DNA of 40,873 nucleotides, from contig JACQVB010000099.1 in NCBI GenBank assembly GCA_016209985.1, positions 1 to 40,873 of the forward strand. The letters run 5' to 3'. The notes under the pieces were generated by a model that did not search any database, had not been told where the DNA came from, and saw nothing but the letters and a program-made list of their open reading frames with translations. The first letter of the stretch is position 1. The number at the start of each line of letters is the position of its first letter. This DNA is from Gemmatimonadota bacterium (lineage in GTDB: Bacteria; Gemmatimonadota; Gemmatimonadetes; Gemmatimonadales; GWC2-71-9). This document shows, one piece after another, positions 1-40,873 of the stretch. Both the position numbers and the translations under genes were made by a program.

Positions 1-5
1 CAGTT

Positions 6-68
6 AGAAGGGTTGTAAGGGTTCTAAGGGTTTTGACCCTTAACACCCTTATGACCCTTCTGACCCTT
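6..68. repeat. Palindromic array of 9-base units, terminator-like
   Basis: The hexamer AAGGGT occurs at 8, 17 and 26, and its complement ACCCTT at 36, 45, 54 and 63, all at an exact period of 9. The two halves face each other and can fold into one long imperfect hairpin with a T-rich turn at 31-34. The array ends about 9 bases past the stop codon of the leftward gene at 77, so it probably ends that transcript. The unit resembles telomeric repeats only by chance. A second element of the same build but a different sequence (period 7) lies at 10100-10172. Confidence 0.8.
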
Positions 69-76
69 GCATCTTC

Positions 77-1087
77 CTAGGGCAAATTGCACCTCAGCGA
101 GCCAAGTGTTCCCGGTCGGCCTTTTCCCCCGCCTTCACCCACCAGGTACACGGTACCGTCCGCCGCCAGAGTCACTCCTTCGCCGTGCGGTTCTCCCAGG
201 CCGGTCAGATTGAAACGAAGCGGCGTGCCAATACGACCACGTCTGATGCTGCTGGCCCGGTAGAAGAAGAGCGCCCGCTTGGATCGCATCACGATCCACT
301 TGCCGTCGGGTGAGATGTCGGCGTCGGTGATCATCTCCTTCCGCTCGATCGATCCGCTGTCCAACTTGGCCACCTTTTCCAGCCTGACGGCCAGGCCCGA
401 GCGGGCGTTGAGCGGAAACCGGTAGATCGTGACCGGCCCGGTTTCACCCTTGGTCACGATGTAGACCCGCTCGTCAGGTGTCACCCACATCGCTTCCGCA
501 TCCTCCGGCCCTCCCGGGTAACGCCCCCGAAAAACCTGAGCCGGCGCGGTCGCCGAATCTCCCGGCGCCGGTTCCGGCACCCGGTAGATGGTAACGGCAT
601 CCCGTTTGGCGCGGTTGTCCCCGATGTCCGCGATGTAGATGCACGATCCTTTGGAGCAAGGGCCAACCGAGACATCCTCCCAATCCTGCGCCTTGGCGCC
701 CGTGATCCGGACCTCCGCCCGCACCACGCCCTTGGCGTCTGCGGCGAACACCGATGGTTCGCCGGAATCGTGGTTGATCCAGAGCAATCCCGGCGTGCGC
801 CGGCTGGCGCTGACACCGCTTGCCTCGGGAATCCGGTCCAGAGTGGCGGGCGGCTCAGCCGCTTGGCAAAGTTTGGGCGCCGTTCTGTCTTCTTTCGGCG
901 CCTTCCCCTCGGTGCGGTGCCTGCTCTGGCGGGAAACAGCCTGGGTGGTCGCGCTCGCGTCCCCGCGACCGTTCGGCTGGGGCAACGCGCCGGCGAGAAC
1001 TGCCAGGACGAATACTGTTGCCTTATTGATACAAATCGGGAACCACCACCTCATACTGCCGCCCGCGTTTTGGTCGTTCGCGCCCAT
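77..1087 (-). CDS. Secreted beta-propeller-like protein of unknown function
   Basis: About 336 residues. A hydrophobic segment near the N-terminus (VFVLAVLAGAL) looks like a signal peptide, so the product is probably exported. The mature part holds repeated strand motifs (EASGVSAS, SPDGKWIV, EGVTLAADGTVYLVGE) typical of a beta-propeller of the SMP-30 or esterase-like type. No catalytic residues can be named. The open frame runs on to 1501, but that part overlaps the neighbouring gene at 1227 and has the arginine-rich look of a shadow frame. I chose the ATG at 1087 because GGAG lies 10 bases ahead of it. The ATG at 1054 (MRWWFP) is a good alternative. The gene is read leftwards into the hairpin at 6-68. 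Confidence 0.7.
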   Translation of the reverse strand: MGANDQNAGGSMRWWFPICINKATVFVLAVLAGALPQPNGRGDASATTQAVSRQSRHRTEGKAPKEDRTAPKLCQAAEPPATLDRIPEASGVSASRRTPGLLWINHDSGEPSVFAADAKGVVRAEVRITGAKAQDWEDVSVGPCSKGSCIYIADIGDNRAKRDAVTIYRVPEPAPGDSATAPAQVFRGRYPGGPEDAEAMWVTPDERVYIVTKGETGPVTIYRFPLNARSGLAVRLEKVAKLDSGSIERKEMITDADISPDGKWIVMRSKRALFFYRASSIRRGRIGTPLRFNLTGLGEPHGEGVTLAADGTVYLVGEGGGKGRPGTLGSLRCNLP

Positions 1088-1226
1088 CGAGGAGTATCTC
1101 CACAGCCTACACTCGCCGCGCGACCCGGTTCCTGTACCGGAAGAAGACCGCTCAACGCACATGCGCCGCCGTGGCGGCGTGGCCACGACGGCGCGGTTCG
1201 CTTCCTGAGAAGAAGCGCCCCTTGAT

Positions 1227-2642
1227 CTAACGCCGCCGTCCCCCTCCACCACCGCCTCGACCTCCCGAACTCGGGCTGCGGCCGCCCGAGTACGATCCTC
1301 CTCCACCACCACGACGACCCTCTGAACCGGCACTGCGGCCTCCGGAGTAGGACCCACCCCCTCGCACCGCACCACCGCCTCGCGCTTCACCGCCGCCGCG
1401 TCTCTCGCCTCCGCGATAGCCCTCGCTACGCCCGGCTCGCGACGGCTCGCGTTCGGGTGCGGAGCGCGGTCGCTCGATCGCCCGGCCGGAACTCCGAGCA
1501 TCGGAGTCCTCGCGCCGCCGCGACCTCACGGTTTCATCGGGGGGCCGCGAGACGCGCTCTCCGGATGAGACCGGGCGCCTCCCCTCAGTTACGCGCTCGC
1601 CGGACTGGGGCCGCCCAACGTACTCGCCGCCGCCATAGCGCTGTCTGGTGGAAGCGACTCCCTCCGGCCGGCTGGCGGGCCGCACCACCGGGGCGCCGGT
1701 CCGGTAGGTCCGGGAGCCGGAGGAGATCCCTCCCCGGTAAACCGAAGCGTCGCGATATCCATAAGCCCTTCGATATCCGATGGCGTTTCGATCCCCAAAG
1801 GCGACCGATACGCCGAAACGCGGGCGATAATAATGGGAGGATGCAAAGTACGATCGAGGCCACCGCCCGTAGCGGTATCGGGCGTAGCGGTAGGAATTGA
1901 AATAGCGGTACGGACTGTAATAGACGTAGCTGAAGGCGCCCGGATAATACGCCCGATAGTAGAAAGGATCCCAGTAGAAGGGGTCGTAGTAGAAACCCCT
2001 TCCATAATAGGGCCGGTGCCCGAAGCCGATTCCGATACTGAAGGACCACCCCGGGCGATAACACCCGTAACACGGCGGGTAGTAGACCGAGGCGTAGGTC
2101 GGGTAGTAGTCGTTTCGTCCGTCCGAGACCGTGTAGCTGGCCACGTCGTAATCGAAGTGCGCGTCACCCGCCATCGCTTGGGCAATGCTCACCAGCGCGG
2201 CTTCGGGATCGGACTCGGACCGCAGCGAGTCGAGCGCGCGGAAGTCCCAATGATCGTTGCGCACGAACTGCTGGAAATCGAACGGGTGCTCGGAGACCGC
2301 CGCCAGCACCACGCCGGTGCCTCCATGACGGCTGGCGGCGAAGGCCTTCCGGTCGCCGCGGCCCCGGATTTCGAACTCGCGGCCACCTCTCGCGAAATGA
2401 TCATCCGACGGATCGGTGGGATACAGCACCCGTACCCAGCCATCCACGTCGGTGCGGAGCACCAGCAGGTAGCCGTCGCTCTGGGTGCGGACCCTCACCC
2501 GGGCGTATTCATTGGGGCGGTAGCGTCCCTCATCGCTCAGCGAGACGCGAACCGGCGGTTCAGCGGCCTGCCGGGTTACGGAGACGATGGCGGGCGCAAC
2601 CGGCGCCGCGAGGACGAGAGAGAGAATGACGGGTGTCAGCAT
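1227..2642 (-). CDS. Secreted DUF4384-type protein with Tyr-rich and RGG-rich tail
   Basis: 471 residues. A signal peptide covers about residues 1-18. Residues 25-125 resemble DUF4384, a beta-rich domain in which a tyrosine-leucine-leucine strand (DGYLLVLRTDVDG) and a following YPTDPSDD stretch are typical. Residues 180-290 are extremely rich in tyrosine, with blocks such as FYYDPFYWDPFYYRAYYP. Residues 300-471 are rich in Arg, Gly and Ser and end in poly-Gly/Arg blocks like RGG boxes. The function is unknown. The composition suggests an extracellular or envelope protein with a sticky, disordered tail. The frame is intact. The long rightward open frames over this gene (for example 1833-3299) are shadows of its biased codons. 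Confidence 0.75.
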   Translation of the reverse strand: MLTPVILSLVLAAPVAPAIVSVTRQAAEPPVRVSLSDEGRYRPNEYARVRVRTQSDGYLLVLRTDVDGWVRVLYPTDPSDDHFARGGREFEIRGRGDRKAFAASRHGGTGVVLAAVSEHPFDFQQFVRNDHWDFRALDSLRSESDPEAALVSIAQAMAGDAHFDYDVASYTVSDGRNDYYPTYASVYYPPCYGCYRPGWSFSIGIGFGHRPYYGRGFYYDPFYWDPFYYRAYYPGAFSYVYYSPYRYFNSYRYARYRYGRWPRSYFASSHYYRPRFGVSVAFGDRNAIGYRRAYGYRDASVYRGGISSGSRTYRTGAPVVRPASRPEGVASTRQRYGGGEYVGRPQSGERVTEGRRPVSSGERVSRPPDETVRSRRREDSDARSSGRAIERPRSAPEREPSRAGRSEGYRGGERRGGGEARGGGAVRGGGSYSGGRSAGSEGRRGGGGGSYSGGRSPSSGGRGGGGGGRRR

Positions 2643-2747
2643 ATGCCCGGAATCCGGCCTTGGGTCAGTTCTAAGTTACCCCATCAGGGCCGCGCTGTTC
2701 AGGGCGGCCCGTTCCCAGGCCGGGAGGATTGGCGCTCGGCACACCGC

Positions 2748-3851
2748 TTAGGCCGCCTGATCGGGATAGAAGCGGCGCTGGAACGCCAGTGCCACCTGCA
2801 CCAATCCGATCAGCACCGGCACCTCGACCAGCGGTCCGATGACGGTCGCGAACGCGGCGTCCGAGCTGATCCCGAAGACCGCGACGGCGACCGCGATGGC
2901 CAGCTCGAAATCGTTGCTGGCTGCAGTGAGCGAGACGGCGACGTTCTGCCCGTAGCTCGCCTGCACCCGGCGGCCGCGCGCGGCGAAGAAGGTGATGAAA
3001 AACATGATCGCGAAGTAGAGGGCGAGCGGGATTGCGACCCGCAAGACATCGAGCGGCAACCGCACGATGAGGTTGCCCTTGAACGAGAACATGACCACGA
3101 TCGTGAACAGCAGGGCAACCAGCGTGAGACGGCTCACCCGGGGCGCGAAGATGCCTTCGAACCATTCCCGCCCCTGCAACCGCACCAGTGTCAGGCGTCT
3201 TACCAGCCCGGCCACCAGCGGGATGCCAAGATAAATCAGGACCGTAGACCCGATCTGCCCGGCGCCGACATCGACCGCAATGCCCTCCATCCCGAATAGC
3301 GGCGGCAGCTTGGTGAGGAAGATCCACGCATACAGGCCGTAGAACGACACCTGAAAGATCGCGTTCGCGGCGACCAGTCCCGCGACCAGCTCCTTGTCAC
3401 CCCGCGCCAGATCGTTCCACACCAGGACCATCGCGATGCAGCGGGCCAGGCCGACCAGGATCAGGCCCTGGGCGTACCCGGGCAAGTCCCGCAGGAAGAT
3501 CAGGGCCAGCGCGAACATCACCAATGGACCGATCACCCAGTTCTGGAAGAGCGAGAGACCGAGCACCCGCAGGTTGCGGAACGCCGACCCGAGCGACTCG
3601 TAGCGCACCTTGGCCAGCGGCGGGTACATCATCAGAATCAATCCCACCGCGATGGGAATATTCGTGGTCCCCACCTGAAGCCCGTTGATCAACCGCTCGA
3701 CGCCGGGCACGAAATAGTCCAAGGTGACACCGGCCGCCATGGCGAGGAAGATCCAGAGCGTGAGATAGCGATCCAGTGGCGACAGCCGGCGTCCGATGGG
3801 CATCTCCACCGATGGCGGTGCGGAATCGAGGGAGAAGACTGGCTGCGCCAT
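2748..3851 (-). CDS. acr3: Arsenite efflux permease, ACR3 family
   Basis: 367 residues with about ten hydrophobic helices, as expected for ACR3, a BASS-superfamily carrier that expels arsenite across the inner membrane. Family marks include the N-terminal [12 protein letters not shown], the cysteine in [12 protein letters not shown] of helix 4 (needed for arsenite transport in studied members) and the motif [13 protein letters not shown] in helix 9. The open frame extends upstream to 4154, but that part overlaps arsM. The ATG at 3851 is preceded by AAGGA at a spacing of 8 bases, so I start there. It is the third gene of the arsR-arsM-acr3 operon, 41 bases after arsM. Confidence 0.95.
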
Positions 3852-3892
3852 CGCTGAATTCCTTCTGAAAGAGCTGACCGGTGGTACGAGGA

Positions 3893-4753
3893 TTACGCGC
3901 CGCCGGTGGGGAGCTGCTCGTGAACTCCCGCGGCAGCCGCCGGCTTCCGCGCCCGGATGAACGCGCCCATCACCCGGCCACCCACCTCGCGGGCCAGCAC
4001 CTCCGCATCGAGGCCCGCGCCGGTGAGCACCGCGCGAGCATCCTCGAACTGGTAGATCCGGGTTGGCTCGACGTCCACGTCCGCGAACCCGGCGTCGTGC
4101 AACAGCGAACGGTATTCGTTCTCCTCCAGGGCTCCGGCGACGCAGCCCACCCACAATTCCATGCTCCTCCGCACCTCCGCCGGTACCTCACCACGTACCA
4201 CCACATCGGAGACCGCGAACCGCCCACCCGGCCGGAGAACCCGGAAAGCCTCGGCCAGCACCCAGCGCTTGTCGGCCGAGAGGTTGATCACGCAATTGGA
4301 GATGATCACATCCACCGATGCGTCGGGAAGCGGAATGTGCTCGATCTCCCCCTTGAGGAACTCGACGTTGGGGACGCCCGCTTTCCGTTGGTTCTCGCGC
4401 GCCAGCGCCAGCATCTCCTCGGTCATGTCGAGGCCGTACGCCTTGCCGGTCGGCCCCACGCGCCGGGCCGAGAGCAGCACGTCGATCCCTCCGCCTGAGC
4501 CCAGGTCCAGCACAACTTCCCCTTCCCGCAGCTTGGCCAGCGCCGTCGGGTTGCCGCACCCGAGGGAAGCGAGGACTACATCCTGGGGAAGGCCCGCCGT
4601 GTCGGCTGCATCGTAGAGGTCGGAGCTGATCGGATCATCGCAACCGCAGCTCGACCCCGTACCGCAGCAGCTGCCCTTCTGCCCGGTCAGCACCTGCAAA
4701 GCCACCTGTCCGTAGCGTTCCCGCACCGTTTCCTTGATCTGTTCGCCGCTCAT
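3893..4753 (-). CDS. arsM: Arsenite S-adenosylmethionine methyltransferase
   Basis: 286 residues. It methylates As(III) with S-adenosylmethionine to give methylated arsenicals. The SAM-binding motif DLGSGGG is at residues 83-89. Three cysteines sit where the family binds arsenic: C66 (LGCGNPT), C154 (ISNCVINL) and C204 (WVGCVAGA). Extra cysteines at 29, 30, 36 and 38 form the N-terminal cluster common in bacterial ArsM. The strong ribosome site GGAGGGG lies just before the ATG. The gene follows arsR after a 56-base gap that holds a second ArsR-type operator (4773-4788), so arsM-acr3 may be transcribed separately from arsR. Confidence 0.95.
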
Positions 4754-4772
4754 CCGCCCCTCCGGTTAAAAT

Positions 4773-4788
4773 ATCAATGATTGTTGAT
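4773..4788. promoter_or_regulatory. Second ArsR operator, ahead of arsM
   Basis: The sequence ATCAATGATTGTTGAT is a perfect inverted repeat (ATCAA-N6-TTGAT). It matches the repeat at 5145-5160 in both half-sites and spacing. It lies between arsR and arsM, about 20 bases upstream of the arsM start. A possible leftward promoter overlaps it: TTGTTC near 4796, then TGATAT 18 bases on. Confidence 0.7.
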
Positions 4789-4809
4789 GTATCAGAACAA
4801 AAAAAAGAC

Positions 4810-5133
4810 CTAACAACACGCCCGGGTGCAGCTCCCCGCGTGCTTGCCGGGCTTCACCGCCCCGAGGAACTCCGCCATCTCGTTCAGGGCCTCACGATTG
4901 AGTGAGTAGTGAACCCAGCGCCCGTCGCGGCGGTCCGTAACGATCCCGGCATCCTTGAGTGTCTTCAGGTGAAACGAAAGCCGCGACTGGGCCGCCTTGA
5001 GCGACCCAGTCAGCTCGCACACGCACCGCTCCCCATGCGAGAGCATCTCGACGATCTCGAGGCGGGTCTCGTCGGAGAGCGCGTGGAACCAGCGCGCGGC
5101 GCGAGTGGCCGGTGGAAGAGTGGCGGTGCTCAT
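4810..5133 (-). CDS. arsR: ArsR-family arsenite-responsive repressor
   Basis: 107 residues, a winged-helix repressor that leaves DNA when As(III) binds. The DNA-reading helix is in LKAAQSRLSFHLKTLKDAGIV. The metal site CVCEL gives C37 and C39, the classic ArsR pair at the start of the DNA-binding helix. The C-terminus adds C102, C106 and C107, as in ArsR subtypes that bind arsenic with a third cysteine near the end. The start codon lies 6 bases after a TATATT box, so the mRNA is probably leaderless. The repressor most likely controls itself through 5145-5160 and arsM-acr3 through 4773-4788. Confidence 0.93.
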   Translation of the reverse strand: MSTATLPPATRAARWFHALSDETRLEIVEMLSHGERCVCELTGSLKAAQSRLSFHLKTLKDAGIVTDRRDGRWVHYSLNREALNEMAEFLGAVKPGKHAGSCTRACC

Positions 5134-5139
5134 GGCGGC

Positions 5140-5167
5140 AATATATCAAGAACCGTTGATTAGTCAA
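5140..5167 (-). promoter_or_regulatory. arsR promoter with embedded ArsR operator
   Basis: On the minus strand TTGACT (5167-5162) and TATATT (5145-5140) are 16 bases apart, a good sigma-70-type promoter. The inverted repeat ATCAAGAACCGTTGAT (5145-5160) fills the spacer, where a bound repressor would block RNA polymerase. Only 6 bases separate the -10 box from the ATG at 5133, which predicts a leaderless transcript. Confidence 0.8.
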
Positions 5168-5182
5168 GAACCCCGGATCGAC

Positions 5183-7375
5183 TCACTGGGACTTGAACGT
5201 GTGCCCGCCGATCACTTCGACGGGAACCCCGCTGATGGGGATGGAGCCTAGTGGGTCGTCGAAACCCAGCTCACCATAAAGGTTCCTCCCCCAGCAGTAG
5301 GCCGTCCCGGATGCGGTGAGAGCACAGACATGGTGATTGCCGGTACCCACTGTTAAGAACCCTTTGTCGTCCCCTACCTGCACCGGAATGGTACCACGGG
5401 GCACAATCGCACCCCAGCAGTAGACCTCGCCCTGGGTCGTCAGACCACACGTACTCCCAGAGCTGGTCGCGCTCAGTACCGCGAACACCAGATTGCCGGA
5501 AACCGGTACCGGAGTCGGGCTGTCAGTTTTCGAGCCGGTTCCAAGCGCTCCGGAATCGTTGTCGCCCCAGCAATAGGCGCGGCCAGAAGGCGTCAACCCG
5601 CACGTGTGATACCAACCCGCAGTCAACGCCGAGAATACCAGATTGCCGGAAACCCGCGCCGGCGTTGGACTGTCAGCTCCGGACCCCGTGCCGAGCTGCG
5701 CTCTGTTCCTGCCCCAGCAGTAGGCAGTCCCGTCGGCCGTCAGGCCACAGGCATGCACCCTGCCGGTGACCACAGTCGAAAACGTCACATCGCCAGGAAC
5801 GCGCTCAGGAGTGAGCGTATACTCCAGTATCGCGTTGAAAGGGCGCGACCCCCAGCAATAGGCCGCTCCGTCAGTGGTGCGACCGCATGCTTGATCGGGC
5901 CCGGGGCTGATGGCTGAGAAGATCAGACCGCCAGCGACGGGAGTGGGCGCTGGGCTATCGGACGTGGAGCCGTTTCCGAGCTGCCCGTAGTGATTGGAAC
6001 CCCAGCAATAACCGGCGCCGCTCTCTGCAACACCGCAGGTGTAACCGTACCCCGCACTGAGTGACTTGAACGCGAGGCCGCCCGAAACGGAAACCGGTGA
6101 ACTGCTGGCTCCGATCGAGCTCGTTCCAAGCTCCCCGAAATAATTGCCGCCCCAACAGTATGCCACACCACCGGCGGCGAGCCCGCAACTATGCGAGTCA
6201 CCAGCCGCCACCATCGAGAACGTCAGTCCACCCGAGACCGGCTGGTAGGCCCGGCGTATGCCCAGCTGCCCCTGCTCATTGTTGCCCCAGCAGTAGGCCG
6301 CTCCGGAGGTCGTGATGCCACACGTATGATCTGCGCCGGTGCTCAGCACTGAAAAGCTCAGTCCACCCGAGATCGCCTTTGGGGCCGCCGTGTCCCTCGT
6401 GGATCCGTTCCCCAGTTGCCCGTACGTATTCGTGCCCCAGCAGTACGCCGAACGGGAGATGGACAACCCGCACGTATGGCGATAGCCTGCCGCCACGGCG
6501 GTCCAGTTTACATCGCCTGTAACTGGGCGCGGTGAGACATGGTATAGCGGTGGCAGGCCCGGCCCCGGAGCCGGAATGTCGGCTTCCCATCCCCAGCAAT
6601 AGACCATTCCCCCAGCCGTCACGCCGCAGGTGTAGCTGCAATCCAAAAACCCTACCGGCCCACAACGGTGTCCGCCACTCGCACTCAGTTGCGCGAACTT
6701 GAAACCTCCAGTAACCCGGACGGGCGTGCTGCTGCGCGTCGTTAAGGAGTCACCGAGCTGACCCGTCGAGTTGCTCCCCCAGCAGTATCCAGCCGAGTCC
6801 GCAGTCAGGGCACAAGAGTGGAACCCACCTACGGTGAGGGTGGCAAACGTCATTTCACCAGGGACCGCGGTAGGAGTTTCGCCAAAGCAGTAGACCTTGC
6901 CCTTCGTAGTGAGTCCGCAAGTGTCCAACCCACCTGCGCTCAGCGCCGCAAACGTCATGTTGCCCGGCACCGGTGCCGGCCTCGAAATCACTTGCTCGGC
7001 GTAGTAGTTACCCTGGTTGTTACCCCAACAGTACGCCGTCCCATTCGTCGTCAAACCACAGGTGTGGAAAAGGCCTGCGGTCACCGTCGAAAACGTCAAG
7101 CCGCCAGATACCGGCACCGGTGTCGCGCTGGTCCTGGTCGAGCCGTCGCCCAGCTGTCCCGCCCAATTGTCACCCCAGCAATACGCTTCCCCGTTGGGAG
7201 TGAGAGCACAGGTGTGAGAGCCGCCCACGGCCAGAACCCGGCTCTGCATGGCCACCTCCGGGGGACCGCCCGGCCCCAGGTCCGAACAGCCGAACACGGA
7301 TGCGACCGCCAGTGGCAGCAGCTCGCGCCACCCAATGGGCCCGACAAGCCACCAGCGGCAGGTTCGTATGAGCAT
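5183..7375 (-). CDS. Exported RCC1-repeat beta-propeller protein
   Basis: 730 residues. The N-terminus carries a hydrophobic segment ending in FGCSD, so a lipoprotein or signal peptide is likely. The rest is made of 14 RCC1/BNR-type units of about 48 residues, each with a CGLT-G-AYCWG core followed by NxxGQLGxGS. Two units are degenerate (CFGETPTAV and CWGAIVPRG). Each unit carries a conserved pair of cysteines, one before CGLT and one in YCWG, which could pair outside the cytoplasm. Fourteen units would form two seven-bladed propellers. The role is unknown; proteins of this kind are abundant in environmental bacteria and are often surface proteins. No clear operon partner is seen. Confidence 0.85.
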   Translation of the reverse strand: MLIRTCRWWLVGPIGWRELLPLAVASVFGCSDLGPGGPPEVAMQSRVLAVGGSHTCALTPNGEAYCWGDNWAGQLGDGSTRTSATPVPVSGGLTFSTVTAGLFHTCGLTTNGTAYCWGNNQGNYYAEQVISRPAPVPGNMTFAALSAGGLDTCGLTTKGKVYCFGETPTAVPGEMTFATLTVGGFHSCALTADSAGYCWGSNSTGQLGDSLTTRSSTPVRVTGGFKFAQLSASGGHRCGPVGFLDCSYTCGVTAGGMVYCWGWEADIPAPGPGLPPLYHVSPRPVTGDVNWTAVAAGYRHTCGLSISRSAYCWGTNTYGQLGNGSTRDTAAPKAISGGLSFSVLSTGADHTCGITTSGAAYCWGNNEQGQLGIRRAYQPVSGGLTFSMVAAGDSHSCGLAAGGVAYCWGGNYFGELGTSSIGASSSPVSVSGGLAFKSLSAGYGYTCGVAESGAGYCWGSNHYGQLGNGSTSDSPAPTPVAGGLIFSAISPGPDQACGRTTDGAAYCWGSRPFNAILEYTLTPERVPGDVTFSTVVTGRVHACGLTADGTAYCWGRNRAQLGTGSGADSPTPARVSGNLVFSALTAGWYHTCGLTPSGRAYCWGDNDSGALGTGSKTDSPTPVPVSGNLVFAVLSATSSGSTCGLTTQGEVYCWGAIVPRGTIPVQVGDDKGFLTVGTGNHHVCALTASGTAYCWGRNLYGELGFDDPLGSIPISGVPVEVIGGHTFKSQ

Positions 7376-7466
7376 CCATACCTCGGCGTCGATGACGCTC
7401 GATCTTAGCAGCCCGCCGTCAATTCTGGATCAAGTGGCGATCCCTCGCCACCCTTGACTGGCGGAA

Positions 7467-8372
7467 TTACACGGAGCTGGTCGCGAACTGCCGCTCCGCG
7501 TAACGCCGGTACAAGCCCTCCGGTCGCTCCGCCAGTTCCCGGTGCGATCCCCGCTCGATCACTCGCCCTCGGTCGAGCACTACCACCTCATCCGCGTGCT
7601 CGATGGTCGAGAACCGGTGGGCGATGATCAGCGCGGTCCGGCCTTCCACCAGGTGCTCCAGGGCGTGCTTGATCAACGCCTCCGACTCGGAATCGAGCGC
7701 CGAAGTCGGCTCGTCCAGGATGAGGATCGGCGCGTCTTTCAGGAACGCCCGTGCGATCGCCAGTCGCTGCTTCTGCCCGCCCGAAAGCTTGACGCCCCGC
7801 GCGGCGGTCGCCTCCTGGGAGAACGAGTGGATGGTGGAGGTGGCACCGAACTGTTCGTGCAGCTCGCCCGAGATCTCCTGCATCTGGTCGTGAATCAACC
7901 GGCTCTGGTGTCAAATGCGGCGGTTGAGGCCCTTGCTGAGAAAGGCGTAGAACGGCAGCACCACCAGCGATACCAGCGCCAGCTTCCAGTGCCAGACCGC
8001 CAGCACGATCACGATGGCACCGATGCGCTGCCGCTCGAAGAACGATAGGCTCATGCGCTGGATGTGCTGGTAGAGGTCGCGCCGCAGGTCGAACACCAGC
8101 CGGTGGCCGGCGGTCCCCGCAAAGTTCGACCGCCAGTAGCTGACGAACCCGTGGGCGACGTAGAGCGCCGTCATCCCGCCCATGAGCAGGTTGAGCGAGA
8201 GCCGGTGGGGCGCGCCCGGCACCAGGATGTCGTCCACCACGACCTTCATGGCCCAGGGCAGCGCGAGCGGGATCAGGTAGCGGGCGACCCGGGTAACGAC
8301 CGCGAGCGTGACCAGCCCGCGGTAAGGCTTGAGATAAGCGAGAAATCGTCGAAGTGAGGGAGAAAACACCAC
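7467..8372 (-). pseudogene. Decayed MsbA/LmrA-type ABC exporter
   Basis: The remains of a single-chain ABC exporter lie in one frame from a GTG near 8372 to 7467. The membrane part is recognisable (FLAYLKPYRGLV, RMSLSFFERQR) but jumps from IGAIV straight to WHWKLALVSLVVLPFY, losing a helix pair of about 35-40 residues. A TGA at 7911-7913 interrupts NRRI-HQSRLIH; a C-to-T change of a CGA codon would explain it. Beyond it TIHSFSQEA runs directly into [12 protein letters not shown], so some 200 residues with the Walker A motif and Q-loop are missing. The C-loop LSGGQ, Walker [12 protein letters not shown] and the switch histidine remain. All three lesions would abolish transport. Confidence 0.88.
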
Positions 8373-8666
8373 CGCATGATAAGTAGCACCGGAAGGGGCG
8401 AGGTGTCGGAGGAAAGGGAGCGGCGGTGTCGCTGGGTGGCTGACGCTCGCGTTGCCGGTCGGCGGCTCTTGCGTCCGGCGGCGGGAGGTTGCAATGTGAT
8501 TATAGGCGCGGCGATCCCCGCGCAACCTCCTCGACCCTGCCCCAGCACGGGTCTTCAGCGAGGCAAAGGGGGGCAGACTCCCGGATCTGTCCAGTGAACC
8601 TTTGGGCTGCCGCGTGGCGGCGCTGCTGGGGAGTGCCTGCCCGTGGCCTGACCAAAGGACTCCGCC

Positions 8667-9383
8667 ATGACGACCAACAAGGATTTCAAACGCCTGGTTC
8701 GCGCGCGCATGCGCAAGACCGGCGAAGCGTACACCGCGGCCCGCCGTCATCTGGTGACGCGGCAACCATCACCGGCAGCGCCGGTCGCTGCATTGCACCA
8801 GCCGCCCGCCACCGAGTATGCCCGCATCGCCCGGATGAGTGACGAGGCCCTCAAGGCGAAAACCGGCTGCACCTGGCAACGGTGGGTGACGGCGCTGGAC
8901 TCTCACCAGGCCTACAACTGGTCCCATCGGGCAATCGCCGAATTCATCCGCGAGAAATACCACGTGCCGAGCTGGTGGACCCAGACGGTGACGGTGGGTT
9001 ATGAGCGGATCAAGGGTCTCCGCGAAGTGGGCGGCCGCCGCGACGGCAGTGGGTTCGAGGCGACCAAGAGCAAGACGTTCGAAGTGCCGGTATCCCGACT
9101 GTATCGGGCGTTCAAGGAGAAGGGCATCCGCACACGTTGGCTACCCGGTGTTACGCCGGCTATTCGCACTGCCAAGCAGAACAAATCCATCCGCATGACC
9201 TGGCCGGATGGGACATCGGTGGAGCTGTACTTCGCGAAAAAAGGGGTTCGGAAAAGCCAGGTGCAGGTGCAGCACCGGAGGCTCGCTGACAAGGCGACCG
9301 CCACGGGGGTGAAGCAGTATTGGGCCGGCCGACTCGCGGCGCTCGACGAACTCTACAGACGAAAGCCAAAGCAGACGGCGTAG
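8667..9383 (+). CDS. DUF4287/SRPBCC-type protein of unknown function
   Basis: 238 residues, soluble, no signal peptide. The N-terminal third is basic. Residues 55-110 (DEALKAKTGCTWQRW, HRAIAEFIREKY) resemble the DUF4287 helical domain. Residues 125-235 (SKTFEVPVSRLYRAF, KSIRMTWPDGTSVELYF, KSQVQVQHRRL) resemble an AHSA1-like SRPBCC domain, a helix-grip fold that holds hydrophobic ligands. This domain pairing is, to my memory, a recurring uncharacterised family. The ligand is unknown. The ATG at 8667 follows GGACTCCGCC without a strong ribosome site. The 294 bases before it, back to the ABC remnant, hold nothing I can identify. Confidence 0.7.
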   Translation: MTTNKDFKRLVRARMRKTGEAYTAARRHLVTRQPSPAAPVAALHQPPATEYARIARMSDEALKAKTGCTWQRWVTALDSHQAYNWSHRAIAEFIREKYHVPSWWTQTVTVGYERIKGLREVGGRRDGSGFEATKSKTFEVPVSRLYRAFKEKGIRTRWLPGVTPAIRTAKQNKSIRMTWPDGTSVELYFAKKGVRKSQVQVQHRRLADKATATGVKQYWAGRLAALDELYRRKPKQTA

Positions 9384-9541
9384 GACGGCTGTGCCAGCAT
9401 GGGTGGCTGGAGGTGACGGCGGTCACCGGTCAGCCGTAGCCTGGGTGGCGCTCCCGGAATCCCTGGAACCAATCAGCCGATCACGTCGTTTAGCAGTCGG
9501 AGCGCCTGAACATCGGTCCGAACCCATCGAGGTGGAGGCTC

Positions 9542-10102
9542 ATGACTGCCGCGCGACGTACCCCACGCCTTCTCTTCCTGTCCATTCTGCTGGTGCTCGC
9601 CGGGGTGATTCCGGCGCACGGCGCGGCCGCGCAGGCCCGCTCTACCCGACCTGGAGGATTCGTGAAACCAAACGACGCCGAGCTCAAGCGGAAGCTCACG
9701 CCGTTGCAGTACGAAGTGACGCAAAAGGCTGCAACCGAGCGTCCCTTCCAGAACGAATATTGGAACAATCACGAGCCGGGGATTTACGTGGACGTCGTCT
9801 CCGGCGAGCCGCTCTTCAGCTCGCTCGACAAGTTCGAGTCCGGCACGGGCTGGCCGAGCTTCACCCAGCCCCTGGTCCCCTTGAACATCAAGACCGGGCA
9901 CGACGGATCCTACGGGATGGATCGCACCGAAGTGCGCTCGGCCAATGCCAACTCGCACCTGGGCCACCTGTTCGACGACGGCCCGCGGCCCACCGGGCTG
10001 CGCTACTGCATCAACTCGGCGGCGCTCCGGTTCATTCCGGCGAGCAAGCTCGAGGCCGAGGGATACGGGGAGTACGCGAAACTGTTCGCTGACACCAAGT
10101 GA
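9542..10102 (+). CDS. msrB: Exported peptide-methionine (R)-S-oxide reductase
   Basis: 186 residues. Residues 1-32 form a signal peptide ending near AAAQA, so repair takes place in the periplasm. MsrB reduces the R-epimer of methionine sulfoxide in proteins. The family core is complete: [11 protein letters not shown], the substrate-binding [10 protein letters not shown], and the catalytic cysteine in [11 protein letters not shown]. The zinc-binding CxxC pairs of some MsrB proteins are absent, and the usual cysteine in SGCGWPSF is threonine, so it is the zinc-free type, and recycling of the catalytic Cys must use another thiol. The ribosome site GGAGG lies 6 bases ahead. The stop codon is the first unit of the repeat at 10100-10172. 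Confidence 0.93.
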
Positions 10103-10172
10103 GAAGTGAGAAGTGAGATGTGAGAAGTGTGACGTACGGGAGACCTTCTCACTTCTTACTTCTCACTTCTTA
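10100..10172. repeat. Palindromic array of 7-base units between convergent genes
   Basis: Four TGAGAAG-type units (10100, 10107, 10114, 10121) face four CTTCTYA units (10145, 10152, 10159, 10166), all at an exact period of 7, around a 17-base centre. Folded RNA from either strand would form a stem of about 28 pairs. The element lies between two converging genes, and the stop codon of msrB is inside its first unit. A role as a bidirectional terminator or 3'-end protector is likely. It shares its build, but not its sequence or period, with the element at 6-68. Confidence 0.85.
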
Positions 10173-10183
10173 CTTTGGGTTGC

Positions 10184-10726
10184 TTACATCCACGGCTCGT
10201 CCCCGCTCGGGCCGTAAATCGAAGGCACCTTTGCGTCGGCCAAGCGGAGGTACACCGAGAACTGGCCGCGGTGGTGGATCTCGTCGTGTAGCAGGAACCA
10301 GAGGAGGTCCATGCGACGGATATCGCCCATGGTTTTGGGAGCGGTGAAGAACTTCACGGTCTCCCGAAGCTTTTCCTCCGAAGTTGAGCGCACCAGGTTG
10401 CCGAAATCGGCGTGCGCTTTCTCCAGCGCCCCGAGCAGGTCGTTCCACGACGGTGGCGGTTCCGCCGGTTTTCCCGACGGCGGCTGTTTGGCGAACTCGT
10501 CGTTGAATACCTTGGTGCCGAGCCCGCGTTCCAGCACGAAGGTCCAGGCAAGCTCCCGTGCGGTTCTCAGCTTGGGATGCGGGCGCATGTCGGCCTTGTC
10601 AGCGGGATAGTTGCGCAGCACCTTCATCGTGGTCGCGTGCTCGCGATCGTAGGTTTCGAGGAATTGCTGTTTCGCGCTGGACGTCTTGGCCGAGCCTTTC
10701 GAGGCGGATTTCGTAGTGGCAGGCAT
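10184..10726 (-). CDS. DinB-family protein
   Basis: 180 residues. It has a DinB-like four-helix bundle, often a metal-dependent thiol-linked enzyme, although no substrate can be named. The N-terminus (about 20 residues) is rich in Ala, Ser and Lys. Helix one holds FLETYDREHATTMKVL. The third metal-site segment HDEIHHRGQFSVYLR has the histidines usual near the C-terminus. An equivalent first histidine is not obvious, so metal binding is uncertain. It converges on msrB across the palindromic repeat. Confidence 0.75.
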   Translation of the reverse strand: MPATTKSASKGSAKTSSAKQQFLETYDREHATTMKVLRNYPADKADMRPHPKLRTARELAWTFVLERGLGTKVFNDEFAKQPPSGKPAEPPPSWNDLLGALEKAHADFGNLVRSTSEEKLRETVKFFTAPKTMGDIRRMDLLWFLLHDEIHHRGQFSVYLRLADAKVPSIYGPSGDEPWM

Positions 10727-10793
10727 TGCTGGCTCCTCGCGAAAGTAGTTACGACCGCCGCTGCGATCCTACATCACTCCACGCCGGATCATC

Positions 10794-11321
10794 TCATCGT
10801 AACAGGAACGTGAGCAGAACGACAGCGGCGCAGATGGGAACGATCCGCCGCGCATCGTCCTGCATCTCCCGCAGGGTGTCGTCGAGCGTGACGCCCTCCG
10901 GACGGTCCCCCACTATGGATCTGGTCACGAAGAATCGCCGCCGCGAGACCGGCCAGAACAGCGGAATTCCCCACCCAATCTTTCCCAGCGTAGGGCCGGT
11001 GGTGAAGACATCCAGCAGAGGGTGTGAGATCAGCGAAGCCGTCCAGGCCAGCAGCACGCCCATGGTGAACTCGGGCGCCGCGTGCCGCGCGATGACGAAG
11101 CCGAGCGCGATCGCGGCCCCGATCAGGAACAGCGAATGCGATGCGTTGCGGTGGTAGCGGCGGTCGAACCCGAGCAGCGGAAAGACGAAATCGAGATCCG
11201 GTATTCCGCTCGCGACGATCGCGCCGATCCACAGCGGGGCCGAGCTTTCGGTGCCCGTGGCCCTGGCGACGACCGAAGCGACCGCGACGCCGACCGCGGC
11301 GTGCCCGATGGGCGAGGCCAC
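10794..11321 (-). CDS. DUF457/YdjM-like membrane protein (metal-dependent hydrolase fold)
   Basis: About 175 residues with 4-5 hydrophobic helices. The start SPIGHAAVGVAVA, the acidic GIPDLDF and the histidine-rich RYHRNASHSLF, followed by SHPLLDVFTTGP, match the YdjM/DUF457 family of membrane proteins classed as metal-dependent hydrolases. The conserved Asp and His residues are all present. No reaction is established. The frame is open back to 11423, but that part overlaps the upstream glycosyltransferase. I start at the GTG at 11321, two bases after that gene's stop, which implies translational coupling. Confidence 0.75.
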   Translation of the reverse strand: MASPIGHAAVGVAVASVVARATGTESSAPLWIGAIVASGIPDLDFVFPLLGFDRRYHRNASHSLFLIGAAIALGFVIARHAAPEFTMGVLLAWTASLISHPLLDVFTTGPTLGKIGWGIPLFWPVSRRRFFVTRSIVGDRPEGVTLDDTLREMQDDARRIVPICAAVVLLTFLLR

Positions 11322-11323
11322 CG

Positions 11324-12907
11324 CTACTGCCCTTCCGCCAGCATGGGCCAGAGCTGCTGGAGCGTCTGCTTCGGTTTCCGTCCGATCACGATGGGTACCT
11401 CCCGTTCTTCCCTGACTGACCATGGGCTGCGGATGATGGTCGCGACGCGCACGTCGTCATAGGCTTCCGCAACGTCGGCGCTGTCCTCCCCGATCGTGAC
11501 GAGGATGGTTCCCGGCTTTTTTCCCGGTCCGAAGAACCAGTACGAACCGGCATCGCTGACCACCGGCGGCAGATGGTAGCGGGAGCCATAGAACTCGGCG
11601 CCGCCTGCCTCCCCATAGTTGCCGCCGAAGATCACCGCCTGCTCCCGTTCGGCCGGCGTCAACGTGGCGACCACGCGTGCCAGCGCCTGGGACTGTTCTT
11701 CCCAGCCCAGCATGTCGGCATAGTCCTGGGGCAGCCGGTCCAGCACGCCCTGATTGGTGCGTAACGCGGGCGACATGCCGATCCGGGCCGCATACCCGGC
11801 GGTCGCCTCCGGGCTGAGCAGCGGCATGCCGATCGGCACCATCAGCAGCCCGAACACCGCCGTACCGGCGACCGCTCCCCAGCGCAGCGACCCGCCCCAG
11901 CGCGGCGAGCGGAATCTCTTGAGCAGTACGCTCCCCGCGGCGAACAACGTGGGGTAGATCGGTCCGATGTAATACGGCTTTCCGTGCAACATGAAGAGCA
12001 GCAGGAAGGCGAATAGACAGGTCCATCCCACCAGGGTGAACCGCCGCCAGGTCAACGACGAGATCAACGCCGCCGCACCAGCCGCCGCGATCAGGAAAGG
12101 AACCGGCCCCACCATCAACGGCTGCGTCACGAGGTAGAGCGACCAGGTGACGTGGGTGAGCTGGTCGCCCTGGAGCTCGCGCATCTGCCCGACAATGGGA
12201 AACTGCAGGGCGATCTGGCCCGCGATACTGGGACTGCCGATGGCGAACGCGAGGACCCCCGCGAGCCAGGGCCAGGGCGTGCGCAGCCATCGGTGGGCCG
12301 GGGTGAGGATCAGCGCCAGCAGCACCGCGAAACCGAAAAAGAGGATGCTGAACTTGGTCAGCAGCCCCAGGCCCATGGTCACGCCGAAGGCGATCCAGTC
12401 ACGCGGGCGCTCCTCGACCGACAGCCGAACGAGGAAGTAGAGACCCAGGGTCCACCAGATCTGATCCAGCACCACCGGTTGAAACAGCGTGGAGGTACGC
12501 TGGAACAGCACGTTCGCGGGCACGCACAGAGCAGCCAGGCCCTGCGCGAATCGCCCACCACCCAGCTCACGGGCGATGAGGGCCGCGAGCACCAGCAAGA
12601 CCGATCCCTGGAGCGCGGGGAACACCCGCGCGGCTGCCAGCGAATCATCGAACAGCGCGCGCGACAGACTGGCGAGAATGGCGATGAGGGGAGGAAAGTC
12701 CATTCGCCACAGCCGCAGATGCTGGCCCATCCCGAAGTACAGGAACTCGTCCCGGTGGACGCCAAAGCGCGTCACGGCGAGAGTGAGGAAATGGAGCGCC
12801 AGGTTTGCGGCAACCATCGACCCGACTACACCGCGGGCGAACGGGTGACGAACGGCCCCGGTCTGCGACCCCGTGCCCGGGATTGCTTCGACTAATGGCG
12901 TTGACAT
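11324..12907 (-). CDS. GT39-type membrane glycosyltransferase (ArnT/PMT-like)
   Basis: 527 residues, about ten or more membrane helices, with a soluble C-terminal part after residue 380. The first loop carries RFGVHRDEFLYFGMG, holding the acidic D-E pair typical of GT-C enzymes that move a sugar from a polyprenyl phosphate donor outside the membrane. FPPLIAILA follows, as in ArnT-like proteins. The acceptor could be a protein, lipid A-like glycolipid or polysaccharide and cannot be chosen from sequence. It is directly upstream of the DUF457-like gene. The gene ends in LQQLWPMLAEGQ at a TAG at 11324-11326. Confidence 0.85.
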   Translation of the reverse strand: MSTPLVEAIPGTGSQTGAVRHPFARGVVGSMVAANLALHFLTLAVTRFGVHRDEFLYFGMGQHLRLWRMDFPPLIAILASLSRALFDDSLAAARVFPALQGSVLLVLAALIARELGGGRFAQGLAALCVPANVLFQRTSTLFQPVVLDQIWWTLGLYFLVRLSVEERPRDWIAFGVTMGLGLLTKFSILFFGFAVLLALILTPAHRWLRTPWPWLAGVLAFAIGSPSIAGQIALQFPIVGQMRELQGDQLTHVTWSLYLVTQPLMVGPVPFLIAAAGAAALISSLTWRRFTLVGWTCLFAFLLLFMLHGKPYYIGPIYPTLFAAGSVLLKRFRSPRWGGSLRWGAVAGTAVFGLLMVPIGMPLLSPEATAGYAARIGMSPALRTNQGVLDRLPQDYADMLGWEEQSQALARVVATLTPAEREQAVIFGGNYGEAGGAEFYGSRYHLPPVVSDAGSYWFFGPGKKPGTILVTIGEDSADVAEAYDDVRVATIIRSPWSVREEREVPIVIGRKPKQTLQQLWPMLAEGQ

Positions 12908-12916
12908 ACCCCTACT

Positions 12917-13756
12917 CTACTGCGCGGCCGCGACCCGGTTCCGCAGAACCCCCACACCTTCCAGCTCGACCTCCACGATGTCACCCGGCTTCATCGGTTT
13001 GGTCGTTCCCGGCGTTCCGGTATAGATGATGTCACCCGGCTCGAGCGTGACGTACCTGCTGACATAGCTCACGATCACGGCCACGCCGAAAATCAGATCC
13101 CTGGTGCGCTGCGACTGCACCACCTCGCCGTTGAGGCGGGTCTCCAGCAAGAGGTCATCATAGTCGAGGCCGGTAACGACCGCGGGCCCCAGCGGCCCGA
13201 AGGTATCCGAGGCCTTCGCCCGGAACCACTGCAAATCGCTCCGCTGCCAATCGCGTTCGCTCACGTCATTTCCGACCGTGACGCCGAAGACGTACTGCTT
13301 GGCGTCGGCTTCCGAGACATGCGATGCGCGCTTGCCGATGACGACCACCATCTCGCCCTCGTAATGGAGGTTGTGCGCGTCGGAGGGATAGACGATGTCC
13401 GCCTCGGTACCGATGATCGACGTCGGCAGCTTGGCGAAGAGGCCCGGATACGTTGCCGCGGACCGCTCGCCGAGATGGGTCTGATAATTGAGGCCGACCG
13501 CGATGACCTTTTTCGGCGTAACCGGCGCCAGCAGCTTCGCCTGGGAAAGCAGGACGGTCTTTCCGGTGAGCTGGGGAGAAGCGAAGAGGTCACCACTCAC
13601 CTGCCGAATGGTATCGCCGCTCAGCATTCCCAGACGGATACTGTTCCCTTCCGCGTACCGAACGTACTTGACGATCTGCTGCGCGCGTGCGGGAATGACC
13701 ATGGTCGCGAGGACCAGGAAGAGAGCGATCGGGAGAGACCGAACATAGCGATGCAT
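12917..13756 (-). CDS. Exported fumarylacetoacetase-fold protein
   Basis: About 279 residues. The catalytic core is of the fumarylacetoacetate hydrolase (FAH) superfamily, whose members split C-C bonds or decarboxylate beta-keto acids with a divalent metal. VIAVGLNYQTHLGE, the metal-binding HYEGEMVVVIGK, VGNDVSERDWQ and IIYTGTPGTTKPMKPGD are all in place. An N-terminal hydrophobic segment (SLPIALFLVLATMVIPARAQ) forms a signal peptide. This is unusual, as FAH enzymes normally act in the cytoplasm. The frame is open to 13945 but that overlaps the amidohydrolase. The ATG at 13756 lies 10 bases after the amidohydrolase stop, with GAGG upstream, so the two form an operon. Confidence 0.85.
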   Translation of the reverse strand: MHRYVRSLPIALFLVLATMVIPARAQQIVKYVRYAEGNSIRLGMLSGDTIRQVSGDLFASPQLTGKTVLLSQAKLLAPVTPKKVIAVGLNYQTHLGERSAATYPGLFAKLPTSIIGTEADIVYPSDAHNLHYEGEMVVVIGKRASHVSEADAKQYVFGVTVGNDVSERDWQRSDLQWFRAKASDTFGPLGPAVVTGLDYDDLLLETRLNGEVVQSQRTRDLIFGVAVIVSYVSRYVTLEPGDIIYTGTPGTTKPMKPGDIVEVELEGVGVLRNRVAAAQ

Positions 13757-13766
13757 GGGATCATCC

Positions 13767-15434
13767 TCACATTTCGTGTGGCCGGCGGTACACCACCTTC
13801 CCTCCCACGATCGTGGCGCGCACCTTCGCCTGATCCAGTGAGTCCGGCCGCACGGTAAAGAGGTCGCGGTCCAGCACCACCACGTCCGCCAGCATCCCCG
13901 GCGCGAGCGTGCCGCGCTTTTTCTCCGCGAAGACCGCGAAGGCATTCGTCCAGGTGTAGGCCTTCAGCGCTTCCGCCAGTGAAACCTTCTGCTCCGGCAC
14001 CCAGCCGCCGGGATTCTTGCCATCGAGAGTCCGTCGCGTGACGGCGGCATAGATGCCGGCGATCGGATCCAGCGGTGCCACCGTCCAGTCCGATCCGAAG
14101 GCGAGCGGCGCATGGGTGTCGAGCAGCGTGCGGAAAGCGTAGGTCGTCTTGATCCGGACCGGACCGATCCGGATCTGCACCCACCGGCCATCATCGATTG
14201 CATGGTAAGGCTGCATGGAGGGGACGATGCCCAGCAGGCCGAACGCAGGAATGTCCTCCGGGCGAAGATGCTGGGCATGCTCGTCGCGGAAGCGGCGGTC
14301 GCGGGCACCGTGGGCTTCGGCGACGCTGTCATAGATCGCCAGCAGCACCGCGTTCGCTTCGTCGCCGATCGCATGGACGGCCACCTGCAGTCCGGCCGAG
14401 TCTGCGCTGCCGATCCAGCGGGCCATGCTGTCGGGCGGATTCTGCCAGAGCCCGCGATAGCCGGCCGAATCGGCATAGGGCTGGAAGAACCGGGCGGTGC
14501 GGGAGCCGGCCGAGCCGTCCATGAATCCTTTGACCCCGCCGATCCGCACCCAGTCATCCCCTGGCCCATCCGCCTTGAGCGTCTCGGCCACGGCGCGCCA
14601 CTGCGCGAGGGGGAAGTAGAGTGTCGCGCGCATGGTGAGCCGGCCGGCTTTCTCGAGCCGGCGGAAGCTCTGCAGCCCTTCAAAGGGGGCGGACACAAAG
14701 GACGTCGCGACCACACCCAGCGACGCCGCATGGGCGAGAGCGCGAGCGAGAGCCGAATCGGTCTGCTCCGCGGTGGGCCCGGGCACGACGCTACCGATCA
14801 GGTCCAAAGCCTGATCCTTGAAGATCCCCGTGGGCTCACCGGTCTTGGCGTCGTGCAGGATTTCCCCACCCGCCGGCACCGGCGTCGAGCGGGTCACGCC
14901 GGCCGCCTTCATCGCCGCGGCATTGGCCAGCGCCTCATGGCCGTCCAGCCGCGAAATGAAGACCGGATTGTTCGCCGTGACCGAGTCGACCCACTCGTGG
15001 CGCGGGAGCGGCTGGCCTTTCCACAGCGTGTGGTCCCACACCCCGCCCAGAATCCACTCGCCCGGTTGCTTGGTCCTGGCGAACTCGCCGATTCGGCGAA
15101 CAAACTCCTCGGGCGAGGCGGCGTCGCGCAGATCGATGGAGGCGAGCTGGAATCCGCCATCGATGAAATGGGTATGGGAGTCGTTGAAGCCGGGCGCGAC
15201 AAGCCCGCCGCCCGCGTCAATCACCTGCGTCTTCCGGCCCACGTATCGGGCGACGATCGCGCTGTCACCGGCGGCGATGATGCTGTCGCCCGCGATGGCC
15301 ACGGCTCCCGGGCGTGCGGCACCCGAATCGCGGCCGGTCCACACCTGGCCGTTGGTGATGACCAGGTCGGCCTTGCGGGAGCAGCCGGCGAGAACGGCTG
15401 CGCATACCAGGAGCATACCAGTCGCGCGACGCAT
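13767..15434 (-). CDS. Amidohydrolase (YtcJ-like) lipoprotein
   Basis: 555 residues. The N-terminus MLLVCAAVLAGC is a lipobox with C18 as the lipid anchor, so the enzyme is exported. The metal site of the amidohydrolase-3 group is visible: SHTHF near residue 85, HAIGD near 346, HAQHL near 380 and GSDWTVAP near 440. These enzymes hydrolyse amide-like bonds; the substrate is unknown. It is the first gene of a pair with the exported FAH-fold protein. The pairing suggests successive steps on one small molecule outside the cytoplasm. The long open frame on the other strand (14112-15482) is a shadow. Confidence 0.88.
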   Translation of the reverse strand: MRRATGMLLVCAAVLAGCSRKADLVITNGQVWTGRDSGAARPGAVAIAGDSIIAAGDSAIVARYVGRKTQVIDAGGGLVAPGFNDSHTHFIDGGFQLASIDLRDAASPEEFVRRIGEFARTKQPGEWILGGVWDHTLWKGQPLPRHEWVDSVTANNPVFISRLDGHEALANAAAMKAAGVTRSTPVPAGGEILHDAKTGEPTGIFKDQALDLIGSVVPGPTAEQTDSALARALAHAASLGVVATSFVSAPFEGLQSFRRLEKAGRLTMRATLYFPLAQWRAVAETLKADGPGDDWVRIGGVKGFMDGSAGSRTARFFQPYADSAGYRGLWQNPPDSMARWIGSADSAGLQVAVHAIGDEANAVLLAIYDSVAEAHGARDRRFRDEHAQHLRPEDIPAFGLLGIVPSMQPYHAIDDGRWVQIRIGPVRIKTTYAFRTLLDTHAPLAFGSDWTVAPLDPIAGIYAAVTRRTLDGKNPGGWVPEQKVSLAEALKAYTWTNAFAVFAEKKRGTLAPGMLADVVVLDRDLFTVRPDSLDQAKVRATIVGGKVVYRRPHEM

Positions 15435-15522
15435 GCAGTCTGTCCACGGAGAAAGGTTGGCGATAACGATAGCGAAGGATAGCCACTATCGGATGGCGTA
15501 ACCGTCAAGAAGATTAACCGGC

Positions 15523-16389
15523 ATGAAGAATCTCACGATGCGGGCCATCGATATCATGACATGGACCATCTCTATCGCGATCACGGCGGTGGCGATTGGC
15601 TGGCTCGCCATGCAAAATCCGCGGGCGATACCGATTGGCGCGCTGCTGTCGGCGTTGGCATTCGTAATCGCGTTCAGTATGCATTTGGTCGCCCTCGCCA
15701 AGTCGAAACACGCTTTGACTATCTGGATTCTGGTCGTGGTGACGCTGGTGGGCCTGATCCTGCTCAACCTGGCCTGGATGGAAGGGTCCCTCGGCCGACG
15801 CCTGCTCTGGGCGGTCGGCAGCATGCTGATCTGGTCGTTCTTGCTGATTCCGAAGCTGGGGGAAGCCGGCAAACAGTTGGCCAAGATCCTCCCGGCGAGC
15901 GCCGCAGTGAAGGCATCCCGAAAGGAAGAGGCAGAGGCGGCGGCCAAGGTGCAGCGATTGCGGGGTGAGCTCGACCGATTCCCCGAGCGTCGTCGCGCCG
16001 TCCTCGATCGCGTGCTCGAAGAGGAGCGGGCAGGCATGGCCCAGAGCGGCCGCCAGCCACGAATCGTGGTATTCGGCGATCCGGCGACCGCGCCGGAGCA
16101 CGTGGTCGTGTGGCTGGTGCTGACACCGGTCGGCAGGGCCTGGGAGGAGTTCTTCTACTACGGTCACGAACAATATCGCAGAGTTAACACGTCATTACGA
16201 CAGCAAGGTTACCCAGCAGAGATCAAGCTTGGGCTCGCGCCTTCTGCCGAGGTGGACCGCGCGGGCGGGGACCAGGCGTATTTCGGGCGGGAAGGCACCG
16301 CGGTGGTTCCGCAGTTCCCTGCGGAACACCGGCCCGACGTCACACGTCGGCAGCTGGAGATGCCGCGCCGGAAGGGAAACGAGGAGTGA
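15523..16389 (+). CDS. Membrane protein with coiled coil, unknown function
   Basis: 288 residues. Four hydrophobic helices lie in residues 10-115 (IAITAVAIGWLAM, ALLSALAFVIAFSM, IWILVVVTLVGLILLNLAW, LLWAVGSMLIWSFLLI). A charged stretch with heptad spacing follows (residues 125-180, KEEAEAAAKVQRLRGELDRF), then a soluble domain ending in MPRRKGNEE. I recognise no family. It is divergent from the amidohydrolase; the 88 bases between them hold GATAG-CCA-CTATC, a small dyad of unknown role. The ATG at 15523 has no strong ribosome site, and the ATG at 15538 is an alternative. Confidence 0.65.
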   Translation: MKNLTMRAIDIMTWTISIAITAVAIGWLAMQNPRAIPIGALLSALAFVIAFSMHLVALAKSKHALTIWILVVVTLVGLILLNLAWMEGSLGRRLLWAVGSMLIWSFLLIPKLGEAGKQLAKILPASAAVKASRKEEAEAAAKVQRLRGELDRFPERRRAVLDRVLEEERAGMAQSGRQPRIVVFGDPATAPEHVVVWLVLTPVGRAWEEFFYYGHEQYRRVNTSLRQQGYPAEIKLGLAPSAEVDRAGGDQAYFGREGTAVVPQFPAEHRPDVTRRQLEMPRRKGNEE

Positions 16390-16448
16390 CTCGCCTTTTT
16401 CCTCCTTATACTTTTTTTCACTCATTCTTTAAAATCCCTACCGGAACA

Positions 16449-16476
16449 TTGAGCCCGGCGAGCCGCCCTCTATAGG
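16449..16476 (+). promoter_or_regulatory. Candidate promoter of the HMG-CoA synthase operon
   Basis: TTGAGC (16449-16454) and TATAGG (16471-16476) are separated by 16 bases. The predicted start of transcription near 16483 would leave a leader of about 60 bases ahead of the HMG-CoA synthase ATG. This is the best sigma-70-like pair in the gap after the gene ending at 16389. Confidence 0.45.
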
Positions 16477-16544
16477 AATACCGTGGACGGTTGCGGCTTG
16501 CCCCTCGAACGATCGCGCCGAGGCTCCGCGTCAGTGGAGGTGGC

Positions 16545-17591
16545 ATGGCGGGTATCGTGGGCTACGGGGCATTCGTGCCCCGGAAGAGAATCAAGACCGA
16601 AGAGATCGCACGCCAGTGGGGGAAAAATCCGGAGGAGATCAGGAAGGGTCTCCTGCTCCAGGAGAAATCCGTCCCCGGGCTCGACGAAGACACCATCACC
16701 ATCTCCGTTGCCGCCGGCCGGAGCGCCCTGAAACGGGCCGGCATCGACCCCGCCCGGGTCGGCGCGCTCTACATCGGTTCCGAATCACACCCCTACGCGG
16801 TCAAGCCGAGCGGGACCATCGTAGCCGAAGCCTTGGGGATCGGTCCGGAAGTTCACGTGGCCGATTTCGAGTTCGCCTGCAAGGCGGGCACCGAAGCGAT
16901 GTTCGTCGCTCTGGGGTTGGTGGAGTCGGGTCGCGTGGAATACGCCATGGGAATCGGCGCCGACACTTCGCAGGGCGCGCCCAACGACGCGCTGGAGTAT
17001 TCGGCATCGGCGGGCGGCGCGGCGTTTCTGTTCGGGAATAAGGACCTGCTGGTGGATGTCCTCGAGACCTACAGCGTCACCACCGACACGCCCGACTTCT
17101 GGCGGAGAGAAGGAGAGTTCTATCCCCGGCACGGCGGCCGCTTCACCGGAGAGCCCGCCTACTTCAAGCACGTCCTCATGGCGACGCGCGGGCTGCTGAA
17201 GAAAGCCAACCTGAAGACGGCGGATTTCCGGTTCGCCGTCTTCCACATGCCCAACGGCAAGTTTCCCCTCGCGGCGGGCAAGGAGCTCGGCTTCACCCAG
17301 AAGCAGATGGAGACCGGCTGGCTGGTCTCCACCATGGGCAACACGTACTCTGGCTCCTCGCCCACCGGACTGGCCGCGATTCTCGACGTGGCCGAGCCCA
17401 ACGACCGGATCCTGCTCACCTCCTTCGGCTCCGGCGCGGGCAGCGATTCCTTCGCGCTGCGGGCGACCGACCTGCTGCCCCAACGTCGTGGCCGGGCGCC
17501 GACGGTCCGTTCCATGCTGGATGGACCGCGCCGCTACCTCACCTATGGGGAGTACGCCAGCTTCCGCGAAAAAATCATCCTGAAGGATTGA
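16545..17591 (+). CDS. Archaeal-type hydroxymethylglutaryl-CoA synthase
   Basis: 348 residues. It condenses acetyl-CoA with acetoacetyl-CoA to HMG-CoA. The catalytic triad of the thiolase fold can be placed as E80 (YIGSESHPYAVKPS), C112 (FEFACKAGTEAM) and H234 (AVFHMPNGKFP). The length and these motifs match the archaeal synthase rather than the eukaryote-like or Gram-positive MvaS. The open frame begins at 16491, but GGAGG sits 4 bases before the ATG at 16545, and the MAGIVGYGAFVP start fits the family. The thiolase and DUF35 genes follow at once. In archaea these three proteins form one complex that channels acetoacetyl-CoA, and the same is likely here. Confidence 0.92.
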   Translation: MAGIVGYGAFVPRKRIKTEEIARQWGKNPEEIRKGLLLQEKSVPGLDEDTITISVAAGRSALKRAGIDPARVGALYIGSESHPYAVKPSGTIVAEALGIGPEVHVADFEFACKAGTEAMFVALGLVESGRVEYAMGIGADTSQGAPNDALEYSASAGGAAFLFGNKDLLVDVLETYSVTTDTPDFWRREGEFYPRHGGRFTGEPAYFKHVLMATRGLLKKANLKTADFRFAVFHMPNGKFPLAAGKELGFTQKQMETGWLVSTMGNTYSGSSPTGLAAILDVAEPNDRILLTSFGSGAGSDSFALRATDLLPQRRGRAPTVRSMLDGPRRYLTYGEYASFREKIILKD

Positions 17592-17603
17592 GGAGGGCAC
17601 GGC

Positions 17604-18752
17604 ATGCGTGACGTGGCGATTGTTGCCGCGGGAATGACCCCATTCGGCGAGCTCTGGCACGCCAGCCTGCGTGACCTGTGCGTCGAAGCCGCGATGGAGG
17701 CGTTGAAGAACGCCAAGACCGACCAGGTGGATGCCCTCTTCGTCGGCAACATGTCGGGCGGCCAGTTCGTGGGACAGGAGCATCTGGGCCCGCTCTTCGC
17801 CGACCAGCTCGGCATGAGCGGGGTCGCGGCCATGCGGGTGGAATCGGCCTGCGCCTCGGGCGGCACCGCGTTGCGCGCGGCGTTCGCGGAGATCGCCTCG
17901 GGATTGAGCGAAACGGCACTGGTGGTCGGCGTCGAGAAGATGACCGACGCCACCGACGTGACCGAGATCCTGGCCACGGCCGCCGATCAGGAGAACGAGG
18001 TCTACCACGGGATCACCTTCCCCGGACTCTATGCCCTGATCGCCCGGGCCCACATGCAGGCCTACGGCACCACGGAAGAGGACCTGTCCTGGGTCTCGGT
18101 CAAGAACCACAAGCAGGGCGCCTTGAATCCGAAGGCGCAGTTCCGCCGCGAGGTCACCGTGGAAGAAGTGATGAGCTCCTCGATGGTCTCCGATCCACTG
18201 CGGCTGCTGCACTGCTCCCCGGTGAGCGACGGTGCGGCGGCGGTGCTGCTCTGCCCTCTCAAGGAAGCGAAGAAATATACCGACCGCCCGGTCAAGATTC
18301 TGGCGAGCGGGCTGGCTACGGACTCGATGGCGCTGGCGGATCGGAGAGAGCTCGCGTCGCTCGACGCGGTCGAACGGTCCGCGCGCAAGGCGTACAAGAT
18401 GGCCGGCATGGGACCCCAGAACATGCAGGTAGCCGAAGTCCACGACTGCTTCGCCATCGCCGAGATCTGCTGTGTCGAAGCGCTCGGCCTGGTGGAAAAA
18501 GGAAAGGCGGGTTCCGCCGCCCGCACCGGCTACACCGCGCTGGGCGGATGTATTCCCGTCAATACCAGCGGCGGTCTCAAGTCCAAGGGTCATCCGGTCG
18601 GCGCGACCGGGGTGGCTCAGGCGATCGAGATTTTCGAGCAGCTGCGCGAGGAAGCCGGTGAGCGGCAGGTGGAAGGCGCCCGCATCGGTCTCACGCAGAA
18701 CATGGGCGGATCGGGTGCCAGCTCCGTGGTTCACATCTTTCAGAAAGTCTGA
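17604..18752 (+). CDS. Archaeal-type acetoacetyl-CoA thiolase
   Basis: 382 residues, of the SCP2-like thiolase group found in archaea. It joins two acetyl-CoA to acetoacetyl-CoA, a reaction that is unfavourable unless the product is handed on. The nucleophilic cysteine is C83 (RVESACASGGTAL). EVHDCFAIAE near residue 290 and SKGHPVGATGVAQ near 335 carry the catalytic histidines. The second cysteine of classical thiolases is replaced at the end by GGSGASS, as in archaeal members. AGGAGGGC precedes the ATG and the gap from the synthase is 12 bases. A 649-residue open frame on the other strand is a shadow. Confidence 0.92.
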   Translation: MRDVAIVAAGMTPFGELWHASLRDLCVEAAMEALKNAKTDQVDALFVGNMSGGQFVGQEHLGPLFADQLGMSGVAAMRVESACASGGTALRAAFAEIASGLSETALVVGVEKMTDATDVTEILATAADQENEVYHGITFPGLYALIARAHMQAYGTTEEDLSWVSVKNHKQGALNPKAQFRREVTVEEVMSSSMVSDPLRLLHCSPVSDGAAAVLLCPLKEAKKYTDRPVKILASGLATDSMALADRRELASLDAVERSARKAYKMAGMGPQNMQVAEVHDCFAIAEICCVEALGLVEKGKAGSAARTGYTALGGCIPVNTSGGLKSKGHPVGATGVAQAIEIFEQLREEAGERQVEGARIGLTQNMGGSGASSVVHIFQKV

Positions 18753-18754
18753 CC

Positions 18755-19147
18755 ATGCCGAGTCCCCGATATTGGAGAGAAGTCCCCAGCCGCTATCGCC
18801 TGGAGGCCGCGCGTTGCCTCGGCTGCGGCAAGGTCGCGTTTCCCGCCCGGCGGGTCTGCCCGCATTGCCGGGGCGAGCGCTGGGAGAACACGGCGCTTTC
18901 GCAACAGGGCAAGATCATAACCGCCACCGTGGTCCGGGTTGCCCCCGCCGAGTTCACCATGGAGGCACCGTATGCCGTGGCGGTGGTGGAAACGCCCGAA
19001 GGCGCCCGGCTCATGGCCCAGGTAGCGGACTGTGATCCGGCGACCGTTCAGCCGGGCATGGAGGTATCCCTCGAGTTCCGCCTCCTCCGGCAGGAGGGCC
19101 ACGGCGGAATCCTTTGCTACGGTCACAAGGCGGTACCTGCCGGCTAG
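18755..19147 (+). CDS. DUF35 zinc-ribbon/OB-fold partner protein
   Basis: 130 residues. An N-terminal zinc ribbon has C21, C24, C35 and C38 (CLGCG ... CPHC), and an OB-fold follows from about residue 50. In archaea the DUF35 protein bridges the thiolase and the HMG-CoA synthase so that they share a CoA-binding site. The start codon lies two bases after the thiolase stop, so translation is coupled, in keeping with fixed stoichiometry. It ends with GYGHKAVPAG-like residues at 19147. Confidence 0.92.
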   Translation: MPSPRYWREVPSRYRLEAARCLGCGKVAFPARRVCPHCRGERWENTALSQQGKIITATVVRVAPAEFTMEAPYAVAVVETPEGARLMAQVADCDPATVQPGMEVSLEFRLLRQEGHGGILCYGHKAVPAG

Positions 19148-19178
19148 ACGCGAAGTCTTTTTCGGCCAAGGAGGGCTC

Positions 19179-19355
19179 ATGCCCAAGGTGCAGATCCAGG
19201 CGGACCTGAGCGAAGAGCTGTTTCAGCGCTACGAAGGGGAAGCGGGGCGCAGCGGCGTACCGGTGCAGTCGCTCGTCGAAGAGACGGTCAAGATTCTGCT
19301 TCGCGAGATGGAGCGCCACGAGGCCGAAGGGGACGACGAGCCGATTCTGGTTTGA
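19179..19355 (+). CDS. Small ribbon-helix-helix-like protein
   Basis: 58 residues. A short strand (KVQIQADL) is followed by two helices (SEELFQRYEGEAGRSG and PVQSLVEETVKILLREMER), the plan of a ribbon-helix-helix DNA-binding protein. The tail EAEGDDEPILV is acidic. The ribosome site AAGGAGGG is excellent, at a spacing of about 5 bases, which argues for a real gene despite its size. It is 31 bases after the DUF35 gene and probably the fourth gene of the operon. It might regulate the operon. An antitoxin role is possible, but no toxin adjoins it. Confidence 0.7.
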   Translation: MPKVQIQADLSEELFQRYEGEAGRSGVPVQSLVEETVKILLREMERHEAEGDDEPILV

Positions 19356-19388
19356 GTCCTACCTCGGTTCGTCACCACCGGGGTTCCC

Positions 19389-20736
19389 ATGTGGTTGAAA
19401 AGTCTGTTCACGCTGCTCCCGCTCCTTCTGGGCGCGGGAACGTCCGCGTTCGCCCAGGCCCCCGCATCGCATCCCGCGACACTGGTATCCGATCGGGTCA
19501 TAGACACGCACTGGCGATTCCTCGCCGATGACGCGCTGGAAGGTCGCGCCGCCGGCACGCGGGGCGAGTGGCTCGCCGCGCAGTACGTCGCCGCGCAATT
19601 CCGCCGGCTCGGCCTGGAGCCGGCGGGAGATTCAGCGAGCTATTACCAGCGATTCACTCTCCTCGGTTACCGGCCAGCGGGATGAGGCAAGGCGGCGCGG
19701 CGCGATCGCGGTGCTCTTTGCCGCTCATCCCGACCGCGGCGCGGTCAACTGGGATTCCTGGTCGCGCCGGTATCTCGCTTTCGGCTGGATTCGCGGCGAC
19801 GATCCCGATCCGCTGAAGCTCGTCGGGCTGCTGCATCCCACTAGGGCCGATTCGCTGGCTCGTGGTACCGGTACGTCGTTTGAAGCACTGGCACGCGCGG
19901 CCGACGTAACCACGTTCCGGCCTCGAAGCCTGGGAGGGATCCGGCTTCGCACACAGGGGACGATCGACCAGCGCGTAACCGCGATGAACGTGGTGGGCTG
20001 CCTCCCAGGCCAGAACCGCCAGAACGAGATGGTGCTACTCGGGGGCCATTACGATCACTTGGGGATCGGTCCCGCCGAGAACGGGGATTCGATCTACAAC
20101 GGCGCCCTCGATAATGCGTCGGGCACCGCCACGCTGCTCGGCGCCGCCGAAGCGCTCGCGGCGAGCGGCGTACGACCCAATCGGTCGATCTGCTTCATCG
20201 CGTTCAGTGCCGAGGAACGCGGGTTGCTGGGATCCCAGGCGTTCGTCGCCCGGGAACGGAACCCGGGCCGGATCGTGGCGATGGTCAACATCGACGGGGC
20301 CAATGTGTGGGGCCGCACCCGCGACGTCGCCGTCCTGGGGGCGGATCAATCGACGCTGGGCGAGACCTTCCGCCGCGCGGCGGCCGCGGAAGGCCTGACC
20401 GTTACCGTCCACCCCATCGAGGTGCGCCAGCGATTCTACTTCCGGTCGGATCACATCAGCTTCGCCCGGGTCGGCATCCCCTCGCTGTTCGTGCGCCGGG
20501 GCAAGGAGCTGGAGGATGGCGGCGCCGTGGTGTGGCAGCAGCGCTTTGACGAGTACTATGGAACCCGCTACCACAAGCCGGGCGATCACATCCTGCCCTG
20601 GCACACGACCACCGGGACTGCGCAGCAGGCGCGCGTGATGCTGCGCGTGGCACTGGACGTGGCCAACGATCCCGGCCGGCCGACCTGGGTGGAGGCGTCG
20701 GAGTTTCGGACCGCCGCTGCGGCCCTGGTACGCTGA
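19389..20736 (+). pseudogene. M28-family zinc peptidase, broken by deletion and frameshift
   Basis: Two pieces of one gene lie in different frames. The first (19389-19685) has a signal peptide and LADDALEGRAAGTRGEWLAAQY, and stops at TGA 19683-19685 after TLLGYRPAG. The second resumes at 19681 with DEARRRGAIAVLF and runs to 20736. It holds the complete two-zinc aminopeptidase core: GGHYDHLG, NGALDNASGT, FSAEERGLLGS, NIDGANVWG and YHKPGDHI. Related exported peptidases have a protease-associated domain between these parts, so I infer that roughly 80-100 residues were lost out of frame. Without the signal-bearing part the enzyme could not be exported. Confidence 0.8.
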
Positions 20737-20805
20737 TCTCGAAGACGTCTGCAGACGGCTGGGGGCCGAGGCCGCGAGTAGACTCGCGGTTCGGCTGAGA
20801 CCATC

Positions 20806-22632
20806 TCACATGGCGCACTCTCCTTCACCGCGCTCGACCTTGTAAACGCCGCTCCGTTCCCAATCCTGATAGAAATCGGGCCGCGCCGGATCGAACGTCG
20901 GGATCTGGTTGAATCGCTCGACGATCGCCTCGAACGCTTCCCTTCCCACTCGGTCGACGAAGGCCCCGAACACCTCCTCCGGCTGCCGCTGCTCGCGGTA
21001 GTAGCTCAGCACCGCGACGACCGCCGAGGGGAGCGCTTTGGCCGGCACCCTGCCTCTGAGTCGCGCCCCGTACCGCACCCTGCTCCCCTGGTACATCCCG
21101 CCGAGGAAGACCTCGTAGGCGGGGACGAACATCTTCTGGTCGCCCCGGGTGGCCGCGCCGTGGAACCCGAGGTCTGCCAGGTGATGCTGGGCGCAACCGT
21201 TCGGGCAGCCACTGATCCGCAAGTGCATCTGCTCGATCAGCGGGTCCTGGGCCAGCTCCGGATGGGCCTCCAGTACCGTCCGCACCGCCCGATTGAGGCC
21301 CATCGACGCGGTGATCCCGAGCTTGCACGAATCCGTCCCCGGACAGGAAACGACGTCCACCACTCGCTGCGCTCCGGGCTGGCCGAGCCCCAGGGCCGAA
21401 AGGTGGGTCCACAGCTCACGCAGCCGGCCGCCGGGCACCCACCGGATAACGACGTTCTGGTCGTGGGTGGATCGCACCTGTCCGGTCCCGTATTCGCGCG
21501 CTGCTGCACCCAGCCCGCGACACTGCTCCGGGGTTACGTCGCCGGCGGGGACCGTGACGAACGCCGCGTAGTAGCCGGCCTGTTTCTGCGGTACGGCGTT
21601 GGTGCGGAGCCAGGCGGGGAAGTCGCCCGCCTCCGCGGCCGGCGGCGTGAACGCCACCGGCGCCGGAATCTTGCCTTCACCCGAGACGCCCGAGCGCAGC
21701 GCATCCAGGTCGATCGGCTCGGCCGCCCAGGGCTCCTTCAGCTCCTTCTCCACCAGCTCCCGGAAAGCGTCGATGCCGATGCGCTTGATGAGCACCTTGA
21801 TGCGCGCGCGCATGCGGTTCTTCCGGAGCTCGTCCGACCGGTTGAACACCCGCAGCACCGCTTCCGCCACCCGGAGATAGGCGCCGTCGTCCGCCGTGGC
21901 GAAGTCATACAGCTCGGCTGCGAGGACCGGCTCGATCGACGTTCCGCCGCCGACCACGATGCGAAATCCGCGGACCGCGGTCCCGTTCTCCTGGCGGATC
22001 GTCCCAATGAACCCCAGGTCGTGGATGCGCACGACGGCGTGGTCCTCCCGGCACCCGACGAACGCCGTTTTGACTTTCCGCGGCATCTTCTGGGTGAAGG
22101 GGCGCCGGACGAAGTGCCGGGCGTACGCCGCCGCGTATGGCGTGGCGTCGAAGATCTCGTCGGGGCAGACTCCGGCGAGGGGGCAGCCGGTGACGTTGCG
22201 GACCGTATTCCCGCAGGCCTCCCGGGTCGTCAGCCCGACGGCGCCCAGCATGCGCATGAGACGCGAGGTCGCCTCCAGCGGAACATGGTGGAGCTGCAGG
22301 TTCTCTCGGGTGGTGAAGTGGCCCTTGCGGAGCGGGGCGACCTGCTCGATCACGTCGGCGAGCACGTCGAGCTGCCGCGCGTGCAGCCACCCCAGGGGAA
22401 TTTTGACGCGCACCATCTGGCGGTCGGGCTGGCGCTGACCGTAGACACCGCGCAGCAACCGATGGCCCTGGAACTCGGTTTCGCTGATCTCACCCGCTCG
22501 GAAGCGGGCGACCAGCGCATCGAACGCGACCACTTCGTCGGAGAGATAGGGAATGATTCCGGGGACGTTCGGTGTGCGCTCCGCCTCCGGTGGGTGATCA
22601 ACGCCGGGGACCGGCGTGAGCTGCGTCGTCAT
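20806..22632 (-). CDS. sir: Siroheme-dependent sulfite/nitrite reductase (ferredoxin type)
   Basis: 608 residues. It carries two copies of the ferredoxin-like half-domain and the 4Fe-4S/siroheme domain. The cluster ligands are C430 and C436 (CPGTDSC) and C476 and C480 (SGCPNGC). The siroheme-contacting RKGHFTTRENLQLHHV is at about 102-117. It transfers six electrons to sulfite (or nitrite). The neighbouring siroheme and cysteine synthase genes favour sulfite, but I cannot exclude nitrite. The start overlaps the cysG stop as ATGA. It is the last gene of the operon. A short palindrome (CGTCTGCAGACG, 20746-20757) lies beyond its stop but lacks a T-tract. Confidence 0.9.
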   Translation of the reverse strand: MTTQLTPVPGVDHPPEAERTPNVPGIIPYLSDEVVAFDALVARFRAGEISETEFQGHRLLRGVYGQRQPDRQMVRVKIPLGWLHARQLDVLADVIEQVAPLRKGHFTTRENLQLHHVPLEATSRLMRMLGAVGLTTREACGNTVRNVTGCPLAGVCPDEIFDATPYAAAYARHFVRRPFTQKMPRKVKTAFVGCREDHAVVRIHDLGFIGTIRQENGTAVRGFRIVVGGGTSIEPVLAAELYDFATADDGAYLRVAEAVLRVFNRSDELRKNRMRARIKVLIKRIGIDAFRELVEKELKEPWAAEPIDLDALRSGVSGEGKIPAPVAFTPPAAEAGDFPAWLRTNAVPQKQAGYYAAFVTVPAGDVTPEQCRGLGAAAREYGTGQVRSTHDQNVVIRWVPGGRLRELWTHLSALGLGQPGAQRVVDVVSCPGTDSCKLGITASMGLNRAVRTVLEAHPELAQDPLIEQMHLRISGCPNGCAQHHLADLGFHGAATRGDQKMFVPAYEVFLGGMYQGSRVRYGARLRGRVPAKALPSAVVAVLSYYREQRQPEEVFGAFVDRVGREAFEAIVERFNQIPTFDPARPDFYQDWERSGVYKVERGEGECAM

Positions 22633-24056
22633 AGAGAGTCTCCCACGAGGAGCGGTTCGGCCGCCGGCAGAACCACGTCAGCATTGCCCGCGAGGATTCC
22701 GCGCACCCGGACGACCTCGCCCACGATCAGCGTGGCGGGCGGCTCCAGGTTCGACGCCTGAACGAGATCGGCGATGGTGGCGAGGGTAGCAACCACCACC
22801 CGCTGATCCGGAAGCGTCCCGTTCGCCACCACCGCCGCCGGGACATCGGAAGCGCAACCCTCGCTGAGCAGGCGAGCCGTGATGTTGGCCAGGGTGCGGA
22901 GGCCCATCAGCACGACCAGGGTCGGCACCCGGGCGAGCGCGGACCAATCGAGATCGGACTCGCCGTCGCATTCGTGACCGGTCACCACCGCGAACCCCGA
23001 GGAGAAGCGCCGGTGAGTGACCGGAATGCCGGCCGCCGCCGGCACCGCCAGCGCCGAGCTGATGCCCGGCACCACCGTAAACGGCACGCCCGCTTTCTGT
23101 AACGCCTCGCATTCCTCGGCGCCGCGTCCGAACACGAACGGGTCACCACCCTTGAGTCGCACCACGGTTCGGCCGGCGCGGGCCAGGCCGACCAGCAGGT
23201 CATTGATCTGTGGCTGAGGCGTACCGTGACAGCGCGTGTCCTTGCCCACGTAAATGCGCTCTGCATCGGCGCGAGAGCGCTCCAGCAGGTGGGGGTGCAC
23301 CAGCCGGTCGTACACCACCACCTCCGCCCCGCGCAGCAGCTCGAGCCCCCGGACGGTGATCAGCCCCGGATCGCCGGGGCCGGCCCCGACCAGGTACACG
23401 TGGCCCTGGCTCGCTTTCGGCGCCTCGCCCGACACCACCGTTGTCACCCGACGAGCGGCACCGACCGTGTCTCCTCGTCGCACCGCGTCCAGCAGGTGAG
23501 CATCGCCCACGATCTGGTACCACAGCCGGGTTCGAGTCGCCGGGTCCGGGACCCGCGCGGCGATTTCTTCTCGCAGGGATCCCAGCAGATCCGCCAGGGC
23601 TCCATATTCCGGCCCGACCAGCGCGGCGATGCGCTCGCGGAGCCTCACCGCGAGCGCCGGGCTCTTGCCGCCGGTAGAAACCGCGACTGTCACGGCGCCT
23701 TGCCGGTGGACCGAAGGCGCGATGAAGCTGCAATGAGGCAGGTCGTCGACGGCATTGAGCGGGATACCGCACCGCTCCGCCTCTTCCCACACCTGCCGGT
23801 TCACTGCCCGGTCATCGGTCGCGGCGATTGCGAGAAACGCGCCCTCCAGGTCGCCGGCGCGATATTCGCGCCACATGATCTCGACGCCGCCCAGCTCCGC
23901 CAGCTCCTCGAGTCCGGCCGAGGCCTCAGGAGCGATCACCGTAACGGCGGCGCCCGCGTCGCGCAGCCCGCGGACCTTCTGCACCGCTACCGCACCCCCG
24001 CCGATTACGACGGCACGCCGCCCCCGCAGGTTCAGCAACACCGGATAGAAGGTCAT
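22629..24056 (-). CDS. cysG: Trifunctional siroheme synthase
   Basis: 475 residues. The N-terminal part is precorrin-2 dehydrogenase/sirohydrochlorin ferrochelatase: a GGGAVAVQK nucleotide site near residues 18-26, and NAVDDLPHCSF with the Asp used in both reactions. The C-terminal part from about residue 218 is uroporphyrinogen-III C-methyltransferase: VYLVGAGPGDPGLIT, RLKGGDPFVFGRGAEE and SALAVPAAAGIPVTHR. Together they make siroheme, the cofactor of the reductase encoded next. Both ends overlap the neighbours by four bases (ATGA), so the three proteins are made together. Confidence 0.95.
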   Translation of the reverse strand: MTFYPVLLNLRGRRAVVIGGGAVAVQKVRGLRDAGAAVTVIAPEASAGLEELAELGGVEIMWREYRAGDLEGAFLAIAATDDRAVNRQVWEEAERCGIPLNAVDDLPHCSFIAPSVHRQGAVTVAVSTGGKSPALAVRLRERIAALVGPEYGALADLLGSLREEIAARVPDPATRTRLWYQIVGDAHLLDAVRRGDTVGAARRVTTVVSGEAPKASQGHVYLVGAGPGDPGLITVRGLELLRGAEVVVYDRLVHPHLLERSRADAERIYVGKDTRCHGTPQPQINDLLVGLARAGRTVVRLKGGDPFVFGRGAEECEALQKAGVPFTVVPGISSALAVPAAAGIPVTHRRFSSGFAVVTGHECDGESDLDWSALARVPTLVVLMGLRTLANITARLLSEGCASDVPAAVVANGTLPDQRVVVATLATIADLVQASNLEPPATLIVGEVVRVRGILAGNADVVLPAAEPLLVGDSL

Positions 24057-25009
24057 GTTTGCTGTAGCCTCTGAAACTCGGACAGGTAGCGCTGGCCGCC
24101 GTCGGGAGCGATGACCACCACCACCGGATTCTCTCCGTCGGGCCCGCGGGCGCCACCGCGCACCAGCCGCTCCACGGCCGCAACGGCAGCGCCGGTCGAC
24201 CAGCCCACGAACAGGCCGTCCCGGGCCGCCAGCAGGCGGACCATTGCCTCCGCATCTTCGGTCGAGACGAACAGGGTCCGGTCAACGGACGAGGGGTGGT
24301 AGATCGGCGGGACGATCGCCGCGTCCATTCGCTTGAGTCCCTCCAGACCGTGGAAGGAACTGTCCGGTTCCACCGCGACGAGCTGGATCTCGGGGCGCTT
24401 TTCTTTCAGGAATTTTCCGGTCCCCATCAGGGTCCCGCTGGTGCCGATGCCCGCCACGAGGTGCGTCACCGTCCCGCCGGTCGCCCGCCAGATCTCGGGA
24501 CCGGTGGTCGAGTAATGCGAGCGTGGATTGGCCGGGTTGCCGTACTGGTCGGCGTACCAGAACCGGTCGGGTTGGCTCTGGGCCAGCTCGCGCGCGCGCC
24601 GAATCGCCCCGTCGCTTCCCTCCAGCGGATCGGTCTGGATGACCTCCGCCCCGAACACGGCCAGCAGCTTCCGGCGTTCGACCGACGCATTGGCCGGAAC
24701 ACAGACGGTCACGCCGGCGCCGGCCGCGGCGCCCAGCAGCGCATAGCCGATGGCCGTGTTGCCGCTCGATGCGTCGAGCAGCCGCCGCCCCGGCAAGGCA
24801 CCCTCGCGGAACCCCGCACGCAGGATCTCCCGGGCCGGGCGGTCCTTGACTGAGCCGCTGGGGTTCTGCCACTCGGCCTTGAGGAACACGCGGTGGCGCT
24901 CCCCGTTGCCCGGAAGGTCCAGCGGGATCAGCGGGGTGTTGCCCACCAGCTGCCAGACAGCCGGTTCTTTCGCCGAGACACGCGGCGGTTCCAAGGTCGC
25001 TTTCATCAC
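24053..25009 (-). CDS. cysM: PLP-dependent cysteine synthase, CysM-like
   Basis: 318 residues. It makes cysteine from an activated serine and sulfide (or a sulfur carrier). The PLP lysine is K55 in NPSGSVKDRP. ASSGNTAIGYA binds substrate, and GIGTSGTLMGTGKFL binds the phosphate. YADQYGNPANPRSHYSTTGPEI and the SVERRKLL stretch resemble actinobacterial CysM, which prefers O-phosphoserine. The choice between O-acetylserine and O-phosphoserine is open. MetMet starts the frame; the ribosome site AGGAGTG lies just ahead. It is the first gene of the operon, and the leader at 25049-25301 controls entry to it. Confidence 0.9.
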   Translation of the reverse strand: MMKATLEPPRVSAKEPAVWQLVGNTPLIPLDLPGNGERHRVFLKAEWQNPSGSVKDRPAREILRAGFREGALPGRRLLDASSGNTAIGYALLGAAAGAGVTVCVPANASVERRKLLAVFGAEVIQTDPLEGSDGAIRRARELAQSQPDRFWYADQYGNPANPRSHYSTTGPEIWRATGGTVTHLVAGIGTSGTLMGTGKFLKEKRPEIQLVAVEPDSSFHGLEGLKRMDAAIVPPIYHPSSVDRTLFVSTEDAEAMVRLLAARDGLFVGWSTGAAVAAVERLVRGGARGPDGENPVVVVIAPDGGQRYLSEFQRLQQT

Positions 25010-25048
25010 ACTCCTGACGCTCCTGGCTCCCGGGATCCCCGGGGGGCG

Positions 25049-25089
25049 AAAAACAAAAAGGCCGCGAGACCGTTGGGGGACTCGCGACC
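25049..25089 (-). terminator. Rho-independent terminator (attenuator) before cysM
   Basis: On the minus strand GGTCGCGAG (25089-25081) pairs with CTCGCGGCC (25068-25060), nine pairs with one G-U, and is followed by TTTTTGTTTTT. It ends about 40 bases before the cysM start and after the leader peptide, so it would stop most transcripts unless its 5' arm is captured. The leader segment GGGAGACCCGACC (25174-25162) can pair with that arm (GGTCG and TCCC), giving a candidate antiterminator. Confidence 0.8.
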
Positions 25090-25109
25090 AGTGAGACTTG
25101 CTCGATGAC

Positions 25110-25123
25110 GGGGCTCTAGCCCC
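25110..25123 (-). other. Small hairpin between leader peptide and terminator
   Basis: GGGGCTAGAGCCCC forms a five-pair stem with a short loop, 12 bases after the leader-peptide stop codon. It could be a pause site or part of the switch between the antiterminator and terminator folds. Confidence 0.5.
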
Positions 25124-25134
25124 TGAAAGAACCT

Positions 25135-25239
25135 CTATCCATCATTCGCGCGCAGCACCGTGGTCGGGTCTCCCATGGGCATACACATGGGCCGACAACA
25201 ACAACACGGGCAGAAGACCTGGGCGCGCTGGCTCGACAT
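25135..25239 (-). CDS. Cysteine-rich leader peptide (34 residues), attenuator
   Basis: ATG at 25239 to TAG at 25137-25135. The peptide holds six cysteines: Cys10, then Cys12-Cys15 in a row (TGC CCG TGT TGT TGT TGT), and Cys19 between two methionines (segment FCPCCCCRPMCM). It encodes no recognisable domain. It sits between a good promoter (25301-25273) and a terminator (25089-25049) in front of the cysteine synthase operon. I infer that ribosomes stall at the Cys run when charged Cys-tRNA is scarce, leaving 25174-25162 free to pair with the terminator's 5' arm, so the operon is read. Polycysteine leader peptides that attenuate cysteine genes are known in mycobacteria. No strong ribosome site is seen (GAG at about -14). 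Confidence 0.75.
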   Translation of the reverse strand: MSSQRAQVFCPCCCCRPMCMPMGDPTTVLRANDG

Positions 25240-25272
25240 GGTATAGTTGTTCTCGTTCGTTCCGATGGGGAA

Positions 25273-25301
25273 AGGCTATCTCTCACCTCAGCGCGGGTCA
25301 A
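25273..25301 (-). promoter_or_regulatory. Promoter of the cysM-cysG-sir operon leader
   Basis: TTGACC (25301-25296) and TAGCCT (25278-25273) are exactly 17 bases apart on the minus strand. Transcription would begin near 25266, about 27 bases before the leader-peptide ATG. A TATACC just before that ATG is a second candidate -10 box, but has no -35 partner and would start inside the peptide. Confidence 0.6.
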
Positions 25302-25384
25302 GTCCCGGGGGCCGTCCCTGGCGCCTGATCGCGAGGACACCGCGCTTATGTAACCTTCGATAGGACCCCTCTTTCGAAGGATGT

Positions 25385-25683
25385 ATGCGACTTTTCCGTC
25401 TGCTTCTCGTCGTTGCCGCCTCGAGCACTCCACAGCTTCTCACTGCCCAATCGACCTTGTACCGGCCACCCAATCTCGGAAACATGTGGGACCGAATGGG
25501 TGGCGCTGGTCGCCGGACTGCTCAGCGCCAACGTGCCGGCGCCGCCCGTGCGCTGGAGTGGCGCGGGCGGGCTCGCGGACACGCCGTTACCGGGAATCGA
25601 GACCGCGTCGCGGGAGTACCGGCAGCCAAATGAGGAGGAGGTTGAGCGAGAGGGTCGGGGCGTTGGGCCGAGCCTGAACGCGA
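25385..25683 (+). pseudogene. Remnant of an exported porin-like protein
   Basis: GAAGG lies 4 bases before the ATG at 25385, and residues 1-22 form a signal peptide (LFRLLLVVAASSTPQLLTAQ) followed by STLYRPPNLGNMWD. That junction resembles the mature start of small exported proteins I associate with Gemmatimonadota. Beyond about 25490 this frame turns into arginine-rich shadow sequence, while a second frame gives plausible protein (VPAPPVRWSGAG, GIETASREYRQPNEEE). A frameshift or deletion is the simplest reading. The hairpin CCTTCGA ... TCGAAGG (25353-25380) stands just before it. Confidence 0.4.
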
Positions 25684-26880
25684 CTAGCGAGCCACCTGCA
25701 CTGCGATCAACGTGCCGGTGTGCCGGATGCCATCCTTGAAGTAGTCGACTCGCACCGGGAAGGGCGTGCCGGGTGGGGCGCGGTAGCCGTTCAGTCGGTA
25801 GACGATCCCCTGCGACGGGCCGAGGTTGGTGGGTGACACGAGAATGGCGTCCCAGCGGTCCTGGGTGACGCCACCGCCACCGCTGCCGCTCACGGGACCA
25901 TCAACCCAGGTTCCTTCCACGAATGCCGAGTAGGCGACCGACGCGCCGCCCCCGATGATGTCGAGGTAGACGTCCCAGGTAACATCGACCGCCGTTCCCT
26001 CGAGTTGTCCGGTCACCCGGTACACGCCTTCGCGCGGATCACGCTGGGGGGCCGTCACCTTCAGGTAGTAGCTCACCGGCGCCACGCTGCCGAAGACACC
26101 GATGCCGCCGCTCAGATGATTGGCGAATCCGCGCGCGGTGAAGGGATCGTTGCCGGAGCGCATGAAATCGAACGTGTTGGTGTCAGTCGCGGCCACGGTC
26201 AGGGTGTAGTACTCACCGGCCCGGAAGGCGACTTCCTCGTCGACCGGATTGACCAGGGTAATGGGCACCGTGATCTGCGTGGCGTCGGTCACCCACGAAT
26301 AACGGCCGGTCGATCCGGTGAACCCGGACACCCACTCCACCTGCACGCCCCGCGCGCCAACCGGATCGATCTCGATCGTGATCGTATCACGGGTCCGATC
26401 CACGGTGGAGCGTGACGGAGGAAGCGGTAGAACGGCATTGGCCGACTGCGCCAGAGCCGCTCGCACGCCGGGAATGCGGGTGCTGCCGGTGACGACCGCA
26501 CCGTCCGGGGTCTCGACGCGAAGCGCCACGCGGTCGCCGGCCGAAAGGGGACAGAGCCGCGTGGTGGTGTACCAGCCGCCCTGGACGTGGGTCAAGGGCG
26601 AGTCCACCACCACCTGGTCGAGCTTCACCTCCGGCACGTCGCACGGTCCGTTCCCCTGATAGGTGAGCGTGACCGTGGCGCCATTGACGGCGGTAGGCCC
26701 GAACCGGGACGTCCCATCCAGCGATCGCTCGAGGAACACGTCCTGGGAATCGCGTGCCGTGTTGAGCACGCTGTAGACCACGACCATGGACGTGCCGGGC
26801 GGCACCGGACCTTCCTCGGAGAGCTTGCAGCCGCTCGCGATGAGCCCGGCCACCAGCAGCGCGACGGATCGCTTCACCAC
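25684..26880 (-). CDS. DUF4249-family lipoprotein, partner of a TonB receptor
   Basis: 398 residues. The lipobox VAGLIASGCKL gives C18 as the lipid anchor. The rest is beta-rich: Ig-like strands at 30-130 (VVVYSVLNTARDSQDVFLERS, VNGATVTLTYQG) match DUF4249. Such lipoproteins are usually encoded beside outer-membrane TonB receptors and are thought to help capture a ligand or cover the barrel. Here the start overlaps the receptor's stop by 7 bases. The ligand is unknown. Confidence 0.8.
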   Translation of the reverse strand: MVKRSVALLVAGLIASGCKLSEEGPVPPGTSMVVVYSVLNTARDSQDVFLERSLDGTSRFGPTAVNGATVTLTYQGNGPCDVPEVKLDQVVVDSPLTHVQGGWYTTTRLCPLSAGDRVALRVETPDGAVVTGSTRIPGVRAALAQSANAVLPLPPSRSTVDRTRDTITIEIDPVGARGVQVEWVSGFTGSTGRYSWVTDATQITVPITLVNPVDEEVAFRAGEYYTLTVAATDTNTFDFMRSGNDPFTARGFANHLSGGIGVFGSVAPVSYYLKVTAPQRDPREGVYRVTGQLEGTAVDVTWDVYLDIIGGGASVAYSAFVEGTWVDGPVSGSGGGGVTQDRWDAILVSPTNLGPSQGIVYRLNGYRAPPGTPFPVRVDYFKDGIRHTGTLIAVQVAR

Positions 26881-29111
26881 GAGAACTCCGCGCCGAAACT
26901 CAGCAGGAAGGGAAGCTGAAACAGCGTGGTCCGTCGGGGCGGCGCGGACCCGAAGTCATAGAAGTGCGCGAAGACGTTCCGCCGGTTGTAGACGTTTACC
27001 ACCTGGAGGTAGGGCTCCCACTGCACCGACCAGAGGTGGCCTCGCCACCTCAGGCCCAAGTCGCCTCGCGAATAGGCCGGGTAGCGCGCGCTGTTGAGGG
27101 CGCCGCCCAGCGGCTCATTCTCGGGCTGCACGAACCTGCCGCGCGTGGGACTGTATTCCGTGTGGCGCCACTCGCCGATGAAGGGCGTATAGGGGAGCGG
27201 CGAGCCGAGTCCCCAGCGGAGCGCCATCTCGCTGTGGAGGGGACCCGGAAGCTCGACGACGATGTTGAGCGTGTGGCGCCGGTCGTGTGACGGCTGATAC
27301 GTCAGCCCTTCCGATTCCCTCACCGCGCGCCCGAAGCTGTATGCCACCCAGCCGCGCACCGTACCGGCATGGCGCCGCAGCAGAAGGTCAATGCCCCACG
27401 CGTTTCCCCGCACCGGCCGGAATTCGTCTTCCGGAGCGCGGTTGGCAAAGCCTTCGCGTGGCGCGATCAAGTCATCGAACGTCTTCCGGTAGGCTTCGAT
27501 CGAAATCTGGTTCGCGGCGCCCAGCCAGCGCTCGTAGCCGACGACCAGGTGGTCCGACCTGGCCACGGGCACATTGCGGTCGGCTCCGACCCAGAACTCG
27601 AAAATGTCGAGCGGCACCTCCTGGTCCCGCGCCGACTGGACCACCTGGTGATACCGTCCGGCCGATCCGGTGAGGGCCTGATCCGGGGTAAGGAAGAATT
27701 TGAACGAGGCGCGTGGCGAGAGCCCCGTGAACGATGCGCCGGGCACGCGGTCGCCGCGCACTCCGCCTCGCACCAGTAGCGACGGCATCACCTGCCACTG
27801 ATCGTCGAGAACGGCGGACCACACCCGCGGCTGGTGGTTCCGGCGGTAAAAGGCGCTATCGCCCAGGGCGGCCGCCGAGATGGTGAACGGCAGGTCGTAT
27901 GTTTCGAATTGACCGCCCAGTCCGATGCTGTGCGAGCCCGCCGTCAAGGTCGCCGCGGTGCGGCCGGACCAGAGCCTGGCCCGGTTCCCGAGCTCCAGCA
28001 GCCCGGGGAACCCGAACCCGATGGAGAACTCGGTGTAGCTCAGGTGTTGATTGAAGACGGTGCGGCCGGCGCGGTGCCTCCAGTTGGCGGCCGCGAGTGA
28101 GTTGCCCCAATGGAAACGCAGGTCGATGGGATCCACGCCCTCGCTTCCCTCGATCAGATTCTGATCGAGAATGTCGCGGTCCCAGAACGCCGTCAGGGAC
28201 AGCTCGCTACCCGACCCATAGGGCAGGTTGACCTTGCCGATGGCGTCGGCGAAGTAGTACGGGAACTCTTCCTTGGAAAACGCCTTGATCACCTGGTCTA
28301 CGTAGGTCCGTCGCGCCCCAACCAGGATCGAGGACGGGCCGACGGGGCCCTCCAGCAGGAGTTTGCTCGAGAGGAGCGTGATGGCTCCGCTTCCGTGCCA
28401 GCGCTCGGTGCTGCCGGGGCGCACGTTGATGTCGAGAATGCTGCTCAGGCGGCCGGGGTAGGTCGCGGGGAAGCCGCTGGTCATGAAGTCCACGCGGTCG
28501 ATCGCGTTCACGTCGAAGGTGCCGAACAGGCCGCCCAGATGCGACGGGTTGAAGACGGTGGCACCGTCCACCGCCACCAGGTTCTGATCGGCTTCCCCGC
28601 CGCGGACGTTGTAGCCGATGGAGTAGTCGTTCCGGGCGACCGTGCCGGGGAGGAGCTGGATCGCGCGGATCACGTCCGGCTCGAGCAGCGCGGGGGTGCG
28701 GGCGATGTCACGGGCGGAGAGCGTAACGATGCCCGGCAGGGCGAGGGTGTCGAAGCGGGCACGTTCGGGCGCCACTTCGGCCTCGACCCGGACCACGCCC
28801 AGGGGGACCGCCAGCAGGCGGGCATAGATCACCACCGAATCCTGCCCTGCTGGAACGGAGACGGTATCGGGAACGATTCCCACGCGTCGGATGGCGATCT
28901 GAATGCTTCCCGGCGGTGCGTCGAGTGTGAAAGTGCCGCTCGAGTCGGTGAGCCCGAAGCGGCCCCCACTCACGGTCACCTGGACCGAAGCCAGCGGAGT
29001 GCTATCTGACAGTGAGAGAACCCGGCCAGCGATGCTCCGCTGGTCCTGAGCCGGCAGTTGGGCAGCCGCCGCGGCCAGCGCGAGCGCGAATACTCCGGCG
29101 CTTCTCAGCAT
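26874..29111 (-). CDS. TonB-dependent outer-membrane receptor
   Basis: About 745 residues from the ATG at 29111 (signal peptide MLRSAGVFALALAAAAAQ). The frame is open to 29165, but the added residues lack a signal-peptide look. Residues 25-105 form a carboxypeptidase-regulatory-like domain (SIAGRVLSLSDSTPLASVQVTV). Residues 125-235 form the plug (IQLLPGTVARNDYSIGYNVRGGEADQ is the classic plug motif region; VDGATVFNPSHLGG follows). The rest is a 22-stranded barrel ending in an aromatic residue (GAEFSW). The substrate is not evident; no TonB/ExbB genes lie nearby. The DUF4249 lipoprotein is translated right after it. Confidence 0.9.
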   Translation of the reverse strand: MLRSAGVFALALAAAAAQLPAQDQRSIAGRVLSLSDSTPLASVQVTVSGGRFGLTDSSGTFTLDAPPGSIQIAIRRVGIVPDTVSVPAGQDSVVIYARLLAVPLGVVRVEAEVAPERARFDTLALPGIVTLSARDIARTPALLEPDVIRAIQLLPGTVARNDYSIGYNVRGGEADQNLVAVDGATVFNPSHLGGLFGTFDVNAIDRVDFMTSGFPATYPGRLSSILDINVRPGSTERWHGSGAITLLSSKLLLEGPVGPSSILVGARRTYVDQVIKAFSKEEFPYYFADAIGKVNLPYGSGSELSLTAFWDRDILDQNLIEGSEGVDPIDLRFHWGNSLAAANWRHRAGRTVFNQHLSYTEFSIGFGFPGLLELGNRARLWSGRTAATLTAGSHSIGLGGQFETYDLPFTISAAALGDSAFYRRNHQPRVWSAVLDDQWQVMPSLLVRGGVRGDRVPGASFTGLSPRASFKFFLTPDQALTGSAGRYHQVVQSARDQEVPLDIFEFWVGADRNVPVARSDHLVVGYERWLGAANQISIEAYRKTFDDLIAPREGFANRAPEDEFRPVRGNAWGIDLLLRRHAGTVRGWVAYSFGRAVRESEGLTYQPSHDRRHTLNIVVELPGPLHSEMALRWGLGSPLPYTPFIGEWRHTEYSPTRGRFVQPENEPLGGALNSARYPAYSRGDLGLRWRGHLWSVQWEPYLQVVNVYNRRNVFAHFYDFGSAPPRRTTLFQLPFLLSFGAEFSW

Positions 29112-29349
29112 GGGAAGAATCTGCCTTCTGTGGGCGCTGCCGGATATGACGTTAGGAACGAGCATCCGGTTTAGCGGGGACCGGACCGATAACCCTACCG
29201 GCGCGCCTCGCTGCAGTCGCGCTACTCGCCCTCACCGATTCCGGCCGGCCGTGCCGCTTCGGTAAGAACTTTTCAGAATACCTGACCAGCATTGCCGGTC
29301 GCCGCATTCCGCACAATGTTTCGCGGTGTCTCCCCCGGGAGCCCTCGAC

Positions 29350-30174
29350 ATGCGTAGTCTCCTGCTTTCGGTCTCCGTTTTGGTGGTTACTTCCCCAGCC
29401 TCCGCCCAGGATTTCAGCGGCACCTGGACCCTTTCGGGCGGCGCCGTGCCGGTCACGCTCACGCTACAGCAGGATACCGCGGGACGGATCGCGGGCACTC
29501 TCACCGGGCAGGTCGCGTTCCTGGTCCAGGCCCAGGTCACGGGACAGCAGTTCCAGGGCTACGCGAGGAATCCGCAGGGCGCGCTGTATATCGCGGGGCA
29601 ACTGGGCCCGGCGGGAGCGCTGCAGCTGGTCATGGCGGAGGTGAACGCCGCCGGCCAGCCGCAGCCGCAGACGGCGCGGCAGGTCGTCGCGCAGAGAGCC
29701 CAGGGAGGCCCGGGGCCGACGGCAGGCCCGGGCATGGGCCAGCTCGGGATGGGAGCTGCCCCGGTGCAACCGGTGGCGCCGCCGCAGGGAAGCATGCCGG
29801 GCATGGGAGGAGGGTCGGCGATCGCCGCCACTCCGCAAGACCAGCAGATCGCCCAGCTCATGCTCCGCAGTCCGTGGTGCTCCTTCAGCTACAACCAGAC
29901 CACCGGGACGACAAACACCGAGCGGGTCGTGTACCAGCCTGACGGGACCGGCTACCTCAGCAGCGGGGCCGAGACGTACAACTCCGGCAGGAGCGGCACG
30001 GTGGCCGGCCAGCACCAGGGCGGGACGCCGTTCCGGTGGAGGCTCCAGAACGGTGTCTTGCTGGCGACGACGGACGGCATCCAGTGGGGGCAATTCCCGC
30101 TGCAGATCAGCGCCAACTCAAACGGCTATCCCATCGTCAAGGCCGACGGGAAAGAGTACACGATGTGTAACTGA
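29350..30174 (+). CDS. Exported protein of unknown function with Pro/Gly/Met linker
   Basis: 274 residues from the ATG at 29350, with a signal peptide ending at PASAQD. The N-terminal domain (residues 20-110, FSGTWTLSG, VPVTLTLQQDTAGRIAGTLTG) looks like a small beta-barrel, a lipocalin-like fold. A linker at 125-160 is rich in Gly, Pro, Gln and Met. The C-terminal domain (165-274) has two cysteines (SPWCSFSYNQTTG and EYTMCN) that could pair. I recognise no named family for the whole. The frame is open to 29326, but the shorter start gives the better signal peptide. A strong hairpin follows at 30189-30239. Confidence 0.7.
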   Translation: MRSLLLSVSVLVVTSPASAQDFSGTWTLSGGAVPVTLTLQQDTAGRIAGTLTGQVAFLVQAQVTGQQFQGYARNPQGALYIAGQLGPAGALQLVMAEVNAAGQPQPQTARQVVAQRAQGGPGPTAGPGMGQLGMGAAPVQPVAPPQGSMPGMGGGSAIAATPQDQQIAQLMLRSPWCSFSYNQTTGTTNTERVVYQPDGTGYLSSGAETYNSGRSGTVAGQHQGGTPFRWRLQNGVLLATTDGIQWGQFPLQISANSNGYPIVKADGKEYTMCN

Positions 30175-30188
30175 GGAGGCGCTCGGGT

Positions 30189-30239
30189 CGCCACACTCAA
30201 AGGCCGCGGGGATTAACCCGCGGCCTTTGACGTGTGGCG
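30189..30239. terminator. Long hairpin between convergent genes, terminator
   Basis: CGCCACAC (30189-30196) pairs with GTGTGGCG (30232-30239), and AAAGGCCGCGGG (30199-30210) pairs with CCCGCGGCCTTT (30217-30228) around a short loop. The inner stem has A- and T-tracts at its foot, so it may end transcription in both directions. It lies between the gene ending at 30174 and mddA, which ends at 30312. Confidence 0.8.
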
Positions 30240-30311
30240 ACAGCTTGGCCACGCGGCACACCCGCAATGTGTACGCCGTATGTGCTCCGCCCTTCGCGCC
30301 GCCGGCCGGGA

Positions 30312-31079
30312 TCAGTCACCCGCCTGCACCTCCGCCCGGCTCGCGCCGCGAGCCGGCCGGCCGAGGGGAACGAACGCCGGGACCTCCTGCCGATACCGCC
30401 GATAGGAGTCGCCATGGCGAGCGATCAGGTCCCGCTCCTCCAGCTGAACCGCGAGCAGGATGTAGCCGGTGGTGGCGACCGCGAACAGCAGGTGACCGGC
30501 GGTCATGGTCGGGGTCGCCCAGAAGGCGATCAAGAATCCGAGCATGATGGGATGGCGCACGAATCGATAGAGTCCGGGCGTGCGGAAATGCTCCGAGGTG
30601 GACATGCGGTCGCGCAGATTGGTCCACACCTGCTTCAAGCCGAACAGCTCAAAGTGGCCGATCATCAAGGTCGAGAGGAAGACGATCAGCCAGCCAAGCG
30701 CGAACACTCCCCACAGCACCGCCGCCGCGACCGGCGCCTGAACGCTCCAGATCACGGCCGGCAGCGGACGCCAGTATCCAAAGAGCAGCAGGAGGACCGC
30801 GCTGGCCACCAGCACATAGGTGCTGCGCTCGATCTCCACGGGAACGATCCTGGTCCACCAGTGCTTGAATCCCGGCCGGGCCATGCCGCTGTGCTGCACC
30901 GCGAAAAGCATGAGGAGAGCGGCGTCGATGGCCAGCGCCACTCCGGTAGGCACCACGGGCCCGATGTCGACCGAGCGCGGTACCAGCAGATTGCCCACGA
31001 ACCCGATGGCGTAGACGAATGCCACCAGGAACAGCGCGTAGGCGAGCGCGCCGTAGAGAAAAGCCAAGAACTTCCGCAT
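30312..31079 (-). CDS. mddA: Methanethiol S-methyltransferase, MddA-like
   Basis: 255 residues with about five membrane helices. MddA methylates methanethiol with S-adenosylmethionine to dimethyl sulfide. The sequence follows that family closely: FLYAIGFVGNLLVPRSVD near residue 20, LFAVQHSGMARPGFKHWW near 60, a VEIERSTYVL stretch, then the C-terminal block RHPIMLGFLIAFWATPTM and QLEERDLIARHGDSYRRY typical of isoprenylcysteine-type methyltransferases. A related NnrU/ICMT-like membrane methyltransferase is the alternative. It gives the cell a way to dispose of excess methylated sulfur. It lies 84 bases downstream of the hydrolase-glycosyltransferase gene. Confidence 0.85.
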   Translation of the reverse strand: MRKFLAFLYGALAYALFLVAFVYAIGFVGNLLVPRSVDIGPVVPTGVALAIDAALLMLFAVQHSGMARPGFKHWWTRIVPVEIERSTYVLVASAVLLLLFGYWRPLPAVIWSVQAPVAAAVLWGVFALGWLIVFLSTLMIGHFELFGLKQVWTNLRDRMSTSEHFRTPGLYRFVRHPIMLGFLIAFWATPTMTAGHLLFAVATTGYILLAVQLEERDLIARHGDSYRRYRQEVPAFVPLGRPARGASRAEVQAGD

Positions 31080-31163
31080 GAGTCACCTCCTGGGTGAACG
31101 GGCGCCGCCGGCGGGAGCGCGCGGCGGCAGCGAGGGCATCCGCTGGGGTGCCCCCGCTCGGGT

Positions 31164-33257
31164 CTAGAGCAGCGCGGCGACCATGGTGGCCGCGCGGCGG
31201 GCGCCGTCGGTCTCGACCGGCCGGTAGGTCACCTTGCGGCCCAGCTCCGTGGCGATGGCGGCGGCGATGACCTCGGGTGTGGCGGTCTCGAAGTCCATGC
31301 GGCGGCCGGCGCAGTAGCGCTCCAGCCGGTGCCGCACGTGGATGTTCTGCTCGAAATGATGCCGGAGCGGGAAATAGAGAAACGGCCGCTGGTTGGCGGT
31401 CAGCTCCATGGCGGTGGTGAGGCCGCCCTGCACGATGGCCAGATCACAGGCGGCGAGGTGCCGATACAGGTTGTGGACGTAAGCCCGGACCTCGAGTCCA
31501 TCACCGGACGGCAGCGACGCGGGATCGATGCGCGGACCAGCCACCAGGATCATCCGCAGCTCGGGCACGCGCCGCCGGGCCTCGGGATACGCCGCCGCGA
31601 CTCGCCGCAGCAGATGCCCGCCCACGCCTGACCCGCCCACCGTCACCACGCACACCCGCTCGTCGGCCCGGTAGCCCAGTTCCTCGCGCAGCCGCTCGCA
31701 ATCGGACAGTGAGCCGGGCTGGAAGCCGGTGATATAGCCGGAAAAGGCATAATGCTCTTCCGTCCAGTCCCGGATCTCGGGGAGCCCGGGCCCGAAGCAC
31801 TCGGGAACGATGTCCTCTGGATTACCGACGAACACCGCCCGGTCGCGCACCCGGGGATATCGGGCGATGTGCTCGATCATCTCGGCGTTGTAGTCCGCGG
31901 TGAGGAAGGCCTCATCCGCACCGCCATCCGCCATGGGCAGCCAGCCGACGAAGTCGGTGAGCCAGGCATACGCCGCGCGCTTCTGCTCGGGATTTTCGTG
32001 CAGGTAGTAGTCGACCTCCCAGGCCTCGTCGCCGATCCAGAGGTCGTACTGTTCCTCCCGCACCAGGTCGAGGAACACCATGAAGTTGGCGACCAGGATC
32101 TCATCCATCCGCCGCCACGCCTGGAAACAATGCAGGTCGTGCTCCGCCGATTCGCTCTCGATGTGTCGCGACTCGTTGGCCAGCTGGGCGCTCGCCGGAT
32201 GGACCCGCTCACCCTCCAGCTCCAGTACCGCGGTCACCGGATGCTGCGCCAGCCAGTCGATCTGGAGACCGGGCACCAGCCGGCGCAGCTCGCGGGCCAC
32301 CGCCACGTCGCGCTGGGCGTGGCCCAGCCCGATGGGCGAGGAGAGGTAGAGCGCGCGCCGCCCCCGCCGGCGGCCGCGGGTCCACACCGCCGGCGCGCCC
32401 GGTCCGCCCTCGACGAACTCGCGCAGCAGCAGGTTCACCTTGACCGGATCGCGCGCGTGCGGGGCGTGGCCCGACCCCTGGAGCGTCACCAGCCGGCCGC
32501 GGGTCTCCCGGGCGAGCGCGGCGCCGCGCGCATGGGGGACGATCGCGTCCTCGTCGCCGTGCATCACCAGGACCGGGCAGCGCACCCGGTGGCAGAGCTC
32601 GAGGAAACGGCTGCGGTCCAGGAAGGGGGCGTCGTGCGACGCCACCAGGGCCTCCGGCGTGGTCTCGAGTCCCCAGCCGACGCAATCTTCGATCTGCTTG
32701 GTCGAGTGCGGCTCGGTAAACACCCGGGAGAAGAAGAACTCGAGAAAGTCCCGGTGGTTCTTGAGCCAGTAATACCGGTTGTACTTGGCCCATCCCTCGG
32801 TGGTGGCCAGCGGCTGGTCGAACGGATGCACCGTGCGTTCCGGGTGGCTGGGCGGAAGCGGACTGGCGGGCCCGATCAACGCGACGCCGGTCACCCGCTC
32901 CGGGTGCTCGCCCGCGAGGATCAAGGAGCGCACCGCGCCGAGCGACAGGGCGACCAGCACGGCCCGCTCGGTGCTGGTCGCGTCCATCACTGCCAGCGCG
33001 TCGGCGGCGAACTCCTCCTCGGCGTAGCGGGCGGGATCCAGCGGCCGGTCGGACGCGCCGTTGCCGACCCCGTCGAAGGTGAGCACGCGGAAATGGCGCG
33101 CGAAGTAGGGGACCTGCGTTTTCCAATGGCGCGAATGGATGATGGACCAGGTGGGGAGGAAGAACACCGTTCGCTCCCCGGTCCCGAAGACCTCGTATGC
33201 CACCCGCGCCCCGTTCCGGGTGACCGAGCCGGTCGAGTCCGGCTCACGCGCCCGCAT
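31164..33257 (-). CDS. Alpha/beta-hydrolase fused to GT-B glycosyltransferase
   Basis: 697 residues in two parts. Residues 10-285 are an alpha/beta hydrolase with a full triad: S105 (ALSLGAVRS), D238 (HGDEDAIVP) and H265 (GSGHAPHARDP). Residues 297-697 are a GT-B glycosyltransferase like MurG or macrolide transferases: GLGHAQRDVAVAREL begins the N-terminal Rossmann domain, and VVTVGGSGVGGHLL plus CDLAIVQGGLTTAMEL form the donor-binding domain. The joint at 286-296 is rich in Arg and Gly. A single protein that both hydrolyses and glycosylates could remodel a glycolipid or natural product; no substrate is known. The start overlaps the TetR stop by 14 bases, so the two are co-expressed. Confidence 0.85.
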   Translation of the reverse strand: MRAREPDSTGSVTRNGARVAYEVFGTGERTVFFLPTWSIIHSRHWKTQVPYFARHFRVLTFDGVGNGASDRPLDPARYAEEEFAADALAVMDATSTERAVLVALSLGAVRSLILAGEHPERVTGVALIGPASPLPPSHPERTVHPFDQPLATTEGWAKYNRYYWLKNHRDFLEFFFSRVFTEPHSTKQIEDCVGWGLETTPEALVASHDAPFLDRSRFLELCHRVRCPVLVMHGDEDAIVPHARGAALARETRGRLVTLQGSGHAPHARDPVKVNLLLREFVEGGPGAPAVWTRGRRRGRRALYLSSPIGLGHAQRDVAVARELRRLVPGLQIDWLAQHPVTAVLELEGERVHPASAQLANESRHIESESAEHDLHCFQAWRRMDEILVANFMVFLDLVREEQYDLWIGDEAWEVDYYLHENPEQKRAAYAWLTDFVGWLPMADGGADEAFLTADYNAEMIEHIARYPRVRDRAVFVGNPEDIVPECFGPGLPEIRDWTEEHYAFSGYITGFQPGSLSDCERLREELGYRADERVCVVTVGGSGVGGHLLRRVAAAYPEARRRVPELRMILVAGPRIDPASLPSGDGLEVRAYVHNLYRHLAACDLAIVQGGLTTAMELTANQRPFLYFPLRHHFEQNIHVRHRLERYCAGRRMDFETATPEVIAAAIATELGRKVTYRPVETDGARRAATMVAALL

Positions 33258-33951
33258 CGGTCTTCCCCTTCCCCTTCGAGGCGCGCCGCCGGGCCCCGGG
33301 CCGCTTGGCGCGACCGCGAGACTTACCCGCCCGCTCGTCGCGCGCCGCCCGCCGCTCCAGCGACGCGAGCCAGCGGTCGATAGCCGCCAGCAGCTCGTCG
33401 TGCCCCCGCCGGATCCCCGCCAGGCGCTCGAGGATCAAGCCCTCGTTCACCGTGACGATGAGCGTCACCCAGGCGTCGGTGGAGAATTCGCCTGTTCGCA
33501 GGCCGTAGCGGGCGACCGCCTGCTCGACCGCGCCTCGCATGGCGTCGCTCCAGGCGTCGACCACCCGCGCCACCCGCGAGCGGAGCTCCGGCCGGTTCCA
33601 GGCCATGGCCTGGAGCTCCCACCAGATCTTCTGGTAGGGCCGGTCCTGGTCGAGGTAGCGCATGGCCTCGCGCCACTTCTCGGGATAGGGGGCGGGCGAG
33701 GCGTACATCTCCCGCTGCCGGGCGATGAGCTGCCGGGTGAACCGGTCCAGCACCTGGAAGAACAGCTCTTCCATGGAGCCGAAGTAGTAGTGCACCAGTC
33801 CCTGGTTGACGCCCGCTTCTTCGGCCAGCCGGCGGGTGGTGATGGCGGCGTAGCCGATCTCCACCAGGAGGCGTTCCGCGGCGTCCAGCAGGCGCTGTTC
33901 GGTCTCGCGTCGCAGCTCGGGGGTGCGGTCGTGCGGCACCGGACTGGCCAT
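33244..33951 (-). CDS. TetR-family regulator with basic tail
   Basis: 235 residues. The N-terminal helix-turn-helix is clear (LLDAAERLLVEIGY, ITTRRLAEEAGVNQGLVHYYFGSMEELF, residues 20-65). The ligand domain runs to about 195. The last 35 residues are almost all Arg, Lys, Gly and Ala (KSRGRAKRPGARRRASKGKGK), an unusual tail that would hold DNA or RNA without sequence choice. It overlaps the hydrolase-glycosyltransferase gene by 14 bases and probably represses both through the operator at 33984-34001. Confidence 0.9.
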   Translation of the reverse strand: MASPVPHDRTPELRRETEQRLLDAAERLLVEIGYAAITTRRLAEEAGVNQGLVHYYFGSMEELFFQVLDRFTRQLIARQREMYASPAPYPEKWREAMRYLDQDRPYQKIWWELQAMAWNRPELRSRVARVVDAWSDAMRGAVEQAVARYGLRTGEFSTDAWVTLIVTVNEGLILERLAGIRRGHDELLAAIDRWLASLERRAARDERAGKSRGRAKRPGARRRASKGKGKTDAGA

Positions 33952-33983
33952 GGAGCTCCTGGCTCAAGGGTCTAGTCAACCGT

Positions 33984-34001
33984 CTAAGGCACCTGCCTTA
34001 G
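33984..34001. promoter_or_regulatory. TetR operator
   Basis: CTAAGGCA-CC-TGCCTTAG is a perfect inverted repeat of eight-base halves, 33 bases before the regulator's ATG. It lies just downstream of the candidate promoter at 34007-34035, so bound repressor would block initiation. Confidence 0.8.
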
Positions 34002-34006
34002 GCATA

Positions 34007-34035
34007 TGACTAATTGGTGAGGCGCTCGGTGTCAA
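34007..34035 (-). promoter_or_regulatory. Promoter of the tetR-hydrolase/GT operon
   Basis: On the minus strand TTGACA (34035-34030), a perfect -35 box, is followed after 17 bases by TAGTCA (34012-34007). The operator covers the predicted start of transcription. Confidence 0.55.
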
Positions 34036-34165
34036 GCAGGGGATCGGCCGAAGGGAACGACAAACCGATTCTGGTTTAGGGATTGAGCGGCATCTCAGCC
34101 TGCGGGTATCGGCCACGGTGCCACGAAATCGAACGGCCGCACGGCGGCGATCGCCCGAAGTCCTG

Positions 34166-35872
34166 TCAGTACCGCCAAGCCCTGGTATTCTCCCCGGCGG
34201 GCGCGTGCTTCCCGATTTGGTCCGCCATGTCGCGGAGGAGTGCCGTGGTCGGCTTGGGCTGCCAGCCGTGTGACTTCATCGGCCGGCCGTACTCGATGGT
34301 ACAACCGCCACAGGGAGGCTTCGCGGTGGCCAGGAACTCCTCCAGTTTGTAGACCGCGAGGTTGAGCCAGAACTCGTCTGATTCACCCACCGAGACGTGA
34401 AGCTTGCCCGCCAGCTTGGGGCCGATCGCCGGCCAATTGCGTCTCAGGTATTCGACCAGATCGTAGCCGTTCTCCCGCATGTAGCTGGCCACCTCGCGGT
34501 CGATGGTCCCGGTCCGCTTGTCCCACAACGGCCGCGGGTAGCCGTCCTTGCCGACCGGACCGTAGACCGCCTCCCATACTTCCAGCTGCTCGGCCGAGCG
34601 GTTGCGGCTGCCCAGCACCTCCTCGAAACGGCTCATGGCCCGCATGGTGATGGTGGGCTGGCCGATCCATTCTCCGTGCATCCAGTGGTCCCGCATCCAG
34701 AAGCGTTCCGGCACGATCCACTCGTGGTGCGGCTCGGCGACGAAGGCGTTGGTGTCCGAGTAGATGTTCACGGTGCCGTAGCGGGAGAATTCGATCGGGT
34801 CGGGATACATCGGCCAGGTGCCGCCGAAGAAATCAGGATGGTAGATCTGCAGCGCCAGCGCCTCCCAGCCACCCGTCGAGCCTCCGGTGAGCACCCGCGC
34901 ATGCGGCTGCCGGATGATCCGGAACTCCCGCTCGACACGGGGAATAAGCTCGGTCATGATCGCGTCGCCGTAGGGTCCATTGTTGGCGGAGTTCACGGCG
35001 TAGGAGTCGTCGTAGTAGGGCGTGGGGTGCTGGAACGTGACCGCGATGAAGCGAGGGAAACCGGGGCCCATCCATTTCCGCGAGAACTCGTAACGCGTCT
35101 CGCGGTTGTGCCCCAGGCGCACCCGCCGCTGCTCATCGGTTTCGGGAGTGGCGCTGTCGGTGGTGAATCCAAACGGCGCGCCCAGGCTGAAATGCCCCTG
35201 CTGGTAGACCACGGGATACCGGATGTTCGGATGCCGGTCGTAGTCTTTGGGCAGCAGCACCACCGCGCCGAGGTAGATCGGCCGCCCCCAGAACTTGGTC
35301 AAAAGGTCGCTCTGGAACTTGATCCGTTTCACCCACTGGTCGTCGGCTGGAATCTCAACCGGTGGAAGCGCCCGGGAGAGCGTCAGTCGCACGCGGTAGC
35401 TCGACCTGGGATCGAGGTGAACCTTGTGCACCTCGCTGATGAGGTTGCCGGGCGAGCGATTGAAGTGCTGACCTTCCCACTGATCCTCGTGGAGCCACAG
35501 CACGTGCCCGTCCGAGCGGCGGAACTCGGTGTAGATGTTCGCCAGCGCCTGGACGTGGTAGTCGCCGGCCGGGATCTCGCCCAAGGCCTCCACCGGATAG
35601 CCGATGGTGGATCCGTCGATGACGATGCGATCGCCTGCCCTCCAGTTCTCGGCGTCGGTCCCGAAGAACGGAACGCTGCGCTCCCAGGCGCCCGCCTGCA
35701 GCCGCGGCTCCGGGGTGCTGTCGCGGCTGATCATCAGCAGGACGCGTCCGGTGATCGGCTCCCGGCGCACGGACTCATCGAACGTGATCTCGAAGCGGGT
35801 GCGAGAAGGGCCGGGGCGGGAGCAGGCCACCGCCAGCAGCAGGAGGAAAAGGGCGAGGCGGCTACGTAACAC
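34166..35872 (-). CDS. Esterase-D-like alpha/beta-hydrolase lipoprotein
   Basis: 568 residues. The lipobox LLLLAVACSR makes C17 the lipid anchor. Residues 20-190 are a beta-rich N-terminal domain with no family name I can give. From about residue 200 (LGAVVLLPKDYDRHPNIRYPVVY) it is an esterase of the EsterD/feruloyl esterase type. The nucleophile is the serine in LTGGSTGGWEALALQ near residue 345. The acid and histidine cannot be placed with certainty; GKLHVSVGESDEFW near 505 has the likely acid. It probably acts on peptide or sugar esters in the envelope. The 490-residue open frame opposite is a shadow. Confidence 0.82.
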   Translation of the reverse strand: MLRSRLALFLLLLAVACSRPGPSRTRFEITFDESVRREPITGRVLLMISRDSTPEPRLQAGAWERSVPFFGTDAENWRAGDRIVIDGSTIGYPVEALGEIPAGDYHVQALANIYTEFRRSDGHVLWLHEDQWEGQHFNRSPGNLISEVHKVHLDPRSSYRVRLTLSRALPPVEIPADDQWVKRIKFQSDLLTKFWGRPIYLGAVVLLPKDYDRHPNIRYPVVYQQGHFSLGAPFGFTTDSATPETDEQRRVRLGHNRETRYEFSRKWMGPGFPRFIAVTFQHPTPYYDDSYAVNSANNGPYGDAIMTELIPRVEREFRIIRQPHARVLTGGSTGGWEALALQIYHPDFFGGTWPMYPDPIEFSRYGTVNIYSDTNAFVAEPHHEWIVPERFWMRDHWMHGEWIGQPTITMRAMSRFEEVLGSRNRSAEQLEVWEAVYGPVGKDGYPRPLWDKRTGTIDREVASYMRENGYDLVEYLRRNWPAIGPKLAGKLHVSVGESDEFWLNLAVYKLEEFLATAKPPCGGCTIEYGRPMKSHGWQPKPTTALLRDMADQIGKHAPAGENTRAWRY

Positions 35873-35966
35873 AGGGAGCTCCCTTATGGAGGCCTTGAAG
35901 GATAGACTACAACCGCGGACGGAGTCGATCTATCCTACGAACCACCCGGTATTCAGGAGAAACACC

Positions 35967-36668
35967 ATGCTTCGCCTCTCCACAGTCGCCATCCTGGTAC
36001 TCGCCATCGCCGGCGTCCCCGCGTTGGGCAGCGCACAGGATGAAACGGTGCGCACCGTCAGCGGTGGCGGCATTTCGGTCCCGGGCTGGCAGGGCGCGGT
36101 GGACGCCCCGGCCGCGGCCCAGGGACAAACTGTCAAAGACACCCGACTGATGAAGGAAGGCGAAGCGCTCCATGTGACCACCGGCCCGGCGGCCATCTAC
36201 TGGAACCCGGTCAACACGGCCAACGGCGACTACACGGTCAAGGCGACGTTCACCGAGCCCAAGTACATGAACCTCAACAATCACCCGCACCCCTACGGCG
36301 TCTTCATCGCCGGGAACGACGTGGGCACCGTCCAGCAGAGCCTGCTCTACTGTGCGGCGTACGGGAACGGGTCGTTCATCGTGCGGGGATTCGGACCTGA
36401 GCCGTTTCAGATGAACGGGCCACGCGCCCAGGCGAACCCCGCGGTGCACAAGGCGGCGGGGCCGGTCCAGCCGGTGACGCAGGAAATCGCGCTGTCGGTG
36501 AAGGGCGATTCGGTTTCCTGCGCCATCAACGGCACGGTGGTGGCGAGCTACGCCAAGGCCGACCTCGTGGCTCCGGGGAAGCTCAAGTCCACCGATGGGG
36601 TCTACGGGATCCGGTTCGCGCACAATACGGAGGGGTTGGTGGAGGGGCTGACGGTTACCCGCGAATAA
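35967..36668 (+). CDS. Exported lectin/DUF1080-like beta-sandwich protein
   Basis: 233 residues. The ATG at 35967 has AGGAGA at 6 bases and starts a signal peptide (VAILVLAIAGVPALGSAQ). The frame is open back to 35604, but that overlaps the esterase gene. The mature part is a concanavalin-like beta-sandwich: YWNPVNTANGDYTVKATF, YGVFIAGNDVG, and a terminal DGVYGIRFAHNTEGLVEGLTV. This is the DUF1080/laminin-G plan, often glycan binding. It is divergent from the esterase. Confidence 0.75.
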   Translation: MLRLSTVAILVLAIAGVPALGSAQDETVRTVSGGGISVPGWQGAVDAPAAAQGQTVKDTRLMKEGEALHVTTGPAAIYWNPVNTANGDYTVKATFTEPKYMNLNNHPHPYGVFIAGNDVGTVQQSLLYCAAYGNGSFIVRGFGPEPFQMNGPRAQANPAVHKAAGPVQPVTQEIALSVKGDSVSCAINGTVVASYAKADLVAPGKLKSTDGVYGIRFAHNTEGLVEGLTVTRE

Positions 36669-36671
36669 ACT

Positions 36672-36776
36672 CGCCCTTCGACTACGCTCAGGGCAGGCGG
36701 CTCGGCTGACTGCGGCTGAAGCGGCCGTTCCCTGCCCTTAGCCGCCGCGCTGACCCTGAGCGAAGTGGTAGCGAAG
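36672..36776. repeat. Inverted repeat of the CCCTTCG-n-CGCTCAGGGCAGG family
   Basis: A copy of CGCCCTTCGACTACGCTCAG plus GGCAGG (36672-36697) faces a broken inverted copy (CCTGCCCTTA at 36731, TGACCCTGAGCGAAG at 36751). It lies between convergent genes (stops at 36668 and 36809) and may end transcription. Two further copies lie near the tRNA gene at 38391-38404 (partial) and 38534-38557, so it is an interspersed repeat rather than a unique hairpin. Confidence 0.75.
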
Positions 36777-36808
36777 AGCAGCTTTAGCGGCGAGAAGACC
36801 GGTGCGCC

Positions 36809-37030
36809 TTACTGGACGGAACCGGCCGGTTGGTGGTGCAACTGGAGAAGTTGATCTGCGCGCAAGGCGGTCGAGGCATAGGTACACCCGTGGTTATCTG
36901 AGAACTCCACTTCATAGACCTCGGGCCCAAGAATCTCGACGATGGTTCCCACCTGGCCGCGCAGGAGACCCTCATCCGGCCGGTCTTCCACCAGTGCCAC
37001 GACGTCCAGCAGATGCAGGTCAGCGTTCAT
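36809..37030 (-). CDS. DUF4926 protein, partner of DUF6883
   Basis: 73 residues. The SH3-like DUF4926 fold is visible: LLDVVALVEDRPDEGLLRGQVGTIVEIL and EVYEVEFSDNHGCTYASTAL. Members are small and often lie beside DUF6883 genes. Here the start overlaps the DUF6883 stop by 11 bases. The order and overlap resemble a toxin-antitoxin pair, with this protein as the likely antidote, but that role is inference. Confidence 0.75.
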   Translation of the reverse strand: MNADLHLLDVVALVEDRPDEGLLRGQVGTIVEILGPEVYEVEFSDNHGCTYASTALRADQLLQLHHQPAGSVQ

Positions 37031-37373
37031 CGGGTCCTCCTCGTCGGACGTGACAACTGGTGAGGCGCGGAAACTCTTCGTCGCGGCGCACGATCCAGTG
37101 AGCGCGGATCACCGCGGCTCCCCGCGGCCCCGTCATAGTAAAGTCTAACAGGTAACGGGTCCCGTATTCGTCCTCCCGAGTCATGGAAGCGTCACCCTCA
37201 ATCGCTGCGAGGAGCAAGCAGGCTCGCAGGAGATCCGCTTCCTCGGCTCCGATCCCGAGTTTCCGCTGAAAAACGCTTGCCTTGTGTCGCCCACGAGGAT
37301 GCGAGGGGCTCAGACAATAGTTTCGGAGCTTTTCTACGTCGACGATGGCCCACGCTGCATTGGGAAGCTGCAC
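37020..37373 (-). CDS. DUF6883 protein, possible nuclease-type toxin
   Basis: 117 residues from a GTG at 37373 (GGAGG is close, at one base). The N-terminal LPNAAWAIVDVEKLRNYCLSP then HPRGRHKASVF, and the C-terminal DEYGTRYLLDFTMTGPRGAAVIRAHWIVRRDEEFPRL, match DUF6883. To my memory this domain also occurs at the ends of polymorphic toxins, which suggests RNA cleavage. It overlaps DUF4926 and so forms a two-gene operon. The stretch LLRACLLLAAIEGDA is an extra insertion or degenerate part compared with what I recall. Confidence 0.65.
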   Translation of the reverse strand: MQLPNAAWAIVDVEKLRNYCLSPSHPRGRHKASVFQRKLGIGAEEADLLRACLLLAAIEGDASMTREDEYGTRYLLDFTMTGPRGAAVIRAHWIVRRDEEFPRLTSCHVRRGGPDER

Positions 37374-37475
37374 GCCTCCGAAAGTGGGAGCGGAACAGGA
37401 TTACCTTGTGGCCCGGTTTACGCGGTGAGGTGCAGTTCTTTCGGCGACATGGCGCCAAGGCCTAGTGTGACTTCC

Positions 37476-38246
37476 CTAGGTAGTCCCGGTCTTGCTCCCC
37501 GGCTGAGGCCGAGCGGGCCACGAGAGATCTACCAATTGGGGAAGAACCTCTCCGGCAGGCCCGGGCAGTTGGATGACCCGCGCGTGCGTGGGTTGCCCCT
37601 CCATGTCCGGATTGATGATGACCACCGTCGCTCCCCCGGCCAGTGCGATCAGCGGAATCTCGGCGGCGGGAAAGACCTGGTTCGACGTCCCCACCGAAAT
37701 GAGGAGGTCGCACGCTTTCGCCGCCTCCATGGCGGCCGCGACTTCCTGCTCTGGCAGCAGCTCCTCGAACATGACGACCTCGGGCCGGAGCATGCCGCCG
37801 CAGGAAGAGCAGCGCGGTTCTGCAGGCGCGGCGAGCCAGTCCACCCGTTCGGCGCAGCCTTCGCACCGCGCAGTGCGCAGGTGGCCGTGCAGCTCGATCA
37901 CGTCCTTCGAGCCCGCGCGCTGGTGCAGGTTGTCGATGTTCTGGGTGACCAGGGTCAAGGCGGGTACCAGAATCGCCAGCTCGGCGATGGCCAGGTGGGC
38001 GGGATTCGGCTCGACCGCTCGCACGCCTTCGGCCCGGGCGCGATACCAGGCGTAGGAGTCGGGGAGATTGGCCCGGTAGCCGCGGGGATTGGCGAAGCGC
38101 TCCATGTTCTGGGCGGACCAGAGCCCGTCGGCGCCGCTGCGGTAGGTGGGGACACCGCTCTCGGCTGAGACGCCGGCGCCGGTGAAGACCACCACGGATC
38201 GCGCCGTAGAGAGAACGTGAGCGGCCTCGACCAGGTGTGAGGTCAC
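37476..38246 (-). CDS. cobB: NAD-dependent protein deacylase, sirtuin
   Basis: 256 residues from a GTG at 38246. It removes acyl groups from lysine using NAD. The NAD site is FTGAGVSAESGVPTYR at 21-36. TQNIDNLHQRAG is at 101-112, and the catalytic histidine is H120 (ELHGH). Four cysteines bind zinc: C128, C131, C146 and C149. Y68 and R71 (WYRAR) form the Y-x-x-R pair that lets class III sirtuins (CobB, SIRT5) take succinyl and malonyl lysine, so desuccinylation is likely. ISVGTSNQVFPAAE and VIINPD complete the fold. It stands alone, next to the tRNA region. Confidence 0.93.
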   Translation of the reverse strand: MTSHLVEAAHVLSTARSVVVFTGAGVSAESGVPTYRSGADGLWSAQNMERFANPRGYRANLPDSYAWYRARAEGVRAVEPNPAHLAIAELAILVPALTLVTQNIDNLHQRAGSKDVIELHGHLRTARCEGCAERVDWLAAPAEPRCSSCGGMLRPEVVMFEELLPEQEVAAAMEAAKACDLLISVGTSNQVFPAAEIPLIALAGGATVVIINPDMEGQPTHARVIQLPGPAGEVLPQLVDLSWPARPQPGSKTGTT

Positions 38247-38312
38247 GGCGCGGTCCCCGATGGCATGGAGCCAGCTACTCCGTTAGGTTTCCCCATTCAA
38301 CGAAGTTCACGG

Positions 38313-38580
38313 GACGTAGCGCCCTAAAGGACTAGCTCGGATCGCCTGCGGCGATCCTCGCGTCGCAGTCCGGTAGCGCACCCTCCGGCCGCGCTCAGGG
38401 CAGGCCTGAATGGGGTGGAGCTGCGGTCGCCTTCGGCGGTCCTCGCTCAGCCGCTCCGCCGACTCGCTTCGCTCGCGGGCTCCGCGGCTTCAGGGGATCT
38501 AAAGGAATACATTAGAATTCGCTTTACGACGGGACCCTTCGCTGCGCTCAGGGCAGGCTCCGCGCAGTCCGGTAGCTTGG
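38313..38580 (+). repeat. Broken partial copies of the tRNA-Pro gene with palindromic inserts
   Basis: The 5' half of the tRNA gene at 38591 recurs in pieces. One copy is split: GGGACGTAGCGC at about 38320, CGCAGTCCGGTAGCGCACC at about 38364, and CCTGAATGGGGT at 38404. A second is GACGGGAC at 38528 then GCGCAGTCCGGTAGC at 38563. The pieces are separated by GC-rich palindromes (GATCGCCTGCGGCGATC at 38340; CGGTCGCCTTCGGCGGTCCT at 38424; CGCTTCGCTCGCGGG) and by copies of the CGCTCAGGGCAGG repeat (38391 and 38541). No intact gene lies in 38247-38590. Confidence 0.7.
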
Positions 38581-38590
38581 GTCTCAACAA

Positions 38591-38664
38591 CGGGACGTAG
38601 CGCAGTCCGGTAGCGCACCTGAATGGGGTTCAGGGGGTCCCGGGTTCAAATCCCGGCGTACCGA
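38591..38664 (+). tRNA. tRNA-Pro (anticodon GGG)
   Basis: 74 bases fold as a tRNA. The D-arm is GCGC-AGTCCGGTA-GCGC. The anticodon stem CCTGA/TCAGG holds the loop ATGGGGT with anticodon GGG at its centre. The T-arm is CCGGG-TTCAAAT-CCCGG. The acceptor stem CGGGACG/CGTACCG has one G-A mismatch at the fourth pair. The discriminator is A and CCA is not encoded. The mismatch and the nearby broken copies leave some doubt whether this is the functional gene. Confidence 0.85.
38617..38649. repeat. attL-like repeat in the 3' half of tRNA-Pro
   Basis: These 33 bases, from the anticodon arm to the T-loop, recur at 40821-40853 with two mismatches and two single-base gaps. Integrating elements commonly use this part of a tRNA gene as their attachment site. 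Confidence 0.6.
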
Positions 38665-38847
38665 CTTCGCTAACCTTGGGCCCGGTCGCCACTTCGACGA
38701 TCGGGCCTCACTACTGCTCCAGACCAGCAGCTACGTTGTCGCTACGTTCGCGCCTCCAAGGTTCGGACCTTTCGGCGGTCGGCTTCCAAACCTCTGCCGC
38801 TTGAGATCCGAAGCCAGTTGGTAGAGGTTCGGGGATACCGTCGTCAC

Positions 38848-38876
38848 TTGACGTCTGTTGTGTGAACTGGTACCGT
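38848..38876 (+). promoter_or_regulatory. Promoter of the AbiEi-like gene
   Basis: TTGACG (38848-38853) and TACCGT (38871-38876) are 17 bases apart. Transcription would begin near 38883, and the ATG is at 38885, so the mRNA is leaderless or nearly so. Confidence 0.65.
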
Positions 38877-38916
38877 TGCTCATTATGAGCAACATGACAA
38901 GTTTAGACAACACAAC
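38857..38916. promoter_or_regulatory. Nested dyad operator over the AbiEi-like gene start
   Basis: GTTGCTCAT-T-ATGAGCAAC (38875-38893) is a perfect 19-base palindrome that contains the ATG. An outer pair, GTTGTGT (38857-38863) and ACACAAC (38910-38916), is arranged around nearly the same centre. A dimer or tetramer of the winged-helix product could bind here to repress its own gene, as AbiEi-type antitoxins do. Confidence 0.65.
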
Positions 38917-39955
38917 TGTCACCCGCGCCCTCGAAGCCCTTAGAGCCCGTCTTCCAGCAGGATGGGAGGTGCGGACCCGCGCCCAGGCCCGCGTTGCGAC
39001 CTACCGCCCCGACGCCGTGTTCGAGATTCGGGCGCCGGACGACACCAGGGGGCTACTCCTGGTCGAGGCGAAGTCGCCGCTGACTGCCCGCCTGGCCTCC
39101 GACCTTGGCCCCCGCCTCGCTCCGGTCGTGCGAGAAGGTGAGGCCGCCGGAGCCCTTGTCGTGACGCGATTCGCCAGCGAGCTGAGTCAGGATCGGCTGC
39201 GCCGAGCCGGGGTTTCCTACCTGGACCTGACCGGCAACGCCTGGATCAGCCTCGATCGCCCAGGCTTGCTCATCACCACGCAAGGTGCCAGCAAGGATCC
39301 CTCTCCGCCCCGCCGGGGGGTTCGGTCCCTCAAGGGCGCCAAGGCCGCCCGGCTGGTGCGGGCTATATGCGACTGGCGACCGCCGGTGGGAGTCCGTGAC
39401 CTGGCCAAGCGAGCCGGTACGGATCCGGGCTACACGAGCAGGGTGATCCGCCTGCTGGAGGACGAGGACCTGGTCGGGCGGGACTCGACCGGACAGGTGA
39501 AGACGGTGGACTGGCAGGGACTGCTGCGACGCTGGTCTCGCGACTACGACGTCGCCAAGACCAACCGCGCCGTTGCGTACTTAGCGCCGCGCGGCCTGTC
39601 GGCGTTCGGCGATCAGCTCCGGGAATACGACGAACGGTATGCCGTTACGGGTTCCCTAGCAGTTCCCGCTGCGGCTGCTGTTGCTCCTGGCCGGCTGGCG
39701 TCGTGCTATGTCCAGGATCCCGAGCGGGTCGCTGAACGGTTCGATCTCCGGCCCGTCGACGCCGGTGCGAACGTCTTGCTGCTGGAGCCGTTCGACGAGG
39801 TCGTTTACGAGCGAAGCCGCGGAGAATCGGGCCTCAGGGTTGTCGCCTTGAGTCAGTGTGTGGTGGACCTCCTGACCGGGACGGGTCGCGAGCCAGCGGA
39901 AGCTGAGTCGCTCCTGTCGTGGATGGCCGCGAGCCAAGATGCCTGGCGTGCCTGA
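38885..39955 (+). CDS. AbiEi-like winged-helix regulator with nuclease-like N-terminus
   Basis: 356 residues from the ATG at 38885 (the open frame begins at 38858). Residues 25-130 resemble a restriction-endonuclease fold: D44 region YRPDAVFEIR, then LLLVEAKSPL (E-x-K) and RRAGVSYLDLTGNAWI, the last typical of AbiEi-related proteins. Residues 150-215 form a winged helix (VRDLAKRAGTDPGYTSRVIRLLEDEDLV). The C-terminal 140 residues look like the AbiEi effector part. AbiEi is the antitoxin of a type IV system whose toxin AbiEii is a nucleotidyltransferase, but no such gene follows. It may be an orphan regulator or a defence protein in its own right. Confidence 0.7.
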   Translation: MSNMTSLDNTTVTRALEALRARLPAGWEVRTRAQARVATYRPDAVFEIRAPDDTRGLLLVEAKSPLTARLASDLGPRLAPVVREGEAAGALVVTRFASELSQDRLRRAGVSYLDLTGNAWISLDRPGLLITTQGASKDPSPPRRGVRSLKGAKAARLVRAICDWRPPVGVRDLAKRAGTDPGYTSRVIRLLEDEDLVGRDSTGQVKTVDWQGLLRRWSRDYDVAKTNRAVAYLAPRGLSAFGDQLREYDERYAVTGSLAVPAAAAVAPGRLASCYVQDPERVAERFDLRPVDAGANVLLLEPFDEVVYERSRGESGLRVVALSQCVVDLLTGTGREPAEAESLLSWMAASQDAWRA

Positions 39956-39979
39956 TCCACTCTACGTGGTGGGGCCGCA

Positions 39980-40008
39980 TTGACCTGACGCGGCCTTCGG
40001 GGTACGCT
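39980..40008 (+). promoter_or_regulatory. Promoter ahead of DUF433 gene
   Basis: TTGACC (39980-39985) and TACGCT (40003-40008) are 17 bases apart. Transcription would begin near 40015 and pass through the terminator-like hairpin at 40052-40080 before reaching the DUF433 start at 40097. Confidence 0.55.
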
Positions 40009-40051
40009 GTTGATGATCCTCCCCAGCCGGGCCTGCGGCCTCGCCGACCCT

Positions 40052-40080
40052 CCGGGTCGCAGTCCGGAGGGTTCTTCTTA
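40052..40080 (+). terminator. Terminator-like hairpin in the DUF433 leader
   Basis: CCCTCCGG and CCGGAGGG form a perfect eight-pair stem around GTCGCAGT, followed by TTCTTCTT. It could end transcripts from the AbiEi-like gene. As it is downstream of the promoter at 39980, it may also act as an attenuator of the toxin-antitoxin pair. Confidence 0.7.
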
Positions 40081-40096
40081 GGAGAGGTGAGAGCAA

Positions 40097-40312
40097 ATGT
40101 TCGACCGAATCACGTTTGACCCTCAGATAATGGGCGGGCGGGCCTGTATTCGGGGTATGCGGATCCCGGTCTCGGTCATCGTGAACCAGATCGCGCACGG
40201 CGCGTCCTTCGACGAGATTCTCGAAGGTTATCCCGACCTGGAGCGGGAGGATATCCAGGAGGCCATCGAATACGCCGCCTGGCTTACTCAGGAACAGGTC
40301 CACACGCGCTAG
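40097..40312 (+). CDS. DUF433 antitoxin
   Basis: 71 residues, the normal length. The family plan is complete: ITFDPQIMGGRACIRGMRIPV, then SVIVNQIAHGASFDEILEGYPDLEREDIQEAIEYAAWL, a helix-turn-helix-like fold. DUF433 proteins are antitoxins that bind DNA and the DUF5615 PIN-like toxin encoded next. The ribosome site GGAGAGG lies 9 bases ahead. The toxin start is 8 bases after its stop. Confidence 0.9.
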   Translation: MFDRITFDPQIMGGRACIRGMRIPVSVIVNQIAHGASFDEILEGYPDLEREDIQEAIEYAAWLTQEQVHTR

Positions 40313-40320
40313 CCCAATAG

Positions 40321-40694
40321 ATGCGCTTCCTGGCCGATATGGGCGTGGATGTGCGCGTCGTGGAATGGCTACGCAAGCGCACGATGCCAAGCACCTCCGG
40401 GACGAGGGTCTCCAGCGGTCGCCCGACGGCGTGATCTTCGCCAAGGCGGTTGCCGAGGATCGAGTGGTCCTGACGTTCGATCTGGACTTCGGTGAGATCG
40501 CTGCGCTCACAAAGAGCCGGAAGGCGAGCGTCATCCTGTTTAGGCTGCACAACACGCGCACGCCTCACGTGATCGACCGACTGGCCCGCACTCTCGCAGA
40601 CTGTGCCGACGCTTTGGAAAAAGGCGCCGTGGTGGTCGTCGAGGAATCACGACAGCGCGTTCGGTTCCTCCCGATCGGACAGGGCGAAGAGTAA
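40321..40694 (+). pseudogene. DUF5615 PIN-like toxin, frameshifted
   Basis: The family N-terminus MRFLADMGVDVRVVEWLR is read from the ATG at 40321, but this frame stops at TGA 40432-40434. The rest of the toxin (QAHDAKHLRDEGLQ, VVLTFDLDFGEIAAL, RNTRTPHV-like NTRTPHVIDRL, VVVVEESRQRVR) continues in the -1 frame to 40694. One base missing between 40372 and 40380 explains the split. The PIN-like acidic residues (D in FLAD, D-L-D in TFDLDF) are all present otherwise. There is no slippery sequence at the break. A sequencing error is an alternative to true inactivation. Confidence 0.85.
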
Positions 40695-40698
40695 GTCG

Positions 40699-40722
40699 CG
40701 TTGCCGTTTCCGTTGCCGTTTC
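40699..40722. repeat. Two tandem copies of CGTTGCCGTTTC
   Basis: A 12-base unit is repeated twice without a gap, 5 bases after the broken toxin's stop codon. The rest of 40723-40820 holds a loose inverted pair (ATGTCGG at 40754 and CCGACAT at 40790) and no gene. Confidence 0.6.
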
Positions 40723-40820
40723 CCCCGCCAAAGTACGGCCTTGGGTACTGCAAAATGTCGGGACCGACGCTCGGAACTCGTTGAAACGCCGACATGTTGT
40801 CGTTAATAGTCACCCCTCAA

Positions 40821-40853
40821 ACCTGATGGGGTTTCAGGGGGTCGCGGGTTGAA
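40821..40853. repeat. attR-like copy of the tRNA-Pro 3' half
   Basis: Thirty-three bases match 38617-38649 of the tRNA gene with two mismatches and two single-base gaps, in the same orientation. The copy does not complete a tRNA: the loop lacks the U33 position and no acceptor stem can be formed before the window ends. It also forms part of a hairpin (ACCCCT-AAACC with GGTTT-AGGGG). Confidence 0.6.
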
Positions 40854-40873
40854 CGCGCTCGGGCCACTGACCC

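Follow-up and report, generated by a model that had tools for sequence, protein, structure and literature searches.

The trp, his and leu attenuators of Enterobacteria place a leader peptide with regulatory codons, and mutually exclusive antiterminator and terminator structures, before a biosynthetic operon. For cysteine, leaders with runs of Cys codons and no terminators were predicted before the cys operons of Mycobacterium and Propionibacterium acnes and before cbs of Bifidobacterium longum (Seliverstov et al. 2005; PMC1262725). According to PMC9031893, PMC9094748 and PMC13236596, leaderless polycysteine small open reading frames (sORFs) of M. smegmatis are cysteine-responsive attenuators (Canestrari et al. 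2020), and the first of these describes mycobacterial cys leaders as controlling downstream translation. In Rhodobacterales, cysS is preceded by a leader with two Cys codons and a terminator, the uORFC-8-2 motif (PMC8632094). A search of the literature on Gemmatimonadota and leader peptides or leaderless initiation found no such leader reported in open-licence papers.

We analysed a stretch of 40,873 nucleotides from a Gemmatimonadota bacterium (contig JACQVB010000099.1), hereafter the window, in which a cysM-like gene is preceded by a short, Cys-rich frame. Judged by its sequence, the region before this gene is a real and conserved cysteine attenuator. Its features, and those of the operon behind it, are as follows.

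25301-25273, minus strand: promoter candidate, TTGACC (25301-25296), 17-nt spacer, TAGCCT (25278-25273)
25266-25264, minus strand: ATC where relatives place the leader ATG; predicted transcription start, from spacing alone
25239-25135, minus strand: leader peptide frame, ATG at 25239, 34 codons MSSQRAQVFCPCCCCRPMCMPMGDPTTVLRANDG, stop 25137-25135
25206-25195, minus strand: four consecutive TGT (Cys) codons, putative stall site (sequence and pattern search)
25176-25151, minus strand: candidate antiterminator segment (segment 2), predicted to pair with the terminator 5' arm (RNAduplex, -23.9 kcal/mol)
25123-25110, minus strand: small hairpin GGGGC-TAGA-GCCCC, 3' of the leader stop codon, in the minimum-energy fold when a ribosome occupies the stop codon
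25089-25049, minus strand: intrinsic terminator, hairpin 25089-25060, then the U-tract TTTTTGTTTTT to 25049
25006-24053, minus strand: cysM-like cysteine synthase, first operon gene (PF00291, 3.7e-65)
24056-22629, minus strand: cysG-type siroheme synthase (NF007922, 486.6 bits, above cut-off)
22632-20806, minus strand: sir, siroheme-dependent sulfite/nitrite reductase, NirA-like (PF01077 and PF03460)

Six of the 34 leader codons specify Cys (codons 10, 12-15 and 19; CPCCCC...MCM). The original prediction had named these six codons, the TGT x4 run, the Met-Cys-Met that follows, a small hairpin after the frame and a terminator about 40 bases before the operon, and all are present on the minus strand of the window. 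The terminator hairpin has a predicted energy of -19.6 kcal/mol (RNAfold) and is followed by its U-tract, though the stem is interrupted by an internal 1x1 mismatch; about 40 nt separate its end from the cysM ATG at 25006, and the AGGAG of that gene lies outside it. The promoter named in the same prediction is also present, but it is weak, its TAGCCT matching TATAAT at 3 of 6 positions. A simple scanner based on consensus patterns reported no promoter and no terminator in this leader, because TAGCCT makes a poor -10 element and the mismatch breaks the stem. Rfam covariance models (riboswitch, T-box and other families) matched nothing in 24990-25400 at E values up to 1.

The original prediction had proposed looking upstream of cysM homologues in relatives and had staked its reading on conservation of the Cys codons or the frame there. 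Orthologous loci were gathered with CysM from three sets (61 relatives, 288 genomes at order level and 395 at phylum level), and regions upstream of cysM, cysG and sir were scanned within the class. Cys-rich frames with terminators do lie at the same place in other genomes: 21 leaders were found in 20 genomes, spanning 12 genera and 6 families (by family code), some start codons of the distant ones being uncertain. Each is a short Cys-rich frame followed by a terminator and then by a cysteine-synthesis or sulfite-reductase operon, and a G+C-rich hairpin with a T-run separates leader and gene in 21 of 21. The peptides end, for example, in ...KACCACCCPRASQEVWSG, ...STCCCPQTSEEVGPG, ...CGCCTCCCCPAP, ...CACICTCRHGG and ...RLCCCACCCGCC. 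Leader peptides and terminators vary in sequence between genera, and the Cys clusters are often CxCxC, not a pure run, with variable spacing (CCC, CxCxC, CC..CC) and variable flanking residues. In one genome (G106) the leader has two clustered Cys codons alone, no more than chance gives.

The distribution of the leaders is patchy. At cysM orthologues of other genera, many with a different gene directly upstream, the scan found no such leader, apart from a few weak frames that were not counted. G006, a near relative in the same family, has none; nor was a leader found before cysS (L083-L088) in the genomes examined, or by the scan before three other cysteine-synthase homologues of the window's genome (L108-L110). 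On a quick CysM tree, leader-bearing rows cluster strongly: the label changes 8 times, against about 15.6 times when labels are shuffled. One row of that tree (L107) was labelled leader-free though its leader precedes the upstream rhodanese gene. Upstream of two leader-free cysM genes (L012, L013) lies a frame with a Cys pattern like that at the end of an Rrf2-type regulator, and at some such loci a protein regulator perhaps stands in for the attenuator.

The operons behind the 21 leaders are of four types: cysM, rhodanese-cysM, cysG-sir and sir-cysG, the last found in G232. In close relatives the leader is followed by cysM, a JAB-type peptidase and a ThiS-ThiF-rhodanese fusion, a set that resembles the mycobacterial CysM/Mec/CysO-MoeZ route. 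The window's genome carries cysG and sir in place of the peptidase and the fusion. In its congener G001 the operon is split into divergent cysM and cysG-sir halves, each with its own Cys leader and terminator (MSITRCCRCPKPLCC... before cysM, MINRPNSAMCCTTC... before cysG). The best NCBIfam models for the window's cysM, cysKM and cysM, both score under their curated cut-offs; those for sir are also below cut-off, so that its assignment to sulfite or to nitrite rests on operon context. Nine genomes (this one and eight relatives) gave no PF01507 (CysD/CysH) match over the family cut-off and thus offer no CysD/CysH operon to check for a leader. At E up to 1e-60, the sulfite-reductase-like gene was found in only 7 of the order's 288 genomes; together with the PF01507 result, sulfate assimilation by a CysD/CysH-type route seems to be absent. 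Further upstream of the leader, on the minus strand, the window encodes a TonB-dependent receptor with a CarboxypepD_reg domain (26874-29165) and then a DUF4249 protein (25684-26880).

The promoters of the relatives bear on how the leaders are translated. In seven relatives a TTGAC-17..19-TANNN(T/A) promoter ends a few nucleotides before the leader ATG, which lies 35-36 nt from the TTGAC. The strict pattern of TTGAC, TANNN(T/A) and start codon matched 14 times in 539 kb, seven of the matches being Cys leaders, against about 2.3 expected from shuffled sequence. That a promoter pattern should hit the leaders at this spacing suggests leaderless initiation, which is apparent in most close relatives, and the leaders of these seven relatives probably start near the RNA 5' end. 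No clear promoter of this kind precedes other leaders, such as those of G420 and the f7 genera. The window's genome differs from its relatives in promoter/ATG spacing: 35 nt separate the first base of TTGACC from the ATC at 25266-25264, and the leader ATG, which has no clear Shine-Dalgarno sequence and is off the predicted RNA start, lies 27 nt downstream of that ATC.

Elsewhere, the cysS gene of G042 (L088) has the leaderless-type promoter spacing of the leaders without a Cys leader. In the window, a 356-aa frame on the plus strand (38885-39955), about 220 bases past a tRNA gene (38591-38664) and with no Pfam match at 1e-5, starts right where a TTGAC-TANNN(T/A) promoter-like pattern ends and is possibly another leaderless gene. 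A 107-aa frame near 5133 on the minus strand (MSTATLPPATRAARWFHALSDETRLEIVEML...), which looks like an ArsR-type regulator, also begins at the end of such a pattern.

An attenuator of the trp type calls for an antiterminator downstream of the regulatory codons. For every leader, the stretch that runs from the last Cys-cluster codon to slightly beyond the stop was paired with the 5' arm of that leader's own terminator. The paired segments of the 21 leaders begin 2-26 nt after the last Cys-cluster codon, and their duplexes are more stable than those of shuffles (Fisher p of about 1e-9 for all 21, related rows not being independent, and 9e-7 for 14 representatives). As the genomes are G+C-rich, terminators were additionally exchanged between leaders; own pairs were better than exchanged ones (z of about -5.7 for the 21 and -4.5 for the representatives), and none of 5000 permutations did as well. 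Both partners vary in sequence between genera, which indicates that complementarity is kept and sequence is not; in the congener's terminator (G001M, L052) a pair is preserved through a G-C to A-U change. The antiterminator originally placed at 25174-25162 falls inside the best predicted duplex of the window's leader and accords with the family-wide pairing, and only 1 of 20 exchanged terminators pairs better than the leader's own, but the duplex by itself is not significant against shuffles (p = 0.16). The antiterminator at this locus is plausible, yet its support comes from the relatives.

In predicted folds of transcripts cut before the terminator 3' arm, the 5' arm is paired upstream with a mean of 0.75 when the ribosome stands at the Cys cluster and 0.34 when it stands at the stop codon, a contrast that is in part trivial, since a ribosome at the stop codon leaves less RNA exposed. 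At equilibrium, the full transcript of most species prefers the terminator fold whether or not a ribosome has stalled; switching as modelled would therefore have to be kinetic and co-transcriptional, with the antiterminator pairing before the 3' arm has been transcribed. Since whole-leader equilibrium folding showed no switching in most species, it was replaced by the duplex and exchange tests.

From the frame, its Cys clusters, the terminator, the gene context, the matched pairing and the class-wide recurrence, all read from sequence and comparison, we infer translation, stalling, termination and a response to cysteine: the locus is very probably a ribosome-mediated transcription attenuator of the trp type, a sensor of charged tRNA-Cys. 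The original reading as ribosome-mediated attenuation thus gains support from the 20 genomes and from the specific terminator/antiterminator complementarity. As RNA polymerase makes the leader, a ribosome would begin translating the Cys-rich frame near the 5' end of the transcript. When Cys-tRNA is short, the ribosome would stall at the Cys cluster and leave segment 2 free to pair with the emerging terminator 5' arm, and transcription would continue into cysM-cysG-sir. When Cys-tRNA is plentiful, the ribosome would get to the stop codon, segment 2 would be covered or refolded with segment 1, the terminator would form and the operon would be off. In several species, however, a ribosome at the stop codon could not cover segment 2, which lies too far away.

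Could the frame be spurious, a Cys-coding string that happens to precede an ordinary terminator? The string alone is not rare: TGYx4 has 41 occurrences genome-wide and the reversed pattern 27. Yet none of 400 dinucleotide shuffles of the leader region held an ATG frame of equal Cys-cluster density, leaders recur in 20 genomes, and the same scan found next to nothing at the cysM orthologues of leader-free lineages, so chance is very improbable. Searches of the window's genome, by pattern matches and selected regions, covered 39 regions besides the cysM leader. Only one of these combines a Cys-rich short frame, opening with GTG, with a terminator-like hairpin of any kind, and that hairpin is weak (-11.2). 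None of the 39 resembles the cysM leader; TGYx4 was dropped as a finder of further leaders, its matches being near background level. The window holds four Cys-rich short frames, and the cysM leader frame is the only one with a terminator behind it.

A Cys-rich nascent peptide might instead stall the ribosome on another signal, such as copper, zinc or thiol redox state, and work the same RNA switch. CxCxC and CCCC...MCM have a metal-binding look, and copper-linked Cys-rich upstream frames are known. We nevertheless consider this unlikely: the downstream genes serve cysteine synthesis or resemble sulfite-reductase and siroheme genes, and the unconserved Cys spacing and variable flanks suit codon counting better than a fixed metal site. 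It is somewhat less likely again that the leader acts on cysM translation or on Rho-dependent termination and that the hairpin is incidental. The mycobacterial leaders lack terminators (PMC1262725), are described in PMC9031893 as acting on downstream translation, and have a leaderless start like that proposed here; against this stand the hairpin and T-run behind every leader, with matched antiterminators, and, in the window, the position of the hairpin short of the cysM AGGAG.

A transcription attenuator read by cysteine codons therefore remains our preferred account of the locus. We also lean, with less assurance, towards a class-wide Gemmatimonadota system in which a leaderless Cys-rich frame is coupled to an intrinsic terminator on several cysteine-supply modules (the CysO/Mec-type cysM operon, rhodanese-cysM and siroheme-sulfite reductase). 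If so, amino-acid attenuation by cysteine codons would extend to a phylum in which the literature search found no such leader reported, and two designs described apart, the leaderless polycysteine frames of mycobacteria and the terminator-based cysteine attenuation of Rhodobacterales cysS, would be joined. Cysteine-responsive operons would be predicted in these largely uncultured bacteria, translation from the first base would link the positions of ribosome and RNA polymerase from the outset, and about 20 natural sequence variants would be available for the study of a leaderless start in transcription attenuation.

The leaders resemble mycobacterial polycysteine sORFs in the short Cys-run frame before cysteine or sulfur genes, in the leaderless start that is probable for seven of the relatives, and in the proposed sensor, elongation speed set by cysteine supply. 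They differ in phylum and partly in genes, and the mycobacterial leaders are described as acting on translation, with no obvious terminator hairpin, whereas the Gemmatimonadota leaders have an intrinsic terminator and a matched antiterminator; a type defined by translational control without a terminator hairpin does not accommodate them. With uORFC-8-2 (PMC8632094) they share a tandem-Cys leader frame, an intrinsic terminator and the same proposed logic, but that motif has two Cys codons, controls cysteinyl-tRNA synthetase and belongs to alphaproteobacteria. 

The layout is that of the enterobacterial trp, his and leu attenuators: a short frame with many codons for the amino acid that the operon supplies, a terminator between frame and first gene, and, across the family if not significantly in the window's sequence alone, an antiterminator that lies 3' of the regulatory codons and takes up the 5' arm of the terminator. 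Here the amino acid is cysteine, the start is probably leaderless and the sequences are unrelated.
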